Below are positions 1 through 64,000 of a stretch of 64,000 bases of DNA, one piece after another. The translations under genes and the position numbers were made by a program. The DNA is from Actinomycetota bacterium (GTDB lineage Bacteria; Actinomycetota; Acidimicrobiia; IMCC26256; PALSA-555): assembly GCA_016870355.1 (NCBI GenBank), contig VGBR01000006.1, positions 1 through 64,000 of the forward strand, given 5' to 3'. Every line of letters starts with the position of its first letter. The first letter of the stretch is position 1. The notes under the pieces were generated by a model that worked only from the letters and a program-made list of their open reading frames with translations, searched no databases and was not told where the DNA came from.

Positions 1-67
1 CCTTTCCGATGCCAGCCCCGGCCGCGCCGGTGACGAGCGCCACGCGCCCCGCGAGCGACGCGCTCAT
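1..67 (-). CDS. SDR family oxidoreductase, N-terminal fragment (cut by window edge)
   Basis: Only the first 22 codons are present. They start at ATG 65-67 and run off the left edge. The residues read M-S-A-S-L-A-G-R-V-A-L-V-T-G-A-A-G-A-G-I-G, which matches the short-chain dehydrogenase cofactor fingerprint TGxxxGxG at the usual distance from the start. The product is therefore expected to be a Rossmann-fold NAD(P)-dependent dehydrogenase with unknown substrate. Its start codon overlaps the TGA of the upstream amidohydrolase gene (ATGA), so the two genes are probably co-transcribed and translationally coupled. Confidence 0.75.
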   Translation of the reverse strand, partial: MSASLAGRVALVTGAAGAGIGK

Positions 68-1248
68 CTGACGTCGATCGTGTCCAGCAGCCCCTTCAGG
101 TTGTCGCGCATGACGCACCGCACATCGAGGTCGGGAAGCCCGTGCAACCGCTCCGCGAACGCCACGGGATCGGCCAACCCCTCGGGGTGGGGATAGTCCG
201 AGCCGAAGAGGACCTTGTTGGCACCGATCGCTTCGACGAGCCCCACGACGTCCTCCTCGTGGTATGGGGAGACGTACACGTGTCGCTTGAAGATGTCGCT
301 CGGCCGCTCCGTCACGCGCCCGCCGAGCCATGGTCCGTTGCGACCCATGCCGTTCATCTTGTTCATCACCTTGAGCAGGTACGGCACCCAGAGCGAGCCG
401 TTCTCGACGCTCAGGCAGCGCACGTTCGGGAACCGCCCGAACAAGTTGTGCAGCACCAGCGCGGCGAAGGTGTCCATGATCGGGCGGTCGCCGTAGGTCG
501 TCGTCCACTGGAATGCCGATTGCTGGTGTGATGACGGGTTCGGCTCTTCACCCCAGAACGGTGCCGTCATCTCGTTGTACCCCGACTCGCCGATGTGGAA
601 CGCGACCGGCACACCCGCCTCGTTGATCCGCGCCCAGAACGGATCGAAGTGCGGATCGGCCAGCGATCGCCCGTACGCGGGGCCCGGGCGCAGTCCAACG
701 ACGCGCGCGCCTCGGTCGAGCACGAACTCGAGCTCGGCCACCGCCTTGTCCCGGTCGCGCAGCGACAGCAACGGGACCGCGTGGATGCGGTCGGCGAACG
801 CGAAGCCCCAGTCCTCGTCCAGCCAGAGGTTGAACGCGTGAAAGCTCGCGTACAGCAGCGCCGGGTCGTGCTTCATGAAGTGCTCCACGCACACCGCGAG
901 CGTGGGGAACAGGAGGATCTTCTCGACACCTTGAGCGTCCATGCACCCCATACGGGCGTCGCGCTCCACGTACGCCGGCTGGATCGGCTCGACCGCGTCT
1001 GACTCGTGGAAGTTGCCACTGCTCAGTGCGCGCAGCATGTCGCGCAGGGCACCAGGCTTGGTGACGTGCTGATTGAACGGGTCGTTCAGGAACGTGAACT
1101 CGCGGTCGTCGACGAGGACCCGTTCCCGGCCATCCGATCCTGGCGCGACCCGTACGGTCCGATCGCGCATCGCCGGGTCGATGTGGCGCGTGAAGCAATC
1201 GCGCGGCTCGTAGTAGTGGTTGTCGGCGTCGAACAGCCGGTACTCCAC
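64..1248 (-). CDS. amidohydrolase family 2 (metal-dependent hydrolase)
   Basis: A protein of 394 aa when started at GTG 1246-1248. The N-terminus then reads MEYRLFDADNHYYEP, the usual opening of this TIM-barrel amidohydrolase family (DxDxH metal motif near the start). Further family signs are FHIGESG near the middle and the C-terminal GSDYPHPEG motif with the metal-binding Asp. Members hydrolyse or decarboxylate cyclic or aromatic substrates; no specific substrate can be assigned. A longer reading from 1281 would overlap the divergent gene, and the hexamer CAGAAT lies 6 nt before the GTG, so the shorter leaderless start is preferred. It is coupled by ATGA overlap to the downstream SDR. Confidence 0.85.
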   Translation of the reverse strand: MEYRLFDADNHYYEPRDCFTRHIDPAMRDRTVRVAPGSDGRERVLVDDREFTFLNDPFNQHVTKPGALRDMLRALSSGNFHESDAVEPIQPAYVERDARMGCMDAQGVEKILLFPTLAVCVEHFMKHDPALLYASFHAFNLWLDEDWGFAFADRIHAVPLLSLRDRDKAVAELEFVLDRGARVVGLRPGPAYGRSLADPHFDPFWARINEAGVPVAFHIGESGYNEMTAPFWGEEPNPSSHQQSAFQWTTTYGDRPIMDTFAALVLHNLFGRFPNVRCLSVENGSLWVPYLLKVMNKMNGMGRNGPWLGGRVTERPSDIFKRHVYVSPYHEEDVVGLVEAIGANKVLFGSDYPHPEGLADPVAFAERLHGLPDLDVRCVMRDNLKGLLDTIDVR

Positions 1249-1265
1249 CCTGTTATTCTGCCACC
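1249..1265. promoter_or_regulatory. overlapping divergent -10 elements between two leaderless genes
   Basis: This 17-bp interval separates two divergent start codons. TATTCT (1254-1259) lies 6 nt before GTG 1266 on the plus strand. Its near-mirror CAGAAT (complement of 1255-1260) lies 6 nt before GTG 1248 on the minus strand. One AT-rich core therefore appears to serve both genes, each giving a leaderless message. No Shine-Dalgarno sequence is possible on either side. Promoter activity is inferred from position only. Confidence 0.6.
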
Positions 1266-1919
1266 GTGGTGGGGTTGTCACGCCGGGAGCTGCTCGTTCG
1301 CGGCGCTGGACTCACGGCGGGTGCCGCACTGGCTCCGAGCGTGCTGTCGTCGATGGTTGCGACCGCGGGCGCTGGTGGCGGTGAGATCTCGGTCGTCGTT
1401 CCCGACTACCCGTTCTTCGACGGCACGACGATGGAGCAGGACGAGGCGCTGCTCGATGAGCTCGCCGAGCGGTACGCGAACAGACAGGGCGCGAATGACC
1501 TCGTGATGACGCGCTTGTTGTTCTCGGACGTGCCCGTCACCCTGTTCGATCGGGTGTTCGCGACTGCGAACCCCGCCGACGAGCTGCCAATGGGTGCGTA
1601 CGGGAACCTTGCCGAGGCGATCCCGCCGCTTCAGTCCGCGGGCATCGAACGTGGGCGGATGGTGTGGGACGGTCTGCTGAACGTACAGGGCTTCTCGCAG
1701 GAGGCGTACGAGCACCTGCTCGACATCTCGTCGGCGTTCCTCGAGACCGTGCAAGCAACCGCGCTCGGCACCGTGCAAGCCGCCGCGGAGCGCAACGTCG
1801 GCATGGGCCGCAAGGCCGCTACCTCGAACGCGTTGCTCAAGCTGTGGCTCGCCTCCTACCTCGTCGGCATCAGCGACGGTCGCCCGGGACGCACGTTGCC
1901 CGAGTTCGTCACGGCGTAG
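1266..1919 (+). CDS. Tat-signal hypothetical protein
   Basis: A 217-aa protein with a twin-arginine signal at the N-terminus (SRRELLVRGAG followed by a hydrophobic Ala-rich stretch and an ASVxA-like region), so it is probably exported folded. The mature part (residues about 40-217) is largely helical with no motif I recognise. It could be a small subunit or accessory factor of a cofactor-binding oxidoreductase, because Tat export and a following dehydrogenase gene are common in such operons, but that is only inference. It starts at GTG directly after a -10-like TATTCT. It is in the same frame as the following 2-hydroxyacid dehydrogenase, separated by TAG and 36 nt. Confidence 0.7.
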   Translation: MVGLSRRELLVRGAGLTAGAALAPSVLSSMVATAGAGGGEISVVVPDYPFFDGTTMEQDEALLDELAERYANRQGANDLVMTRLLFSDVPVTLFDRVFATANPADELPMGAYGNLAEAIPPLQSAGIERGRMVWDGLLNVQGFSQEAYEHLLDISSAFLETVQATALGTVQAAAERNVGMGRKAATSNALLKLWLASYLVGISDGRPGRTLPEFVTA

Positions 1920-1955
1920 CGGAGCACTCTCACGGTCCCTGTTCGCGTCCTCAAC

Positions 1956-2888
1956 ATGATGGGCGACCAGGCCGCCGAGGCGGCGCGCGCCGCGGTCCCC
2001 GATGCCGAGATCGTGGCTGTCCCCTGGGAGATCGAGGACGGTCCGCTGCCCGACGATCTCAAGGGAGAGGTGCTCTACGCCGCGTGGCACAGCCATCCGC
2101 TTCTCGCCGGCGGCACCGATCGCCTCGACGAGATGGGCGTGAAGTGGATGCATCTGCCCGGCACCGGGATCGACGCGTGGCCCCGCAGTCTCTTGGAAGG
2201 TCGCACGGTCACGTGCGCGCGCGGCGTCGGAGCGATCCCGATCGCGGAGTTCGTGCTCGCGTCGATGCTCGCGTTCGAGAAGCAGTTCCCGAAGACGTGG
2301 CTCTCGGCGCCGCCCGAGCACTGGAACCTCGCGCAGCTCGGGGAGCTCGCCGGTCAGACGCTGGGCCTCGTGGGCCTGGGTGGCATCGGCATGGCCATCG
2401 CGACGCGCGCGCTTGCGTTCGAGATGACGGTCCGGGCCATGCGTCGGACCACCACGCCGCCCGACGACGCTCGCATCGAGCTCGTCAGCGAACTCGATGA
2501 CCTGCTGGCGACTGCCGATCATCTCGTGCTTGCGGCGCCCGGCACCGCAGCCACGAAGCACCTGCTCGATGCCGATGCCCTCGCGAAGGTGAAGCCGGGC
2601 GTCCACATCGTGAACATCGCTCGGGGAAGCCTGATCGACCAGGACGCGCTGCTCGCCGCGCTCGACGACGGGCGTGTCGCGGTCGCGAGTCTGGACACCG
2701 TCGACCCCGAGCCGTTGCCGGAAGACCATTGGATGTACTCGCACCCGGGTGTGCGTCTCAGCGCCCACGTGTCGTGGGCGTCGCCGCGCGCCACCGGGCG
2801 AATGTTCGAGTCGTTCGCGTCGAACCTGCGCCGCTTCGTGGACGGTGAGCCGCTCGTCGGAGTGATCGACGTCGACGAGGGCTACTGA
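1956..2888 (+). CDS. D-isomer-specific 2-hydroxyacid dehydrogenase
   Basis: A 310-aa NAD-dependent oxidoreductase. It carries the Rossmann motif GLVGLGGIGMAIA near residue 140, the family signature NIARGSLIDQDAL with the substrate-binding Arg, PEPLPEDHW with the Glu, and SAHVSW with the catalytic His. The family reduces 2-keto acids or oxidises D-2-hydroxy acids. Length agrees with the family (300-330 aa). ATG 1956 is the first possible start after the in-frame TAG of the previous gene. The next gene begins 3 nt after its stop, so the two oxidoreductases form one unit. The substrate is unknown. Confidence 0.88.
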   Translation: MMGDQAAEAARAAVPDAEIVAVPWEIEDGPLPDDLKGEVLYAAWHSHPLLAGGTDRLDEMGVKWMHLPGTGIDAWPRSLLEGRTVTCARGVGAIPIAEFVLASMLAFEKQFPKTWLSAPPEHWNLAQLGELAGQTLGLVGLGGIGMAIATRALAFEMTVRAMRRTTTPPDDARIELVSELDDLLATADHLVLAAPGTAATKHLLDADALAKVKPGVHIVNIARGSLIDQDALLAALDDGRVAVASLDTVDPEPLPEDHWMYSHPGVRLSAHVSWASPRATGRMFESFASNLRRFVDGEPLVGVIDVDEGY

Positions 2889-2891
2889 CCA

Positions 2892-3962
2892 GTGCCCACC
2901 GGGCCGGGCGCGGTGGTGGTGGGAACGGGCTTTGGGGTTCGTGTGCACGCGCCCGCGCTGCGCGCGGCGGGCTTCACCGTGGAAGCGCTGGTCGGCCGAG
3001 ACGCTGAGCGCACGGGGCGTCGCGCCGAACGACTGGGCGTGCCTGCCGGCCTGACGGATCTCGACGAGGCGCTCGCGCTCCCGGGAGTCGAGGCCGTCAC
3101 CATCGCAACCCCGCCCCACACCCATGCCGAGCTGGCCGTCGCCGCGGCCGAGGCCGGCAAGCACGTGCTCTGCGAGAAGCCGTTCTCGATGGACGCGACC
3201 GATGCCGCCGCGATGCTCGCGGCTGCGGAAGCGGCGGGTGTGACACACCTCGTGGGCCACGAGTTCCGGTGGGCGCCGGAGCGCGCACTCACCGCGCGCG
3301 CGATCGCCGAGGGGCTCATCGGTGATCCGCGCCTCGTCACCCTCGTGTCGTACGTGCCGTTGGCCGCTGATCCCGACGCCAAGGTCCCGCCGTGGTGGTT
3401 CGACGCGGGCTCGGGTGGCGGGTGGCTGGGAGCCTCGGGGTCGCACATCGTCGACATGGTGCGTGTGTGGCTCGGCGAGTTCGAGTCGGTGAGCGCGCGG
3501 CTGAGCATCACCTCGCAGCGAGCTGGCGTGGCCGAGGACACCTTCACGATCCGGTTCCGTCTCGCATCCGGTGTGGAAGGCGTGCTCCAGCAGACCGCGG
3601 CGAACTGGGGTCCGATGGCCGGCATCACCCGGGTCGCCGGGACCGAAGGAACGCTCTGGCACGAGGGTGCGACGGTGATGCTCGGAGATCGAGACGGCGT
3701 CCGCGAGCTTGCGGTGCCCGACGATCTGGCGCTCCCACCAGCGCCGGCCGAGAGCGACGACCCGCGCCACCGGTACACGCACCTCGAGCTCGGTCCGTTC
3801 ACTCGGCTGTGCGAGATCCTGCGCGCTGGCGTCGACGGACGCGAGGCCGAGAGCGCCGTCGCGATCCCCACGTTCCACGATGGTCTGGCCGAGATGCGTG
3901 TGCTCGACGCCATTCGCGAGTCGTCGGCGAACGACGGCGCCACGGTGAAGGTCAAACCCTGA
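2892..3962 (+). CDS. Gfo/Idh/MocA family oxidoreductase
   Basis: A 356-aa NAD(P)-binding protein. The N-terminal Rossmann strand (AVVVGTGFGVRVHAPALR), the TPPHTHAEL segment and the EKPFSMD motif (catalytic-site Lys of the EKP signature) define the glucose-fructose oxidoreductase family. The C-terminal half has the expected alpha/beta dimerisation domain. Substrates in this family are sugars, inositols or related polyols and some aromatic dihydrodiols. GTG 2892 follows the upstream stop by 3 nt, so it is translationally coupled to the 2-hydroxyacid dehydrogenase. It converges on the HNH gene. Confidence 0.88.
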   Translation: MPTGPGAVVVGTGFGVRVHAPALRAAGFTVEALVGRDAERTGRRAERLGVPAGLTDLDEALALPGVEAVTIATPPHTHAELAVAAAEAGKHVLCEKPFSMDATDAAAMLAAAEAAGVTHLVGHEFRWAPERALTARAIAEGLIGDPRLVTLVSYVPLAADPDAKVPPWWFDAGSGGGWLGASGSHIVDMVRVWLGEFESVSARLSITSQRAGVAEDTFTIRFRLASGVEGVLQQTAANWGPMAGITRVAGTEGTLWHEGATVMLGDRDGVRELAVPDDLALPPAPAESDDPRHRYTHLELGPFTRLCEILRAGVDGREAESAVAIPTFHDGLAEMRVLDAIRESSANDGATVKVKP

Positions 3963-3985
3963 ACGGGTCGCTGCACTGCACCTCG

Positions 3986-5200
3986 TCATGCCGCCGCCAG
4001 CGGCTCGGAACATCGGCGGTCATCGGGTGGGGGCAACCATTCGGCCGCGGGGACGAACTGCTGACGCGTGCCTTCGCCGATCAGCCGTAAGTCGTAGCGG
4101 TGCTTGTACTGGTGGTGCCATCGGCAGAGTGCGTTCAGGTTGAGGAGCTCAGTCAGACCGCCGGCCTCGAGTGGTTGGTTGTGATCGATCTCCAAGCCCC
4201 ATGTGGCATGGCAACCCTCGATCGCACACTCGGGGTAGAGGTCGTCGAGGGCAGTCCGGAGCGGCGCGGGGATGGTGCGGCCGAGGTGCGATACCGCGAG
4301 CACGTCGGTGCCCGCCGCGATGAGCGCCTTGAGGAACGCGTCTTCGGCAAGGCGCTGGGCGACCGAGACCGGGATCGGGCCGACTCCGACGATCTCACAG
4401 ACCTCGCCGAGGTCGGTGTCGCCACGCACGAACGCGGCATGGTCGACACGCACCGTCACGGTGGGCATCGGCCCGGAACCCTTCGGCATCTCACCGGTCG
4501 ACGCGTCGGCGAGCGCAACCATCGCGTCGAACATGAGCGCGGCCTGAGGCTCCCGATCCTCGGGATCGTGATCCTTGACCTGCTCCCAGAGCTCGGCCTC
4601 GTACGGTGCCAGCGCATTCGCGATCCGCGTCGTGAGGTCGACGGGACCGCGGATGTCGATGCGACCGGCACCGTCCCAGTCGCGCCAGTGTCGCCACGAG
4701 CGCTCTCGGTAGATCCGCTCGTACACCTTGTCGGCGTCCGACGAAGCAGCCGCGATCGCTCGCTTGGCTTCAGCCTTGAGCCCTTTGAGGCCATCGGTGT
4801 CGGCCCGGCTCAACATCAGCGCTTCGGCTGACGGATCCGCGCTTGCTGCAGCGGCGACTTCCTGCACCTGTGCGCCCGAGAGCGCACCGGCGCGCAATGC
4901 CGCATCGGTTGCGGGCAGCTGTTGCACCTGGTGTGCGGTCTCGATGATCTGCACGGCCGCGCCCACGCTCGTGCCCGACACCTTGGCGAGGTAGTGGGCA
5001 GCGCTACGGAACGAACCCCGGTGCGCGCCCAGCTCGTCGACTCGCCCCGCCATCAGCGTCTTGATCGCCCCGCCGATCCGCTCGAGCTCGGCGCCCGCCT
5101 CCATGAGCGCCCGAGCGCCGGGTCCGTCGAAGCGCGACGCGTCGAGGCCGGTCATCTCGGCCTTCAAGTCGTCGACAGATCGCTGAACCTTGGACAGCAC
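3986..5200 (-). CDS. DUF222/HNH endonuclease (13E12-repeat type), SOS-controlled
   Basis: 404 aa from GTG 5198-5200, chosen because GGAGGAAG lies 3 nt upstream; an ATG at 5248 is possible. The N-terminal two-thirds is a helical DUF222-like domain. The C-terminal HNH nuclease has CAIEGC, then GLEIDHNQPL, LNLNALCRWHHQYKH, giving the metal-binding Cys/His set and the catalytic His of the HNH fold. Such proteins are multicopy in actinobacteria (the mycobacterial 13E12 family) and some are known LexA targets. The promoter here contains a LexA-type palindrome. Likely role: a damage-induced DNA nuclease, or a nuclease associated with mobile DNA. Confidence 0.85.
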   Translation of the reverse strand: MLSKVQRSVDDLKAEMTGLDASRFDGPGARALMEAGAELERIGGAIKTLMAGRVDELGAHRGSFRSAAHYLAKVSGTSVGAAVQIIETAHQVQQLPATDAALRAGALSGAQVQEVAAAASADPSAEALMLSRADTDGLKGLKAEAKRAIAAASSDADKVYERIYRERSWRHWRDWDGAGRIDIRGPVDLTTRIANALAPYEAELWEQVKDHDPEDREPQAALMFDAMVALADASTGEMPKGSGPMPTVTVRVDHAAFVRGDTDLGEVCEIVGVGPIPVSVAQRLAEDAFLKALIAAGTDVLAVSHLGRTIPAPLRTALDDLYPECAIEGCHATWGLEIDHNQPLEAGGLTELLNLNALCRWHHQYKHRYDLRLIGEGTRQQFVPAAEWLPPPDDRRCSEPLAAA

Positions 5201-5269
5201 GACTTCCTCCAACCGGGGTCGGCCTCCCTTCCCGAAGGCCTCCAACATCAAATTGGGGAAGTTGCCATC

Positions 5270-5299
5270 ACCATACCGAACGTACGTTCGCCCTGTCAA
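5270..5299 (-). promoter_or_regulatory. sigma-70-like promoter with embedded LexA (SOS) box
   Basis: Read on the minus strand: a perfect -35 TTGACA (5294-5299), an 18-bp spacer, and -10 TATGGT (5270-5275). The spacer contains the exact 14-bp palindrome CGAACGTACGTTCG (5277-5290). This fits the actinobacterial LexA consensus TCGAAC-N4-GTTCGA in every base except the two outermost. A repressor bound between -35 and -10 would block polymerase directly. The downstream gene is the DUF222-HNH nuclease, a family with known LexA-controlled members. Confidence 0.85.
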
Positions 5300-5377
5300 G
5301 CCACGCGGCCGAACAGGCCCTGCGTGTGTGCTGGTCAGACGCAAGTTCCGAGATCTCCCGAAAAAATCTCCGGCGAT

Positions 5378-5977
5378 CTACCAGGCGTGCCCGTAGCGGT
5401 CGCGGTGGGTGTGCTGCTCGAACGGCTCCCGTCGGGCGGGACCAAGGGGCTTCGCCGGATGGCCGATGGGGATCACCGCTTGGGGGATGACGTGTGCCGG
5501 GAGATCGAGCAGGTGCTGGAGCTCGGTCGTGAACCCCATGGAGATGGTGGTGAGCGCCGACGCGAGTCCGAGCGCGGTCGCGGCCAGCAGCAGGTTCTGG
5601 GTCGCCGGGAAGATCGACGACGGGACCGTCACCTCGAGGCCGCGGTCGACGTCGGCGCACACGACGATCAGCACCGGCGCGTCGCGGTAGCCGCCGCCAC
5701 CGATCCCTTGCTCGACGTCGGCCATGAGTCCTGGCGTCAGGCGCGCCTCGGCGAACGCACGACCGCCGGCTTCCCATGCCTTCTCGGCGAAGTCGAGGAG
5801 CGTCGTCCTTTGCGCGTCGTCACGGACGACGACGAACTCCCACGGCTGTCGGTTCTCTGCGCTGGGCGCGTGAACCGCCGCGTCGAGCAGCTTCCCGATG
5901 GTGGCGTCGTCGACGGGTTCGCTGGTGAAGCTGCGATGCGCACGCTGGCGGTGGACGAGATCGAAGAAGTCGCTCAC
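5378..5977 (-). CDS. nitroreductase family protein
   Basis: A 199-aa FMN-dependent oxidoreductase. The N-terminal RAHRSFTSEPVDD motif (the R-x-x-R-x-F/Y flavin-phosphate signature), APSAENRQPWEFVVV, and the C-terminal ALGLASAL...IPIGHP segments are typical of the nitroreductase fold. The family reduces nitro groups, quinones or enones with NAD(P)H. GTG 5975-5977 overlaps the TGA of the upstream gene (GTGA), so the two are coupled. The partner has no recognised function, so the physiological substrate is open. Confidence 0.85.
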   Translation of the reverse strand: MSDFFDLVHRQRAHRSFTSEPVDDATIGKLLDAAVHAPSAENRQPWEFVVVRDDAQRTTLLDFAEKAWEAGGRAFAEARLTPGLMADVEQGIGGGGYRDAPVLIVVCADVDRGLEVTVPSSIFPATQNLLLAATALGLASALTTISMGFTTELQHLLDLPAHVIPQAVIPIGHPAKPLGPARREPFEQHTHRDRYGHAW

Positions 5978-6639
5978 ACCCGTTCGCGTGCGCCCACGCG
6001 CCGGAAGCTGTTCACGTACATGATGCGCAACGCGTCGTGCCAGCCCCAGTACTGGAACTCCTTGGTTCCCTGCACGCCGAAGCGGCCTTCCACGAGCGGC
6101 GTCATGATCTTGAACGTGTGCTCGGCGTCTTCGGTGTCCATCTCGTAGAAGTGCATGTAGCGCGGCTCGTCGTCGTGCACGCCCGCTCCCTTGACGTTCT
6201 CGTACGGCGTGATCATCGAGTAACCAGGCACGCCGACCGCCGCGATCCATGAGATGTGCACGAAGTCACCCCAGTCGCGCAGCGCCTGCGCCTGGTCAGG
6301 CGTCGACGGGCTGATCAGCACGAGCGACAGCCCGACCGTTGGCTTGCCGGTCAGCCGTCCCTGCCCGGGGCGCGGGTAGCGGTTGAAGTGATGGCCGGTG
6401 ATGCCGTCGGGGGTGTCGGGTGGCGCGAAGTCGGCGGTCGTCTCGTACACGCCGAGGGTGTCGAACTCGGGGAGCACGCGGGGGAGGTCGTCGCGGTCGC
6501 GCTTGAGGTTCGTCCACCACGTCGCGCGATCGACACCCGGGAGCGCGAGCACCTCGTCGACGCGCTTCGCGGCGTATTCGTCAGGCGCGAGCGCGTCTGC
6601 CATCTCGAGGTACAGCGCGGCAGTGTTCCGATCTTCCAT
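5974..6639 (-). CDS. hypothetical protein coupled to nitroreductase
   Basis: A soluble 221-aa protein with no signal peptide, rich in Trp, Tyr and acidic residues. The C-terminal half (from GDFVHISWIAAVGVPGYSMI) alternates beta-strand-like hydrophobic segments with short helices, for example YMHFYEMDTED and EFQYWGWHDALRIMYVN. That could be a ferredoxin-like alpha/beta-barrel domain of the kind found in EthD or ABM proteins, but I cannot confirm it. It ends in a GTGA overlap with the nitroreductase start, which implies a functional pair. The role is unknown. Confidence 0.65.
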   Translation of the reverse strand: MEDRNTAALYLEMADALAPDEYAAKRVDEVLALPGVDRATWWTNLKRDRDDLPRVLPEFDTLGVYETTADFAPPDTPDGITGHHFNRYPRPGQGRLTGKPTVGLSLVLISPSTPDQAQALRDWGDFVHISWIAAVGVPGYSMITPYENVKGAGVHDDEPRYMHFYEMDTEDAEHTFKIMTPLVEGRFGVQGTKEFQYWGWHDALRIMYVNSFRRVGARERV

Positions 6640-6765
6640 GGCCGCGGAGTCTACGAGCGCCCCCGAAGGGTGCGCCGAGGTCAGTCCGTGCGCAGGAAGT
6701 AGAGGTCGGCTGTCAGCTCGTTGGGACGCACGACGATGTCGAGGATCCGAACCTCGGGGTGAACG

Positions 6766-7011
6766 TCAGTCGACGAGCTCGGCTTCGGCCTTCTGGATCT
6801 CGCCGACGAGGCGCGTGATCTCGGTCTCGGCGTCGGCGGCCGCCGCACCGGTGCGCTGGGCGAACACGATGCCGCCAAGCTCTTCCTTGAGATCGCCGAC
6901 GCGCTTCTTCGCCTTCATGTCGCCGATCTTCTCCTGGCCGGCGGCGACGCCTTCCTTCGCCTTCTCGCCGACGGTCTTGGCTGCGTCTTTGGCCTTGTCG
7001 AGCAGTCCCAT
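6766..7011 (-). CDS. small coiled-coil-like acidic/basic protein
   Basis: An 81-aa protein starting ATG 7009-7011. It is composed of Lys/Glu/Ala-rich helical segments (MGLLDKAKDAAKTVGEKAKEG ... RVGDLKEELGG ... TEITRLVGEIQKAEAELVD). The pattern suggests two amphipathic helices linked by an Ala/Gly-rich turn, as in small stress-related or membrane-peripheral proteins; no family is assigned. It is followed on the same strand by a short out-of-frame coding-like stretch (see findings). The divergent Ddn-like gene starts about 130 bp away. Confidence 0.65.
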   Translation of the reverse strand: MGLLDKAKDAAKTVGEKAKEGVAAGQEKIGDMKAKKRVGDLKEELGGIVFAQRTGAAAADAETEITRLVGEIQKAEAELVD

Positions 7012-7144
7012 GCTGTGCTCCTCTCCGCGTCCACGCGTGTGGGTGCACGCGCCATTCGGCCGCCGGTCAGCCTCTCACACGATTCCAACCGTCGCCTCCT
7101 GCACCTTCGAGTCGCCCGGAGCCCTCGGCGTAGAGTCAGCGGCG

Positions 7145-7594
7145 ATGGCCGAGAACAAGAACCGCATGGTGCAGCAGCCCAAGGGGTTCATCCGCTTCTT
7201 CTCCGCCTTGAACCGTGGCTTCTACAAGCTCACCGGTGGACGGGTCGCGTCGAAGTTCCACGGCGCGCCGGTCGTGCTGCTCACCACAAAGGGCCGCAAG
7301 AGCGGCAAGGAGCGCACGTGGCCGCTCCTCACCGTGAAGCAGGGCGACGCTTACGTGTTCGCTGGATCGAACGGCGGCCACGACGACCACCCGCACTGGT
7401 ACCACAACCTCGTCGCGGACCCGAACGTGACGGTGCGTGACCGCAGCAAGACGATCAACGGTCGCGCGCGCATCACCACGGGTTCCGAGCGTGAACAGCT
7501 GTACCAGAAGTTCGTCGACGTGTACGACACGTACGCCGACTACGCGAAGGCGACCGAGCGGGAGATCCCGGTCGTGGTCGTTGAACCCGTCTGA
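7145..7594 (+). CDS. deazaflavin (F420)-dependent nitroreductase, Ddn family
   Basis: A 149-aa protein. FIRFFSALNRGFYKLTGGRVASK, LLTTKGRKSGKERTWPLL and WYHNLVADPNVTV are the hallmark segments of the split-barrel deazaflavin-dependent nitroreductases (Ddn/FPOR family), which use reduced F420 to reduce quinones, nitro compounds or enones. This implies the host makes F420. Length matches the family (about 150 aa). ATG 7145 follows a TAGAGT hexamer by 8 nt, consistent with a near-leaderless message. It stands alone, before an acyl-CoA synthetase gene with its own promoter-like hexamer. Confidence 0.85.
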   Translation: MAENKNRMVQQPKGFIRFFSALNRGFYKLTGGRVASKFHGAPVVLLTTKGRKSGKERTWPLLTVKQGDAYVFAGSNGGHDDHPHWYHNLVADPNVTVRDRSKTINGRARITTGSEREQLYQKFVDVYDTYADYAKATEREIPVVVVEPV

Positions 7595-7618
7595 CACCCT
7601 CCCGGTAGCCTGACGTCC

Positions 7619-9388
7619 GTGTCAGCGGAGAAGCTGCGGGATCGCGCCGTGCCGGCGCCCGGTGAGGCGCCCATGCCGGCCGCTGACGCGGCCGAGATCC
7701 TGCGACGCAACGCGACCGATCCGGATCTGAAGGACCGACCGGCGGTCAAGTTCGGCGACCGCGTGTGGAGCCACTCCGAGTACGTCGCGGAGTCGATGCG
7801 CTGGGCGAACCTCTTCCTCGACCGTGCGAAGACCAAGGCTTCGCCGTCCGGCGCGCTCCATGTGGGCGTGCTGCTCGACAACACACCCGACTACCTCTTC
7901 GCGCTCGGTGGCGCGGCGCTCTCAGGATCTGCCGTTGTTGGCGTGAACCACACCCGACGTGACGAGCACTTGCTGCGCGACATCGAGCACACGCACTGCG
8001 GTCTTGTCGTCACCGAGCCGCGGCATGCTCAGCTGCTCGAGCCGATCGCGAAGGGTCTGCCCGAGATGCTCGTGACGCACCGGCACCCCGATCCGGGCGA
8101 CCCGGACGCCGCGCTCGGCGCCGACCTCGACGACGCGCTCGCCGCGGTCGCGACCACGGACCTGGGCATCGAGCCGGGTCCCGACACCCTCTGGGGACTG
8201 ATCTTCACGTCCGGCACCTCGGATGCGCCGAAGGCGGTCATCTGCACGCAACGGCGGTTCCTCGTCACCGGGACCCGGATGACGATCATCATGGATCTCA
8301 CTGCCGACGACGTCGGCTACATCTGCATGCCGTTGTTCCACTCGAATGCGCTGATGGTCGGCTGGGCGCCATCGATCGTGCTCGGCGCGTCGGTCGGGCT
8401 CGCCCGCAAGTTCAGTGCGTCGCAGTGGCTCGCCGACATCGGTCAGTACGGCTCCACCTACTTCAACTACACCGGCAAGCCGCTCGCGTACATCCTGTCG
8501 ACGCCCGAGCATCCCGACGATGCCGACAACTCGTTGCGCGTCGCGTTCGGCAACGAGGGTTCACCGGAGATCGTGGACACATTCTCAGAGCGCTTCGGCG
8601 TCGAGGTGATCGATGCGTACGGCGCGACCGAGGGCGGTGTCGCGGTGAATCGCGACGCCGAAGAGCGGTCGGGCGCGCTGGGGCAGGTTGCCGAGAACGT
8701 GCAGATCGTCGACGAGGACGGCAAGGAGCTCCCGCGCGCGAAGTTCGACGCCGACGGGCGGCTCACGAACGCCGAAGAGTGTGTCGGCGAGATCGTGAAC
8801 ACAGCGGGCGCCGGGCCGTTCGAGGGCTACTACAACAACGACGAGGCGAACACCAAGACGCTGCGCTTCGGCTGGTACTGGACCGGTGACCTCGGGTACC
8901 TCGACGATGACCGCTACCTGTACTTCGCCGGTCGCAACGCCGACTGGCTTCGGGTCGACGGCGAGAACTTCCCGGCGCAGCCGATCGAGAACACGATCTC
9001 CCAGCACCCCGATGTCGTGCTCGCGGCGGTCTACGGGGTCCCCGACGACCAGGCGGGCGACCAGGTGATGGCGGGGCTGGTGCTCCGGGATGGCGCGGGG
9101 CTCGACGCCGCGGACTTCTCGAAGTGGATCGACGCGCAGGACGCGATCGGCCCCAAGTGGCGGCCGCGCTACGTGCGCGTGATGCAGGACCCGCCGACGA
9201 CCGGCACGAACAAGATCATCAAGCGCACGCTCGTGCACCAGAAGTTCCGGTCGGATCGCATCGGTGGCGACGCGGTGCTCGTACGGAACCGTGGAGAGGA
9301 CGAGTACCACCCGTTCACGGCGAGCGACGAGACGGAGCTCCGCAAGTCGTTCGACAAGCACGGCCGCGCACGGTTCTGGGACCTGTAG
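7619..9388 (+). CDS. AMP-dependent acyl-CoA synthetase (FadD-like)
   Basis: A 589-aa ANL-superfamily ligase. It has the P-loop-like motif IFTSGTSDAPKAV, the YGATEGG adenylate motif, GWYWTGDLGYLDDDRYLYFAGR with the hinge, and a C-terminal TGTNKIIKRTL with the catalytic Lys. It would activate a carboxylic acid to acyl-CoA via an acyl-adenylate. GTG 7619 lies 7 nt after TAGCCT, a leaderless start. The adjoining acyl-CoA dehydrogenase and VOC protein (7619-10958, gaps of 14 nt and a 1-nt overlap) form an operon for activating and dehydrogenating a specific acid. The chain-length or ring substrate is not determinable. Confidence 0.9.
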   Translation: MSAEKLRDRAVPAPGEAPMPAADAAEILRRNATDPDLKDRPAVKFGDRVWSHSEYVAESMRWANLFLDRAKTKASPSGALHVGVLLDNTPDYLFALGGAALSGSAVVGVNHTRRDEHLLRDIEHTHCGLVVTEPRHAQLLEPIAKGLPEMLVTHRHPDPGDPDAALGADLDDALAAVATTDLGIEPGPDTLWGLIFTSGTSDAPKAVICTQRRFLVTGTRMTIIMDLTADDVGYICMPLFHSNALMVGWAPSIVLGASVGLARKFSASQWLADIGQYGSTYFNYTGKPLAYILSTPEHPDDADNSLRVAFGNEGSPEIVDTFSERFGVEVIDAYGATEGGVAVNRDAEERSGALGQVAENVQIVDEDGKELPRAKFDADGRLTNAEECVGEIVNTAGAGPFEGYYNNDEANTKTLRFGWYWTGDLGYLDDDRYLYFAGRNADWLRVDGENFPAQPIENTISQHPDVVLAAVYGVPDDQAGDQVMAGLVLRDGAGLDAADFSKWIDAQDAIGPKWRPRYVRVMQDPPTTGTNKIIKRTLVHQKFRSDRIGGDAVLVRNRGEDEYHPFTASDETELRKSFDKHGRARFWDL

Positions 9389-9402
9389 GCGGAGCAGTCA
9401 GG

Positions 9403-10566
9403 TTGGACCTGAGCTTCACCGACGATGAGCGCGCGTTCGCGGAGGAGATCCGCGGCTGGCTCGCCGCGAACCTCGATCTTCCGCCTGGCTTCGCGTCGCT
9501 CGACGAGGAGATCGAGTGGGGGCGCCGCTGGCAGGCGAAGCTCGCCGCAGAACGATGGATCGGCATCCACTGGCCGTACGAGTACGGCGGCCGCGGCGCG
9601 TCTCCCATCCAGGTCGCGATCTACAACATGGAGTACGCCCGCTCACGCGCCCTCCAGCCAGTGAACCGCGTCGGCATCAACCTCGCTGGCCCCACACTCC
9701 TTGCGCACGGCACCGACGAGCAGAAGCTGCGCTGGCTCCCGACGATCCTCAATGCCGAGGAGATCTGGTGCCAGCTCTTCAGTGAACCCGACGCCGGCTC
9801 GGATCTCGCGGCGCTCTCCACCAAGGCCACCCCTGTCGAAGGCGGATGGGTCCTGAGCGGACAGAAGGTGTGGTCGAGCTACGCACAGTTCGCTCGATGG
9901 GGCATCTGCCTCGCGCGCACCAACCCTGAGCAGCCGAAGCACCGTGGCATCTCGTACCTCGTGATCGACATGGAGGCTGACGGCATCGAAGTTCGGCCGC
10001 TGGTCCAGATCACCGGCGAGGCCGAGTTCAACGAGGTGTTCTTCGATGAGGTGTTCGTCCCCAGCGAGCACCTGGTGGGCGGGCTCGACCAGGGGTGGGC
10101 TGTCGCCAACACGACGCTGGCCCACGAGCGCGGGACGGCCTTCCCGTTCAAGGAGCAAGTTGTCCACGAGGTATACCTCGACGACCTGTACGCCCTTGCG
10201 CGTCGCGATGGCCTGCTCGACGACGTGGAGGCGAGCGACGGGTTGGCACAGTCGTTCGTGGAGCTGCGGGTGCTGCGATTGCACAACTGGCGCACGTTGT
10301 CGCGCCTGGCCCGGGGCGAGGAGCCCGGTCCCGAGTCGTCGTGGGTCAAGCTCGCGTGGACCGACATGACCCAGAACCTGTCGGCCCGCGCGCTGGAGCT
10401 GTGCCAGGACGCGTCACCGCTGTGGCGCGGTGCGCACGATCTTCCCGACGACGGGCGCTGGCAGCGTCAATGGCTCTGGAGCAAGGCCGCGTCCATCGCC
10501 GGTGGCACGTCAGAAGTCCAGAAGAACATCATCGCCGAGCGCATCCTCGGCCTCCCACGCGGCTGA
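9403..10566 (+). CDS. acyl-CoA dehydrogenase
   Basis: A 387-aa FAD-dependent dehydrogenase. It begins LDLSFTDDERAF from a TTG start with GGCGGAG upstream. FSEPDAGSDLAAL and GWVLSGQKVWSS mark the flavin-binding middle domain. SIAGGTSEVQKNIIAERILGLP is the conserved C-terminal signature. This long-N-terminal type resembles the FadE17/26-like subfamily found in actinobacterial steroid or complex acyl-CoA catabolism. It inserts a trans-2 double bond into an acyl-CoA. The stop codon overlaps the next gene's ATG by one base (TGATG). Confidence 0.9.
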   Translation: MDLSFTDDERAFAEEIRGWLAANLDLPPGFASLDEEIEWGRRWQAKLAAERWIGIHWPYEYGGRGASPIQVAIYNMEYARSRALQPVNRVGINLAGPTLLAHGTDEQKLRWLPTILNAEEIWCQLFSEPDAGSDLAALSTKATPVEGGWVLSGQKVWSSYAQFARWGICLARTNPEQPKHRGISYLVIDMEADGIEVRPLVQITGEAEFNEVFFDEVFVPSEHLVGGLDQGWAVANTTLAHERGTAFPFKEQVVHEVYLDDLYALARRDGLLDDVEASDGLAQSFVELRVLRLHNWRTLSRLARGEEPGPESSWVKLAWTDMTQNLSARALELCQDASPLWRGAHDLPDDGRWQRQWLWSKAASIAGGTSEVQKNIIAERILGLPRG

Positions 10567-10958
10567 TGCCCCGCGTCGTTGGACTCGACCACATCGTGCT
10601 GAACTGCGCGGACGTCGAACGATCGCTGGCGTGGTACTGCGACGAGCTCGGCCTTGAGCCGGTGAGGGTCGACGAGTGGAGGCGCGGCGAGACGTTCTTC
10701 CCGTCGGTGCGCGTCGACGCCACCACGATCATCGATCTCTTCCCGGCCGAGCGCACGGGCACGAACATGGAGCATGTGTGCTTGGTCATCGAGCCGACGG
10801 ATCTCGCCGCGCTCGCCGCGAGTGGCCGCTTCGAGGTTGTCGGTGAGGGTCCGACGGACCACTTGTTCGGCGCTCAGGGCTACGCGACCTCCCTCTACGT
10901 GAGGGATCCCGACGGCAACACCGTGGAGCTGCGCGCCTATGGGGACAAAGGGTCGTAG
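10566..10958 (+). CDS. VOC family (glyoxalase/bleomycin-resistance/dioxygenase) protein
   Basis: A 130-aa protein with two beta-alpha-beta-beta-beta modules. VVGLDHIVLNCADVERSLAWY holds the first metal-ligand His, EHVCLVIEP the second, and YVRDPDGNTVELRA the C-terminal Glu. It is a single-domain vicinal-oxygen-chelate protein that acts as a dimer. Reactions in the superfamily include epimerisation, isomerisation and ring cleavage. The position immediately after an acyl-CoA dehydrogenase raises a methylmalonyl-CoA-epimerase-like possibility, but the motif set is equally compatible with other VOC activities. Confidence 0.85.
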   Translation: MPRVVGLDHIVLNCADVERSLAWYCDELGLEPVRVDEWRRGETFFPSVRVDATTIIDLFPAERTGTNMEHVCLVIEPTDLAALAASGRFEVVGEGPTDHLFGAQGYATSLYVRDPDGNTVELRAYGDKGS

Positions 10959-10980
10959 CGGACAGGAAGCCGAAGGTCGG

Positions 10981-11784
10981 CTAGGGCTTGCGAGCACCTA
11001 CCCACAGGGTGAACCGCGACAGCCGCAGGTAGCCCATCCGCTCGTAGACCGGTTGCCCGGGGTCGCTCGCGATCAACATGGCGGGCAGCTCGGGGTCGCC
11101 AGCGTCGCGGCCCAGGTGAGCGCTTCCCCGATGCGCTTGCCGCGCGCCCTCGGGTGCGTCGAGATCCACTCCACGTCCACGAGCGTGCTCGTGACGTGCG
11201 CGGCCGCGGTGCCGACCGGCTTACCGTCGAGGATGCCGAGGAACATGTGCCAACCCTCGAGGTCGAGGAGGCCCGGGCGGAACGTGCGCCGGCCCGCCAG
11301 CTCGGGCACCGGGTACGCCTCGACCATGGTGGCGTCGAACTGCTCGAGCGCGACCGCGTCCCGAACCTCCACGATCTCGAGGCCGTCAGGTGTGGGCACC
11401 TCCGCCGGGTCCGCGGGACGCAGCATGAACGGGGGATGACCCATGAGCGTCCAGCCCCGGTCGGCGATCCACGGCATCGGCGTCGCGCTGTAGACGAGGA
11501 ACGGCGTGTCGTCATCATCGGGCTCGAAGAACTCGCTGATTGCTTCCAGCATCGGGTCGCTGGCGTCGACGACCGGGCGCAGCGGCACCGCGATGTTGAA
11601 GAACGGGAACGCGACGTGCATGTCGACAGCGACGAAGTCGTCGGTCCGCACCGTGGCGCTGTCGGTGCTCCGACCCAGGCCTTCACACAGGGTCGGCGTA
11701 CGCCTCGACGTACTCGCGCGTCAGCGTGTCGGTGCGGGGCGTCGAAGCGCCCCAACCATCGGGCAACCGGTCGGCGCGGTCGCT
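10981..11784 (-). pseudogene. GNAT-family N-acetyltransferase, two compensating frameshifts
   Basis: The protein is readable only by changing frame twice. Codons from GTG 11782-11784 (MSDRADRLPDGWG...) run to a TGA at 11683. The middle part (about 11685-11100), with the whole donor region including VDVEWISTHPRARGKRIGEAL (the R-x-x-G-x-A/G acetyl-CoA loop), is in a second frame. The tail MLIASDPGQPVYERMGYLRL returns to the first frame. Apparent events are one extra base near 11686 and one missing C near 11100, net zero. Either both are sequencing errors in one intact gene of about 267 codons, or the gene is decaying. Its start overlaps the stop of the 42-codon ORF (GTGA). Confidence 0.7.
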
Positions 11785-11909
11785 CACAAGAAGCGACGGA
11801 TCAGCCTGTCCTTCTTCGTGTACGGCGAGTACGCGAGCGCCGGGTTCGGCTTCACGCCCTTGCGCAACACGCTCTTGGCGTGACTGAACGTGTCGAACGT
11901 GGTGGTCAT
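11781..11909 (-). CDS. 42-residue basic small protein between HAD and GNAT genes
   Basis: ATG 11907-11909 to TGA 11781-11783 encodes 42 residues: MTTTFDTFSHAKSVLRKG, then a Pro/Tyr/Lys-rich middle and a KKDRLIRRFL end, strongly basic. Translation is supported by position: its ATG overlaps the TGA of the HAD gene (ATGA) and its TGA overlaps the GTG of the GNAT gene (GTGA), so ribosomes could pass through all three. No homologue is known to me. It might be a regulatory or scaffold peptide, or a fragment of a formerly longer protein. Confidence 0.5.
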
Positions 11910-12610
11910 CCGAGCTCCTCGAAGACGGTGTGCAGGTCGGGGCCGATGACAACGCCTTCCTCCGTGAGGTCATCGGGCGCGGTGTCGTCGGGCCAGTGCC
12001 CTTCCCGGCGAAGGTACACCGGTCGCATCCCGTACGCCCGGGGACCGATCACATCGGGACCCCAGGTGTCGCCAACGAACACCACTTCACCTGGTAATAC
12101 ACCGATCTTGGCGAGCGTATGCTCGAAGATGCGCGGATGCGGCTTGCGGGCACCAGCCCAGGCCGATGACACGATCACGTCGAACGCGTCAGTCAGGCCG
12201 GCTTCCTCGACGGCCTCGGCGAGATCCCAGTCCCAGTTCGAGCAGATCGCGAGCTGGAGTCCGCAGCCACGGAGCTTCGCGAGCACCTCGGGGACTTCGT
12301 CGTAGGCCTCGATGGTGCGTTGCTCGTTGCCGGCGCGCAGCTTCTCGCGCACCAGCTCGTACTCACCGTGGTGCAGGTCGGTCTCGGACAGCATGGCGAG
12401 CAGGCGTTCTTGCTGCCACGCCATGTAGTGCTCGCGGCTCCGAGACTGCTCGAGGTGCTCGATCCCGTCGAGCTCGCCTTGCCAGAAACGGCGGCGGATC
12501 TCTTCGGCGAGCTCGACACCGTGCTCGGCAAGCACCTCGTCGACCGACACCCAACGGGTGGCGCGGGCCAACGTTCCATAGAAGTCGAGCAGCACGGCTT
12601 CGATTGCCAT
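11906..12610 (-). CDS. HAD-family hydrolase
   Basis: A 234-aa haloacid-dehalogenase superfamily phosphatase. Motif I is LLDFYGTL (nucleophile Asp9), motif II LAICSNWDWDL, motif III Lys in GARKPHPRIF, and motif IV VVFVGDTWGPDVIGP. The helical C1 cap lies between residues 15 and 95. The motif order and cap resemble 2-haloacid dehalogenase/phosphoglycolate phosphatase-type members. The substrate is unassigned. It starts at ATG 12608-12610, with GAGAAT 6 nt upstream. It heads an overlapping three-gene chain (HAD, 42-codon ORF, GNAT). Confidence 0.88.
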   Translation of the reverse strand: MAIEAVLLDFYGTLARATRWVSVDEVLAEHGVELAEEIRRRFWQGELDGIEHLEQSRSREHYMAWQQERLLAMLSETDLHHGEYELVREKLRAGNEQRTIEAYDEVPEVLAKLRGCGLQLAICSNWDWDLAEAVEEAGLTDAFDVIVSSAWAGARKPHPRIFEHTLAKIGVLPGEVVFVGDTWGPDVIGPRAYGMRPVYLRREGHWPDDTAPDDLTEEGVVIGPDLHTVFEELG

Positions 12611-12646
12611 GCTCCGATTCTCCCACTGCGGTGTGACACCACCTGA

Positions 12647-13009
12647 CTCGGCCGTGAGCCTCGCGGCCTAGGCGCGCGCTGGTGTCTCGGCACCGCCGGG
12701 GCGCTTCCCGGTCCGCTCCAGTCGGGGCTCGCCGATCTCGTCCGGCCGCTTGGCGTCGACCTCCCCGAACCGGCCGATGAGGCTCCGACCGACGGCGAGG
12801 CGCCGCGCGAGGGCGACGACGAGCCCGGCCGCCCGGCCGGCACGCCGTCGGGTCCGCCGGTCACCCCGTCGACCGGACCACCGGCCGACACGCCCGGCGG
12901 GCCACCGCCCAACACGCCCTCGGGTCCGCCGGTTACCCCGTCGACCGGACCACCGCCCGGGACGCCGGGTGGGCCACCACCCGGCACGCCCACCGGCCCA
13001 CCGGGCTAG
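12647..13009 (+). pseudogene. start-less Pro/Thr/Gly-rich C-terminal tail (gene remnant)
   Basis: An open frame of 120 codons ending at TAG 13007-13009 has coding-like composition but no ATG, GTG or TTG start. It begins with an ordinary-looking segment (LADLVRPLGVDLPEP), then an acidic linker, then Pro/Thr/Gly repeats built on TPSGPPVTPSTGPP. This looks like the C-terminal disordered tail of an exported or surface protein whose N-terminus has been lost, or is hidden by an indel. The opposite strand reads as a Gly-rich protein, but its extension becomes shadow-like, so the plus frame is preferred. Function unknown. Confidence 0.4.
12842..12955 (+). repeat. 72-nt-period tandem repeat inside the Pro/Thr tail
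   Basis: Two 42-nt blocks (12842-12883 and 12914-12955) differ at two positions and lie 72 nt (24 codons) apart. Each encodes TPSGPPVTPSTGPP. The period is a multiple of three, so the repeat preserves the plus-strand frame. Confidence 0.8.
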
Positions 13010-13053
13010 GGCGATCGGCCGGGTGCTCGCGGGGTCGGGCGTACACTCCGGGC

Positions 13054-14145
13054 GTGACCGTGGGGTCGAAGGCGATGATCGAGACCTACCGGAACGCCAC
13101 CTTCATCTCGACCGACGCGCACGTCACCGAGCCGATCGAGCTCTACGCCGAGCGCGTCGACGCCGAATTCCGAGACCGAGTCCCGCGCATCGAGACGGTG
13201 GGTGAGTGGCGCACGCTGCTGGTCGAGGGCATGAGCCCACGCCGGCTGATGCCGGCGTCCGAGCGCGAGGTCGCGATCGTCGGCGACTGCGATGCCGCGG
13301 ACCGGATCCGAGACCAGGAGAAGGACGGCGTCAGCGCCGAGGTCATCTTCCCGACCTTCGCGCTCCAGGCGTGCTTCTCGCCCGAGGACGCGCCGTTCCA
13401 GCTCGCGCTCTGCCGCGCGTACAACTCGTGGGCCGCAGAGGTGTTCGGGACGGAGCACCGGCTCCTCGCGGTCGGTCTCGTGCCGATGCTCGACATCGAC
13501 GCGGCGATCGTCGAGGCCAAGTCGCTGGCCGAGCGGGGCTTCCGCTCGCTGTTCCTCCCTGCCCGGGTGCTCCAGCGGGAGTACAACGACCCGGAGTACG
13601 ACCGCTTCTGGGCCGTGGCCGAAGACCTCGGGCTCCCGCTCACGTTCCACTCCGGCACCGGTCACGAACCCCGCGTCGTGCGCGGCAACGGCGGTGCCGT
13701 CATCAACTACCTGCTGGGAGCGCAGCTCGACGGACCGCGAGTGATCCTCAACTTCGCGGCGGGTGGCGCGCTCGACCGGTTTCCCGGCATCAAGATCGTG
13801 ACCGTCGAGACCGGGGCTTCGTGGCTCGGGTGGATCATGACCCAGGCCGACTCCATCTACCAGGACCACCTGCACTGGGCGCGGCCCAAGCTGTCGCTGA
13901 AGCCGAGCGAGCTCATCCAGCGTCAGGCGGCGGCGACGTTCATGTACGACCCGGTCGCGGTGAACAACCGGCACATCACCGGCACCGAGACCCTCATGTG
14001 GGGCAACGACTACCCGCACCCCGAAGGCACGTGGCCCGCATCCCAGGAGTACGCGGCCAAGCAGTTCGAAGGGGTGAGCGACGTCGACGTGCACGCGATC
14101 GTCGGCGGCAACGCGGCCGAGGTGTTCGGCTTCTCGCTCAGCTAG
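13054..14145 (+). CDS. amidohydrolase family 2
   Basis: A 363-aa TIM-barrel metal hydrolase. The N-terminal STDAHVTEP metal motif, the middle PLTFHSGTGHEP His motif, and the C-terminal LMWGNDYPHPEGTWP motif with the catalytic Asp define the family, which includes decarboxylases and lactonases of aromatic degradation. GTG 13054 is 6 nt after TACACT (13042-13047), so it is probably leaderless. The end overlaps the convergent TauE gene by 8 bp. Several amidohydrolase-2 paralogues occur in this window; none has a decidable substrate. Confidence 0.88.
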   Translation: MTVGSKAMIETYRNATFISTDAHVTEPIELYAERVDAEFRDRVPRIETVGEWRTLLVEGMSPRRLMPASEREVAIVGDCDAADRIRDQEKDGVSAEVIFPTFALQACFSPEDAPFQLALCRAYNSWAAEVFGTEHRLLAVGLVPMLDIDAAIVEAKSLAERGFRSLFLPARVLQREYNDPEYDRFWAVAEDLGLPLTFHSGTGHEPRVVRGNGGAVINYLLGAQLDGPRVILNFAAGGALDRFPGIKIVTVETGASWLGWIMTQADSIYQDHLHWARPKLSLKPSELIQRQAAATFMYDPVAVNNRHITGTETLMWGNDYPHPEGTWPASQEYAAKQFEGVSDVDVHAIVGGNAAEVFGFSLS

Positions 14146-15028
14146 TCGCGCGACGTCCCGCGAGCGCGCGACCGATCCTCGGACGCAGTCCCGCCAGCGC
14201 GATGAGCACGAGTGCGACCGCGTAGTACACCCAGTGGAAGTCGTGCATGTCCCATGAGCCGACCAGCTCTCGGATGTTCGTGATCAGCAGCAGTGCGGCA
14301 ACTGCGAGGCCGAGCAGGCGGGCCGGGAGGAAGCGCACCACATAGGCCGCAAGGGGAGCGGCGAGCACACCGCCAGCGAGCATTGCGAGCACGACCTCGG
14401 CATCGAGCCCGTCGCCGCCGAGCGAGGCGACCAACGACCCCGCGGCCACGACGGCGACCGCCACCTCGGCGGTGTTCACCGACCCGACCGCGAACCGGGG
14501 CGAGAGCCCGCGGTGCAGCAGGTATGGCGTGACCACCGGGCCCCACGCTCCGACCATGCCGTTGGTGATGCCGCCAGCGGTCGCGGCGATCTCGACGCCC
14601 TTCTCGTCGAACGTCGGCGGCACCTCGTCGCTCGCGACCTCAGCGGTGTCCGGCGCGAGCGGGAGCGGACGGCTGAAGCGAAACAGGATCCGGATGCCGA
14701 CGATCAGCAGCAAGCCGGCGAGGTAGGGCTTGAGGTCGTCGCCGTCGACGCTGGCCAAGACCGTCACTCCGATGAGCGCGCCGATCGCACCGGGGATCGC
14801 CAGCCGCACGACCAGCCGCCGATCGATGTTGTTGAACCGCCAGTGCGACACGCCCGCCGCGAAGCCGGTCGCGACCTTGGCCAGGTTGACCGTCGTGGAG
14901 ACGGTAGCGGGGGACAAGCCCTGGCTCAGCAGGATGCTCGTGGACGTCGGTCCGAACCCCATCCCGAGCGCGCCGTCGACCATCGAGGCGCAGAAGCCGG
15001 CGATGGCGACGACGACGACGTCATCCAC
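14138..15028 (-). CDS. TauE/SafE family sulfite/organosulfonate exporter
   Basis: A 296-aa polytopic membrane protein with about eight hydrophobic segments in two homologous halves. Each half opens with a short motif: FCASMVDGALGMGFGP in the first and GGITNGMVGAWGPVVTP in the second. This is the internal duplication of the TauE/SafE/YfcA family, which moves sulfite, sulfoacetate or other anions across the membrane. It starts at GTG 15026-15028, with GGAGGAGG about 11 nt upstream. It is divergent from an Rrf2-type regulator, which is the likely controller because Rrf2 proteins often regulate sulfur genes. Confidence 0.88.
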   Translation of the reverse strand: MDDVVVVAIAGFCASMVDGALGMGFGPTSTSILLSQGLSPATVSTTVNLAKVATGFAAGVSHWRFNNIDRRLVVRLAIPGAIGALIGVTVLASVDGDDLKPYLAGLLLIVGIRILFRFSRPLPLAPDTAEVASDEVPPTFDEKGVEIAATAGGITNGMVGAWGPVVTPYLLHRGLSPRFAVGSVNTAEVAVAVVAAGSLVASLGGDGLDAEVVLAMLAGGVLAAPLAAYVVRFLPARLLGLAVAALLLITNIRELVGSWDMHDFHWVYYAVALVLIALAGLRPRIGRALAGRRATS

Positions 15029-15050
15029 GGTGGGTGGGCCTCCTCCCGAT

Positions 15051-15085
15051 TCACGATATTGTCGATAAACTTAGTGTAGTATAGG
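15051..15085. promoter_or_regulatory. AT-rich divergent control region between TauE and Rrf2 genes
   Basis: A 35-bp AT-rich island in GC-rich surroundings, with an imperfect dyad (GATATTGTCGATAAA against TTAGTGTAGTATAGG) and TAGTAT/TATAGG hexamers about 35 nt before the Rrf2 start. It is the best candidate for the divergent promoters and for an Rrf2 operator. Assignment is from position and composition only. Confidence 0.5.
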
Positions 15086-15116
15086 TCGGCCCGGCAAGTC
15101 GGGGAGACTCGGAGCG

Positions 15117-15575
15117 ATGCGGATCACGGCGAAGGTCGACTACGCGATCAGGGCGCTGGCTGAGCTTGCCGCCGCGCCGGGTGAGGATCCGATCAAGGGC
15201 GAGGAGCTCGCGGCGGCCCAGGACGTGCCGTTGCGGTTCCTGGAGAACATCCTGCGCGAGCTGCGCCACGCCGGGATCGTGCAGACCCAGCGGGGGCCCG
15301 AGGGCGGCTATCGCCTGGCCCGTCCCGCGCGGGAGGTCACGCTGGCCGACGTGATCCGGGCGGTGGAAGGACCGCTCGCGGCGGTGCAGGGGGTGCGACC
15401 CGAGCGGCTGGCGGCCACGGGCGCCGCCGTCGCTCTGCCCGACGTGTGGATCGCGGTGCGCGCCAGCCTTCGATCCGTCCTCGAGCACGTCACCCTGGCC
15501 GACCTCGCGGCCGGACGACTTCCCCCTTCAGTGCGACGCATCGCCTCAGATCCCGACGCGCGCGCCCCGCACTGA
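15117..15575 (+). CDS. Rrf2 family transcriptional regulator (cysteine-free)
   Basis: A 152-aa winged-helix regulator. MRITAKVDYAIRALAELA, the recognition region PLRFLENILRELRHAGIVQTQRG and the wing GPEGGYRLARPAREVTLADVIRAVEGPL are textbook Rrf2/IscR sequence. The three conserved cysteines that hold an Fe-S cluster in IscR/NsrR/RsrR are absent; there is no cysteine in the protein. It therefore belongs with cluster-free Rrf2 members such as CymR-type sulfur regulators. The divergent TauE-type exporter is the obvious target. Confidence 0.9.
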   Translation: MRITAKVDYAIRALAELAAAPGEDPIKGEELAAAQDVPLRFLENILRELRHAGIVQTQRGPEGGYRLARPAREVTLADVIRAVEGPLAAVQGVRPERLAATGAAVALPDVWIAVRASLRSVLEHVTLADLAAGRLPPSVRRIASDPDARAPH

Positions 15576-15621
15576 CGGGGTCGCGCTTTCCTCTCGACCC
15601 ACATCGGCCTACCGTTGCGTC

Positions 15622-16146
15622 GTGCGGCGCGGGGTGGCGTTGGCGATCGTGAGCCTGATCATCCTGGGTGTGCCCGCGAGTGCGGCCGCGGCGAAGTCGA
15701 AGCTGAGGCTCACGAGCCCGGCGTTCGAACACCGCGGGGAGATTCCGGACGGGTTTACGTGCGATGGCGCGAGCGAGAACCCGCCACTCGAGTGGACGGG
15801 TGCTCCCAAGGGCGCGATCGAGATGGCGCTCACGATGGAGGATCCCGACGCGCCCGGTGGAACCTTCACGCATTGGGTGGCGTGGGGAATCGACCCGACC
15901 TCCGGCGCGCTCCCCGAAGCGGAGCTGCCCGCGGGCGTCATCGAAGGTGAGCCGCCCTACTTCGGTCCGTGTCCGCCCGCTGGCGAGACGCACCGCTACA
16001 AGCTCACGTTGTACGCGGTCGATACCCCCATCGAGCTCGAAGGCAGGATCTCCACGATCGACGACCTGCGGTCCGCGATCAAAGGCACCGTGCCGGCGAA
16101 GGCGAAGCTGGTGGGGCGCTACCAACGGGAAGTCGACACCGCGTAA
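15622..16146 (+). CDS. exported PEBP/YbhB-YbcL family protein
   Basis: 174 aa with an N-terminal signal peptide (residues 1-24, hydrophobic core then ASAAAA). The mature part is a phosphatidylethanolamine-binding-protein fold: SPAFEHRGEIPDGFTCDG, MEDPDAPGGTFTHWVAWGI (the anion-site DPD and H), and YFGPCPPAGETHRYKLTLYA. The bacterial YbhB group has no defined biochemical role. GTG 15622 lies 6 nt after TACCGT (15610-15615), a leaderless start. Confidence 0.88.
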   Translation: MRRGVALAIVSLIILGVPASAAAAKSKLRLTSPAFEHRGEIPDGFTCDGASENPPLEWTGAPKGAIEMALTMEDPDAPGGTFTHWVAWGIDPTSGALPEAELPAGVIEGEPPYFGPCPPAGETHRYKLTLYAVDTPIELEGRISTIDDLRSAIKGTVPAKAKLVGRYQREVDTA

Positions 16147-16178
16147 CCAAGTCCGAGAGCACGGGTCACATCGGTTTG

Positions 16179-16358
16179 ATGCATCGTGATCCGCTTCCAG
16201 ACGAGATCGTCCTCACGCGGGAGGAGGCGACCATCGTGCTCTTTGCGCTTGATGACGCGGTGGTTGCGCTTCCGCATGCAGCCGCTCTTCTGGATCAGCT
16301 TGGCACCGCGGTCGCGATCATCGTTGGAAAGTTCCTGCCGGATCTGGAGGACCTTTGA
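16179..16358 (+). CDS. small acidic helical protein
   Basis: A 59-aa ORF, ATG 16179 to TGA 16356-16358. The sequence PDEIVLTREEATIVLFALDDAVV ... LLDQLGTAVAIIVGKFLPDLEDL suggests two or three helices. It sits directly before a DNA-binding protein gene, with its TGA only nucleotides from that gene's alternative GTG start. It may be an accessory or antitoxin-like partner, but no family is recognised. Confidence 0.5.
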   Translation: MHRDPLPDEIVLTREEATIVLFALDDAVVALPHAAALLDQLGTAVAIIVGKFLPDLEDL

Positions 16359-16376
16359 GTGCCTAGGCTGGAGTCG

Positions 16377-16556
16377 ATGGAGGAACAGGTGTTTCGTGTG
16401 CCCGAGGTCGCCCGCCGCCTCGCGATGGACGGCATTGCCGTCTATGGGCTGATTGAGCGCGGCGAGTTGCGCGCCGGGAAGCGGGGCGGTGCTGTCGTAG
16501 TGCCTGAAAGCGCCATTCGCGAGTTCGAAGAACGCAAGGCGCAGACCTCGAAGTAG
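16377..16556 (+). CDS. excisionase/MerR-like helix-turn-helix DNA-binding protein
   Basis: A 59-aa protein with the compact winged-HTH of excisionase-type proteins: VFRVPEVARRLAMDGIAVYGLIERGELRAGKRGGAVVVPESAIREF, a recognition-helix and beta-wing pattern. ATG 16377 is 7 nt after TAGGCT (16364-16369), favouring a leaderless start. The alternative is GTG 16359-16361, adjacent to the stop of the preceding ORF. No integrase or other mobile-element gene is nearby, so a stand-alone regulator is more likely than a phage excisionase. Confidence 0.65.
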   Translation: MEEQVFRVPEVARRLAMDGIAVYGLIERGELRAGKRGGAVVVPESAIREFEERKAQTSK

Positions 16557-16562
16557 AGACTC

Positions 16563-16599
16563 GACGGGTCCGCCGACCCTGAGGACCGGCGGACCCGTC
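16563..16599. terminator. bidirectional stem-loop terminator
   Basis: A perfect 13-bp inverted repeat, GACGGGTCCGCCG (16563-16575) and its complement (16587-16599), with an 11-nt loop. It lies in the 50-bp gap between convergent genes (HTH on plus, exported protein on minus). There is no strong U-tract, which is common in GC-rich actinobacteria. Confidence 0.75.
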
Positions 16600-16606
16600 T
16601 CTGCAA

Positions 16607-17221
16607 TCAGCAGGGCACGCTGATGGCGAACTCCTTGGTGGTCGACTGCCCGGAGTCGCTCGTCGCCACCACGCGCAGCACCTTGCCGAAGTTGTTGCCG
16701 TAGTTCAACGTGCCGTCCCACACGTCGCCGGCGCCGGTTTCCGGACCCAGCCACGTGACCGCGTTCGCGGAGATGTCGGCGTTCTCGTCGTTCTTGCGGC
16801 TCATGCTCACCGACTGCACGCCCTTGCGGTAGGCGTTCGACGCGCTCGCGGTGATGCTGGCGATCAGCTTGCCGCCGCTGCAGCGCTGGTTGATCAACGC
16901 GACCGTTGGCGCCGGCTCGGGCGGAGCTTCCTCGCCGTCGTCGTCTTCGGGTGCCGTAGCGTTGCCGTCCCCGCCGCCCTGGTTCCCGCCGCCCTGGTCG
17001 CCTCCACCGGAGCCGCCGGTCGAGCCAGCTCCGCCCGAGCCGCCAGACCCGCCGCTCTCGGACGCTTCGGCCGACGTGTCGTCGGACGCCAGCGTCGTGG
17101 TGGTCGCGTCGGTGGCTGCCTGGTCGTCATCGCCGCCGCTGCTCAGCGCGATCCCAGCGCCGGCCGCGATCACGATGAGGAGGATGGCCCCGATCACGAG
17201 GTTCCGAATGCTGATGGTCAC
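16607..17221 (-). CDS. membrane-anchored exported protein with Gly/Ser/Asp linker
   Basis: A 204-aa protein. Residues 8-28 (VIGAILLIVIAAGAGIAL) form one membrane segment. Residues about 30-105 are a low-complexity Thr/Ser/Gly/Asp linker. The C-terminal 100 residues are a compact extracytoplasmic beta-rich domain with two cysteines (QRCSGGKLIASIT ... AISVPC) that could form a disulfide. The architecture suggests a surface or periplasm-like domain tethered to the membrane; binding target unknown. It is placed downstream of the cyclase gene with a gap of about 150 bp. Confidence 0.7.
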   Translation of the reverse strand: MTISIRNLVIGAILLIVIAAGAGIALSSGGDDDQAATDATTTTLASDDTSAEASESGGSGGSGGAGSTGGSGGGDQGGGNQGGGDGNATAPEDDDGEEAPPEPAPTVALINQRCSGGKLIASITASASNAYRKGVQSVSMSRKNDENADISANAVTWLGPETGAGDVWDGTLNYGNNFGKVLRVVATSDSGQSTTKEFAISVPC

Positions 17222-17372
17222 TGCTCATCTCCCTTGTGTCGAGCCGGCATCCGCCGGCCGTTGGGAAGGAGAGGGCCCAAGCAGTCGGACCTTGCAGAAA
17301 CTTCGCCCGCTCGGTGCCCCCGCACTCGAGGCACTCTGACAGCACGGGCTGCGGGAGTGGGGGACCTCGTCG

Positions 17373-18914
17373 TCAGGCGCCGGGCACGGGAGCGGGGGCG
17401 GGCTGACGGGGCTCGGACTCGCCGACCACGACCTTGTAGAGCGGTACCGGCTCTTCGAGGCCCTTGAGCTGCACGGCACCCATGGACTCCATCTCCGGTG
17501 TGTTGGTGAGCCGCCCGATCATCGACTCCGGGAGCACGATCTCGCCTTTGCCGGCCTGGCTGCACAGCCGGCTCCCGAGGTTCACCGTGTCGCCCACGAT
17601 GTCGTACTGGCGGCGCCGCCCACCGCCGATGTGCGCAGCGACGACCGGACCCGCGTTCATGCCGATGCCGAACTTCACCGGCGGGATCTTCAAGCTCGCG
17701 AGCTCGGCGTCGAGCTCGGTCGCACGGCTCTGGATCTCGATCGCGCAGTCGAGCGTGGCCTGCGCGTTGTTCTCGCACGGCAGGGGAGCGCCGAACACGG
17801 CGAACACCTCGTCGCCCACGAACTTGAGCACGGTGCCGTGATGGCTGTGGATGATCTCAGTGAGCAGGTCATAGAACTTGTTGAGCATGGCCCGCACGTC
17901 TTGCGGCTCGAGCGTCGCCGACAAGGACGTGAAGCCACGCAGGTCGCAGAAGAACAGCCCGACGTCGACTCGTTCGCCCTCGATGTGCTCTTCGAGCGCA
18001 CCGGACTGCTCGAGCTGCTTCGCGACCGCCTCAGGAACGTACTGCGCGAAGAGTGACGACACGCGGCGCCGTTGGCGAGTCTCCGTGAGGTACCGCACTG
18101 CGAGTCCGGCCACGAACGCGGCGATGATCGCGATCTGCGGATAGACGATGTTCATGATGTCGCCACTGTCGAACCGCTCGAACGTGACCAGCAGGAATAT
18201 GCCGGGAAGGAGCGAAGGGATCCCGATCAAGAGGAACACGAAGATGACCGACAGCCACACCGGGAGGAACAGCACCGACAGCGCGACGATCAGCGCGAGC
18301 AATGCGACGACGATCGTGTTCTCGGTGTCGGACACGTTCTCGAGATACGAGCGGGTCAGCATGGTGTTCAAGGCGTTCGCGTGGATGAGGACACCGGGGT
18401 AGGTGTTCGACTTGTCGACAGGTGCCAGCAGGGTGTCACCAGCGAGGGTCTCGGTGGCACCGATGATGACGATCTTGTTCCGGAAGCGATCGGGGTTGAC
18501 GTTCCCGGTGATCACGTCGGCTGCCGAGATGACGGCGCGTTCCTTGTCGACCTCTTCGAGTCCAGCGGCGAAGTTGACGCGGAACGAATGTCGACGCCCT
18601 GTGGGGATGAACCGATCGCCAACCTGCACACCGTCGTCCGTGATGCGTGTCAGCGGACCGCTCTGGCCGAGGTAGGCCCGTAGTGCCGCGAGTGAAAGCG
18701 CCGGGATGAAGTTCCGACCGTCGTCGAACACCAGCGGCACCGAGCGCACCACGCCGTCGGAAGGATCGTTCGTGACGTTGACGTGCCCGACGACGGTGTT
18801 CCCGGCTTCGATGAAATACGACTGCGGGCCGAGATCGAGCTCGACGTCGAGCACCGAGTCGTCGGTAGCCGGATGAGTGGATTGGTAGGACGCTCCGATC
18901 ACCGGTGCTGGCAA
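17373..18914 (-). CDS. CHASE2-linked adenylate/guanylate cyclase (main ORF)
   Basis: A 513-aa stretch starting at ATG 18914 with the end of a CHASE2 sensor domain (DRFRNKIVIIGAT ... YPGVLIHANALNTML). Hydrophobic segments follow: two or three around ENTIVVALLALIVALSVLF...LLPGIFLLVTFE, and IVYPQIAIIAAFVAGLAV. The C-terminus is a class III cyclase domain: VGLFFCDLRGFTSLS with a metal Asp, FVGDEVFAVFGAP with the second Asp, and GRRRQYDIVGDTVNLGSRL. It should make cAMP or cGMP in response to an extracytoplasmic signal. The first part of CHASE2 lies upstream, beyond an in-frame TGA, so full function is uncertain. Confidence 0.85.
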   Translation of the reverse strand: MPAPVIGASYQSTHPATDDSVLDVELDLGPQSYFIEAGNTVVGHVNVTNDPSDGVVRSVPLVFDDGRNFIPALSLAALRAYLGQSGPLTRITDDGVQVGDRFIPTGRRHSFRVNFAAGLEEVDKERAVISAADVITGNVNPDRFRNKIVIIGATETLAGDTLLAPVDKSNTYPGVLIHANALNTMLTRSYLENVSDTENTIVVALLALIVALSVLFLPVWLSVIFVFLLIGIPSLLPGIFLLVTFERFDSGDIMNIVYPQIAIIAAFVAGLAVRYLTETRQRRRVSSLFAQYVPEAVAKQLEQSGALEEHIEGERVDVGLFFCDLRGFTSLSATLEPQDVRAMLNKFYDLLTEIIHSHHGTVLKFVGDEVFAVFGAPLPCENNAQATLDCAIEIQSRATELDAELASLKIPPVKFGIGMNAGPVVAAHIGGGRRRQYDIVGDTVNLGSRLCSQAGKGEIVLPESMIGRLTNTPEMESMGAVQLKGLEEPVPLYKVVVGESEPRQPAPAPVPGA

Positions 18915-19253
18915 TCCCTCCAGGGCCTCGATGAGCTCCGGGTCCTCCTCGGGACGGGCATCCGCGAAGACGACATCTCAGACCACGACCGCGGCGCCGG
19001 CCGCGGTCAGCTGGCGACCGATCGTCGCTTGATCTGCGCGCCGCGGCGACACTTGCCCCAGGAGATTGATGGTCTTGCGGTCGATCGCGACGACGATGAC
19101 GCGGTTGTCCGTTGGCGCCGATGGGAACAGAGCGTCGGATGCTCGGCGCTGGAACCCGTCAAGTACGCCCTGGGTGAGGCCGGCCGCGGACGCCGCTGTG
19201 ATCACGGCCGCGATCGCGGCTGCGTAGAGGAATCGGCGGAGGACCTTGTGCAC
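18915..19253 (-). pseudogene. detached N-terminal part of the CHASE2 cyclase (in-frame TGA at 18978-18980)
   Basis: Reading from GTG 19251-19253, with TAACCT 7 nt upstream, gives a membrane anchor (RRFLYAAAIAAVITAASAAGL) and the start of CHASE2 (SDALFPSAPTDNRVIVVAIDRKTINLLG) up to GAAVVV. Then comes TGA, and the same frame continues DVVFADARPEEDPEL into the cyclase ORF. CHASE2 normally reads straight through at this hydrophobic-Asp-x-x-F position, so one nonsense change has split a gene of about 626 codons. Point mutation or sequence error cannot be separated here. Confidence 0.75.
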
Positions 19254-19263
19254 CGGCGACAGG

Positions 19264-20973
19264 TTAGGAGCCGGTGGGGCGCTGGGAGCGCAGGGGTTCG
19301 AGGTCGGCGAGCGCTCGGGCAGCCCGGATGGCAAGCGCAACGATCGTGAGGGTGGGTCCGTAGCCCGCGCTCGTCGGGAAGACCGATGAGTCGGCCACGA
19401 GCACGTTCTCCACGTCGTGCAGTCGCTGCCACCGGTCGCACACGCTCGTGCGCGGATCGTCACCCATGCGAGCGGTGCCCATCACGTGGCGCGACATCGG
19501 GCTTGGGTTGGCCGCGCGCCGACGGGCCTCCTGCTCGGGAAGTGGGGGAGACGTGGCCCAGAACGTGTGACGCGCGCCCGCCTCCTTCATCACTGTCTCG
19601 AGCCTCGGTGCCCAGTGCTGCGCGCACACCAGCTCGTGGCGATGCGGACGGTAGGTGACGCGTCCCGCAGGTAGGCCCCACGCATCCGTCACCGATGGAT
19701 CGAGGTCGATGCGGTTCGTTGCCTGGGGCAGGTCTTCACCCTGCATCGTGAACGCGGCCATTCGATCGCGCATCGGCGACGCCATCATCAGCCGCGTGTG
19801 GTCCTCGCCCGGTGGAAGGTGGATCGCCTCGGTGATCGGGTGCGACGCACCGCCGTGCTCGACGATCCCGCCGCGCATCCACGGCAGACCCGCGCCGCGA
19901 GCGGCGGCCTGCGCGTCGGCGTCGGGGATGATCGGATCGTCCATGAGGTGCGTGACCGAGCGCCCTCGGTGTGCGTGCAAGCGGAACGGGAAGACACCCA
20001 GCGCGAACGTCTGGAAGTGGTACATCAGGAACCGACCCACGACATCGGAGTTGCCGATCTCTGACCGCAACAGCAGGCGCGGCGTCTCGAAAGCACCCGC
20101 ACCGAGGATCACGTGGCGCGCACTGAGCTCGTGCACGGTGCCGTCGACACCGACGTAGCGCACGCCCCGGGCGCGCCGACCGGTCTCGTCAAGGAGAACT
20201 TCGGTCACGTACGACTCGGGTCTGATCTCACACCGTCCGGTCCGCAGCGCATGGCGCAACGGCGCGACCGGATCACCCTTCGCATCGATCGGGCAGCCGA
20301 AGTAACCGCAGAACCCGCAGTTGTTGCACGCGGGTCGACCGTCGTACTCGACGCTGTTCACGGCGGTGGGCGCGCGATACGGGTGGTAGCCGAGCCGAGT
20401 TGCAGCTTCGGACGTCAGCACTGCACAGAACATGTCGGGGCCGGGGGGCATCGGGTACGGACCGGATCGCCACGCCGCATAGGGGTTGACCGCGGCATCG
20501 CCCGCGACGCCGACGACGCGCTCGGCTTCGGCGTAGTACGGCTCCAGCTCGTCGTAGTCGAGTGGCCAGTCGACGACGTCGGCACCGTCGACGGGCCCCA
20601 GCTCCGACGCGAGCCGGAAGTCGATCTCGCGGAAGCGAGGAACCTTGCCGTCTGCGTGCATCCCACCACCACCGACCGTCGACGGGAGGTTGTTCACGTC
20701 ACCCGTGTAGATGCGGTCGCCGTCGTCTTCGGAGCTTCGGAACGTCCGCGGCTCCAACCACGGATCGGGACCGAGGAAGTGGCGGAAGACGAGCTTGAGC
20801 TCGTCGTTGCTGACATGACCGAGTGGGTTGAATGGCGCGTCGAGCGACAGGAGGTGGTTCCGGCCCTTCTCGAGCATGATCACGGACCATCCCGCGGCCG
20901 TGAGCACCTCGGCGCAGGTGGCACCGGCCGGGCCGGTGCCGACGACCACCGCATCGCAGTCGGTGTCAGTCAT
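19264..20973 (-). CDS. GMC-family oxidoreductase (FAD dehydrogenase large subunit)
   Basis: 569 aa from ATG 20973. The N-terminal AVVVGTGPAGATCAEVL dinucleotide fold, STVGGGGMHADGK, and the C-terminal SRHVMGTARMGDDPRTSVCD ... NVLVADSSVFPTSAGYGPTLTIVALAIR are GMC signatures with the catalytic His region. CNNCGFCGYFGCP near residue 220 gives four closely spaced cysteines, found in the gluconate/sorbitol-dehydrogenase-like branch. It oxidises an alcohol and probably passes electrons to a membrane carrier. The next upstream gene encodes the small-subunit partner. The alcohol substrate is unknown. Confidence 0.88.
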   Translation of the reverse strand: MTDTDCDAVVVGTGPAGATCAEVLTAAGWSVIMLEKGRNHLLSLDAPFNPLGHVSNDELKLVFRHFLGPDPWLEPRTFRSSEDDGDRIYTGDVNNLPSTVGGGGMHADGKVPRFREIDFRLASELGPVDGADVVDWPLDYDELEPYYAEAERVVGVAGDAAVNPYAAWRSGPYPMPPGPDMFCAVLTSEAATRLGYHPYRAPTAVNSVEYDGRPACNNCGFCGYFGCPIDAKGDPVAPLRHALRTGRCEIRPESYVTEVLLDETGRRARGVRYVGVDGTVHELSARHVILGAGAFETPRLLLRSEIGNSDVVGRFLMYHFQTFALGVFPFRLHAHRGRSVTHLMDDPIIPDADAQAAARGAGLPWMRGGIVEHGGASHPITEAIHLPPGEDHTRLMMASPMRDRMAAFTMQGEDLPQATNRIDLDPSVTDAWGLPAGRVTYRPHRHELVCAQHWAPRLETVMKEAGARHTFWATSPPLPEQEARRRAANPSPMSRHVMGTARMGDDPRTSVCDRWQRLHDVENVLVADSSVFPTSAGYGPTLTIVALAIRAARALADLEPLRSQRPTGS

Positions 20974-21026
20974 GCACAGCGGAACTTGATCGCAGTGAAC
21001 TCGATCGCCGTGAAGAGGCGAGCTCC

Positions 21027-21593
21027 TCACTCACGACCTTCGACCTCCCTGTCGGTGTAGCCGCGTGGCTGCACGTCACCTTGGTATTGGATGGCCCCCC
21101 ACCCGCGCATCTCACGGTTCCCGCCGTACTCGGGCGCACCATACGCGCCTTCGCACGCGTGCGTGTAGAGGAGGTTCTTGAACGCAGGATCGCCATTGAG
21201 CCGCGCGTCTTGCTCCCTGCCCGAGATGTCACAGAAGTCGCGTCCGAGCGCGGCGATGCCGTTGCGGTACTGCTGCTGCCATCCGATCACCGCGCCGTTG
21301 CGCTCGCGCTCGACCATGCCCTTCGACCCCTCGATACGGGTGCGCCAGGCGAGCTCCTCGAGTGAGTTGAGGGGCAAGAACTCATCGAAGCTCGCCGTAC
21401 CGCCGGCGCGCCCCGAGAACGGTCCGCCGGCCCAGATGCGCGGCGGGTCGAAGACAAAGGCACCAAGCAGCGAGTCGATGAAGTCAGCCACTCCAAGTGC
21501 CCCACCACCGGGATGCCCGCCGACGGGAGGGATCACGCGGTCCGCGGCTGCGGCGACCACCGCGTGCTCGTGCTCCGTCAGCCAGATCGCCAC
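21027..21593 (-). CDS. gluconate 2-dehydrogenase subunit 3 family protein
   Basis: A 188-aa protein. TEHEHAVVAAAADRVIPPVGGHPGGGALGVADFIDSLL is the conserved helical opening of the small (gamma) subunit of membrane-linked GMC dehydrogenases. CEGAYGAPEYGGNREMRGWGAIQYQGDVQPRGY is its conserved end. No Tat signal is visible at this start, although many homologues have one. It lies 53 nt upstream of the GMC gene and is expected to form a heterodimer with it. Confidence 0.85.
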   Translation of the reverse strand: MAIWLTEHEHAVVAAAADRVIPPVGGHPGGGALGVADFIDSLLGAFVFDPPRIWAGGPFSGRAGGTASFDEFLPLNSLEELAWRTRIEGSKGMVERERNGAVIGWQQQYRNGIAALGRDFCDISGREQDARLNGDPAFKNLLYTHACEGAYGAPEYGGNREMRGWGAIQYQGDVQPRGYTDREVEGRE

Positions 21594-21617
21594 GCCAGAC
21601 TCGACGCGGTTGGGCTG

Positions 21618-22142
21618 CTACCCCGCGATCGGTCGGCAGGCGCGCGACCGTTCGAGGGCACGGAGCAGGATGTCGTCGGGATCGAATGACGGGTCGTCGG
21701 TGGCGTCGTCGATCGCCGCGAGGTCGTTCGCGGCGGTCTGGAACTCAGTGGAGATGAGCTCGAGCCCGCCCCCGAAGAGATCGTCGATGATCTCCTTGAT
21801 CTCGCCGCCGCCCTTGACCTTCGGAGGTCGGAGGCTCTGAATGTCTTCCGCCGCTTCGGTCACCACCTCGGCCGCATCCTCGAGGCCGGAAGCGACACCG
21901 TTGAGGTAGGCGAAGATCGCGTTGGGATCGGACGCGATCGCGTCCTCGAGACCACCCGCGAGGTCGAGTGACTCGTTCTGGATCTCGGTCACATCATCCC
22001 TGACGTCGATGATCGTGGCGCAGAACGACGCGGCCCACTTCTTCGGCTTCAGCGGCTTGCTGCCTGCAGCCGCCGGCACCGCCGCGGCCAGCAACGAGAC
22101 GAGCACCATCCCCGCACCGATGCCCACGACCCTTGTCTTCAT
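21618..22142 (-). CDS. exported hypothetical protein
   Basis: 174 aa from ATG 22142, with AGGTGAGA as ribosome-binding site. Residues 1-28 are a signal peptide (RVVGIGAGMVLVSLLAAAVPAAAG). The mature part is acidic and predicted all-helical, with heptad-like Ala/Leu/Ile spacing (LDLAGGLEDAIASDPNAIF, GLEDAAEVVTEAAEDI). Two cysteines are present (SFCATI, SRACRP). No family recognised. It may be a secreted helical-bundle protein similar to those common in actinobacteria. Confidence 0.7.
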   Translation of the reverse strand: MKTRVVGIGAGMVLVSLLAAAVPAAAGSKPLKPKKWAASFCATIIDVRDDVTEIQNESLDLAGGLEDAIASDPNAIFAYLNGVASGLEDAAEVVTEAAEDIQSLRPPKVKGGGEIKEIIDDLFGGGLELISTEFQTAANDLAAIDDATDDPSFDPDDILLRALERSRACRPIAG

Positions 22143-22181
22143 CGTCTCACCTGTCCGCGCGACGGGGTGCGCCCGCGAATC

Positions 22182-22207
22182 TGACACCCGTGTCACCTCA
22201 TCGTATC
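22182..22207 (+). promoter_or_regulatory. perfect dyad operator overlapping the -35 of the TenA-like gene
   Basis: TGACACCCGTGTCA (22182-22195) is a perfect 6+2+6 palindrome. A -10-like TATCCT follows at 22202-22207, about 45 nt before ATG 22254. The palindrome covers the -35 position, so a dimeric repressor (TetR or GntR size) could block transcription. The cognate regulator is not identified. Confidence 0.5.
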
Positions 22208-22253
22208 CTGGCCCTGTCCGGAGCAGCCCGTGAGGCCGGAGGTCGCCAGCAGC

Positions 22254-23033
22254 ATGTCGGAGCACCGTGAGTTCAAGGACATCGTCGGTGCGAACCAAGA
22301 GGGCGTGCCCGGCCTCCCGGTCGACGAGTACATGGCGAGCCTCGAAGCCCTCCAGGCCGAGATCGCGACCGAGAAGAACGTCGTGTGGGAGCGCGTCGCC
22401 GACGGCACCCTCTCGGAAGATCTGCTGAAGCGACTGGCCAAGGAGTACTACTTCCTCGGCAAGTGGTTCACGACCGAGTTCGGCACGCTCACGAGCCTCG
22501 CGCCCGACGTCGACTCGCTCCAGCTCGGCACGAGCCAGCACTTCCTCCACTGGCTCCAGAACCTCGCCGACGAGACGGGCTACACCGGCGACGAGAACCA
22601 CGTCGACATGAAGGTGAGCTGGGCGCGGCAGCTCGGCATCACCGACGACGAGCTCGTCAGCTACCGCCCGATGCCGGAGACGATCGGTGCGGTGTTCACC
22701 ACCAACTACTACATGCGTCGTTCGTATGAAGAAGGTCTGGCCGCGTTCGGATGGGCCGGCGAGCGGTTCGCCGCCTCCACCAACTACGCCAAGATGATGT
22801 ACGAGGGCATGCGCGACCACTACGGCATCGAAGTCGAGAACTTCAAGGTGCACGCCTACGCCGAAGAGGACCACGGCCGCATGGCCGACACCCTCCTGCG
22901 TCAGGTCGTGAGCACCGCCGGCCAGCAGCGCCGGGTGCGCCGGGCCATCGAGCACGTCCTCGTGTGCCGCAACGCCCGCACCGCCGCGCTCAACCGCTGG
23001 CTCGACGACCCCGGCGCACTGCGCTCGAAGTAG
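22254..23033 (+). CDS. TenA/PqqC-like haem-oxygenase-fold protein
   Basis: A 259-aa helical protein. LAKEYYFLGKWFTTEFGTLTSL, LQNLADETGYTGDENHV, FTTNYYMRRSYEEGLAAFGWAGE and HAYAEEDHGRMADTLLRQV place Glu, His and Tyr residues as in TenA/PqqC/iron-containing haem-oxygenase-like proteins. The E/H pattern is compatible with a di-iron or cofactorless oxidase; a thiamin-salvage TenA role is less likely because the usual active-site Cys is not obvious. A GTG at 22230 is an alternative start. It overlaps the convergent nitrilase gene by 44 bp. Confidence 0.75.
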   Translation: MSEHREFKDIVGANQEGVPGLPVDEYMASLEALQAEIATEKNVVWERVADGTLSEDLLKRLAKEYYFLGKWFTTEFGTLTSLAPDVDSLQLGTSQHFLHWLQNLADETGYTGDENHVDMKVSWARQLGITDDELVSYRPMPETIGAVFTTNYYMRRSYEEGLAAFGWAGERFAASTNYAKMMYEGMRDHYGIEVENFKVHAYAEEDHGRMADTLLRQVVSTAGQQRRVRRAIEHVLVCRNARTAALNRWLDDPGALRSK

Positions 23034-23892
23034 GAACCTCCGTCAGCGATCCGTAGCTGTCGGGCCGTCGCGTCTTCAGGAACGGGAAGAGCGAGAGCCA
23101 GTCCTTGCGCTGATCGAGATCGAGGTCGGCAATCAGCACGCACGGTTCGTCGCGCGGCGCGCGTACGAGCACACGCCCGTAGGGATCGCTCACGAACGAC
23201 GAGCCGTAGAACCGCAGCGGTCCCTCTTCGCCGACGCGGTTCACCACCACCATGAACGTGCCGTTCGCGATCCCGTTCGCGACGATGACCTGTTCCCAGA
23301 GCGGCTGTGTGTCGAAGTCGGGATGGTCGGGCTCAGAGCCGATCGCAGTGGGGTACACGATCATGTCGGCACCCGCGAGCGAATAGGCGCGCGCGACCTC
23401 GGGGAACCATTGGTCCCAGCAGGTCGGGAAGCCGACACGCGCATCGTCGAGCTGCACCGGCGTGTAGCTCCCATCGCCGGGCCGGAACCATCGGTCCTCG
23501 AAGTAGCCCTCGGTGATCGGGAGATGCATCTTGCGGGTGCGGGCGAGCAGCTCACCCGTCGGTGACACACAGATCGCGGTGTTGTACCCGAGCCCTCCGT
23601 CGTCGGCGCGCTCGTACAACGACGCGTGCACCGGCACGCCGGTCTCGGCCGCGAGCTCCGCCGCGAACTCCGACGTCGCTCCTCCGGGCAGCGACTCGGG
23701 CTCGACGTGCACTCCGAGCACGGTCGCGCCCGGCCCGTGCGGGTCGACGGCGAAGTAGGGCGAGAGCGTGAGCTCCATCAGGCAGATCAGCTGCGCGCCT
23801 TCGCTGGCCGCGAGGCGCACGCCGTCGCCCAGGGCGCCGCGGTGCTCCGCGGGATCGGGGTGCCAGCGGTGCTGCACGAGGCCCACCCGCAT
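22990..23892 (-). CDS. aguB: carbon-nitrogen hydrolase, probable N-carbamoylputrescine amidase
   Basis: 300 aa from ATG 23892, matching the family opening MRVGLVQHRWHPDP; a GTG at 23985 would add 31 residues but lies inside a strong hairpin. The nitrilase triad is visible: Glu40 (LMELTLSPYF), Lys121 (TRKMHLPITEGYFEDRWF) and Cys158 (VGFPTCWDQWFPE). The segments around Lys and Cys match the AguB subgroup that cleaves N-carbamoylputrescine to putrescine, CO2 and ammonia. The neighbouring agmatine deiminase makes exactly this substrate, which supports the assignment. Confidence 0.85.
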   Translation of the reverse strand: MRVGLVQHRWHPDPAEHRGALGDGVRLAASEGAQLICLMELTLSPYFAVDPHGPGATVLGVHVEPESLPGGATSEFAAELAAETGVPVHASLYERADDGGLGYNTAICVSPTGELLARTRKMHLPITEGYFEDRWFRPGDGSYTPVQLDDARVGFPTCWDQWFPEVARAYSLAGADMIVYPTAIGSEPDHPDFDTQPLWEQVIVANGIANGTFMVVVNRVGEEGPLRFYGSSFVSDPYGRVLVRAPRDEPCVLIADLDLDQRKDWLSLFPFLKTRRPDSYGSLTEVPTSSAVRRGRRASG

Positions 23893-23972
23893 CGGTGCCC
23901 GCGTCGACGCATCCACCCGCGCCGGCGACGCCAAGATCTCACCTGCTCGGATCACGCGCACGACGTCAGTCT

Positions 23973-24025
23973 GGCTTTTCGGCACGCTCAGCGGTCCTAT
24001 AGCCCGCTCAACGTGCCGAAAACCC
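23973..24025. terminator. long inverted repeat downstream of agmatine deiminase
   Basis: Arms 23973-23994 and 24004-24025 pair at 19 of 22 positions around a 9-nt centre (TCCTATAGC). On the minus strand the hairpin begins 11 nt after the deiminase stop, the normal place for a terminator or attenuator. The arms include TTTT/AAAA runs, but no separate U-tract follows. Confidence 0.55.
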
Positions 24026-24036
24026 GTGGGTGAGCG

Positions 24037-25041
24037 TCAGACAGGGACCTGTTGCGTGATGCAGTGGACCCCTCCGCCGCCGTAGGCGAGGACGGATGCG
24101 GGAACGGGCTCGACCTGTCGATCGGGGATCGCCGCACTGATCCGCTCGGCCGCGACGCGAGCGGCCTCGGGATCCCCGTCGGCGACGGGCACGAGCACGC
24201 CGCCGTTCACGAAGTAGAGGTTGAGCGGGGGCACGACCACCTCACGACCACCGACGCGGTCGTACGGCAGCACCTCGACCACGATCGTCTCGATGCCGGC
24301 CGCATCCAGGCACGCACGGTTGGCAGCGAGGATTGCCGCGTTCGGGTTGGCGGGATCGCTCGTGCCCTGCACCAGCGCGACGCCGGGCGCGATGAACGCG
24401 CACAGGTTGTCGACGTGGCCATCGGTGTCGCGATCCTCGACCAGTCCGCGCTCGAGCCACACGATGCGCTCCACCCCGAGCATGCGGCGGAGCTCGTCCT
24501 CGATCTCCTGCTTGCCGAGACCCGGGTTGCGGGTGGGATGCAGCAGGCACTGCTCGGTGGTCACGAGCATGCCCGCACCGTCCACGGCGATCGCTCCACC
24601 TTCGAGGACGAGGGGCGACATGTGCCTGGGCAGGCCGAGGCGCTCGCACAGGCGCGCGCCGAGCGCGTCGTCCTTGTCGTAGGGCGCGTACTTCTCACCC
24701 CATCCGTTGAAGCGGAAGTCGACCCCGGCGCGGGTGTCATCGGCAGTGCAGACGAAGATCGGACCGTTGTCGCGGATCCAGGAGTCGTCGATCGGTGCTT
24801 CCATCACCTCCACGTCACGTGCGTGACCGTGGTCGACTGCAGCTGCGGCTTCCCGGCCCGCGCCGAGGTTCGCGACCACCATCACCGGCTCGAAGCGGGC
24901 CACGGCGCGGATCACATTGGCGTGGCAGTGCTTGGCGCGGTCGAGCTGGCCGCCCCAGAGCGCCTCGCGTGCAGGCCACGCCACGAGGGTGCGCTCGTGC
25001 TCGGTGAACTCACCCGGCATCGACCACGGAACCTGGCTCAC
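24037..25041 (-). CDS. aguA: agmatine deiminase
   Basis: A 334-aa guanidine-modifying enzyme. MPGEFTEHERTLVAWP, APIDDSWIRDNGPIFV (substrate-binding Asp), DTDGHVDNLCAFIAPG (catalytic His/Asp) and the C-terminal GGGGVHCITQQ with catalytic Cys327 are diagnostic of AguA. The enzyme converts agmatine to N-carbamoylputrescine and ammonia. The AguB-like gene lies downstream, and a PLP decarboxylase gene lies upstream with an ATGA overlap. Together they can turn agmatine into putrescine. Confidence 0.92.
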   Translation of the reverse strand: MSQVPWSMPGEFTEHERTLVAWPAREALWGGQLDRAKHCHANVIRAVARFEPVMVVANLGAGREAAAAVDHGHARDVEVMEAPIDDSWIRDNGPIFVCTADDTRAGVDFRFNGWGEKYAPYDKDDALGARLCERLGLPRHMSPLVLEGGAIAVDGAGMLVTTEQCLLHPTRNPGLGKQEIEDELRRMLGVERIVWLERGLVEDRDTDGHVDNLCAFIAPGVALVQGTSDPANPNAAILAANRACLDAAGIETIVVEVLPYDRVGGREVVVPPLNLYFVNGGVLVPVADGDPEAARVAAERISAAIPDRQVEPVPASVLAYGGGGVHCITQQVPV

Positions 25042-26390
25042 CTCATCGTCTCGAGCACCTCATCGAAGATCTCGAGCGTGGTGTTCGGGTTGAGGAAGAC
25101 AGCGCGAGCGACGATCTCGCCCCGCCAGCTCGTCGGCAGGATGAACGCGACCTGCTCACGCAACAAGCACTGCGACCACTCGAAGTAGTCGGCATCTGAC
25201 CATCCAGGTCGCCGGAACAGCACGACCGAGAGCTCGGGGTCGCGAATCAGCGAGACGTGGTCCACCTCGTCGATGCGCCGGGCCGCGGCCTGCGTCGTCC
25301 CCAGCACCTGCTCGATCGCGGCGGCGTACGCGTCGGTGCCGTACACGGCAAGCGAGTACCAGAACGGCAAGCCGCGGGCGCGACGACTCAGGTGGTAGGC
25401 GTAGTCGGCCGGGTTCCACTCGCCGGCGAGGCGCATCGGCTCCAGGTATGACGCGTGCTGGGCATGCACGGCTTGGGCAAGCTCGGGTTCGCGGTAGAGC
25501 AGCGCGCACGAGTCGAACGGCGCGAACAGCCACTTGTGTGGGTCGACCACGAGCGAGTCAGCCGCTGCGATCCCTGCGAACCTGTCGCGCACGCTCGGTG
25601 CAGCCATCGCCGCACCGCCGTACGCCGCGTCGACGTGGAACCAGATGTCCCGGTCGCGTGCGACGGCGGAGAGTCCGGCGAGGTCGTCGATGATGCCGGC
25701 GTTGGTGGTACCTGCCGTCGCGGCGACCGCACAGATCGACGACGGATCCGGATCGCTGTTGAGCACCGCACGCAGAGAGTCACCAGTCATTCGATCGGCC
25801 GGACCTGACGGAATGACAAGTGGATCGCAGTCAATCACGCGCAGGGCGCTCTGGATCGAGGAGTGCGACTCCTCGCCCACTGCGACGCGCCAGCGATCGG
25901 GGCGCGAACCGCGCGCTCGGGCCGCGGTGTCGCGTGCGGCGACGAGCGCCGACAGGTTGCCAGCCGATCCACCGGACACGAAGCAGCCCCCGGCCTCCGG
26001 ACCCATGCCCGCGAGGTCGGCGACGTACCGCAGCGCCTCGTTCTCGGCGTACACGGCGCCTGATGCCTCGAGCCAGGACGTCGCGCACATCGAAGAGGCA
26101 CCGACCACGGTGTCGAAGACGAGCGCAGCCTTTGTTGGCGCCGCCGGGATGAAGGCCAGGAAGCGAGGACTGTCGGTCGACAGGCACGCACGGGCAAGCA
26201 CCTCTTTGAAGACGCGCAGCACCTCCTCCGGTGCACGACCCGCCGCCGTGATGTTCTGGCCCGCGGCGCGCGCAAGCTCGTCGTACGGGACGGAGCGATC
26301 GAGCGGTGCCGGGTCGTCGCGCAAACGCTCCAGGGCGTAGTCGAGGCACGCCGTCGTCGCGCGCTCGGCGATGTCGTCGAAGTGATGCAT
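25038..26390 (-). CDS. group II PLP-dependent amino acid decarboxylase
   Basis: A 450-aa aromatic-L-amino-acid/glutamate-decarboxylase-type enzyme. Motifs are FVSGGSAGNLSALVAAR (cofactor loop), VGEESHSSI, WFHVDAAYGGAAM and SLVVDPHKWLFAPFDSCALLY, with the Schiff-base Lys after DPH. It would decarboxylate an amino acid to an amine. Coupling with agmatine deiminase suggests arginine as a possible substrate, which would be unusual because known arginine decarboxylases belong to other folds. Aromatic amino acids are the conventional alternative. It starts at ATG 26388-26390, divergent from the amine oxidase. Confidence 0.85.
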   Translation of the reverse strand: MHHFDDIAERATTACLDYALERLRDDPAPLDRSVPYDELARAAGQNITAAGRAPEEVLRVFKEVLARACLSTDSPRFLAFIPAAPTKAALVFDTVVGASSMCATSWLEASGAVYAENEALRYVADLAGMGPEAGGCFVSGGSAGNLSALVAARDTAARARGSRPDRWRVAVGEESHSSIQSALRVIDCDPLVIPSGPADRMTGDSLRAVLNSDPDPSSICAVAATAGTTNAGIIDDLAGLSAVARDRDIWFHVDAAYGGAAMAAPSVRDRFAGIAAADSLVVDPHKWLFAPFDSCALLYREPELAQAVHAQHASYLEPMRLAGEWNPADYAYHLSRRARGLPFWYSLAVYGTDAYAAAIEQVLGTTQAAARRIDEVDHVSLIRDPELSVVLFRRPGWSDADYFEWSQCLLREQVAFILPTSWRGEIVARAVFLNPNTTLEIFDEVLETMR

Positions 26391-26417
26391 GGGGGGACCG
26401 TATAGCGTGCCCACGCG
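26391..26417. promoter_or_regulatory. divergent promoter region between decarboxylase and amine oxidase
   Basis: A 27-bp gap centred on TATA (26401-26404). On the minus strand TATACG sits 8 nt from ATG 26390; on the plus strand TAGCGT (26403-26408) sits 9 nt from ATG 26418. Very short or leaderless transcripts are implied in both directions. Confidence 0.5.
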
Positions 26418-27846
26418 ATGAGCGTTCCCCGCACCGTTGACGAGCACCTTGGGGTGCTCGAACGTGGGCTCCAGCCGCGAGCCGCGGAGCCCAAACGCGT
26501 GATCGTGGTCGGCGCTGGCATGGCAGGTCTCGTGGCCGCCTCGGAGCTCTTGCGAGCCGGGCATGACCCGGTCGTTGATCGAAGCGCAGCAACGGGTCGG
26601 TGGGCGAGTGCTCACCCTGCGCGAGCCGTTCGCACCCGGGCTGTGGGCCGAGGCGGGTGCGATGCGCATCCCGCGCTCGCACCGGCTGACGATGGCGCTG
26701 ATCGAGCGGTACGGCCTCGCGACGCGGCCGTTCACCATGGACAACCCCGAGGCCTACTGCTACTTCTGCGGCAGGAAGGTGAAGCACTCCGATGTCGCGG
26801 GCGACCCGACTGCGCTCGGGTTCGAGGTCGTCGATCACGAGCGGATGCCGCCGTCGCAGCTCTGGAGCACCGAGCTCGAATCCTTTGCCGCCCGGTTGAA
26901 GGACGAGGGCGACGACGCGTGGCTCGCCATCGCCGCGGAGTACGACCAGTGCGCGGTACGCGAGTTCCTCGAGATGCGCAACTGGTCCGAGGGCGCAATC
27001 GAGATGTTCGGTCTTCTGTTCAACCAGGAGGCGCTCATGAACTCCTCGTTCCTCGAGCTTCTCCGTGAAGAGCTCGGTGGCTACTACACCGACCTCGTCT
27101 ACCTCGATGGCGGGACCGACATGCTCCCGCGTGCGTTCCTTCCCGAGCTGAGTGACCGCATCCGCTTCGGGTCGAAGATGGTCGCGCTCGATCAGTCGAC
27201 GAACGACGTCACCGTGCACTACAAGACCGCCGCTGGGAAGTTCTCGGTGACCGGTGACTACGCGATCCTCACCACACCGTTCCCGGTGCTGCGTCACGTC
27301 GACGTGCTCACGCCGTTCTCACGACTCAAGCAGCGCGCGATCCGCCAACTGCACTACGACGCGTCGGCGAAGGTCTTCCTCCAGTTCCGCCGCCGCTTCT
27401 GGGAAGACGACGACGGCATCGTGGGCGGCGGCACCGTGACCGACCTCGCCGTGCGCAACGTGTACTACCCCGACCACGGTCGTCCGACCGGACGGGGTGT
27501 GATGCTCGCGAGCTATACGTGGAGTGAGGACGCGCAGCGGTGGGGGTCGTTGTCGGCGGAGGATCGAATCGTGCAAGCGCTCGAGGACGTGACCCGTATC
27601 CACCCGCAAGCCGCTGACGAGTTCGAGGTCGGCGCATCGAAGATGTGGCACGACGACGAGTTCGCCGGTGGGGCGTTCGCGCTGTTCGATCCGGGCCAGC
27701 AGACACTGCTGTATGACGCGATCGTCGCGCCGGAGGGTCGCGTGCACTTCGCCGGCGAGCACGCCTCCCTCGCGCACGCTTGGATCCAAGGTGCCATCGA
27801 GCCGGGCGTCCGTGCCGCGGCCGAGATCCACGAGCGAGCCGCGTGA
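26418..27846 (+). pseudogene. flavin amine oxidase with one frameshift
   Basis: Frame 1 from ATG 26418 gives the FAD-binding start (RVIVVGAGMAGLVAASELLRAGHDPVV). Near 26577 the reading must shift by one base to continue as IEAQQRVGGRVLTLREPF...GLWAEAGAMRIP and on to the C-terminal flavin motif GRVHFAGEHASLAHAWIQGAIEPGVRAA. Without the shift only 26563-27846 (427 codons, lacking the FAD fingerprint) is readable. Sequence is otherwise fully conserved for the monoamine/L-amino-acid oxidase superfamily. It would oxidise amines or amino acids, fitting the adjacent amine-producing genes. The indel is either real or an error. Confidence 0.75.
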
Positions 27847-29405
27847 TGGCGCCGCCCACCTCACAGCAGGCTCCGCGCGGCATCGCCACCTGGACTCGGA
27901 CCGAACCCGATCGGGTGGCGTTCTACAGCGACGACGAGACCCGTACCTACGGCGAGCTGGATGCGCGCTCGACCCGTCTCGCGCACGCCCTTGCCGCGCT
28001 CGGGGTTGCCGCTGAAGACCGGGTCGCGATCATGCTCCCGAACTCGATCGAGTTCTTCGAGACATGGCTCGCTGCCAGCAAGATCGGCGCGTCCGTCGTG
28101 CTCGTGAACTGGCACCTCAAGTCCGACGAGCTCGCATACATCCTCGAGGACTCGGGTGCGAAGGCGCTCGTCTCGCATCGAGATCTCGCGCCGCAACACC
28201 AACCCGCCCTCGAGGCAACGGGCGCCGAAGCGATCATCGTCGGGCAGGGCGGCGGGCGCGACTACGAGGAGGCGATCGACAAGGCGCCGCAGGCGCCATT
28301 GGAGAGAGAGGTGGAGGCGCTCATCGCTCCCGTCTTCTACACCTCGGGCACGACCGGTCGACCCAAGGGTGTGATCCACGGTTTGGCCGCGCTTGCGCCA
28401 TCAGCGGCTGCGGCGATGATCGAGGGCCAGGTCGCGCTCTGGAGCTGGACCTCCGACGACGTCTACATCTGCTCGGGTCCCGCGTACCACGCCGGTCCTG
28501 GAGGCTGGACGATGGCCGCGCTCTACGTCGGCGCGCCGACCGTCATCCTGGCGATGTTCGACGCGTCGGAGTGGCTGCGGCTTGTCGAGCAGCACCGCGT
28601 CACCTGCAGCTTCATGGTGCCGGCCCACTTCATCCGCATCCTCGAAGTACCTGAAGCGGAGCGTGCCGGCCGTGACCTCTCGTCCTTGCGCCTGCTCGTG
28701 CATGCGGGCGCGCCATGCCCGATTCCGGTCAAGCGCAAGATCATCGAAGCGCTCCCGTGTGAGATCTCCGAGCTCTACGGCGCGAGCGAAGGTGGCGCGA
28801 CCCGCATCACGTCGGCCGAGTGGCTCGAGCGACCGGGAAGCGTCGGCACGCCGTGGCCGGGCGTCGAGGTGCACATCCTCGACGACGAAGGCACGCCGGT
28901 CCCGACAGGGGAGCAGGGCATCGTCTACATCCGCCCGCCGGGCGAATCGCGGTTCCACTACCACGACGACCCGAACAAGACCGCCGAGGCCTGGCGCGAC
29001 CAGGGCTTCACCGTCGGAGACGTGGGCTACCTCGACGACGCCGGTTACCTGTTCCTCACCGATCGGGCGTCCGACATGGTGATCCGCGGCGGGGTGAACA
29101 TCTACCCGCGCGAGATCGAAGAGGTGCTCTACACGCACCCCGCGGTCGTGGACTGTGCCGTCTTCGGCGTTCCCGACGATCGGCTCGGCGAGCAGCTGCA
29201 CGCGGTCGTGGAGGTGCGCGCCTCCTTGTCGGGAGTGCCGACGACGCCCCACGAGCTGCGCGCGCACTGCGTCGAGCACCTGGCCGACTTCAAGGTGCCG
29301 AAGGACATCGAGCTCGTCGACGAGCTGCCGCGTCAGCCCAACGGCAAGGTGCTGAAGCGCTTGCTGCGCGACAAGTTCTGGGAGGGCCGCACCACGCGCA
29401 TTTGA
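27846..29405 (+). CDS. AMP-dependent acyl-CoA synthetase/ligase
   Basis: A 519-aa ANL ligase. It has FYTSGTTGRPKGVIHG (P-loop), ELYGASEGGATR, TVGDVGYLDDAGYLFLTDRASDMVIRGGVNIYPREIEE (A8 hinge) and PRQPNGKVLKRLL with the catalytic Lys. It activates a carboxylate to its CoA ester. ATG 27846 shares its first base with the amine oxidase stop (TGATG), so the ligase may act on an acid derived from amine oxidation, via the aldehyde, or on an unrelated acid. Its TGA abuts the stop of the convergent acyl-CoA dehydrogenase with no spacer. Confidence 0.9.
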   Translation: MAPPTSQQAPRGIATWTRTEPDRVAFYSDDETRTYGELDARSTRLAHALAALGVAAEDRVAIMLPNSIEFFETWLAASKIGASVVLVNWHLKSDELAYILEDSGAKALVSHRDLAPQHQPALEATGAEAIIVGQGGGRDYEEAIDKAPQAPLEREVEALIAPVFYTSGTTGRPKGVIHGLAALAPSAAAAMIEGQVALWSWTSDDVYICSGPAYHAGPGGWTMAALYVGAPTVILAMFDASEWLRLVEQHRVTCSFMVPAHFIRILEVPEAERAGRDLSSLRLLVHAGAPCPIPVKRKIIEALPCEISELYGASEGGATRITSAEWLERPGSVGTPWPGVEVHILDDEGTPVPTGEQGIVYIRPPGESRFHYHDDPNKTAEAWRDQGFTVGDVGYLDDAGYLFLTDRASDMVIRGGVNIYPREIEEVLYTHPAVVDCAVFGVPDDRLGEQLHAVVEVRASLSGVPTTPHELRAHCVEHLADFKVPKDIELVDELPRQPNGKVLKRLLRDKFWEGRTTRI

Positions 29406-30407
29406 TCACCGCTCGAACAGCAGCTCGGCGAGCCGGTCATGGTGCCAGCGCGCCGTGCCGAGCCAGTACTCGGACGCGAGCGCTCGACGGAAGTACAGGT
29501 GGAGATCGTGCTCCCACGTGTACCCGATGCCGCCGTGTACCTGCGCGGCGTCCTTGGTGGCGCGCATCGCCGCGGTGCCGGCCGCGGCCTTGGCCACATG
29601 GACGGCGCGGAAGCGCTCGGCATCACTGGCGTCGAGGGTCATGCCCGCGTACTGGACCGCCGCGATGGAGCGCTCCACGGCGAGTGAGCACTCGGCCAAC
29701 CGGTGCTGGATCGCCTGGAACGAGCCGATCGGCACGTCGAACTGGATTCGCTCCTTGGCGTAGGCGATCGCCATGTCGAGCAGGCGACGCGACGTCCCGA
29801 CCATCTCCGCCGCGAGCGCGCCCGTCGTGTGGGCGACGACGTCGTCGAACGCCGCAGGATCGAGTGCCAAGGTGTCGCTTTTCACGTTGGCCGTGTCCAC
29901 CTCGAAGTGACGTCGCGAGAAGTCGACGAGGCGCGTCTGGCGGAGGGCGACGTCTCCGGCCGGGATGATGCGCACCTTCGGTCCGGTGTCGACCACCGCG
30001 ACCCAGTCGACCCGGTCGGCCTCGGGCACAAAGGTCTTCACTGGCTCGTCGTTGGGCACGAAGTGACCGTCGGCGCCGGCCAGCGCGACCGTTCCGGTGG
30101 CCTCACCAGCCAGGACGCTCGGCAGCAGCTCGTGATCGAGCGCCTGGAGCAACGGAGCGAACATCGCGACGGTTGGGAAGAACACACCCGGCGCGGCGAC
30201 GTAGCCGGTCTCCTCGACGAACAGGAACAGGTCCGACGCGGGTCCGTCACCGAGCGCGGTGAAGTCGCTCAGCTTGCTCCAGAGCGCATCGGCCACCGTC
30301 ACGTCATCGACATGCGCCCGTACCAGGGAGGCTGGGCACTCCTTGGCGAGCATCGTGCGCGCGGTGTCGCGCAAGAGGACCTGATCATCTGACAACGAGA
30401 AGTCCAT
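29406..30407 (-). CDS. acyl-CoA dehydrogenase (short, beta-like subunit)
   Basis: 333 aa, shorter than canonical (about 380), because the beta-domain middle is reduced. It opens MDFSLSDDQVLLRDTARTMLA and has KERIQFDVPIGSFQAIQHRLAE and DAAQVHGGIGYTWEHDLHLYFRRA near the C-terminus. Paired with the 395-aa dehydrogenase 112 bp upstream on the same strand, it resembles the alpha/beta heteromeric acyl-CoA dehydrogenases of actinobacterial steroid catabolism (FadE/ChsE pairs). It is preceded by a structured intergenic repeat. Confidence 0.88.
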   Translation of the reverse strand: MDFSLSDDQVLLRDTARTMLAKECPASLVRAHVDDVTVADALWSKLSDFTALGDGPASDLFLFVEETGYVAAPGVFFPTVAMFAPLLQALDHELLPSVLAGEATGTVALAGADGHFVPNDEPVKTFVPEADRVDWVAVVDTGPKVRIIPAGDVALRQTRLVDFSRRHFEVDTANVKSDTLALDPAAFDDVVAHTTGALAAEMVGTSRRLLDMAIAYAKERIQFDVPIGSFQAIQHRLAECSLAVERSIAAVQYAGMTLDASDAERFRAVHVAKAAAGTAAMRATKDAAQVHGGIGYTWEHDLHLYFRRALASEYWLGTARWHHDRLAELLFER

Positions 30408-30417
30408 CTTCTCTACG

Positions 30418-30510
30418 CGCTCGCTCGCTGCGTGCGGGGATACCCCGCCCGCGGGCGCTCGCTCGCTGGCGAGCGATCTCCGCTCCTGCGTCGCTCCGAT
30501 CGCCGCGCGG
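30418..30510 (-). repeat. structured intergenic element, family 2 copy 1
   Basis: This gap element contains hairpin GCGGGG-ATA-CCCCGC (30434-30448) and a second dyad GCTCGC-TG-GCGAGC. It closely resembles the element at 60724-60815, which also precedes an acyl-CoA dehydrogenase start on the minus strand. The main stem has changed in sequence but kept pairing and the ATA loop. Confidence 0.65.
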
Positions 30511-30519
30511 CGCGAGTGA

Positions 30520-31707
30520 TCATGAACGGGGGAGCCCGAGGACGCGCTGGGCGATGATGTTGCGTTGGATCTCCGATGAGCCGCCCGCGATCGTGTTGGC
30601 GAAGCTCATGAAGAAGTAGTTCGTCCAGCGGCCGTTCTCTTCGCCTCGTTCGGGATCCGCCACGAGCCCGTATGCACCTTGGAGCTGCATGCCGTACTCG
30701 CACGCGGCCTTGCCGATCTCGGACGTAGCCATCTTCATGTATGAGTGCTCGGGCGCCGACGAGCCCTGCGCGAACGACGCGAAGCCCTTGTAGCCGAGCG
30801 CCCGGAGCGACGATGCCTGCTCGTACATGGTGGCGATGTCGCGCCGGACGGCGGCGTCCTGGTCGAGCCCACGACGGCGGGCAACCTCGATCAACCCGCT
30901 CACGGTCGCGTCGAGTCGGCAGACGCCTTCGACCCACAACCCGGCGCGTTCGTGCGCGAGCGACCCCTGGGTGATGCGCCAGCCGTCGTTCACCTCACCC
31001 ACGATGTTCTCGGCCGGAACCTCCACGTCGGTGAAGAACACCTCGGCGAAGTGCGCGGCCCGGCTCAGGTGGCGAAGTGGCCGAACCTCGATGCCCGGCG
31101 TGTCCATGTCGACGATGAGGAGGCTGATGCCCTTGTGCTTCGGCGCGTCGGGATCAGTGCGCACGTACACGAAGCACTTCTGGGCGACCATCGCGTAGCT
31201 GGTCCACACCTTCTGGCCGTTGATGATGAAGCGGTCGCCGTCGCGTGTGGCACGGGTCTGGAGGCCGGCGAGGTCGGACCCCGCGTTCGGCTCGCTCATC
31301 CCGATGCACCAGATGGTGTCGCCACGCACGGCTGCGGGCACGAGCCTCTTCTGCTCGTCGTTGCCGAACTCGAGCAGGCTCGGCGACACGATCCCGTAGC
31401 CGGGGTAGTGGAACGAGCGGAGCACGCGTCGGCGGGCCAGCTCCTCGAGGTACACGAGCGTCTGCACGAGCGTGGCGTTGCGGCCACCGAGCTCCGGTGG
31501 GTACGCCGGGATCATCCAGCCGTGATCGAACAGCGTGGCTTGCCACGCGCGCGCCCAAGCCGGAACAACCTCACCCGACTCGTCGGTGTCGCCGGCTTCT
31601 CCTGCGTAATCGAAGCCGCGCTCGAACTCGGGCGGCGTGTGCTCGTCGAGGAACGCGCAGAGCTCCTCGTGGAACGTGACCTCTTCTTCGCCCCAGGCGA
31701 GGTGCAT
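30520..31707 (-). CDS. acyl-CoA dehydrogenase (alpha-like subunit)
   Basis: 395 aa from ATG 31707. It has HDHGWMIPAYPPELGGRNATL-type N-domain sequence, IGMSEPNAGSDLAGLQTRA, DGDRFIINGQKVWTSYA and the C-terminal SFANTIAGGSSEIQRNIIAQRVLGLP. It is a full-length FAD-containing acyl-CoA dehydrogenase. With the shorter paralogue downstream it probably forms a heteromer. It is followed upstream by an SDR with a 17-nt gap, giving an operon SDR, dehydrogenase alpha, dehydrogenase beta. The substrate is unresolved. Confidence 0.9.
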   Translation of the reverse strand: MHLAWGEEEVTFHEELCAFLDEHTPPEFERGFDYAGEAGDTDESGEVVPAWARAWQATLFDHGWMIPAYPPELGGRNATLVQTLVYLEELARRRVLRSFHYPGYGIVSPSLLEFGNDEQKRLVPAAVRGDTIWCIGMSEPNAGSDLAGLQTRATRDGDRFIINGQKVWTSYAMVAQKCFVYVRTDPDAPKHKGISLLIVDMDTPGIEVRPLRHLSRAAHFAEVFFTDVEVPAENIVGEVNDGWRITQGSLAHERAGLWVEGVCRLDATVSGLIEVARRRGLDQDAAVRRDIATMYEQASSLRALGYKGFASFAQGSSAPEHSYMKMATSEIGKAACEYGMQLQGAYGLVADPERGEENGRWTNYFFMSFANTIAGGSSEIQRNIIAQRVLGLPRS

Positions 31708-31724
31708 CGGTTCTTCGCGAGGGC

Positions 31725-32636
31725 TTAGGGAGCAGCGAGCAAGAACGGCGGGATGCCGGGGTCGCCGCCTGCGAGGAGCTCGTCCTTGACGGCGTCGATC
31801 GATTCGATCGTCCACGAGCCATCGCTCTTGACGTTCGAGATCGGCCGCCAGCCCTGCACGATCTGCAGGAGGCCGCCTTGGATCTTGAGCACCTGACCGT
31901 TGACTCCCTCGGACAGATCAGAGGCCAGCCAGGCCACGCCCGCGGCGACGTTGGAAGGGTCGAGCGCGGCGCGCATCTTCTCGTCGGCCTGGCCGCCCAT
32001 CAGGTCCTCGGTCAGCCGCGTGAGCGCAACCGGTGCGATCGCGTTCGCACGGACGCCGAAGCGCTCGAGCTCGCGGGCCAGCACGATCGTCATGGCCGCG
32101 ATGCCGGCCTTTGCGGCCGCGTAGTTCAGCTGACCCGCGTTGCCGTAGAGGCCTGCCTCGGAGGACGTGTTGACGATCTTGGCGTTCACCGACGCGCCGT
32201 CGCTGTCCTTGCTCTTCTGCCGCCAGTAGGCACCGGCGAACCGGCTCGGGCAGAAGTGGCCCTTGAGGTGGACCTGGATGACCGCGTCCCACTCCTCCTC
32301 GGTCATGTTGAAGCTCATCTTGTCCCTGAGGATCCCGGCGTTGTTGATGAGGATGTCGAGCCCGCCGAGCTCCTCGATCGCCTGGTTGACGATCGACTCG
32401 CCGCCCTTCCAGGTGGAGATGTCGTCGAAGTTGGCGACCGCCTTGCCGCCAGCCCGCTCGATCTCGTCGACGACCTCCTGTGCAGGAGCCTTGTCGGCAC
32501 CTTCGCCATCTCGGCTCCCGCCCACGTCGTTCACGACGACCGCCGCGCCCTGCTTCGCGAGCAGCAGTGCTTCCTCGCGCCCGAGCCCTCGGCCCGCACC
32601 GGTGACGATCGCAACCTTGCCGTCGAACAGTGCCAT
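31725..32636 (-). CDS. SDR dehydrogenase of the MFE-2/HSD17B4 type
   Basis: 303 aa from ATG 32636. VAIVTGAGRGLGREEALLLAKQGAAVVVNDVGGSRDG is the typical start of the (3R)-hydroxyacyl-CoA dehydrogenase part of peroxisomal-type multifunctional enzyme 2. NNAGILRDKMSFNMTEEEWD, VNTSSEAGLYGNAGQLNYAAAKAGI (catalytic Tyr-x3-Lys) and the unusual PISNVKSDGSWTIESID tail agree. Likely role: oxidation of 3-hydroxyacyl-CoA in a beta-oxidation cycle with the neighbouring dehydrogenases and crotonase. Confidence 0.88.
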   Translation of the reverse strand: MALFDGKVAIVTGAGRGLGREEALLLAKQGAAVVVNDVGGSRDGEGADKAPAQEVVDEIERAGGKAVANFDDISTWKGGESIVNQAIEELGGLDILINNAGILRDKMSFNMTEEEWDAVIQVHLKGHFCPSRFAGAYWRQKSKDSDGASVNAKIVNTSSEAGLYGNAGQLNYAAAKAGIAAMTIVLARELERFGVRANAIAPVALTRLTEDLMGGQADEKMRAALDPSNVAAGVAWLASDLSEGVNGQVLKIQGGLLQIVQGWRPISNVKSDGSWTIESIDAVKDELLAGGDPGIPPFLLAAP

Positions 32637-33003
32637 TCCTGATCCCATTCCTCTGTGTCTCGGACCTGCGGTCGCTGCGCCCGCGGCTCCGCTGTCGTTC
32701 CTGACGTGGACGTCAGAGACTATCGACGGACGCCGCGCGAGGTGAATCCGCGCTCGGGTGCGATCGCAACCGGTGCGGCGTGGGCACCGCGCGCCCGCGT
32801 GTCGCTCTGAAGTTTTCAACGAGCTGGTGGGCAAGCAGTGACGGTGACCACCGCCGTCGGTGTTCCGGCCAGGCGTCGACCGATGGGCTCAGGGTCCTCG
32901 GGCGAGCTCGTCGCGGTGCACGAGGTGCAGTCCGTCGGGTTGCTCGGGATCGCCGACGAGCCGTAGGGGCCATGGGGCTCGTACATCGGGTGACACCACT
33001 TGC

Positions 33004-33782
33004 AGATGCCGACGACGAACCCCGCGATGAAGGATGTCAGCGGGTGCTCGTAGACCTCCGCCGGGGTGCCGATCTGCGCGATGCGCCCCTCGTTGAACAC
33101 CGCCAGCGATCGCTCATCGTGAGCGCCTCTTCTTGGTCATGGGTGACGTAGATGAAGGTGATGCCCACCTCTCGCTGGATCGACTTCAACTCGACCTGCA
33201 TCGCCTGGCGCAGCTTGAGGTCGAGTGCGCCCAGGGGCTCGTCGAGGAGGAGCAGGCTCGGCCGGTTCACCAGCGCTCGAGCGAGCGCAACCCGTTGCCG
33301 TTGCCCACCTGAGAGCTCGGACGGCTTGCGATGGCGAAGGCGTCGAGGTGCACCATGCACAGCGCATCATGGACGCGTTCGTCCCGCTCGGCGCTCGGAA
33401 CCCGCCTGACGAGCATGCCGTAGCCGACGTTGCGTCGGACGTCCATGTGCGGGAACAGCGCGTAGTCCTGGAACACCGTGTTCACGTCCCGCTCGTACGG
33501 CGCGCGTCGGGTCACGTCCTCGCCGCGGAGCAGGACGCGCCCGGCCGTCGGCTTCTCGAACCCGGCGATCATGCGCAGGCACGTGGTCTTGCCGGAGCCG
33601 GAGGGTCCGAGCAGCGAGAAGAACTCGCCTTCTCGGATCTCGAGATCGACGTCGTCGACGGCCATGACCTTGCCGAACTGCTTGCTGACGTGGTCGAGGT
33701 GGACCGCCGCTGTCGACGACCGCGCGGACGCGCTGGCCGTCTGGTCGGCTTCGGACGTGCGGATCCCTGTCGCTGCGCTCAC
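33004..33782 (-). pseudogene. decayed PotA-like ABC transporter ATPase
   Basis: Three frames are needed. From GTG 33782: Walker A (LLGPSGSGKTTCLRMIAGF) through VFQDYALFPHMDVRRNVGYGM to VHLDAFA. After a missing C near 33335: [37 protein letters not shown] with signature and Walker B, to [13 protein letters not shown]. After another missing base near 33110: [27 protein letters not shown]. The C-terminal TOBE region is absent and no permease or binding-protein genes adjoin. This is the ATP-binding subunit of a spermidine/putrescine-type importer, most simply a relic. Confidence 0.75.
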
Positions 33783-33956
33783 CGTCCCCCGGTCCAATCG
33801 TCGCTGGCGGCACGGTATTCGCCGTTCAGGAGCGCGTGCCGTCAGCAATCCGTTGTCGACCCCCGACGCGGCGACGGAATCCACGCTCTTGGGGCGGGGT
33901 CCGCTTCAGGCTGCGGTGGGGGCTGTGCCGAGCACCCGCAGGAGCAGCCGCCGGTG

Positions 33957-34754
33957 TCACCCACCCGAGAATCGGGCGTCGCGCTTCTCCTTGAACGCGG
34001 CCATGCCTTCGGCCAGGTCGGCCGAGGTGGCGGCGAGGGCCTGGAAGGAGCCTTCGAGGTCGAGCGAGTGTGCCAGGTCGGTCTCGAAGGTGGCGTTCAA
34101 CAGCTGCTTGGAGAGCCCGAGGGCGCGCGTCGGCCCGCTGGCGAGGCGCGCCGCCAGCGCTTCGGCCGCGGCGGCGAGCTCGTCGGGCGCGACGCACTTG
34201 TAGGCCAGCCCGAGCTCGACCGCCTCGGCGCCCTTCGCCCCCTCACCGAGCAGGATCATCGCCTTCGCGCGCGGCAGCCCGACGAGGCGCGGCAAGAGGT
34301 AGGCGCCGCCCGCATCGGCGACGAGCCCGATCTTCGAGAACGACCACAGGAAGCGGGTCTCGTCGTGCACGAGCACGAAGTCGCAGGCGAGCGCGAGGTG
34401 CGCGCCCGGGCCCACCGCGGCGCCGTTCACCGCCGCGACGGTCGGCTTGTCGAGCTCCCACAGCTCGCGGATGAACGTCTGCACACCGATGCGCAGCGCC
34501 TCTGCCGTGGTGCGGTTGTTGAAGCCGGGTTCCGACACGTTGGCCAGCGTCGACGCGCTGAGGTCCATGCCCGCGCAGAACGCGTCACCGGCACCCGTGA
34601 CGAGCAGCGCACGGACGTTGTTGTCACCCCGAGCTGATCGAACGGCGTCGACGATGGCGTCGCGCATCTCGACCGTGAGCGCGTTCTTCGCTTCTGGTCG
34701 GTCGAGCGTGATGCGGCCGACGCGGTCGGCGCCGACCTCGTAGCGAATGGTCAC
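33957..34754 (-). CDS. enoyl-CoA hydratase/isomerase (crotonase family)
   Basis: A 265-aa crotonase-fold protein. RITLDRPEAKNALTVEMRDAI, LLVTGAGDAFCAGMDLSA (first oxyanion-hole loop) and KPTVAAVNGAAVGPGAHLALACDFVL (second loop) are typical. The catalytic Glu position of classical hydratases falls in the segment FSKIGLVADAGGAYLLPRLVG, where Asp and Ala replace the usual Glu-Gly pattern, so isomerase or other crotonase chemistry is possible. The thiolase gene lies 13 nt upstream; they appear to be one operon. Confidence 0.88.
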   Translation of the reverse strand: MTIRYEVGADRVGRITLDRPEAKNALTVEMRDAIVDAVRSARGDNNVRALLVTGAGDAFCAGMDLSASTLANVSEPGFNNRTTAEALRIGVQTFIRELWELDKPTVAAVNGAAVGPGAHLALACDFVLVHDETRFLWSFSKIGLVADAGGAYLLPRLVGLPRAKAMILLGEGAKGAEAVELGLAYKCVAPDELAAAAEALAARLASGPTRALGLSKQLLNATFETDLAHSLDLEGSFQALAATSADLAEGMAAFKEKRDARFSGG

Positions 34755-34767
34755 GGGCGTAGACCGG

Positions 34768-35946
34768 TCAGGGCTTCTGGTTGGTGAGGATGTTCACCAC
34801 CGAGACGCCGGAGCCGCGTCCACCGACGTTGTGCTGGAGCGCGTACCCGTTGCGCATCTCGACCTGTCGCGCTTCTGCCTCACCGCGCAGCTGCCACCAG
34901 CACTCGGTGAGCTGCGCGACTCCCGTTGCGCCGATCGGGTGCCCTTTGGCGAGCAGCCCGCCGGAGGTGTTGATCGGGATGCGACCCGTGAGCGAAGTCT
35001 CGCCGTCCAGCGACGCCACGCCGCCCTTGCCCTTGTCGACGAACCCGAGGTCCTCGATGTCGAGGATCTCGGTGATCGTGAAGCAGTCGTGGACCTCGGC
35101 CATGTCGACCTGTGACGGCTCGATGCCGGCCATCTCGTACGCGCGTTCGGCGGCCATCTGCGTGGCCTTCAGCGAGTTGTAACTCGTCTTCTCGTGCAGG
35201 TACGGGTGGTCGGTCGCGACACCGAAGCCAGCCACGTACACCGGCTTGTCGGTGAACTGCTCGGCGCGCTCGGCGCTCACGAGGATCGCGGCCGCGGCGC
35301 CGTCGGTCTGCGGGCAGCAGTCGAGCAGGTGAAGTGGGTGGCACACCGGCACCGAGTTGATGACGTCCTCGATCGTGATCTCGTTCTGGAAGTGCGCGTA
35401 CGGATCGAGCGCACCGTTGTGGTGGTTCTTGACCGCCACCGACGCCAGCATCTCTCGCGTCGTACCGAAGTCGTGCATGTGACGGGTCGCGAACGGTGCG
35501 AAGAGCACGGGGGCGGTCTCGCCCCTGGTGAAGATCGGGTGCCCCGACGCGGCCCGCGAGAGCAGACCTTCTTCGGTCGACTTGTCGCGCATCTTCTCGA
35601 CGCCGATGACGAGCACGACGTCGTGGACACCACTTGCGACGGCCATCGCCCCGATGCGGAAGGCGTCGGACCCTGAGGGGCAGGCATTCTCGACGCGCGT
35701 GCACGGGATGCCAGAGAGCCCGATGGCCGAGGGGATCGTGTTGCCACCGATGCCTTCTTGTCCCCACAGCGTGCCGCGCTGGGTGGCGACGATCGCGGCT
35801 TCGACCTGTGCGGGCTCGAAGCCGAGGTCGACGTTGTCGGTCGCGGCCGAGAACGCGTCAGCGGCCATCTGCTCGTAGCTCTGCTCGAACAGCTCCCCGA
35901 ACTTGATGAGGCCGGCGCCGACGACGGCGACTCGGTTCCAGGCCAT
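34768..35946 (-). CDS. thiolase (SCP2/acetyl-CoA acetyltransferase type)
   Basis: A 392-aa thiolase-fold protein. Cys89 in RVENACPSGSDAF is the acyl-accepting nucleophile. EVHDCFTITEILDIEDL, INTSGGLLAKGHPIGATGVAQ (catalytic His) and NVGGRGSGVSVVNIL complete the active site. It can cleave 3-ketoacyl-CoA or condense two acyl-CoAs. Its ATG directly abuts the TAG of the HMG-CoA-synthase-like/DUF35 fusion gene (no intervening base). This arrangement matches the archaeal thiolase-DUF35-HMG-CoA synthase complex. Confidence 0.9.
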   Translation of the reverse strand: MAWNRVAVVGAGLIKFGELFEQSYEQMAADAFSAATDNVDLGFEPAQVEAAIVATQRGTLWGQEGIGGNTIPSAIGLSGIPCTRVENACPSGSDAFRIGAMAVASGVHDVVLVIGVEKMRDKSTEEGLLSRAASGHPIFTRGETAPVLFAPFATRHMHDFGTTREMLASVAVKNHHNGALDPYAHFQNEITIEDVINSVPVCHPLHLLDCCPQTDGAAAAILVSAERAEQFTDKPVYVAGFGVATDHPYLHEKTSYNSLKATQMAAERAYEMAGIEPSQVDMAEVHDCFTITEILDIEDLGFVDKGKGGVASLDGETSLTGRIPINTSGGLLAKGHPIGATGVAQLTECWWQLRGEAEARQVEMRNGYALQHNVGGRGSGVSVVNILTNQKP

Positions 35947-37380
35947 CTATCCCATCCCTTCGGCGTCGCCGTCGACCTCGATCGGGCTCCCGGCGCGACG
36001 CGCCTTGTAGCCGTACACCGGCACGCCGCGCTCGTGTGCGTACTTGCGCAGCACGAGCTCGACGTCGCTGCCGACCTCGAGGTCGGAACCGTCGCCCACC
36101 ACCTGGAGCATCACCCGCGCGCCGTCGTCGAGATCGATGATCGCGAGGGGCAGCGGTGCGACGAACGGTGCGGGCATGGTGTGGTTGACCACGTAGGTGT
36201 GGACGCGACCACGCCGGGCGAGCGGTGTGAGCACGAACTTGGCGCTCCCGCACGACGTGCAATGGGGGTGGATAGACGGGGGCGTGTTGATCGTGCCGCA
36301 GTCGACGCAGCGGGCGCCCATGAGACCGAGCATCTCGTCGGCGCCGCGCACGAACTGCGCGCTCTCGGGGGGTACGGCCATCTGCACCGTCTCACCCGAA
36401 GCGACCAGCTGGTTGCGGGCGCGCAGCACCTCCGCATACGCGACCGGCTTCCCGGCGGTGATCGTGTGCGCGACGGTCGCTGCGCCACGTACCGGTGACT
36501 TCACGTTGACCTCGAGACCGGTGGCGCGTCCGCCACCCCAACCGACCATCGCGACGGTTCCGGCTGCGTCGAGGGCGCCGATGCCGCCCAGGATGGCGGC
36601 CGCAGCACCGGTGTCGCCGAGCTCGGTGTACACCGCGTCGGATGCGGGTGCCGCGGCGCCGATCTGCTTCGCGACGACGCCGCCCAATCGCCCGTCGGGG
36701 TCGGGGAGCGACCAGGCGCGCACGTCGAGCGCGGCGAGCTGCTCGCCGAGCTCACGCATGGTCGGCACGAACACCTCCTCACGGAACAAGCGGGCGTCGT
36801 AGAGGTCGCGGGTGCCGGCTTCGTTGTCGCCGCGGTACCGGTCGAGGAAGGGAAACGTGCGAGTGACGCGTGCGCCGATCGATGCGTCGCCACCGTGCGA
36901 CACGAGCACGACGGCTGCCGCGCCCGCTCCGGCGCGTGCCTCGTACGGTGTGCCCAGGCCGGGGACGATCGCATCCGACACCACCACGAGCGCCACGCGT
37001 GCCGAACCGGCCCCGATCGCGTCGGCCGCGCCGAGGAGCGCCTCCATGCCCGAGTGCGGGGAACCGGAGCACAGCGCGCCGCTCGAACGGTGTGAGAGTC
37101 CGATTGCTCGTGCCAGCACGGCATGGCTCGGGCCTTCGGCGAACGGTGGGCGAGAGGTGCCCCACCACAACCCGTCGACGATGTCGGTCTGGAGCTCGGA
37201 GGCGGCGAGCGCCCGACCTGCGGCCTCAGCCGCGAGGGTAAGGACGTCTTCATCAGGGGCGCAGACCGCGGACTGACCCTTGCCGCCCTTGCGGCCCCAG
37301 GCCGCGGCGGCATCAGCAGCTCGGAGGCGCCACGCGGGCGCGGCCGCGCCGACAGCCAGGAGCTGCACCCCGGGGGTCAC
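35947..37380 (-). CDS. HMG-CoA-synthase-like condensing enzyme fused to DUF35 OB-fold domain
   Basis: A 477-aa two-domain protein. Residues about 1-330 are a thiolase-superfamily condensing enzyme with a candidate nucleophile Cys104 (SSGALCSGSPHSGMEALLGAA). Residues about 345-465 are a DUF35 module: zinc ribbon CVDCGTINTPPSIHPHCTSCGS, then an OB-fold (VHTYVVNHTMPAPFVAPLPLAIIDLDDG). In archaea, separate HMG-CoA synthase and DUF35 proteins assemble with thiolase to channel acetoacetyl-CoA. Here two of the three are fused, and the thiolase gene follows without a gap. GTG 37380 is 8 nt after TAGCAT. Confidence 0.85.
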   Translation of the reverse strand: MTPGVQLLAVGAAAPAWRLRAADAAAAWGRKGGKGQSAVCAPDEDVLTLAAEAAGRALAASELQTDIVDGLWWGTSRPPFAEGPSHAVLARAIGLSHRSSGALCSGSPHSGMEALLGAADAIGAGSARVALVVVSDAIVPGLGTPYEARAGAGAAAVVLVSHGGDASIGARVTRTFPFLDRYRGDNEAGTRDLYDARLFREEVFVPTMRELGEQLAALDVRAWSLPDPDGRLGGVVAKQIGAAAPASDAVYTELGDTGAAAAILGGIGALDAAGTVAMVGWGGGRATGLEVNVKSPVRGAATVAHTITAGKPVAYAEVLRARNQLVASGETVQMAVPPESAQFVRGADEMLGLMGARCVDCGTINTPPSIHPHCTSCGSAKFVLTPLARRGRVHTYVVNHTMPAPFVAPLPLAIIDLDDGARVMLQVVGDGSDLEVGSDVELVLRKYAHERGVPVYGYKARRAGSPIEVDGDAEGMG

Positions 37381-37443
37381 GGGACCCGATGCTACCGGCG
37401 CCCGTGCCCCCTTCCTATTTGGTCCGATGCGCCGTCGGGGCGC

Positions 37444-38610
37444 CTACTTCTTCTTCGGGACGTAGATGCCGATGCCGTCGGGGAAGGCGAGACCGTCGGC
37501 CATCACCTCGGGCGGTTGCGGCTCACCGTCGACGAACGTGATCCGGAAGACCCGGCCCGTGCCGTCGCCCGGACCGATGCGGGTGCCGTCGATCACGATG
37601 CCGATGTCGGCGAAGTAGATGGTGCCGTCGGGCGCGACTCCCATGCCGAGGGGCGTCCCGGTCGAGATGCGCTCCGGACCGAGCCCCTCGCCCGCGGGTG
37701 GACGCAGGATCGTGCGCACGAACTGCCCGTCGGCGTCGTACTCGTTGATCAGGCCGTTGGCCACGCTCGCCACGTACCAGCCGCCGTCACCGGTCGGCGC
37801 CAGGCCGTTGGGCGTCGCGAGCTCGTTCTCGGTGGTGATGAACTTCTCCTTGGTGACGCTGTCGGCCATCGGCGCGCCGGTGCTGTCGGTCTGGCCGCAC
37901 CCGCCTTCGGCGTCGTCCGATGTCGGGAACGGTCCCGTGTACCGAGTTACGCCGGTGGTCGCGCCGCGCGCCGAAGAAATGAGGATGCGGTCCTCGTCGT
38001 CGATCTGGATGCTGCCCGCGGTGCCGATCGCGATGTCGAGCTTGCAGAACGGCACGTCGCCGTTCGTGCCGTTCGATCCGTCGTCGAGCTCCTCGAAGCC
38101 CGCGGTGAACGGCGGGAACCAGATGATGAGCTGACCGTTCTCGGGCCCGCTGGCCTGGTTGCCGATGTCGCTGGTCACGACCCGGCCGTCGGAGAGGATC
38201 CCGCAGCCGTAGTTCTCGGCGTTGTCGCTCGCGCCTTGGTAGGTCGGCTGGAGCTTGCCGATCTGCTTGGTCTTGAGCTTGCCGACCTTCGTGCCCTTCA
38301 TCTTGAAGATGCCCCATCCCTGGACCGGATCGGGCTGGCCGGTGTCTTCGCCGGCGATGAACGTCTTGCCGTCGGGGAAGAAGCAGATCTGCGCGTTGAT
38401 GTCACGGCCGTTCGGATCCTCGCTGTGGTTCTGGATCACGAGCTGGTGCTTGAACGGCTCGTTGCCGGTGTAGGCGTCGAGGTCGTTGCCTTGACCGTTG
38501 AGCACGATCACGCCCGCACCGGGGTCGTCCTGTCCCGACCACGCCGGCGACACGGCGAGAGCGGTGACCAACGCCGTCGTGAGCACGAGCATCAGCACTG
38601 CACGCTTCAT
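37444..38610 (-). CDS. exported beta-propeller-like (SMP-30/NHL-type) protein
   Basis: 388 aa from ATG 38610, with AAGGAGAAGC as ribosome site. Residues 1-26 are a signal peptide. The mature part has repeated blades (ATPNGLAPTGDGGWYVASVANGLINEYDADG, PLGMGVAPDGTIYFADIGIV, GRVFRITFVDG, DGLAFPDGIGIYVP) typical of calcium-binding lactonase-like or NHL propellers. It overlaps the upstream PQQ-propeller gene by ATGA, so both are secreted from one message. The substrate is unknown. Confidence 0.75.
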   Translation of the reverse strand: MKRAVLMLVLTTALVTALAVSPAWSGQDDPGAGVIVLNGQGNDLDAYTGNEPFKHQLVIQNHSEDPNGRDINAQICFFPDGKTFIAGEDTGQPDPVQGWGIFKMKGTKVGKLKTKQIGKLQPTYQGASDNAENYGCGILSDGRVVTSDIGNQASGPENGQLIIWFPPFTAGFEELDDGSNGTNGDVPFCKLDIAIGTAGSIQIDDEDRILISSARGATTGVTRYTGPFPTSDDAEGGCGQTDSTGAPMADSVTKEKFITTENELATPNGLAPTGDGGWYVASVANGLINEYDADGQFVRTILRPPAGEGLGPERISTGTPLGMGVAPDGTIYFADIGIVIDGTRIGPGDGTGRVFRITFVDGEPQPPEVMADGLAFPDGIGIYVPKKK

Positions 38611-40556
38611 TGCTTCTCCTTGTCCTTCTTGCTCTTGCCGGCGGTCGGCACGAACGCCGGGCTGAACGACTTGGTGGTGACGAGACGGTCGAAGCCCTGT
38701 GCGATCTCGGGGAGCGCGTCGGAATCGGTGATCGCGAGGATCGAGATGCGGCTGTACGCGGCGCCTGGGCGCGGCAGCGCCGACGAGTCGCACGAGCCGG
38801 AGTCGTCGAGCACGCACAGCAGGCCACCCTGGGGCTGGTCGTCGCTCTCGGAGATGAACACGCCGAAGCGCGTCGCGCCGTCGGCGGCGGCGGGGCTGCC
38901 GGCGCGCAACCAGCTCTCCGGGTCGCCGAGGCCGGTGGTCTTGATCGTGATCTTCCAGGGATCGAGCGTCATGTGGAAGGTGGCCGTGGGTGACGAGCCC
39001 GCGGGCGGCTCCTTCAAGTCGAAGCTGACGTTGCACGGCGCACTCACGCATTGGGGCACGGCACCCTTGAGCGTGGTCGCAGTCGGCCCGGCCTTGGTGT
39101 CCTGGGTCGTGCTCGTGACTGGCTTCCCGGTCGGGGAGAACAGGTACACGCCGCTCGTGCGGCTGCGGTTGTCCAGACCGGGTTCGCGGATCCCCGCGAC
39201 TGCGACCACGTCGTCGTCGACGATCGCCGCGCCTCCCGACACTGCGCCGCTCACCTCTTCGCTCCACAGCACGTCGCCGGTCGCCAGCTCGAGTGCGCGG
39301 ATGGTGAAGTCAGTCCCGCCGCTGATGAGCACGCCGTTGGCGACGGCCGCGGCGCCATACGTCGCAGCGGCCTCGTCTTGTTGCCAGATGATCTCGCCGG
39401 TCGTCGAGTCCATCGCGTGCAGGAACGGCGAACCGCCCACCGCGGTGCCGCCGGCAATGACGCCGTCGGCGAAGGCGGTCGGGCCGATGAACCCACCGGT
39501 CGAGAAGTTGCTCCCCGGCTCGGGAAGGCCGGGCTCGGCGGCTTTGGTGCTCCACACCAGCTCGCCCGTGGCGCGATCGACCGCGTAGTAGACGCCGTCC
39601 TTGTTGCCCAGGCCGACGAGTGCGCGACCGTTCGCCTCGAACAGGTTCGGCGCGCCGGCGAAGTCGAAGTCGTCTTGGTTCTCCTCGTGCGGCTGGTACG
39701 ACCACGCGACCGAGCCGTCGTCCAGGTTCAACGCGACCATCGCCTCGGCGAAGCGGCCCCACCCGTCGTCGGTCACGCAGTTGCCAGTGCCGACGAACAC
39801 GAGGCGCAGCTCGAGGTCGACGGTCGGCGACCCCCACACGTCGGCACACCCGCTGCCGGTCGCGCCTTCGCCCTCGGTAGGCGCGAGCACGGTCGTCCAC
39901 ACCTCGTCACCGGTCGCGGCATCGACAGCGAGCACGCCGGCCGGACGACCGCTCGGGTCGTTGTGCACGTCCCAGCCGACGATGACGAGGTTCTCCACCA
40001 CGACCGGTGACGACTCGATCTCGGAGTAGTCGGCGCCGTCGCCCGGCGCTCCGATCTCGTGCTGCCACGTGAGCTTGCCGTCCTTGGCCCGCAGCGCGTA
40101 GAGCGACTTCCCGCCACCGAAGAACACCGTGCGCACGTCGTCGACGACCTCGACCGCAGCCGACGACACGATCTGACCCGCGTACACGCGCGGGTGCGGC
40201 GTGGTCTTGTAGACCCAGCGCTTCTTGCCGTTGGATCGCTTGAGTGCGTAGAAGCGGCCAGCCCAGTCGCCGACGTAGACGGTGTTGTCGACGACGGCGG
40301 GCGTGGCGGTCACCACGTCATGAGTGTTGAAGAACCAGATCCGTCGCAGATCCCTGGCGCTCGACGCGTCAAGGCCGGGGCACTCGGTGGCGAAGCTGCG
40401 CTCGATGACCCGTCCCCACATCGGCCAGTCGCACTCGTCGGCGGGGGAGTCGACCGCGCGGCGCGCGGCGAGCACCGTCGACGCCGGCACCAAGCACGTG
40501 GCGAGCACGGCGAGCACGATCAGGCTGCCCGCGGTGCGCTTCCCCCCGAGACCCAC
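38607..40556 (-). CDS. exported PQQ-type beta-propeller protein
   Basis: 649 aa from GTG 40556, with TACGAT 7 nt upstream (leaderless). Signal peptide residues about 1-31. Repeated WD-like blades with the quinoprotein W motif follow: DWAGRFYALKRSNGKKRWVYKT, SLYALRAKDGKLTWQHEIGAP, DGVYYAVDRATGELVWSTKA, SPFLHAMDSTTGEIIWQQD, DFTIRALELATGDVLWSEEV. A carboxy-terminal region of about 170 residues holds two cysteine pairs. It may be a PQQ-dependent alcohol dehydrogenase-like enzyme or a non-catalytic PQQ-fold sensor; dedicated haem motifs (CxxCH) are missing. Confidence 0.82.
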   Translation of the reverse strand: MGLGGKRTAGSLIVLAVLATCLVPASTVLAARRAVDSPADECDWPMWGRVIERSFATECPGLDASSARDLRRIWFFNTHDVVTATPAVVDNTVYVGDWAGRFYALKRSNGKKRWVYKTTPHPRVYAGQIVSSAAVEVVDDVRTVFFGGGKSLYALRAKDGKLTWQHEIGAPGDGADYSEIESSPVVVENLVIVGWDVHNDPSGRPAGVLAVDAATGDEVWTTVLAPTEGEGATGSGCADVWGSPTVDLELRLVFVGTGNCVTDDGWGRFAEAMVALNLDDGSVAWSYQPHEENQDDFDFAGAPNLFEANGRALVGLGNKDGVYYAVDRATGELVWSTKAAEPGLPEPGSNFSTGGFIGPTAFADGVIAGGTAVGGSPFLHAMDSTTGEIIWQQDEAAATYGAAAVANGVLISGGTDFTIRALELATGDVLWSEEVSGAVSGGAAIVDDDVVAVAGIREPGLDNRSRTSGVYLFSPTGKPVTSTTQDTKAGPTATTLKGAVPQCVSAPCNVSFDLKEPPAGSSPTATFHMTLDPWKITIKTTGLGDPESWLRAGSPAAADGATRFGVFISESDDQPQGGLLCVLDDSGSCDSSALPRPGAAYSRISILAITDSDALPEIAQGFDRLVTTKSFSPAFVPTAGKSKKDKEKQ

Positions 40557-40588
40557 GGCGTGGATCGTAGGCGGCTTACCCTCTGGGT
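40557..40588. promoter_or_regulatory. divergent leaderless promoters
   Basis: In 32 bp lie TACGAT (complement of 40564-40569), 7 nt before GTG 40556, and TACCCT (40577-40582), 6 nt before GTG 40589. Both flanking genes lack room for a ribosome-binding site, so both messages are inferred to be leaderless. Confidence 0.6.
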
Positions 40589-41233
40589 GTGCCGGCAGAG
40601 CAGGTGTGCCATCCCCGCTTCGCGCGCATCTACCAGCGGTTTGCGCCGCAGATGGACAAGGCCGGCGCGGGCGAGCATCGCGACGAGATGCTGGCGGACC
40701 TCACCGGCCGGGTGATCGAGGTCGGCGCCGGCACGGGACTCAACTTCGGCCGGTACCCGTCGACGGTGACCGAGGTGCTCGCCGTAGAGCCCGAGCCGAG
40801 TCTGCGGAGGTCAGCCGAGAAGGCAGCGAAAGACGCGCCGGTGCCGGTGACGGTCGTCGACGGCGTCGCAAGCGCGCTACCGGCTGAGGACGCCACCTTC
40901 GACGCCGCAGTCGCGTCACTCGTGCTCTGCTCGATTCGTGACCTTCCGGGCGCGCTCGCCGAGATCTGCCGCGTGATGAAGCCTGGCGGAGAGCTGTGCT
41001 TCTACGAGCACGTGCGGTCAGAGCGCGCAGTGCCCGGTGCGCTCCAACGCGCGCTCGATGTCGCGTGGCCACACATGGCGGGTGGATGTCACACCAGTCG
41101 CGACACTGCGTCAGAGATCACGCGCGCTGGCTACGAGATCGAGCACATGCGCCGCTTCTCGTTCCGGCCGTCGATCTTCATGGCTCCAGTCGCGCCGCAC
41201 ATCATCGGAGTCGCCCGACGCCCCGCCAAGTAA
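40589..41233 (+). CDS. class I SAM-dependent methyltransferase
   Basis: 214 aa. Motif I GRVIEVGAGTGLNFGRYP, acidic residue after beta-2 (VLAVEPEPSL), motif III DAAVASLVLCSIRDLPGAL and post-motif MKPGGELCFYEHV are the Rossmann-like methyltransferase core. Sequence around RFSFRPSIFMAPVAPHIIGVA is typical of the UbiE/Mtf-like family that methylates small molecules or thiols. No partner is indicated, because the gene is followed by tRNA-Cys after 13 nt. Confidence 0.88.
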   Translation: MPAEQVCHPRFARIYQRFAPQMDKAGAGEHRDEMLADLTGRVIEVGAGTGLNFGRYPSTVTEVLAVEPEPSLRRSAEKAAKDAPVPVTVVDGVASALPAEDATFDAAVASLVLCSIRDLPGALAEICRVMKPGGELCFYEHVRSERAVPGALQRALDVAWPHMAGGCHTSRDTASEITRAGYEIEHMRRFSFRPSIFMAPVAPHIIGVARRPAK

Positions 41234-41246
41234 CCTCGACGGTTCC

Positions 41247-41321
41247 GGCGGCGTAGCCGAGTGGCTCAGGCAAGGGTCTGCAAAACCCTGGACGCGGGTT
41301 CGATTCCCGCCGCCGCCTCCA
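41247..41321 (+). tRNA. tRNA-Cys (GCA)
   Basis: A cloverleaf is complete. Acceptor arms are GGCGGCG (41247-41253) and CGCCGCC (41311-41317). The D-arm is GCCGAGTGGCTCAGGC and the anticodon stem AGGGT/ACCCT, with loop CTGCAAA holding anticodon GCA (41280-41282). The T-arm is GCGGG-TTCGATT-CCCGC. The 3-prime CCA is encoded (41319-41321). The length is 75 nt including CCA. Confidence 0.93.
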
Positions 41322-41383
41322 ACGTTCGGGCGGGTCACACCCGATTTCCTGCCAACGGGTGCTCTCGCGCGACGACGGTTTTC

Positions 41384-41401
41384 CCAACGGATTTCCGTTG
41401 G
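41384..41401. other. short stem-loop downstream of tRNA-Cys
   Basis: CCAACGG-ATTT-CCGTTGG is a perfect 7-bp hairpin 63 nt past the tRNA. It could end the tRNA transcript or the convergent amidohydrolase transcript, but no U-tract follows on either strand. The remaining 41322-41465 gap holds nothing else I can identify. Confidence 0.4.
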
Positions 41402-41465
41402 AAGTAACGAGCGGGGCCAGACCGGCGACATCGCCGAGTACCGCTAGCCCGATCCGGCGCCCTCG

Positions 41466-42335
41466 TCAGCAGCGATAGAGCCGCTCGGCGTTGCTCGCGA
41501 AGAGCTGGTCGCGCGCGCCGGCATCGAGGTCGGCGGTGACGGCGTCGTAGCCGGAATAGAGCTGGTCGAAGGTCCCGTGCATGCCGTCGACCGGGAAGTT
41601 GCTCGCGAAGAAGCACCGGTCAACACCGAACGCTTCGAGGCAGTGCTCGATCCATGGTCGCAGTACCTCGGCGTCCATCGAGTGCAATGGCATGGCTAGC
41701 CCGGACACCTTGCAGTGGACGTTGTCGCCCAGCGATGCGAGCGCCGAGATCCCGGTCTTCCAGAGCGCGAGCTCTTCGCTCGTGTTGGTCCGCGGCCAGC
41801 CGGCGTGCTCGACCACGATCGTCAGGTCACCCCAGTCGGCGAGCGACGCGGCCGCGGTCGCGAGCTCGTCGGGGTGGACCATCAGCTCGAACACCAGATC
41901 GCGCTCCTGCAGCGCCCGCAGCACCTCGGCGGCGGGAACGCCGCCCGGGCACGGCCCCATCGGGCGGATCCCCCGGAACCGCGGCGAGTTCATCTGTGCG
42001 TCGAGCAGGGCCACCGTGTCGGCGACCGGGTCTTCGGGCACGAGCCCGCCGATGATCGCATCGGGGTGCCCGGTGGCCTGCGCCATCTCGTCCAGCTCGC
42101 GTGTCTCGTCCGCCGTGTGCGTCGGCGCCGATGCCGCGGCGACGTGCACGAACTTCACGACGTTCCAGCCCGACGACTCTGAGAAGTAGGTCGGCTGGTC
42201 GAACTTGCGGACCATTCCCGAGATGTCGCCCATGTCGAGCTCGCGTTGCCCGGCGAGGTACGGGTACCAGTCGGCGCGTGCCGGGTCCCACAGGTGGATG
42301 TGCGCGTCGACGATGCGATCGATCGAATTGGCCAT
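41466..42335 (-). CDS. amidohydrolase family 2 (metal-dependent hydrolase)
   Basis: 289 aa from ATG 42335. RIVDAHIHLWDP is the N-terminal metal motif of the 2-pyrone-4,6-dicarboxylate-lactonase-like group. GIRPMGPCPGG, LTIVVEHAGWPRT and CFFASNFPVDGM hold the later active-site residues. Enzymes of this group hydrolyse lactones or related cyclic compounds. The following gene on the same strand is a two-domain SDR preceded by a Baeyer-Villiger monooxygenase, so a lactone substrate made by that monooxygenase is plausible. Confidence 0.85.
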   Translation of the reverse strand: MANSIDRIVDAHIHLWDPARADWYPYLAGQRELDMGDISGMVRKFDQPTYFSESSGWNVVKFVHVAAASAPTHTADETRELDEMAQATGHPDAIIGGLVPEDPVADTVALLDAQMNSPRFRGIRPMGPCPGGVPAAEVLRALQERDLVFELMVHPDELATAAASLADWGDLTIVVEHAGWPRTNTSEELALWKTGISALASLGDNVHCKVSGLAMPLHSMDAEVLRPWIEHCLEAFGVDRCFFASNFPVDGMHGTFDQLYSGYDAVTADLDAGARDQLFASNAERLYRC

Positions 42336-42355
42336 CGGTCCTCCTCGGGGTCGCG

Positions 42356-44056
42356 CTAGCGCGGCTCGCCCGCGACCATGCCGCGCAGCGCTGCGTCGAG
42401 CCAGTCCGGGACGGCCGGGCCGTCGAAGGTGATCGTCCCGGCCGGCTGTGGATGGGTGCGCAGGCCGAACCACCCTGCGTCGGCGACGAGCTCCGCGCCT
42501 GACAGCGAGTTTGAGTCAGCGCTCGTCACCAGGTACGCGGCGACGTCGGCGACGGCCTGACGCACCGACTCGAGCGTGCTCTGGACGCCGATCGCGAACG
42601 CGTCGACACGATCGGACGTGGCGAGGTGCGCGGCCCGGCTGAGCTGCGCCGCGGCCTGGGCCCGGCTCGTACCCCCGCACGTCGTGGCGTCGCTGATCGT
42701 GACGACCCGCATCGGCCGGTCGGTCTCGGCGGCGTGGTTGGCCACCGCGCGCGTCCATTCGGCGTCGGCGCGGATGTGCTCGGTGATCCCGGAGTGCTCG
42801 TCGAGGATGCGTTGCCAGTCGGCCGCGCCAGGCGAGCCCGCGGTCGTGGTGACGCCGCCGCCGGCGAGGGCCACGATCACGGCGTCGAGCGGTCCCTTGT
42901 CGCGAGTCACCGCGGCCAGCCGCTCCGCGGTCGTCTCGAACCCCTTGGGTGCGTGCACGGCGTCCGGCGCCGGGCTCACGCTGATGCACTCGACGCCGCG
43001 CGCCGCGAGCGCCGTGCCAATCGCTGTGTCCCACGCGGGGATGTCAGTGACGACGACCGCGCGCCCGACGTTGGACGTGGGGTCTGCCTCAGCTGCGGGC
43101 ACGTCGTTGACCGCGACGGCGCGCGGGTTCCCGCCGCCGTTGGTCGCCTGCGCGACCTCCGCCGGCGCGAGCACGGATGGGCCGAGCTGTTCGAGCACCT
43201 GCGAGAGCGACCCGGCGCCTTCGGTCGGGACGACCTCGAGGAGACGCGGCGGCACCACCCACGACACCTCCGAGCCGTTCGAGAACATCACCTGGCCGCG
43301 GCACCAGGCCGCGAAGGGCGCACCCGCGAGATAGGCGCCGATCGGCCCAAGGTGCTCGGGTGGCGGGACGCCCATGGCGAGCGAGACGCCGCCGGAGGCC
43401 GCGGTGCGGCCGGCCTCGCCCCCAGCCGGGGCCAGGCGGGCCAGCGCCTGGAGCACCATCCGCGTCGCCGCGATCGGGGACAGCGCATTGATGCTCACGC
43501 CGATCGGCGCGGCCTGGCCGAGCTGCCAGGTGAGTGCAGCCACCGCGCGCTTGGCGCAGCTGTACGCGCCGGCGTCGGCCGGTCGCCAGCCCGACCCCGA
43601 CGTGACGCCGAGGATCCGGCCGTACCCAGCGGTGACCATGATGGGCAGGGCAGCCCGCAGCACGTTGAGGTACCCGTTGAGGTGCACGTCGAGCACTGCG
43701 GCCCAGTCTTCGTCGAGCCCGGACGCGAAGCCCGTTGGACGGGTGATCCCCGCGACGTTCACGATCGTGTCGAGCGCGCCGAACTCCTCGACGAGCCCGG
43801 CGAACAAGGCCCGCACCGCCTCCTCGTCGGTCACCGAGATGTTCGACGCCCGGGCGTTCCCTCCGGCGTCGATGATCCGCTGCGCCGTGGTCGGCTCCGT
43901 GTCGTCAGGTTGGGCCGAGCCGTCGACGGCGACGCCCGGGTCCACGGTCACGACGTAGTAACCCTGGCGACCGAGCTCCTCTGCGATCGCCGCGCCGATC
44001 CCGAGGGCGCCGCCCGTCACCACCGCGACGCCGGGCGTGCTCCCCAACGGACTCAT
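42356..44056 (-). CDS. tandem-domain SDR protein
   Basis: 566 aa. The first SDR domain (about 1-260) is complete: VVTGGALGIGAAIA at the N-terminus, NVAGITRPTG, a Ser around 153 and Tyr165-x3-Lys169 (AYSCAKRAV). The second (about 345-566) resembles an SDR from RAVVVTDIPAWDTAIGTAL onward (VIVALAGGGVTTTAGS) but has no Tyr-x3-Lys and no TGxxxGxG. The second domain probably is structural or regulatory. It begins with ATGA overlap after the Baeyer-Villiger gene, so oxidation or reduction of the same ketone or alcohol is likely. Confidence 0.82.
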   Translation of the reverse strand: MSPLGSTPGVAVVTGGALGIGAAIAEELGRQGYYVVTVDPGVAVDGSAQPDDTEPTTAQRIIDAGGNARASNISVTDEEAVRALFAGLVEEFGALDTIVNVAGITRPTGFASGLDEDWAAVLDVHLNGYLNVLRAALPIMVTAGYGRILGVTSGSGWRPADAGAYSCAKRAVAALTWQLGQAAPIGVSINALSPIAATRMVLQALARLAPAGGEAGRTAASGGVSLAMGVPPPEHLGPIGAYLAGAPFAAWCRGQVMFSNGSEVSWVVPPRLLEVVPTEGAGSLSQVLEQLGPSVLAPAEVAQATNGGGNPRAVAVNDVPAAEADPTSNVGRAVVVTDIPAWDTAIGTALAARGVECISVSPAPDAVHAPKGFETTAERLAAVTRDKGPLDAVIVALAGGGVTTTAGSPGAADWQRILDEHSGITEHIRADAEWTRAVANHAAETDRPMRVVTISDATTCGGTSRAQAAAQLSRAAHLATSDRVDAFAIGVQSTLESVRQAVADVAAYLVTSADSNSLSGAELVADAGWFGLRTHPQPAGTITFDGPAVPDWLDAALRGMVAGEPR

Positions 44057-45876
44057 GACGACTCCGGCGCCTCGTCGAGCTCGAGACCGTCGAAGTCGGT
44101 CCGGAACTTCTCGAGGAGCTCCTGGTACCCGATGAAGTCGCCATGGCCACCGCCGTACGAGCCGTTGCGAGCGTTCGCCATCTCGGGGTGTCCCTCGTAG
44201 TTGAGGCGCGACGGGGTGCACGCCGCCATGAACGCGGTGGGGTCGCGCCAGAAGCTGACGATCGTCTCTGTCCAGGTCTTCTCGGCCTCCTGGTCGACGT
44301 CGAACACCTTTACGCCGCGCTCGGTGAGCGCGGCGATGGTGGCCGCGATGTGCTCGGCTCCGATCACCGCCAGGTGGGTGTAGTTGACGGTCGTGACCGA
44401 CTGCTGCGCCGGCGCCGGCATCACGAACATGTTGGGGAAGCCCCGCGTCACGATCCCGTGGAGGCTCTTGACGCCGTCCTTCCACTTCTCCTCGATCGTG
44501 ATGCCGTCGCGGCCGACGATCGGATGTCCCGAGCGTCGGGCGAAGGGTGTGACCTCGGCCTCGAAGCCGGTCGCCCACACGATGCAATCGACCTCGTACT
44601 CGGTGTCGCCGACCCATGCGCTGTGCTCAGTCACTCGCTCGACCCCGTGCGGGCAGTCGACGAGCGTGACGTTGGAGCGGTTGAAGGTCGCGAGGTACTC
44701 GTCGTGGAAGAGGGGCCGCTTGCACATGTAGCGGTAATAGGGCTTGAGGGCCTCGGCGACCGCGGGATCGGCGACGATCTCGTCGACGCGCGCACGGTGC
44801 TCCTCCATGATCCCGTAGTCGATCTGCTCCGCGACGCGAAGGACCTCTTCGAGCGGCATGTCGGGCGTGACCGGTGGGTTGTTCACCGCGGCCACGTGGT
44901 GGGTCCACCCGTCGTCGACGATGTCGTTGCCCTGGTTGCGCCCGATGAGCGTGGCGGAGAAGTTCTCCATTCGGTCCTTCTGCCAGCCGGGGTACAGGTG
45001 GTCGGCGAAGTGCTCGTCGGTCGGCCGGTTGCCCCGGAAGCCGATGGCTGACGGGGTGCGCTGGAACACGTACACGTGCTTGGCCGACTCGGCGAGTGCC
45101 GGGACACATTGGATCGCGCTTCCTCCGGTCCCGATCACGCCGACGACCTTGTCGGCGAGCTTGGTGAGGTGCGCGTCGTCGGGACCGCCCCCGGTGTACT
45201 CGTAGTCCCAGCGCGCGGTGTGGAACGCCGCGCCCTCGAAGTCGTCCATGCCGAGCAGGCGCGGCAGCTTCATGAGGTTGAGGATCCCGACCGCGTGCAC
45301 GAGGTACCGAGCCCGGATCTCGTCGCCCCGGTCGGTCCGCAGCACCCAACGCGCGAGACCTTCGTCCCACTCGCTCGACTCCACGCCGGTGTGGAACAGC
45401 GCGTCGTCGACCAGGTCGTACTTGTGCGCGATCGCGTCGAGATGCCGGCGGATCTCGTGACCGGTCGCGTAGCGCGACGAAGGGATGTAGTCCATCTCCT
45501 CCAGCATCGGCATGTAGATGTACGACTCGACGTCGCAGTACAACCCGGGATAGCGGTTCCAGTACCACGTGCCCCCGACCCCGCCGGCCTTGTCGATGAG
45601 CCGAACCCGCTTCACGCCAGCATCGCGCAGCTTCGCGCCGAGGACGACGCCGGCCATTCCCGCGCCCACCACCGCGACGTCCACGTCATCGGAGATGGAC
45701 TCGCGCTCTACGAACGGTGTCCACGGGTCGCGCACGTAGTCGGCGAACCTGGCGTCCGTCCGGAGATCCTGGATCGCGCCGCGCCCCTCGAACACCCGCC
45801 GGGCGCGCTCCTGCTGGTACTTGGCGCGCACTTCATCGGGATCGAATGCAGGGGAGTGATCGGTGGGTTGGGTCAT
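44053..45876 (-). CDS. Baeyer-Villiger-type flavin monooxygenase
   Basis: 607 aa from ATG 45876. It has two Rossmann fingerprints (VVGAGMAGVVLGAKLRDAG near residue 70 and GVIGTGGSAIQCVPALAE), and between them the BVMO signature F-x-G-x3-H-x3-W-D (F213 to D224: FEGAAFHTARWD). FAD and NADPH are used to insert oxygen next to a ketone, giving an ester or lactone. With the downstream SDR and lactonase-like amidohydrolase, this suggests alcohol to ketone to lactone to hydroxyacid conversion. The N-terminal 60 residues form an extension common in actinobacterial paralogues. Confidence 0.9.
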   Translation of the reverse strand: MTQPTDHSPAFDPDEVRAKYQQERARRVFEGRGAIQDLRTDARFADYVRDPWTPFVERESISDDVDVAVVGAGMAGVVLGAKLRDAGVKRVRLIDKAGGVGGTWYWNRYPGLYCDVESYIYMPMLEEMDYIPSSRYATGHEIRRHLDAIAHKYDLVDDALFHTGVESSEWDEGLARWVLRTDRGDEIRARYLVHAVGILNLMKLPRLLGMDDFEGAAFHTARWDYEYTGGGPDDAHLTKLADKVVGVIGTGGSAIQCVPALAESAKHVYVFQRTPSAIGFRGNRPTDEHFADHLYPGWQKDRMENFSATLIGRNQGNDIVDDGWTHHVAAVNNPPVTPDMPLEEVLRVAEQIDYGIMEEHRARVDEIVADPAVAEALKPYYRYMCKRPLFHDEYLATFNRSNVTLVDCPHGVERVTEHSAWVGDTEYEVDCIVWATGFEAEVTPFARRSGHPIVGRDGITIEEKWKDGVKSLHGIVTRGFPNMFVMPAPAQQSVTTVNYTHLAVIGAEHIAATIAALTERGVKVFDVDQEAEKTWTETIVSFWRDPTAFMAACTPSRLNYEGHPEMANARNGSYGGGHGDFIGYQELLEKFRTDFDGLELDEAPESS

Positions 45877-45979
45877 CGTGCGATCCACTTCGTCTCGATC
45901 GGATCTCGGCTCGACGTTGCACCGTCGGGAACTTGGACTCTAGGCCGCTCGGCGCACTTGGAATGACGTGCTCTCGTCA

Positions 45980-46324
45980 TCAGGCACCCTTGACTTCGTC
46001 CCAGGCTGATTCGTAGCGGTCTTCGTCGTCGCCGAGGTCGGCGGTGAAGACGAGACGGTCGAGCACATCGTCGGGTCCGCCCGCGTCGGGGATCACGAAG
46101 TCGATGTCAGGGTTCCGCCGCCGTGCCTGTGCGACGTCGGCCGAGTATCCCTGAGCCGCGACGAGCACAACGATGCCGCGCGCGCTGCGGCCCAGCATTT
46201 CGAGCAGTGCCACCGACTTACCGGCGAGCTCGCGCGCCTTGGCTTCGAGCTCGGTCCGGAGGTGCTTGATTTGAAGGATGCCGCGTCGACGGACGGTCAT
46301 CGGCGGGTCGAAGGCGACGAGCAC
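45980..46324 (-). CDS. hypothetical protein
   Basis: 114 aa from GTG 46322-46324, or 106 aa from ATG 46300. Core strands and helices are GIVVLVAAQGYSADVAQARRRNPDIDFVIPDAGGPDDVLDRLVFTADLGDD. This has an alternating alpha/beta, Rossmann- or flavodoxin-like feel, with high third-position GC supporting coding. It is divergent from a 64-codon ORF that begins one base away. No family recognised. Confidence 0.6.
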   Translation of the reverse strand: MLVAFDPPMTVRRRGILQIKHLRTELEAKARELAGKSVALLEMLGRSARGIVVLVAAQGYSADVAQARRRNPDIDFVIPDAGGPDDVLDRLVFTADLGDDEDRYESAWDEVKGA

Positions 46325-46325
46325 G

Positions 46326-46520
46326 ATGACCTCGGCATTGACGGTCGCGGCTCTCGCACTCGATGACGACCGCGCGCGCTGGAACCAGCCGTCGCTGAGC
46401 TCGGGACAGCTGGCCAAGGAGTACGGGTTCACCGACGTCGACGGCTCGCAGCCCGACATCTGGCGCCACATCGCGGACAGCGAAGGCAGCCAGGTGACGG
46501 ACATCAGCAGCTATCGATGA
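46326..46520 (+). CDS. 64-codon ORF resembling an SDR C-terminal tail
   Basis: It begins ATG 46326. The last 45 residues (RWNQPSLSSGQLAKEYGFTDVDGSQPDIWRHIADSEG) resemble the C-terminal tail seen in some actinobacterial SDR enzymes, but no Rossmann part is present. It ends in an ATGA overlap with the ATP-grasp gene, which suggests it is translated. It may be a truncated SDR or a small protein in its own right. Confidence 0.4.
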   Translation: MTSALTVAALALDDDRARWNQPSLSSGQLAKEYGFTDVDGSQPDIWRHIADSEGSQVTDISSYR

Positions 46521-47380
46521 GCCGCGTCGCGCTCGTCACCGCCAAGATCGTCGATGAGGACATCGATCTCCAGCCGTTGCTCGATGCCGTTCGTGCTGAG
46601 GGCATCGATGTAAAGAGTCGGTGTTGGGACGATGATGCGGTCGACTGGGCGGGGCTCGATCTCGCGGTGCTGCGATCCACTTGGGACTACGTGGATCGCT
46701 ACGACGAGTTCCTGGAGTGGATCGACGCCACGGCGAAGGTCGTCACGCTGCTGAACCCTCTTGACGTCCTGCGATGGAACATGGACAAGCACTACCTCCG
46801 GTCGCTGACCGACGACCACGGCATCGCGGTCATCCCCACCCAGTTCTTCGAGCCCGGAACATCAGCGTCGGAGCTCGAACCGATGGACGGCGACATCGTC
46901 GTCAAGCCGGTGCGCGGCGCCAGCTCGGTCGACGCCCTGCGGCACGCGTCCATCGATGACGCGCGCCGGCACCTCGCAACGCTGCTCGACCAAGGACGAG
47001 CGGTGATGGTCCAGTCCTACGTGAGCGCGATCGAGACGTACGGCGAAACGGGGATGGTGTACTTCGCCGGGGAGCTCAGCCATGCGTTCGGGAAGGGCCC
47101 GATTCTCACAAAGGCGGGCGCATCGCCGGTCGACGGCCTCTACGCGCCGGAGGCGATCTCGCCGCGGGAGCCGACCGTCGAGCAGCGCGACCTCGCGGAC
47201 CGGGTGGTGCACGCGTGCGCGAAAGACCTCTTGTATGCGCGCATCGACCTCGTTCCGAGCGACGATGGTCAGCCCGTCGTCAGCGAGGTCGAGCTCACCG
47301 AGCCGTCGTTCTTCGTTGATCACGCGCCAGGCGCCGCGGCCCGCTTCGCCAAGGCGGTAGCGGCGAAGATGTCGACCTGA
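46517..47380 (+). CDS. ATP-grasp domain protein
   Basis: A 287-aa protein. The opening VALVTAKIVDEDIDLQPLLDAV and LDLAVLRSTWDYVDRYDEF match the ATP-grasp group related to cycloserine-type ligases and glutathione synthetase-like proteins. IVVKPVRGASSVDALR gives the ATP-binding Lys, YFAGELSHAF lies in the B subdomain, and VVSEVELTEPSFF holds the metal-binding Glu residues. The family joins a carboxylate to an amine or thiol via an acyl phosphate. No biosynthetic neighbours indicate the product. Confidence 0.82.
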   Translation: MSRVALVTAKIVDEDIDLQPLLDAVRAEGIDVKSRCWDDDAVDWAGLDLAVLRSTWDYVDRYDEFLEWIDATAKVVTLLNPLDVLRWNMDKHYLRSLTDDHGIAVIPTQFFEPGTSASELEPMDGDIVVKPVRGASSVDALRHASIDDARRHLATLLDQGRAVMVQSYVSAIETYGETGMVYFAGELSHAFGKGPILTKAGASPVDGLYAPEAISPREPTVEQRDLADRVVHACAKDLLYARIDLVPSDDGQPVVSEVELTEPSFFVDHAPGAAARFAKAVAAKMST

Positions 47381-47494
47381 CCGCCAGGATGATCAACGCC
47401 GAGGAGACAACCCTCATCACCTGACGCGGAATCAATCGACCCCGCCGCTACGTTCGACACCGGCACGAGGAAAGTCGGGCAAGGGGTCGGTCAC

Positions 47495-48535
47495 ATGAGG
47501 ACGCGGCGAGCGCAGTCGGCATACATCTTGCTGATCGTTGCGTTGGCCGCCGCATGTGGCGGCGGCAACGAGCGCGCGCAGCTCCGAGTCAAGCCTGCGT
47601 ATCCCCTCGACGACGTCCTGCGACTGAACCACGTCCAGGTCATCGGAACGCACAACAGCTACCACCGGCGCCCGTCAGTCGAGATCCCAGGAGCGTGGAC
47701 CGACTATGCCCACCCGCCACTGGCCGAGCAGCTCGACGCGGGCGTTCGCAGCATCGAGCTCGACGTTGCCAACGTCCCACAGTTCCCGGTGCAGCACGAT
47801 CCGTTCGTCGACGATCGATCGAACTGCACCCCGCTCGCGACGTGCCTAGGCGAGCTCGAGGAATGGTCGGACGCGCACCCCGGCCACCTTCCGATCTTCG
47901 TGCTGATCGAGGCGAAGGATCCGAGCTTCCTCTTCGATCCCGTGCGAGACGAATGGGATCTTCGAGCGTTCGACCGTCTCGACACGGTCATCCGCTCGGC
48001 CATGGGTCCCGACAACCTCGTCACGCCCGACGACGTGCGCGGGGATGCGCTGACGTTGCGCAACGCGGTCGTCCATCGCGGTTGGCCGCGGCTCGAAGAC
48101 GTGCGGGGGAAGTTCGTCTTCGTGCTCAACCGCATCGCGCTGCGACGGCTCTACGTCGTCGGGCATCCCTCGCTGGAGGGCAGGCCCATGTTCGTGCCCG
48201 CATACGAGAACGCGCCGTCGGCCGCGTTCATCGAGCACGATCAGCCCAGCCGGTCCGCGATCGGTGACCTCGTGGACAAGGGCTTCATCGTCCGCACCCG
48301 AGCCGATGCCGACGGCCGCGAGGTGGAGGCCGAGGACTACCGCCGCAGCCGCGCCGCCATCGAGAGCGGCGCGCAGATCGTGAGCACTGACTACTTGGTG
48401 CCCGACCTCTCCATCTCTGAGTACCAAGTGGTCTTGCCGAACGACCGCCCAATGCGCTGCAACCCTCTCAACGCTCCCACCCGGTGTCGTAGCTCCGACA
48501 TCGAGAATGCACGTGGGCTTCGGCGACCTCACTAG
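47495..48535 (+). CDS. secreted phosphatidylinositol-specific phospholipase C-like lipoprotein
   Basis: 346 aa. A lipoprotein signal ends at lipobox LAAAC (Cys21). NHVQVIGTHNSYHRRPS and GVRSIELDVANVPQFPVQHDP carry the two catalytic His and the metal-binding residues of the calcium-dependent PI-PLC-like TIM barrel (a family found in secreted actinobacterial proteins). IFVLIEAKDPSFLF continues the barrel. It probably hydrolyses phosphodiesters at the outer face of the membrane. The C-terminal Arg/Cys-rich extension is unusual. Confidence 0.82.
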   Translation: MRTRRAQSAYILLIVALAAACGGGNERAQLRVKPAYPLDDVLRLNHVQVIGTHNSYHRRPSVEIPGAWTDYAHPPLAEQLDAGVRSIELDVANVPQFPVQHDPFVDDRSNCTPLATCLGELEEWSDAHPGHLPIFVLIEAKDPSFLFDPVRDEWDLRAFDRLDTVIRSAMGPDNLVTPDDVRGDALTLRNAVVHRGWPRLEDVRGKFVFVLNRIALRRLYVVGHPSLEGRPMFVPAYENAPSAAFIEHDQPSRSAIGDLVDKGFIVRTRADADGREVEAEDYRRSRAAIESGAQIVSTDYLVPDLSISEYQVVLPNDRPMRCNPLNAPTRCRSSDIENARGLRRPH

Positions 48536-48559
48536 ATCGGTTGCCAACGCGCGGACGCG

Positions 48560-48742
48560 GTGTGGGCCGTGGGAACAGGGGGGCACGAGTGTCCGCCACC
48601 CGGCATCTACACGTACACGGTGCAGGCCATCAACGGGTCGGGTGCAAGCGCTCCGCCGCGGCCGTCGAACGCTGTCACGGTCACGACGGCGTGCAGCGCC
48701 AGCGCGACTGCGGTGCAAGCTCAGCCGGCGACGGCGGGGTAG
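48560..48742 (+). pseudogene. fibronectin-type-III-like remnant
   Basis: A 60-codon frame contains PPPGIYTYTVQAINGSGASAPP and PSNAVTVTTACSAS, the last three strands of an FN3 domain. The domain start and any larger host protein are absent: a promoter-like region and the PLC gene lie upstream. It is probably the tail of an old FN3-containing surface protein. Confidence 0.4.
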
Positions 48743-48772
48743 CGCACCGCGACGAGCGGTAGCGTCGGGGAC

Positions 48773-49606
48773 ATGCCCGTCGCACTGATCACCGGAGCGA
48801 GTCGCGGGATCGGCAAGTCGTGCGCGCTCTATCTTGCCGAAGCGGGTTGCGACGTGGCGCTCGGTGCCCGCACGATGGTCGAGGGTGAGGCGCGCGAGCA
48901 CTCGTCCACACTGAAGAAGTCGGACACGCGCCCGCTTCCAGGCAGCCTCGAGACAACGGCCGCGCTCGTCGAGGAGCGTGGCCAACGTGCGATGCCCGTC
49001 TACATGGACTTGCTCGATCGGGGATCGCTCGAGGCAGCAGTCGAGCGCGTGCTTGGTGAGTGGGGCGCGATCGACGTCCTCGTGAACAACGGTCGCTACA
49101 TCGGTCCCGGGCACATGGACCTCTTCATGGACACGCCGATCGAGCTGCTCGAGCAGCAGATCGAAGCCAACGTGATCGCGCCGATGGTGCTGTCGCAGCG
49201 CGTGATCCCGCAGATGCTCGAGCGAGGCAAGGGCGTGATCATCAACATCACGTCAGGGGCGGGCTACGGCGACCCGCCAGGCCCGGCCGGCGACGGTGGG
49301 TGGGGTATGGGCTACGGCGTGTCGAAGGGTGGCTTCCATCGCATCGCCGGCATCCTTGGGGTCGAGCTCGGCGGGCAGGGCATCCGTGCGCACAACATCC
49401 AGCCCGGCTTCGTCGCGACTGAGCGCATGGCGATGGACATGGCGGAGTTCGGCTTCGACGCTTCGCAGGGCGCGCCACCCGATGTCGTCGGGGCGGTCGC
49501 GGCGTGGTTGGTCACCGATCCCGAAGCCGAATCGATGAACGGTCAGAACATCGAAGCCCAAGACTTCTGCCGCGAGCGCAACCTCGTCCCCGGCTGGAGC
49601 GGTTGA
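48773..49606 (+). CDS. SDR family oxidoreductase
   Basis: 277 aa. LITGASRGIGKSCALYLAEAG, VLVNNGRYIGPGHMD (atypical NNG-R in place of NNAG), NITSGAGYGDPP, Tyr-x3-Lys in GMGYGVSKGGFHRI, and PGFVATERM. The catalytic set is complete. ATG 48773 is 7 nt after TAGCGT, so it is leaderless. The convergent CoA-transferase gene lies 1 nt beyond its stop. The substrate is unknown. Confidence 0.88.
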   Translation: MPVALITGASRGIGKSCALYLAEAGCDVALGARTMVEGEAREHSSTLKKSDTRPLPGSLETTAALVEERGQRAMPVYMDLLDRGSLEAAVERVLGEWGAIDVLVNNGRYIGPGHMDLFMDTPIELLEQQIEANVIAPMVLSQRVIPQMLERGKGVIINITSGAGYGDPPGPAGDGGWGMGYGVSKGGFHRIAGILGVELGGQGIRAHNIQPGFVATERMAMDMAEFGFDASQGAPPDVVGAVAAWLVTDPEAESMNGQNIEAQDFCRERNLVPGWSG

Positions 49607-49607
49607 A

Positions 49608-50675
49608 CTAGTCGGCGAACCCTGCGGTGTGCTCGCCGACGTTCGGGAGTGGGCCGTCGCGGAGTGCGGGGTTGGCCGCGAGGATCCCTGGGAACGCGAT
49701 CACATCGGTGCCGCTCGCGTCGGCGACGATGCCTCGGGCCTGGATCTGCGGGTGCACCACCATCTCTTCGGGGGTGAGCACCAGCGACACCGGCGCGCCC
49801 GTGGCCCGCAGCCGGTCGAACGCGTCGTCGGCGTTGATCTTCTTGATCGCCCTGGCGACGGCGGCGTTGATCTCCTCGGTGCGCCCGAGCCGCTCGAGGA
49901 ATGGGATCCCCACGAGATCGTCGAGTGCGAGCGCCTTGCAGATGCCGTCGTAGAGATGTTGTTCGCCGAGCGGCGCAAGTGCGATGAACCGGTCATCAGC
50001 AGCGCGAAACACCCCGTAGGCGGGATGGCCGCCCTTGGTCTCTTCTGCGCCTTCCACGCGCACGCCGCTGTTCGGGCCGATCCACCACGCGATGGCGTCG
50101 GCCATGGCGACGTCGATGCGCTCGCCCTCGCCCGACAGGTGACGTCGACCCCACGCCGCGCAGACGAGGAGCGCAGCGAGCGTGCCGGCTTCGAGGTCGG
50201 CCGCGGGCAGGCGTGGGATCTCGGGATCGTGTGAGTCGTGCGGCCGCGGCGCGACCGCACCGCCGAGCGCCTGGTAGTTGAGGTCGTGGCCCGCAAGGTC
50301 GCGCCACGGACCCGTCTGGCCGTATCCGGAGATCGAGCAGTAGATGATGCCGGGGTTGATCGCGCGCAGCGCGTCGTACCCGATGCCGAGTCGCTCGGCA
50401 ACGCCCGGCCGCCACGCTTCGCAGAACACGTCGGCCTCGGCCGCCAGCTCGAGCGCGCGAGCGCGTCCGTCTTCGGACTTGAGGTCGAGCACGATGCTGC
50501 GCTTGTGGCGGGCGAGGCTGGCGAAGATGTCGGGGTAGGCGCGCATGGGATCGCCGCCGGGCGGCTCGATCTTCAACACCTGCGCGCCAAGGTCGGCGAG
50601 GATCTGCGTCGCGTGCGGCATCGGTCGCCACCACGACGGGTCCAGCACCTTCATCCCGTCCAGCAGGCCGCTCAT
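49608..50675 (-). CDS. CaiB/BaiF (class III) CoA-transferase
   Basis: 355 aa. The family opening LDGMKVLDPSWWRPMPHATQILADLGAQVLKIEPPGGDP and the catalytic Asp131 in DLAGHDLNYQALGG are typical; VFRAADDRFIALAPLGEQHLYDGI lies in the large domain. It transfers CoA between carboxylates, often on acids entering beta-oxidation or racemase-like reactions. ATG 50675 is divergent from the lipase gene across a 26-bp gap with overlapping -10 elements. Confidence 0.9.
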   Translation of the reverse strand: MSGLLDGMKVLDPSWWRPMPHATQILADLGAQVLKIEPPGGDPMRAYPDIFASLARHKRSIVLDLKSEDGRARALELAAEADVFCEAWRPGVAERLGIGYDALRAINPGIIYCSISGYGQTGPWRDLAGHDLNYQALGGAVAPRPHDSHDPEIPRLPAADLEAGTLAALLVCAAWGRRHLSGEGERIDVAMADAIAWWIGPNSGVRVEGAEETKGGHPAYGVFRAADDRFIALAPLGEQHLYDGICKALALDDLVGIPFLERLGRTEEINAAVARAIKKINADDAFDRLRATGAPVSLVLTPEEMVVHPQIQARGIVADASGTDVIAFPGILAANPALRDGPLPNVGEHTAGFAD

Positions 50676-50701
50676 CGACGGTGGATCGTACGCTCTGACT
50701 C
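50676..50701. promoter_or_regulatory. divergent promoter with overlapping -10 elements
   Basis: TACGCT (50689-50694) is 7 nt before ATG 50702. TACGAT (complement of 50685-50690) is 9 nt before ATG 50675. The two hexamers share TA at a CGTACG dyad, as at 1249-1265. Confidence 0.55.
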
Positions 50702-51709
50702 ATGCGGCGATCACTGGGGGTCATTGCATGCGTGATCGTCCTGTTCGGCACCGTCGCTCCGGCGACCGCGGGCGACGGTCGGCTACCGAAACGATGCGAG
50801 GGCGCAGGCCGCGCGCCTGAGTCCGACGGTCGCGGGCGCACACCCGTCTTGCTGGTGCACGGGTTCTTCGGAGAGCCGGGCAACTTCCGCCGAGAGCTGC
50901 TCACGAGGGCTGACGACGGCCAACCCTCGATGTTGGAATCGATCGCGGCTCTGGACGGCGTGACCGTCTACATGTTCGACTACTCGGCGACGTCGGACGA
51001 GTGGGTCACGAACCAGGCGATCGGTCCCGCGCTCGCTCAGTCGATCGTGTGTCTCGCCGAGAGCTCAGGGCGCAAGGTAATGGTGGTCGCACACTCGATG
51101 GGTGGGCTTGCAACCCGGCTGGCCCAGGGCGAGGTGATCGATGGGCGCGCGGTATCGGACTCGCTGTCGCGAGCCGTCATCATCGGCACCCCGTCGCGCG
51201 GTGTCCTCCTGCTCACCTACGCGAACGACCGGCTGTCGGCGTTCGTCATCCAGACGGTCATCAACGGCGCGGGCGAGGCCTGCAGCGACAAGCCCAAGAA
51301 GAGCGACCGGCTGCTGTGCGAGCTGCTCGACGCAGCGAACGCGCCGGCAACCGCGGCGATGGCTCCTGGCTCGGGCCAGCTCGGAGCACTCCCGGCGTGG
51401 GGCGCCGACGTCGTGGTCCATCCGATCGCGGGCGATCTCCAGGTGCGGCTCAGCGTGTTTGGGGTGGGCACCACCGAATCGATCGGTGATCTTGTTGCGA
51501 CCGTGGGCTCGGCAACTGCGGACGAGAGCCCCGGTGAAGAGTCGTTCGTGGTCGAGTGCGGTACCGAGCTGACCGAGATCGTTGACGATGTCGACGAGTC
51601 ACCATGCTCACACGGCAACTTGGTCGCGAACCGTCGCATCATCCGCGACATGGTGAAGCAGGTGAAGCTGGCGGTGCGTCAGGCAACGAAGCGGTCTTCC
51701 AGCCGGTAG
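50702..51709 (+). CDS. secreted lipase/alpha-beta hydrolase
   Basis: 335 aa. Signal peptide residues 1-24 (SLGVIACVIVLFGTVAPATAG). TPVLLVHGFFGEPGNF is the oxyanion-hole region and VMVVAHSMGGLATRL the nucleophile elbow with Ser132. The C-terminal half contains Cys residues likely to form disulfides. It resembles bacterial lipases of the EstA/lipase-2-like group. It is leaderless by TACGCT and overlaps the convergent amidohydrolase by 31 bp. Confidence 0.85.
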   Translation: MRRSLGVIACVIVLFGTVAPATAGDGRLPKRCEGAGRAPESDGRGRTPVLLVHGFFGEPGNFRRELLTRADDGQPSMLESIAALDGVTVYMFDYSATSDEWVTNQAIGPALAQSIVCLAESSGRKVMVVAHSMGGLATRLAQGEVIDGRAVSDSLSRAVIIGTPSRGVLLLTYANDRLSAFVIQTVINGAGEACSDKPKKSDRLLCELLDAANAPATAAMAPGSGQLGALPAWGADVVVHPIAGDLQVRLSVFGVGTTESIGDLVATVGSATADESPGEESFVVECGTELTEIVDDVDESPCSHGNLVANRRIIRDMVKQVKLAVRQATKRSSSR

Positions 51710-52731
51710 AACGTCAGCGGCGTGTTCCACATCACGGCGCGCTTGTCGGCGTCTGCCATGTCTTCGGTCTTCTCGAAGAACTCGTCGACGGCGTCGGGAT
51801 ACGCGGCATCCGGGTGCGGGAAGTCGCTCGCCCAGAGAACGTGGTCAGCGCCCACCTGTTCGGTCACGAAGGGGGCAAGCACGTCCTCGGGGTCCGACGA
51901 GATCACGCATTGGCGGGCGAAGTACTCGCTCGGCTTCATCGTGAGCTCGGCGCACTCGGTGTCTTGCATCCATTCGTAGTGATCGTCGAGTCGGGCAAGC
52001 CAGTAGGGGAGCCAGCCCGTGCCGCACTCGAGGAAGGCGACCTGGAGCTCCGGGTGCCGCTCGCACACGCCGCCGAGGAGGATCGCAACCGCGGCGGTCA
52101 TCATCTCGAGCGCGTGTGAGCACGCGTGACGAGCACCGAAGCCGTTGAACCGATCCGAACCGATGGTGTGCCCGCGTCGCACCCCGAGTGCCTCGTGGAG
52201 CGCGAGCACTCCGCCGGTCTCTTCGAGTGCGTGGTACAGCGGGGCCCAGGACTGCGAATCGAGGTACTCGTCCGCGAGGTGGTTGGGCCGTACGGTCACA
52301 CCGAGGAGGTCGAGCTCCGCGCATCGGCGGGCTTCTTCGGCCGCGGCGTTCGGATCGAGCGGCACGGTGCCGACCGCTGCGAGTCGCTTCCGATCGGTCG
52401 CGCAGTAGCCCGCGATCCAGTCGTTGTACGAGCGGCACGACGCGAGAGACGCGTCGGCATCGAGCTCGGGCATGTAGGGCACGAACAAACCGATCGATGG
52501 GTACAGGACCGCGGCGTCGATGCCCTGCGCATCGAGCGCGCGTAGATATGAGGGTGCGTCGAAGCCGTGGTCGAGCTGGTCGCGCAGCTTCTCGATGTCG
52601 CCCACCATCTGCCATGGCGTCGTCTCGGGGAGCTCGTAGATCTGCACGCCGCGCGGGATGAAGTCGTTGAACACCTCGCCAGCCTCGACGACGTGCCCGT
52701 CGGCGTCGAGGATCTGCATGCCGTTCTTCAT
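51679..52731 (-). CDS. amidohydrolase family 2
   Basis: A 350-aa TIM-barrel hydrolase. MQILDADGHVVEAGEVF is the N-terminal metal motif. LHEALGVRRGHT replaces the usual FHxG segment. HVLWASDFPHPDAAYPDAVDEFFEK holds the C-terminal catalytic Asp. AFLECGTGWLPYWLARLDDHYEW is the family's conserved central segment. It is adjacent to two SDR genes and likely part of a ring-compound pathway. The end overlaps the convergent lipase by 31 bp. Confidence 0.88.
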   Translation of the reverse strand: MKNGMQILDADGHVVEAGEVFNDFIPRGVQIYELPETTPWQMVGDIEKLRDQLDHGFDAPSYLRALDAQGIDAAVLYPSIGLFVPYMPELDADASLASCRSYNDWIAGYCATDRKRLAAVGTVPLDPNAAAEEARRCAELDLLGVTVRPNHLADEYLDSQSWAPLYHALEETGGVLALHEALGVRRGHTIGSDRFNGFGARHACSHALEMMTAAVAILLGGVCERHPELQVAFLECGTGWLPYWLARLDDHYEWMQDTECAELTMKPSEYFARQCVISSDPEDVLAPFVTEQVGADHVLWASDFPHPDAAYPDAVDEFFEKTEDMADADKRAVMWNTPLTFYRLEDRFVA

Positions 52732-52746
52732 CTCGACCCCCTCCAG

Positions 52747-53520
52747 TCAGACGATGCGGCGTGCTGCCATCCCGCCGTCGAGCGGGAGGACGGAGCCGCT
52801 GAGATAGGTCGACATGTCCGACGCGAGGAACACCGCCGCGTCGCAGACCTCCTCGGGGTCACCCAGACGCTTCATCGGGTTCATCGCGCCGATCTGCGCG
52901 CGCAGCTTCTCGGGATCCGGCGCTTGCGCCGAGTGCTTCATGAACAACCCGGTCGTCGTGGCCGACGGAGCAATCATGTTGATGCGCACCTTGTCCGGTG
53001 CGTGCTCGATCGCCGCCTGCTTGGTGAGGTTCACGAGGCCGCCTTTGGCCGCGCAGTACGCGGGGTGCCCCGGCGCCACGATCAACCCGAGCGTCGATCC
53101 CATGTTGATGACGGAGCCGCCGCCACCCTTCACCATGTGCGGGATCGCCGCCTTCATGCAAAGGAACGGTCCCTTGAGGTCGATGTCGAGCACGCGTTGC
53201 CAGTCCTCGTCGGAGAGGTCGACGATCGGTACGAGGCTCTCGACCGCGGCCGAGCACACCAGCACGCCGATGCGTGGGCCGATGCTCGCGGCTTCCTCGA
53301 CCATCGCGTTCACGTCGGCCGACTTGGTCACGTCGCACGGCACGGCGATGCCATTGCCGCCGTCGGCGACGATCGCGTCGGCAACGACCTTGGCGCCGGG
53401 CTCGTCGATGTCGGCAACGACGACGGTGGCCCCTTCCTTGGCGAACCTCCGCGCGATGGCGTCGCCGAGACCCGATGCGCCTCCGACGACGATCGCCACG
53501 CGATCCTCGAGCATCGTCAT
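52747..53520 (-). CDS. SDR family oxidoreductase
   Basis: 257 aa. VAIVVGGASGLGDAIARRFAKEGATVVVADIDEPGA (NAD-type Asp at the end of beta-2), SAAVESLV at the NNAG position, NMGSTLGLIVAPGHPAYCAAKGGLVNLT with Tyr-x3-Lys and SVLPLDGGM. A complete classical SDR. Its ATG 53520 follows directly after an intergenic repeat (copy D). The upstream gene is another SDR paralogue. Confidence 0.9.
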   Translation of the reverse strand: MTMLEDRVAIVVGGASGLGDAIARRFAKEGATVVVADIDEPGAKVVADAIVADGGNGIAVPCDVTKSADVNAMVEEAASIGPRIGVLVCSAAVESLVPIVDLSDEDWQRVLDIDLKGPFLCMKAAIPHMVKGGGGSVINMGSTLGLIVAPGHPAYCAAKGGLVNLTKQAAIEHAPDKVRINMIAPSATTTGLFMKHSAQAPDPEKLRAQIGAMNPMKRLGDPEEVCDAAVFLASDMSTYLSGSVLPLDGGMAARRIV

Positions 53521-53584
53521 CTCGAATGCTCCGCTCCCACTGCGCTACTTCCGCTGACGCTCCAACCGCTGCGTTCGCTTCGCA
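53521..53584 (-). repeat. dispersed intergenic repeat, family 1 copy D
   Basis: Read on the minus strand this 64-bp gap holds GCGGAAGTAGCGCAGTGGGA and GCGGAGCA just before ATG 53520. The core GGAAGTAGCGGAG followed by GGGAGCGGAGCA is shared with 57729-57802, 58257-58330 and 62151-62208. Confidence 0.7.
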
Positions 53585-54376
53585 TCATCGGTACACCGCC
53601 AACCCTCCGTCGGCCGGGATCACCGCGCCCGACACGTACGCCGACATGTCGCTCGCGAGGAACAGCGCGATGCACGCCACGTCGTTCGCCTCACCCAAGC
53701 GACGCACCGGGATGCCCTTCTTGAGCTGCTCGACGAACTTCTCCGCGCCCGGCGTCTTGTCGAGGACCTTGCGGAACCGCGGCGTGTCGATCGATCCGGG
53801 CGCGATCACGTTCGCACGCACCTGCGGTCCGTACTCGATGGCGATCTGCTTGGTCAGCACCGCGAGGCCGGCCTTGGCCGCCCCGTACGCCGCGAAGCCC
53901 TCGGAGCCGATCAGCCCGAGCGTGGACGCCGTGTTGATGATGCTGCCACCGTCACCCTCGATCAGGTGGGGGAGCGCCTTGCGGCAGGCCCAGAAGATCG
54001 CGGAGAGGTTCGTCGCGATCGTAAGGTCCCACTCCTCTTCGGTGCAGTCCACGAGGCGGCCCGACATCTGCACCGCCGCGTTGTTGTAGAGCACGTCGAG
54101 ACGTCCGTAGCGCTCCATCGCGGTGTCGACCATCACATCGACATCGCCGCGCTTGGACACGTCGGCGTGCACGACGATGCCCTCGGAGTCCTGCTCCTCG
54201 AGCATCTTCACGGTCTCGGCCGCGCCCTCGTCGTTGAAATCGGCGACGACGACCTTGGCGCCTTGCGCACCGAAGAGCAGCGCGGCGGCCCGGCCTTGCC
54301 CGGACGCGGCGCCGGTGATGAGCGCGACCTTGTCGGCCAGCAGGTTGGTCCAGTCGAGTCCGGCTGCGATCGTCAC
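53585..54376 (-). CDS. SDR family oxidoreductase
   Basis: 263 aa from GTG 54374-54376, which overlaps the stop of the isochorismatase-like gene (GTGA). VALITGAASGQGRAAALLFGAQGAKVVVADFN, NNAAVQMSG, NTASTLGLIGSEGFAAYGAAKAGLAVLT with Tyr-x3-Lys and PGSIDTPRF, AVIPADGGLAVY. All catalytic residues are in place. It reads with the neighbouring SDR as part of a redox cassette with no substrate clue. Confidence 0.88.
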   Translation of the reverse strand: MTIAAGLDWTNLLADKVALITGAASGQGRAAALLFGAQGAKVVVADFNDEGAAETVKMLEEQDSEGIVVHADVSKRGDVDVMVDTAMERYGRLDVLYNNAAVQMSGRLVDCTEEEWDLTIATNLSAIFWACRKALPHLIEGDGGSIINTASTLGLIGSEGFAAYGAAKAGLAVLTKQIAIEYGPQVRANVIAPGSIDTPRFRKVLDKTPGAEKFVEQLKKGIPVRRLGEANDVACIALFLASDMSAYVSGAVIPADGGLAVYR

Positions 54377-54987
54377 GGGGTCCACACTGCCACGATCTGG
54401 TCGCTCGACGCCCGAGTCGCAAGCGCAGGGATCGTGTGCTTGAGCACCTCGTCGCCGTACTCGACCGGGAGCCCGACGACCGCGTCGGTGACCACCACTA
54501 CCTCGTATCCCAGGTCGACCGCGACCATGACGAGTCCCGCAACGCCGACATTCAGGGACACGCCCATCGCGACGACGGTCTTCACGCCGTGCGCACGGAG
54601 GATGTCGTCGAGATCGGTGCCGGGGAACGGTGTGAGGCCGTGGCGCCGACCTGAGATCAGGTCACTCGGCTCAGGGCCGAGCTCAGGGACGAGCGCGGCG
54701 ATGTCAGAGCCCGGCGGAAGGTTGGCTCCCTGCTTGGCGAGCGCGCGCAGCAGCGGCGAGTTGCGCGGTGATGACTCGTCGTGCTCGGCAAGGCAGTGGA
54801 CAACGCGCACGCCAGCAGTGCGAGCAGCGCGCACGACGCGCGTGGCGTGTTCGATGACGTTGCGCGCCGCTGCCGCGTCCGCGAGCTCGCGCATCGGCGA
54901 GAGGTCACCGACGACCCCGCGCTGGAGCTCCATGGTGACGACCGCGGCATGCGCGGGATCGAGCAGCGCAGTGAGGTCGACCGGCAC
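54373..54987 (-). CDS. isochorismatase-fold cysteine-hydrolase family protein lacking the triad
   Basis: 204 aa from GTG 54987, with TAGCCT 8 nt upstream. Overall sequence fits the fold (AAVVTMELQRGVVGDL, SGRRHGLTPFPGTDLDDILR, VVAMGVSLNVGVAGLVMVAVDLGYEVVVVTDAV). The three catalytic positions of the family (Asp, Lys, Cys) appear here as Glu, an Arg/His pair and Gly. It is therefore probably not a classical hydrolase and could bind a ligand or have different chemistry. It is coupled to the SDR downstream. Confidence 0.75.
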   Translation of the reverse strand: MPVDLTALLDPAHAAVVTMELQRGVVGDLSPMRELADAAAARNVIEHATRVVRAARTAGVRVVHCLAEHDESSPRNSPLLRALAKQGANLPPGSDIAALVPELGPEPSDLISGRRHGLTPFPGTDLDDILRAHGVKTVVAMGVSLNVGVAGLVMVAVDLGYEVVVVTDAVVGLPVEYGDEVLKHTIPALATRASSDQIVAVWTP

Positions 54988-55015
54988 GGCCGGTGAGGCT
55001 ACGCGCGTGCCGACT

Positions 55016-56305
55016 TCATGCCCCACTCCCGTTCCGCCGGCGGAACGCTATGCGTACCGGTCGCTGCGCACGCGAGACCCCTCCGATCTGGCGTCTCCGT
55101 GGAAGCGGATCATCGAGGACCGTGAGGTCGTACGTGTCGAGCAACGTCCGCAACGCGATGCGGATCGCCGAGATCGAGAACCGCGCGGCTGGGCACGAGT
55201 GCGGCCCGTGACCGAACGTGCTCACCAGCTCCTTTGTCGCGACCGCAACCTCAGGAACGAGCCGACGCCGGTCGTCGTAGTGCGTGGGATCGAAGCGGTC
55301 GAGGCCTGGTGCGGCGGTGCAGTTGTTCACGCTCAGCATGGTCGTGAGGAATGTTCCGATACCCAGCGTGTAGGTGTGGTGCCCGTCGTCAACTTCGATG
55401 GGTGTCAGGACCTCGCGCAGGGTGATCGATCGTTGCGCCATGCGGATCGACTCATTCGCGCACTGCTCCAGCAGTGCATCATCACCGCCACGGACGCGCT
55501 CGACGAGATCGGGCTGCGCGGCCACGTGCAGCAACGTCCACGCGAGCGCGGCGTAGAGGTTCGACTGCGCGCCGCTGTGGAGCATGATCACGTCGCGTGC
55601 CACACCGATGAGAGCGGCGTCACGCGGCAGGTCGTCGTACGACTCCACGAGCTGGTCCAAGAAGTCGCCGCGCCGCACGCCGGTACGCTCGCGACCGGCC
55701 CAGATCTCGGCAATCACGCGCTCGACGCCATGCATTGCGCGCCGTTCTCGTGACCGGCGGGTTGCCCAGGTGCGGAACGCCTGGGCGGGGCGCACAAACG
55801 CCTCACTGGAGTCGATCGCGTCAAGCATGGGGATCAGGCGGTCGAGATGCTGGGGCGACGCGGCCTCGACTCCGGCCCACGACGCGAGGCCCAACCGATG
55901 GCCGAGGCGTTTGGCTTCCGTGAAGGCCTCGAACGAGCCTGCGTCACCAAGGGCGTCGATCTCGTGGGCAACGGCAGCTTCGAGGTTGCCGAGGTAGCCC
56001 TCGACGCGCTGGTTGCCAAAGAGATGGTGTGGCGTGTTCCGTCGTCCGGCGAGCAGCTCGGGCGGCAGCTTGAACCCGATCAATCGGTAGGTGGCGAGAC
56101 CGAAGCTCGCCTCGCGCTCAGCGACTTCGTACAGGCGGCGCAGGCCGCCGGCCGAGAAGACGCAGAACAGGCGGAAGCCGAATGCGTCGACGACGAACGT
56201 GTCGCCATGCCGCTGCCGGGCGCGCTCGAAGAACGCGGTCGGGTCGCGCAGCAGTCCGATGCCAGCCCCCACCCATGGCAACGCGCCGCGAATGCGCGTC
56301 GGCAT
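55016..56305 (-). CDS. cytochrome P450
   Basis: 429 aa from ATG 56305. ESIRMAQRSITLREVL carries the ExxR motif. FGHGPHSCPAARF holds haem-ligand Cys371 with Ala for the usual Gly. The oxygen-binding I-helix segment around MLHSGAQSNLYAALAWTLLHVA lacks a classical A-G-x-D-T, having G-A-Q-S-N instead. That variant occurs in P450s such as CYP7/8-like and CYP51-adjacent families, or in those using peroxides. Neighbours (MaoC, DUF35, aldolase) suggest oxidation of a steroid-like or terpenoid acid. Confidence 0.85.
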   Translation of the reverse strand: MPTRIRGALPWVGAGIGLLRDPTAFFERARQRHGDTFVVDAFGFRLFCVFSAGGLRRLYEVAEREASFGLATYRLIGFKLPPELLAGRRNTPHHLFGNQRVEGYLGNLEAAVAHEIDALGDAGSFEAFTEAKRLGHRLGLASWAGVEAASPQHLDRLIPMLDAIDSSEAFVRPAQAFRTWATRRSRERRAMHGVERVIAEIWAGRERTGVRRGDFLDQLVESYDDLPRDAALIGVARDVIMLHSGAQSNLYAALAWTLLHVAAQPDLVERVRGGDDALLEQCANESIRMAQRSITLREVLTPIEVDDGHHTYTLGIGTFLTTMLSVNNCTAAPGLDRFDPTHYDDRRRLVPEVAVATKELVSTFGHGPHSCPAARFSISAIRIALRTLLDTYDLTVLDDPLPRRRQIGGVSRAQRPVRIAFRRRNGSGA

Positions 56306-56467
56306 CGGCTCGATCACCGAATCACGGGCTCGCCGCACGCCCCGGAGCGTAGGTGTAGCCGGCGGCCTTGCCGACCGGCGGAGCAGGAGTCGTCGCCTGC
56401 GACGGCGACCAGTGAAGGCGTACTCTGCGGCTTGCAGCCGCAACCCGAAGACGGGAGGGGACCGCAG

Positions 56468-56896
56468 ATGGGGGAGCAGAAGCTCTTCTTCGATGATGTG
56501 ACCGAGGGCGACGCCGCTTTGGAGTTCACACATGAGCTCACACGCACCGACCTCGTGCAGTACGCAGGTGCGTCGGGAGACTTCAACCCGATGCATCACG
56601 ACGAGGTGGCCGCGCAGGGTGCAGGTCTGCCGAGCGTGTTCGGCCACGGCATGTTCACGATGGGTCTGCTCGGCAAGGCGCTCACCGACTACGTGGGCGT
56701 CGGCAACCTGAAGCGCTACCAAGTTCGGTTCACGAAGCAGACCTGGCCCGGCGAGAAGCTCACCACCAAGGTCAGGGTGGCCAAGAAGTACGACGAGGAC
56801 GGTGAGCACCGGGTCGACCTGGAGTGTGAGGTCGTCAACCAGGACGGCGAGGCCAAGGTCTCGGGGCTGGCGACGGCCGCGCTCCCGTCGAAGTAG
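56468..56896 (+). CDS. MaoC-like hotdog-fold hydratase
   Basis: 142 aa. LTRTDLVQYAGASGDFNPMHHDEVAA is the catalytic hydratase-2 motif (Asp and His), VFGHGMFTMGLLGKAL the following helix. It hydrates a 2-enoyl-CoA. GGGAGGGG lies 7 nt before ATG 56468. With the two DUF35 genes and the aldolase downstream it resembles the ChsH1/ChsH2-Ltp2 module of steroid side-chain removal. Confidence 0.88.
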   Translation: MGEQKLFFDDVTEGDAALEFTHELTRTDLVQYAGASGDFNPMHHDEVAAQGAGLPSVFGHGMFTMGLLGKALTDYVGVGNLKRYQVRFTKQTWPGEKLTTKVRVAKKYDEDGEHRVDLECEVVNQDGEAKVSGLATAALPSK

Positions 56897-56963
56897 TGCG
56901 CTGCGCCAGGCGTTCGGTGTGGCTCCGCCGCCCGAACGCCGGCCGGAACCGGAGCTTGCGGAG

Positions 56964-57377
56964 GTGACCAGACAAGGAGTGCGCTTCGACGTCCCGTCGC
57001 CCGACAACGACACCCGCGAGTACTGGGCTGGGGCACACGACCGCAGGCTGCTCATCCAACGGTGCACGGCCTGCGGAAAGGCCTTCTTCTACCCGCGGCC
57101 GTTCTGTCCGAAGTGCTGGAGCGAGGACGTTGCCACCGAAGAAGCATCCGGCGAGGCAACCCTCTATACCTGGTCTGTCGTGCACGTGAACGACCTGCCG
57201 CCGTTCCACGAACGGGTGCCCTATGTGGCGGCGATCGTCGATCTCGTCGAGGGCCCGCGGATGATGACCAACGTCGTCGACTGCGACTTCGACGCGCTGC
57301 GCGTCGGCATGGCGCTGCGGGTCGCGTACCGGGAGCTCACCGACGACGTCACCGTGCCGGTGTTCGCACCGGCATGA
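56964..57377 (+). CDS. DUF35 zinc-ribbon/OB-fold protein
   Basis: 137 aa from GTG 56964; start uncertain, with GTG 56979 also possible. QRCTACGKAFFYPRPFCPKCWSED is the zinc ribbon, followed by the OB-fold YTWSVVHVNDLPPFHERVPYVAAIVDLVEG. DUF35 proteins bind thiolase-like or aldolase-like partners and channel acyl-CoA. It ends in ATGA overlap with the CMD gene. A second DUF35 lies 440 bp downstream. Confidence 0.85.
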   Translation: MTRQGVRFDVPSPDNDTREYWAGAHDRRLLIQRCTACGKAFFYPRPFCPKCWSEDVATEEASGEATLYTWSVVHVNDLPPFHERVPYVAAIVDLVEGPRMMTNVVDCDFDALRVGMALRVAYRELTDDVTVPVFAPA

Positions 57378-57718
57378 CCCACCGCGAAGACTGGAGCTTC
57401 CCGTTCGAGGGACCGCTGCACGAGGTCTTCCCCGCGCTGCATGAGTCGCAGAACGCGTGGATGAGCCAGATCGACTCCCTCAGCGCTCCCGACCGCAAGA
57501 CCCACGAGCTGATCCGACTCGTGTGCCTCGTGATCCTTCGCAACCCGCCGGGCGTCGAGCGTCACGCCCGCCTGGCGCGCGAGGTTGGCGCGTCGTGGAA
57601 CGAGGTGATGGGCTCGATCTTGTTGACGTGCCCCGGCTTCGGGCTGCTGCCCGCAGTGGAGGCGATCCCGCACGCGCGGCGCGGCTTCGACGCCGCACCC
57701 GAACCCGAGGACGGATGA
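57374..57718 (+). CDS. carboxymuconolactone decarboxylase-like (AhpD-fold) protein
   Basis: 114 aa. LIRLVCLVILRNPPGVERHARLAREVGASWNEVMGSILL follows the CMD helical layout (helices with the basic His/Arg region), but no CxxC redox motif is present, so it is not a peroxidase partner of AhpC. It could be a hydrolase/decarboxylase-type member. It is embedded between two DUF35 genes by overlap, implying a role in the same acyl-CoA pathway. Confidence 0.78.
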   Translation: MTHREDWSFPFEGPLHEVFPALHESQNAWMSQIDSLSAPDRKTHELIRLVCLVILRNPPGVERHARLAREVGASWNEVMGSILLTCPGFGLLPAVEAIPHARRGFDAAPEPEDG

Positions 57719-57728
57719 TCATGCCAAC

Positions 57729-57802
57729 GGACCTGCGGAGCGAGTGGAGCGGATGAAGTGAGCGAAGCGAACGGAAGTAGCGGAGCGGGAGCGGAGCAAA
57801 GG
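57729..57802 (+). repeat. dispersed intergenic repeat, family 1 copy A
   Basis: Between CMD and the second DUF35 gene. It starts CGGACCTGCGGAGCG and ends GGAAGTAGCGGAG, GGGAGCGGAGCAAAGG. The end is 11 nt from ATG 57814, and the purine-rich tail could serve as ribosome-binding site. Confidence 0.75.
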
Positions 57803-57813
57803 GAGGAGGACTG

Positions 57814-58248
57814 ATGTCCACGACGACGGGCGAGTCCCCGTTCCGGATCATGCCGGCGGTCACCGACCGCAACCGGCACTTCTGGACCGGTGGCAAGGAC
57901 GGCGAGCTGCGGTTCCAGCGCTGCAAAGGGTGTGGTTACTTCCTACACCCACCGGCAGTGATCTGCCCGAAGTGCTGGTCGAAGGACATCGGGATCGAAG
58001 CAGTGTCGGGGCGCGCCGAGGTGCTCACGTTCTCGGTGAACGTGCAGAACTGGATGCCGGGGCTCGAGCCGCCGTTCGTGCTCGCGATCGTCGGCCTGCC
58101 TGAGCAGGACGACCTTCGCCTGACCACCAACATCGTGAACTGCGATCCCTACGAGGTGACCATCGGGATGCCGGTCCAGGTCATCTTCGAACCGCACCCC
58201 GATCAAGAGGTGTGGCTCCCGCTCTTCGAGCCGGTCACCAAGCCATGA
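57814..58248 (+). CDS. DUF35 zinc-ribbon/OB-fold protein
   Basis: 144 aa. QRCKGCGYFLHPPAVICPKCWSKD is the zinc ribbon (four Cys), then LTFSVNVQNWMPGLEPPFVLAIVGLPEQD and a beta-rich OB-fold. The aldolase-type thiolase gene follows with only an intergenic repeat between. In steroid-degrading actinobacteria the DUF35 subunit (ChsH2 part) docks onto Ltp2 and is needed for activity, so this is its likely partner. Confidence 0.88.
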   Translation: MSTTTGESPFRIMPAVTDRNRHFWTGGKDGELRFQRCKGCGYFLHPPAVICPKCWSKDIGIEAVSGRAEVLTFSVNVQNWMPGLEPPFVLAIVGLPEQDDLRLTTNIVNCDPYEVTIGMPVQVIFEPHPDQEVWLPLFEPVTKP

Positions 58249-58256
58249 CGTTCTTC

Positions 58257-58330
58257 AAGACCTGCGGAGCCAACGGAGCGAATGGAGTGAACGGAGTGAG
58301 CGGAAGTAGCGGAGTGGGAGCGGAGCAAAG
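58257..58330 (+). repeat. dispersed intergenic repeat, family 1 copy B
   Basis: It holds CCTGCGGAGCCAACGGAGCG, then GGAGTGAACGGAGTGAG, GGAAGTAGCGGAG and GGGAGCGGAGCAAAG, ending at GTG 58331 with no spacer. Over its last 50 nt it matches copy A almost base for base. Confidence 0.75.
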
Positions 58331-59548
58331 GTGAGTGAGGCAACAGATCTCATCGGTGAGCGGCGTGCCGTCGTCAGTGGCGCGGGACAGTCCGACATCG
58401 GGCGGCGGCTCTTCCGCGATCCGCTCGAGCTGACCCTCGACGCGTGCCTCGCCGCGATCGAAGACGCCGGGCTCACCACCGCCGACATCGACGGGCTGTC
58501 CACGTACCCGGGCGCGTTCGGGCCGGGCGGGTTCTCCGGCGGCGGGATGGTCGACGTCCACGACGGGCTGCGCTTCGAGAACATCCAGTGGTTCTGTGGC
58601 GGGGTCGAGTTCCCCGGCCAGCTCGGTGCGGTGATCAACGCCGCGCTCGCGGTGTCGGCCGGACTCTGCAAGCACGTGCTTGTGTGGCGCAGCGTCTGGG
58701 AAGGCAGCGCGCAGGGCACGGGCGGACGTGCGGCCGTGATGCCTGGGGGCGGGGGTTCGGGGTCGTTCAAGGCGAGCGGGTTCATGGAGTGGGTGCTGCC
58801 GTTCTCGGCACCGTCCGCAGCCACGTGGATCGCGATGTTCGCCCAGCGTCACTTCCACGAGTACGGCACCACGAGGGAGCAGCTGGGACAGATCGCCGTC
58901 AACTCGCGCAAGAACGCGGGGTTGAACCCGAAGGCGATCTACAGCGAGCCGATGTCGATGGACGACTACCTGTCGGCGCGGATGATCTCGACGCCGCTGT
59001 GTCTGTTCGACTGCGACGTACCGTGCGACGGCGCGACCGCGTTCATCGTGTCCCGCGCGGACACCGTGGCCGATCTCCGGAAGCCGCCGATCAACATCGA
59101 AGCGGTGGCCACGGCGTTGCACGGTCGTCCCTCGTGGGACCAGTACCACGATCTCACGTCCATGCCGGCGCAGGACGCAGGCAAGGAGCTGTGGAAGCGG
59201 ACCGACCTCAAGCCGACCGATGTCGACGTCGCCAACATGTACGACGGCTTCTCGTTCATCACCGTTGCTTGGATCGAAGGGATGGGATTCTGCAAGAAGG
59301 GTGAAGCCGGCGCGTTCCTCGAGGGCGGGCACAACATCGCGCGCGACAGTGGCGTGCTGCCGCTCAACACCAACGGTGGCCAGCTGTCGGCGGGTCGTCT
59401 GCACGGCTTCGGGTTCTTGCACGAGTCATGCGTGCAGCTGTGGGGCGAAGCCGGCGAACGTCAGGTGCCCAACACCCCCGAGGTTGGCGTCGCCTGCGCC
59501 GGCGGCGGCCCCATGGCCGGTACGTTGCTGCTGACCCACCGCCGCTAG
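58331..59548 (+). CDS. Ltp2-like retro-aldolase of the thiolase superfamily
   Basis: 405 aa. Thiolase fold, but the nucleophile Cys motif (NACxS) is replaced by EFPGQLGAVINAAL and the usual GHPxGATG by LNTNGGQLSAGRLHGFGFLHE. The NTNGGQLS-x-GRLHG form is typical of Ltp2-type aldolases, which cleave the C17 side chain of steroids with DUF35 support. VANMYDGFSFITVAWIEGMGFC is the conserved C-terminal segment. It likely cleaves a tertiary beta-hydroxyacyl-CoA, not a 3-ketoacyl-CoA. Confidence 0.82.
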   Translation: MSEATDLIGERRAVVSGAGQSDIGRRLFRDPLELTLDACLAAIEDAGLTTADIDGLSTYPGAFGPGGFSGGGMVDVHDGLRFENIQWFCGGVEFPGQLGAVINAALAVSAGLCKHVLVWRSVWEGSAQGTGGRAAVMPGGGGSGSFKASGFMEWVLPFSAPSAATWIAMFAQRHFHEYGTTREQLGQIAVNSRKNAGLNPKAIYSEPMSMDDYLSARMISTPLCLFDCDVPCDGATAFIVSRADTVADLRKPPINIEAVATALHGRPSWDQYHDLTSMPAQDAGKELWKRTDLKPTDVDVANMYDGFSFITVAWIEGMGFCKKGEAGAFLEGGHNIARDSGVLPLNTNGGQLSAGRLHGFGFLHESCVQLWGEAGERQVPNTPEVGVACAGGGPMAGTLLLTHRR

Positions 59549-59556
59549 CAGTTTTG

Positions 59557-59593
59557 GCGTCAATCACTGTCGAAGAGGGACGGTGATTGACGC
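59557..59593. terminator. stem-loop between convergent aldolase and acyl-CoA dehydrogenase genes
   Basis: Arms 59557-59571 (GCGTCAATCACTGTC) and 59579-59593 pair in 14 of 15 positions, with the last as G-U in RNA. The loop is 7 nt. The hairpin starts 8 nt after the aldolase stop. No strong U-tract. Confidence 0.6.
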
Positions 59594-59610
59594 AACACGT
59601 TGTGGTGGTG

Positions 59611-60723
59611 TCAACCGAGGGCGATCGTGGCGAGCTCTTCAAGAGCCGCGTGGGAGCCGCCGCCGGTCTGTTGGAGCGTGAGGAGTCGCTTGTAGAAGAG
59701 GCCGACGTCGTGCTCCCACGTGCACCCGATGCCGGCGTGCACCTGGATGGCCGACGCGCCGACGCCGTAGAGCTCGTCTGCCGCGAAGGCCAACGCCATC
59801 GTCGCGGCGCGGTGACGTTCGGCGGCGTCCGCGGCATCCGCGGCCCAGCACGCGTAGTACCCGGCGGCGCGGGCGAGCTCGACCGCACGGAGCATGTCGG
59901 TGCACAGGTGCTGGACCGCCTGGAACGAGCCAACCGGCACGCCGAACTGTTGGCGTTCCTTTGCGTACTCGACCGCGAGCTCGAGCGCGCGGTCAGCTGC
60001 GCCGACGCCGTCGACCACCGCGGCCGTGTGCAGTCGATCGAAGGTCTCGTGCAGCGCGCCGAGGGCATCGGCACCACCGAGGCGGCGAGCGGTTGCACCA
60101 CGCAGCGTGACCTCACCCTCCTTATGGGTGCCGTCGACGGTGGGTGAGGGGGTGATGCTCACGCCTTCGGTTCCGGACTCGACGGCATAGATGCCGATGT
60201 CATCGCCGGTCGTCGCGGTCACGAGCAAGAGGTCCGAGCCGGTCACGTCGGCGACGTGCACCTTGGTGCCGTCGAGCGTCCACCCGTCGCCAGCCGCGGC
60301 GGCCGTCGTCGTCGGCGCATCGAACCGATGGCGCCGCCCGGACTCGTAGACCGCGATCGCCCCGACATGCTCGCCTGACGCGAGCGCCGGCAAGAACGCG
60401 GCCCGGTCGCGCTCATCGCCCGCGAGCGTGATCAGGCTGACCGCCCCCACGGCTGACGACGCGAACGGCCCCGGGTGCAACGCTCGCCCGAGCTCCTCCA
60501 CGACGACGGCGATGTCCACCATCCCCATGCCCGCGCCACCGTGTGCTTCGGGGACGAGCAGCCCGGTCGCGCCGAGATCGGCCAACCCTTGCCATACGGC
60601 ATCGGTCGTGCCGCGCTCGTCGTCGAGCATCTCGCGTACGAAGGTGATCGGCGCGCGATCCGCGAGGAAGCGCCGCACGCTGTCACGCAGCGCGTCTTGC
60701 TCGGAGGAGAACTCGAAGTCCAA
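59611..60723 (-). CDS. acyl-CoA dehydrogenase (beta-like)
   Basis: 370 aa from TTG 60721-60723, the codon after which LDFEFSSEQDALRDSVRRFL begins. It has ELGRALHPGPFASSAVGAV, KERQQFGVPVGSFQAVQHLCTDML and IQVHAGIGCTWEHDVGLFYKRL. It matches the smaller-subunit type of FadE/ChsE heteromers. The partner is likely the divergent 397-aa dehydrogenase. A structured repeat lies just 5-prime of its start. Confidence 0.87.
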   Translation of the reverse strand: MDFEFSSEQDALRDSVRRFLADRAPITFVREMLDDERGTTDAVWQGLADLGATGLLVPEAHGGAGMGMVDIAVVVEELGRALHPGPFASSAVGAVSLITLAGDERDRAAFLPALASGEHVGAIAVYESGRRHRFDAPTTTAAAAGDGWTLDGTKVHVADVTGSDLLLVTATTGDDIGIYAVESGTEGVSITPSPTVDGTHKEGEVTLRGATARRLGGADALGALHETFDRLHTAAVVDGVGAADRALELAVEYAKERQQFGVPVGSFQAVQHLCTDMLRAVELARAAGYYACWAADAADAAERHRAATMALAFAADELYGVGASAIQVHAGIGCTWEHDVGLFYKRLLTLQQTGGGSHAALEELATIALG

Positions 60724-60815
60724 ATCATTCGCTCGCTCTCTGCGGCCCGGGATACCCGGGCCGCGGGCGTTCGCTCGCTGGCGAGATCCTCCGTTCGCTC
60801 CGCTCTCTCCGTCGC
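60724..60815 (-). repeat. structured intergenic element, family 2 copy 2
   Basis: Contains hairpin GCGGCCCGGG-ATA-CCCGGGCCGC (60742-60764) and CTCGC-TG-GCGAG. A diverged second unit lies beside it at about 60830-60896. It precedes the dehydrogenase start by 18 nt. Its twin is at 30418-30510. Confidence 0.65.
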
Positions 60816-60956
60816 CGCGTGCAACCAGCATCGCGGGCCGTGCGCTCCCTGGGCGAGCTCCCTCCACTCCCTTCGGTCGTTCCCGTCGCCGCGCCGCGAT
60901 GGCTGCGAACGCGCGCTCAGCAAGTTCGCGTGACCCTACCGAGTACCGTTCCGGGC

Positions 60957-62150
60957 GTGCGACTGGGGTATCGCGGCACCGAGGAGTCGTTTCGTCACGA
61001 GCTCGTGACCTGGTTGGAGCAGCACGTGCCGGCACGAGAGATCCTCGATCAGCCCAAGCAGTCGAGCGCGTTCCTCCAGGACTGGTCGCGCGCGTGGCAG
61101 CGCACGCTGTTCGACGCAGGATGGCTGGTGCCGGGGTGGCCACCCGAGCTCGGCGGCCGCAATGCGTCCCCGTCGGAGCAGATGATCTACTTCGAAGAGA
61201 TGACCCGGCGCGAGATCCCGCGCACCATGAATCCGCAGGCGCTCGGCATCATCTCGCCATCGCTGCGCGACTACGGGTCACCCGAGCAGCAGGAGCGCTG
61301 GCTGCTCCCCACGTTGAAGGCTGAGATCGCCTGGTGCCTGGGCATGAGTGAGCCGGGGGCCGGCAGCGACCTTGCCAGCCTCAAGACGCGCGCGGTCCTC
61401 GACGGCGACAACTTCATCGTCAACGGGCAGAAGGTGTGGACGTCCGGCGCTCACCATTCCGATTGGTGCATGTGCTACGTGCGCACCGATCCCGACGTGC
61501 CGAAGCACAAGGGCATCAGCATCCTGATCATCGACATGCACAGCCCCGGTGTCGAGGCACGGCCCTTCGCCGAGCTGAGCGAACCCAACTACTTCGACTT
61601 CAACGAGGTGTTCTTCACCGACGTGGTGGTGCCGAAGGAGCACCTGCTCGGCGACCTGAACAACGGCTGGGCGCTCACACAGGGCTCGCTCTCCCACGAG
61701 CGGGCGATGCTGTGGATCGACGCCGCCTACGCCGCGCAACGGGCGTTCGCGGTCATGACCGAGCTCGCCGACCGTCCCGCGCCCGGTGGGGGAACGCTGT
61801 CCGACGACGCCCGGTACCGAGACCTGGTCGGTCGCTTCTACGTCGACACGCAAGCGCAGATGTTGATGGGCTACCGCGGGCTCTCGAAGATGGCCCTCGG
61901 CAAGCCCGCGGTCGAGCACTCGCTGCTCAAGCTCTACGGCAGCGAGTCGCTCCAAGAGCTGCTGCTCTCGGGGAGCGAGATGCTCGGCCACGGCGCCGTC
62001 GACGTGGAGGTGCTGGGCCCGAAGATGTGGCGCGACGGTTCATGGATCGTGCAGTTCCTGCGCTCGTTCGCCGCGACGATCCCGGGCGGAACGAGCGAGA
62101 TCCAGCGCAACATCATCGCCGAGCGCGTGCTGGGCCTACCCCGCGCGTAG
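60957..62150 (+). CDS. acyl-CoA dehydrogenase (alpha-like)
   Basis: 397 aa from GTG 60957, 7 nt after TACCGT. It has AGWLVPGWPPELGGRNASPSEQ, LGMSEPGAGSDLASLKTRA, DGDNFIVNGQKVWTSGA and FAATIPGGTSEIQRNIIAERVLGLP. A full-length dehydrogenase that pairs with the divergent 370-aa paralogue, as in heterotetrameric ChsE1-ChsE2-type enzymes acting on steroid side-chain acyl-CoA. Actual substrate unproven. Confidence 0.9.
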   Translation: MRLGYRGTEESFRHELVTWLEQHVPAREILDQPKQSSAFLQDWSRAWQRTLFDAGWLVPGWPPELGGRNASPSEQMIYFEEMTRREIPRTMNPQALGIISPSLRDYGSPEQQERWLLPTLKAEIAWCLGMSEPGAGSDLASLKTRAVLDGDNFIVNGQKVWTSGAHHSDWCMCYVRTDPDVPKHKGISILIIDMHSPGVEARPFAELSEPNYFDFNEVFFTDVVVPKEHLLGDLNNGWALTQGSLSHERAMLWIDAAYAAQRAFAVMTELADRPAPGGGTLSDDARYRDLVGRFYVDTQAQMLMGYRGLSKMALGKPAVEHSLLKLYGSESLQELLLSGSEMLGHGAVDVEVLGPKMWRDGSWIVQFLRSFAATIPGGTSEIQRNIIAERVLGLPRA

Positions 62151-62208
62151 CGAGCGGAGCGAATGGAGCGAACGCAGTGAGCGGAAGCAGCGGAGTGGGA
62201 GCAGCGCA
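62151..62208 (+). repeat. dispersed intergenic repeat, family 1 copy C
   Basis: It has CGAGCGGAGCGAATGGAGCG, then GCAGTGAGCGGAAGCAGCGG and GTGGGAGCAGCGCA, ending at ATG 62209. It shares order and spacing with copies A and B. Confidence 0.7.
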
Positions 62209-62886
62209 ATGGTGATGGAGCTGAGTGCGGCCGACATCGAGAGCATGCGCACACCCCTGTGGGAGCAAGCGAAGATCGCCTTGGGCCGCGGCAACCCCGA
62301 AGAAGCGGCCGCGCTGATCGACCGTGCCGTCGAGCAGTGGCGCGGCCTCAAGACCTATTCGATCAACTGGATCACGTCGTTGCTCACCTTCATCGGTGAG
62401 GAGATGGGCGAAGAAGCGGTCGAGCGAGCGCTGCGCAAGACGGGCGAGGAGTTCGTGCGGCCCCGTCGTGATACTGGGACGGAGTGGAACGACCTGCCGG
62501 CTGCGGCCCGGGCGAAGGTCATCGCACGCGCCATGCTCGGGAACATGGGTGAGGTCGAGGTCGAGGAAGACGACGAGAAGATCACGCTCTCCTTCAAGTG
62601 CGGGAGCGGCGGCATGCTCATCGACGAGGGCAAGTACGAAGGTGAGCACGCGTACATGAAGCTGCAAGAGAAGAGTGGCCGCACCTTCATGCGTGACGAG
62701 CTGTGGGTGTACTGCGCGCACTGCTCGGTGAACAACGAGATCCAGCCGGTCGAGTGGGGATCAGCCCCCACCAGCATCGAATACCCGCCCACGAAGCCGG
62801 GTGAGCGGTGCATCCATCACCTCTACAAGGACGTGGCTGACGTCCCCGACGAAGCCTACGAGCGCATCGGCAAGACGCGGCCGTAG
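62209..62886 (+). CDS. hypothetical Cys/His-containing protein
   Basis: 225 aa. The helical N-terminal half (ADIESMRTPLWEQAKIAL ... ALIDRAVEQWRGLKTYSINW, GEEMGEEAVERALRKTGEEF) is followed by a C-terminal half with FKCGSGGMLIDEG, YCAHCSVNNEIQP and ERCIHHLYKD, six possible metal ligands. It may bind zinc or a cofactor. It is placed in the acyl-CoA dehydrogenase operon by a repeat-filled 58-bp gap. I do not recognise a family. Confidence 0.6.
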   Translation: MVMELSAADIESMRTPLWEQAKIALGRGNPEEAAALIDRAVEQWRGLKTYSINWITSLLTFIGEEMGEEAVERALRKTGEEFVRPRRDTGTEWNDLPAAARAKVIARAMLGNMGEVEVEEDDEKITLSFKCGSGGMLIDEGKYEGEHAYMKLQEKSGRTFMRDELWVYCAHCSVNNEIQPVEWGSAPTSIEYPPTKPGERCIHHLYKDVADVPDEAYERIGKTRP

Positions 62887-62899
62887 GGCTTCTCGTCGG

Positions 62900-64000
62900 T
62901 CAGCTTGCTGGCGTTGGTGTCTTGAGCAGGCTGCGGAGTGCGCGCAGCGCCACCATGTAGACGGCCAGCGCGATCACGAGCACCGCATTGAATCCGAACG
63001 TCATCGCGAGGATCGTCGTGAGCACCGAGCCGATGACCGACGCGAACCCGTTCACCGCCCACCCCCAGGCCACGTACTCACGTGTGTGCTCGGGCGCGAG
63101 CCGGGCGACCGCGCCGATGCCCAAGGGCATGAACGCGCCGAGGCAGATGCCCAGAGGCGCCAGCACGAAGAAGGCCAGCAGCACGCGAACCGCGAGGGGA
63201 GCGCCGAGCACGCCCTCGGTGAGCGGAGTGAGCGCAAACAGGTAGAAGACGGTCAACGCGGTGATCACCGCCAGGAGGATCGGGATCGCTCGTTCGACGC
63301 GGTCCTTGTAGCGCTCGGTCAGCAGTGCACCCACCCCGGTGAAGACCAGGATCGACAAGAGGGTCACGGTCAACGAATAGGTCGGGTAGCCGAGGAAGAG
63401 CACCAGGCGCTGGATGAGCGTGATCTCGAAGAAGAGGAACCCCAAGCCGAGGGCCGAGAAGTAGACCGCGGACGTGCCCTTGCGGGGCAACGCGCGCCAG
63501 ATCTCCCTGAGCTTGACGAACGGCAGCAACAGGAAGATCGCGGCGAGCACCACTGCGACCGCGACGAGCAACAGCAGCACTCGCTCGCCGATCGTGTCCT
63601 CGGGGTCCGAGCGATCGATGGCATGCGTGAAGGTGGAGATCACGTCGTTGAACGCGGTGAAGTGCCAGAAGAAGGGCGCATCGTCGTCGATCGGACTGAC
63701 ATCGAACCGGTAGGACGCGTAGAGGTCGTCGAGTGCCGACGTGGGCGTGGTGATCGCCTGGCTCACGAGCGACTTTCCGTAGTCGGCCCCGGGTGCGTAG
63801 CGCAGCGTGCTCCGCTCGATGTCGTCGAGTGCCGACACGAAGCGATCGACTTCGGCGTCGGTGAACGGCGTGGGCTTCACGAGGATTGTCGAGAGCGTGC
63901 CGATCAAGGCCGCCGGTGTCGTTGCCACGAGGACGTGGCGAGCGGGGTCGTCGATTCCCCGCTCCCGCAACGCTGCTCGAACAGTCGTGACATAGCGGGT
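62900..64000 (-). CDS. polytopic membrane protein, spermidine-synthase-like C-terminal part (5-prime end cut)
   Basis: The right window edge removes the start; 366 codons remain. A globular part ends with ISTFTHAID, then seven to eight hydrophobic segments follow (VLLLLVAVAVVLAAIFLLLPFV, SALGLGFLFFEITLIQRLVLFLG, LTVTLLSILVFTGVGALL, AIPILLAVITALTVFYLFAL, VRVLLAFFVLAPLGICLGAFMPLGI, VAWGWAVNGFASVIGSVLTTIL). This arrangement matches the membrane-embedded spermidine-synthase-like proteins of bacteria. Whether the missing N-terminal part carries an SAM fold is not visible. Confidence 0.7.
   Translation of the reverse strand, partial: TRYVTTVRAALRERGIDDPARHVLVATTPAALIGTLSTILVKPTPFTDAEVDRFVSALDDIERSTLRYAPGADYGKSLVSQAITTPTSALDDLYASYRFDVSPIDDDAPFFWHFTAFNDVISTFTHAIDRSDPEDTIGERVLLLLVAVAVVLAAIFLLLPFVKLREIWRALPRKGTSAVYFSALGLGFLFFEITLIQRLVLFLGYPTYSLTVTLLSILVFTGVGALLTERYKDRVERAIPILLAVITALTVFYLFALTPLTEGVLGAPLAVRVLLAFFVLAPLGICLGAFMPLGIGAVARLAPEHTREYVAWGWAVNGFASVIGSVLTTILAMTFGFNAVLVIALAVYMVALRALRSLLKTPTPAS

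Follow-up and report, generated by a model that had tools for sequence, protein, structure and literature searches.

A thiolase gene abutting an HMG-CoA-synthase-like/DUF35 fusion gene in Actinomycetota: a probable heteromeric degradative thiolase

Within the 64,000-nucleotide stretch of DNA analysed here (the window), which comes from a freshwater-type member of the Actinomycetota, a gene for a fusion of an HMG-CoA-synthase (HMGS)-like domain with DUF35 adjoins a gene for a thiolase on the minus strand, at positions 34768-37380. A sequence-only reading had proposed that the pair may be a two-gene version of the archaeal thiolase/DUF35/HMGS complex, put to a different reaction, and had stated that a catalytic cysteine is present in both proteins. 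The features of the pair are as follows.

35947-37380, minus strand: fusion protein of an HMGS-like domain (pseudoenzyme) and DUF35; 477 residues, GTG start
36376-37380, minus strand: HMGS-like domain, residues 1 to about 335; from the NF003274 match, the AF2 model match and the residue alignment
37057-37059, minus strand: codon of Pro108, at the position of the HMGS catalytic cysteine; from alignment to Cys114 of 6esq_I
37069-37071, minus strand: codon of Cys104, earlier taken as catalytic; variable in the orthologue alignment
36235-36324, minus strand: DUF35 zinc ribbon (zf-ChsH2) with Cys358, Cys361, Cys374 and Cys377; Pfam match, the four cysteines invariant in orthologues
36049-36225, minus strand: DUF35 OB fold (OB_ChsH2_C); Pfam match
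34768-35946, minus strand: SCP2-type thiolase, 392 residues, with Cys89, HDCF (286-289) and GHPIGATG (335-342)

The open reading frames, the domain matches and the orthologous loci, in 26 of 26 of which the thiolase follows the fusion directly on the same strand, bear out the proposed gene arrangement. The junction reads ...GGA TAG ATG GCC, with no base between stop and start, and the gap is between -4 and +13 nucleotides in all complete relatives; this shared arrangement indicates that the juxtaposition is not due to chance. The 26 loci include duplicates drawn from two collections (L017/L072, L018/L074 and L021/L081), and short contigs depress the counts for genes that lie farther along.

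An HMGS-like domain under selection that has lost its catalytic residues

The best NCBIfam relative of fusion residues 7-326 is the archaeal HMG-CoA synthase (NF003274, E 1.3e-25), with scores of 90.2 bits against a curated cut-off of 244 for this model and 41.8 against 353 for TIGR00748, the two archaeal-type models. An AF2 model of the fusion has the HMGS/KAS III fold, and its HMGS part superimposes on 6esq_I with a Z score of 37.6 and an rmsd of 2.6 over 318 residues; the model also matches the PhlA-type chain 9skh_A (Z 36.4), PhlA itself (5mg5_A, Z 35.1) and chains of MucABC. This model has a mean pLDDT of 70 from 13 sequences, and its DUF35 part is of low confidence and poorly covered by the PDB matches. 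The structure comparison refers to the fusion alone, as the thiolase model (pLDDT 34, few diverse sequences) was set aside. At the level of sequence, the closest PDB matches of the fusion are 9skh_A, the DUF35 protein ChsH2, and the archaeal DUF35 and HMGS chains.

In the HMMER alignment the catalytic Cys114 of the archaeal enzyme (6esq_I) falls on Pro108 of the fusion, while Cys104 lies four residues before the catalytic position, opposite a leucine of archaeal HMGS. The orthologues carry P, T, S or A at position 108 and C, F, T, H, L, M or S at position 104; this variability rules out Cys104 as a displaced nucleophile. The position of the archaeal Glu82 is occupied by Ser76, where GSESHPYA aligns with GTSRPPFA, and the archaeal histidine loop FHQPNGK is replaced by WSLPDPDGR. 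Loss of the glutamate and histidine applies to the window protein and its orthologues, and loss of the cysteine to every member sampled. No HMGS catalytic cysteine was found in about 68 distinct fusions from the window, its class, its phylum, Rhodococcus opacus and two haloarchaea (our own count, with records seen twice removed). These comprise, beyond the orthologues, 20 paralogous fusions of the class at about 25-33% identity, 17 further fusions from the class and from elsewhere in the phylum, and the fusions of R. opacus PD630, Natrialba magadii and Natrononativus amylolyticus. An active HMGS is ruled out by these losses. Since the adjacent thiolases retain Cys89, HDCF and GHP, the earlier statement that both proteins carry the catalytic cysteine is valid for the thiolase alone.

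The loss of catalytic residues has not been followed by decay. Measured against the nearest relatives, dN/dS is 0.07-0.20 for the HMGS part, 0.06-0.22 for the DUF35 part and 0.07-0.15 for the thiolase, and the mean pairwise identities among orthologues are 67%, 77% and 86%, respectively. The motifs RPPFAEGP, DRYRGD and PDPDGR are among those invariant across 13 fusion sequences. A decaying relic domain is ruled out by these values and motifs; the strong purifying selection points instead to a retained pseudoenzyme, like PhlA in the PhlABC acylase. The module is thus a recurring case of a catalytic domain without an active site that is strongly selected as the partner of a working enzyme.

The DUF35 part, the thiolase and the surrounding genes

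The C-terminal part of the fusion has the zinc ribbon and OB fold of DUF35 proteins of the ChsH2-like kind (PF01796/PF12172). The zf-ChsH2 match covers residues 353-382 and the OB_ChsH2_C match residues 386-444, both above the Pfam gathering score. In some paralogous fusions, L055 and L060 among them, the zinc ribbon cysteines are lost as well, while the rest of DUF35 is kept.

The thiolase carries a Thiolase_C_1 domain (Pfam, E 4e-43) and belongs to the SCP2-type subfamily PRK06064 (NF004720), scoring 433.9 bits against a cut-off of 420. Its Cys89, HDCF and GHP, which we take to be the nucleophile and the catalytic (acid/base) motifs, are kept in every adjacent thiolase whose sequence covers the motif regions. 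The closest solved structure is 6esq_A, the archaeal thiolase of the HMGS complex (E 5e-82); the E-values are 7e-74 for 7yvy_A and 1e-32 for the more distant PhlC. Association with DUF35 is the rule for thiolases of this type in the window's genome, where 16 of 17 lie no more than 3 kb from a DUF35 (against 0.65 expected). Another thiolase cluster lies elsewhere in the window, on the plus strand (region 57012-59548), where two DUF35 matches (57138-57329 and 58000-58188) precede a second SCP2-type thiolase at 58331-59548.

The pair is surrounded by the following genes of acyl-CoA metabolism.

33957-34754, minus strand: enoyl-CoA hydratase/isomerase (crotonase); directly after the pair in all 26 orthologous loci
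31725-32834, minus strand: SDR, probable 3-hydroxyacyl-CoA dehydrogenase (PRK07791, 376 bits, above the cut-off of 373); true start probably about 32633
30520-31815, minus strand: acyl-CoA dehydrogenase, PimC-like large subunit; true start probably about 31707
29406-30407, minus strand: acyl-CoA dehydrogenase, IpdE2/PimD-like small subunit; in 13 of 26 orthologous loci
27780-29405, plus strand: acyl-CoA ligase, convergent; in 10 of 26 orthologous loci

Together the hydratase, the SDR, the acyl-CoA dehydrogenase pair and the ligase are all the steps of one round of beta-oxidation. By automatic count an SDR lies near the pair in 22 of the 26 loci (the match in L088 is on the opposite strand) and the PimC-like dehydrogenase in 14 (that in L015 is a 49% match on the opposite strand); about half of the loci lack the dehydrogenase pair and ligase in this neighbourhood, in part because the contig ends. 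In R. opacus PD630 the neighbours of the pair (K2Z90_RS38920/38925) are a ring-hydroxylating dioxygenase, an AMP-dependent ligase, hydratases and an acyl-CoA dehydrogenase, and in N. magadii a 3-hydroxyacyl-CoA dehydrogenase and an acyl-CoA dehydrogenase.

The hydratase and SDR genes of the window are separated by a PotA-like ABC transporter ATPase (32816-33884, minus strand), broken into three open reading frames in different frames. No copy of it was found near the cluster in the 26 orthologous loci (E 1e-20), and it is either a recently inserted gene that has since decayed or an artefact of assembly.

Proposed function and its alternatives

We propose, with a probability of roughly 0.7, that the pair encodes one heteromeric degradative thiolase, in which the thiolase subunit catalyses and the fused dead-HMGS/DUF35 subunit serves as a non-catalytic scaffold and part of the pocket. 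The neighbouring ligase, acyl-CoA dehydrogenase pair, hydratase and SDR would make a 3-oxoacyl-CoA, which the thiolase would cleave with Cys89 as the acyl-enzyme nucleophile and HDCF and GHP as acid/base motifs. The DUF35 part would staple the fusion to the thiolase and line the entry for the acyl-CoA, and the HMGS-like part would act as a pseudoenzyme scaffold, a pocket wall or a CoA clamp, like PhlA in PhlABC; the complex would neither perform a second condensation nor channel an intermediate to HMGS. That the two proteins form a physical complex, and that the HMGS part scaffolds it or shapes its pocket, is suggested by analogy with related systems. The beta-oxidation neighbours favour thiolysis over condensation as the probable direction of the reaction, although a condensing role is possible, since synthesis is the direction in which both PhlABC and the archaeal complex work. 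The substrate may plausibly be a bulky acyl-CoA, either cyclic or aromatic.

The nearest counterpart in composition is PhlABC of Pseudomonas protegens (PDB 5M3K, 5MG5), which likewise combines an inactive HMGS-like subunit, a DUF35 subunit and an active thiolase-fold subunit. In this complex the key cysteine and glutamate are missing from PhlA and the residues of PhlC alone act, and both PhlA and PhlB are required for the active complex (PMC6392133). By residue loss and retention only, the window pair has the same make-up of a non-catalytic HMGS-like part, an active thiolase and DUF35. PhlABC, a heterododecamer, differs in being encoded by three separate genes of a biosynthetic operon and in C-acylating phenolics, whereas here the HMGS-like and DUF35 parts are one chain among beta-oxidation genes. 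MucABC of Streptococcus macacae (PDB 9VBO, 9VBT), which we know from its PDB titles, is a multicomponent acyltransferase whose HMGS-like chain has a matching fold; its components are separate chains.

A complex for biosynthesis or acyl transfer, similar to PhlABC and MucABC, in which the thiolase would acylate a carbon nucleophile in a Claisen or Friedel-Crafts type reaction on a scaffold of dead HMGS and DUF35, would account for a domain set and an HMGS residue loss equal to those of PhlA, and for the match of the fusion model to MucABC chains. We nevertheless consider it unlikely: the hydratase is present in all 26 orthologous loci, with more beta-oxidation genes in most, rather than polyketide or secondary-metabolite genes, and the thiolase is nearer to 6esq_A and 7yvy_A than to PhlC.

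In other systems DUF35 partners a thiolase-fold enzyme without a pseudoenzyme of this type. In the steroid aldolases DUF35 clamps the thiolase-fold enzyme and shapes the pocket, and the benzoylsuccinyl-CoA thiolase BbsAB is arranged alike (PMC12329534). BbsAB (PDB 7PXP) resembles our proposal as a thiolase with DUF35 that ends a beta-oxidation route, but it lacks an HMGS-like part, and the window proteins miss the NCBIfam equivalog cut-offs of BbsA and BbsB (41 of 250 and 195 of 750 bits). The aldolases Ltp2-ChsH2 and Sal-Shy (PDB 6OK1, 9MYR) share with the pair a thiolase-fold enzyme and a clamping DUF35 that forms one chain with another domain; in them, however, this domain is a hydratase, and Tyr/Cys residues carry out retro-aldol chemistry. 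IpfDE of ibuprofen degradation also brings a thiolase and an OB-fold protein together in aromatic breakdown, with no HMGS-like part reported (PMC11347016).

A retro-aldolase of this kind, acting as in steroid side-chain breakdown, would fit the shared thiolase and DUF35 arrangement and a genome that is rich in thiolase/DUF35 pairs and has one KshA_C-type oxygenase. It is nonetheless quite improbable as the function of the pair, as the aldolases use Tyr pairs or, in Sal, the motif YDCY (PMC12329534). The Tyr-based catalytic pair is absent from the window thiolase, which has HDCF instead; HDCF, Cys89 and GHP are intact in all members, and most loci include in their cluster an SDR that could produce the 3-oxo substrate. 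The oxygenase itself (KshA_C-type Rieske, E 1.2e-25) lies about 2 kb from another DUF35/thiolase pair (G000:C4:201938-205005, L094), hinting at breakdown of steroids or similar rings there.

A bifunctional two-gene complex, with thiolase and HMGS-like domain both catalytic and an intermediate channelled between them, has in its favour that the two proteins are clearly homologous to each of the three archaeal components, but it is scarcely credible: Cys-based HMGS chemistry is already refuted by the loss of the cysteine in all members and of the glutamate and histidine in the window protein and orthologues, by the variable Cys104 and by the low scores of the HMGS models. The archaeal complex (PDB 6ESQ, 6ET9) has all three domains in common with the pair and supplies the thiolase's best sequence match (6esq_A) and the HMGS part's best fold match (6esq_I); homology and synteny lend good support to a two-gene version of it that performs another reaction. 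Its HMGS, however, is an active enzyme of the mevalonate pathway with Cys114 and Glu82 in place, whereas here both residues are lost and two of the parts are fused. The likely model for the heteromeric degradative thiolase is PhlABC, with its active thiolase and inactive HMGS-like subunit, or BbsAB, and not the archaeal mevalonate complex.

Distribution of the module

The 13 close relatives in named genomes come from Acidimicrobiia or Actinomycetota assemblies. One of them (L013, CAMDCC010000013.1) is titled as a Bifidobacterium breve MAG; its cluster, at 90% identity, looks acidimicrobial, and the title looks wrong. Of 198 genomes of the window's class, 109 have at least a partial match to the fusion, whose close orthologues come mainly from the same order; a phylum-wide profile search found matches, mostly of full length, in 47 of 246 genomes. 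Three fusions of this type occur in the window's own genome, each with a thiolase near it. The same pair recurs in many actinobacteria and some haloarchaea, usually within breakdown gene clusters, and for this reason it looks like an undescribed form of a known enzyme complex. A 2010 paper (PMC2954200) had already pointed out fusions of DUF35 with thiolase-superfamily domains, as well as the active/inactive pair in phlABC. We found no account in the open-licence literature of the two-gene form of HMGS-DUF35 fusion and thiolase, of its spread or of its link to breakdown clusters; each single element is already known, and the fused two-gene form looks undescribed.

A broader proposal, which we put forward tentatively and on balance doubt, is that the emptied HMGS site has become, in actinobacteria and haloarchaea, part of an acyl-tail cavity for bulky 3-oxoacyl-CoAs, so that the modules would form a general two-gene class of pseudoenzyme-assisted catabolic thiolases with several paralogues per genome. 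The cultivable carriers R. opacus PD630 and N. magadii make the module testable.

In public annotation the R. opacus fusion is an 'OB-fold domain-containing protein' and the haloarchaeal ones are each a 'zinc ribbon domain-containing protein', all beside a thiolase. Such labels, next to 'acetyl-CoA acetyltransferase', mislead pathway reconstruction, and the module should not be read as a sign of an HMG-CoA synthase or of a mevalonate pathway.

Upstream of the fusion, on the same strand, the window encodes a secreted beta-propeller-like protein and a PQQ-type beta-propeller protein (38607-40556) within 37444-40556 (minus strand). By automatic count the PQQ-type protein is near the fusion in 6 orthologous loci, and a link of these proteins to oxidation of the substrate is possible.
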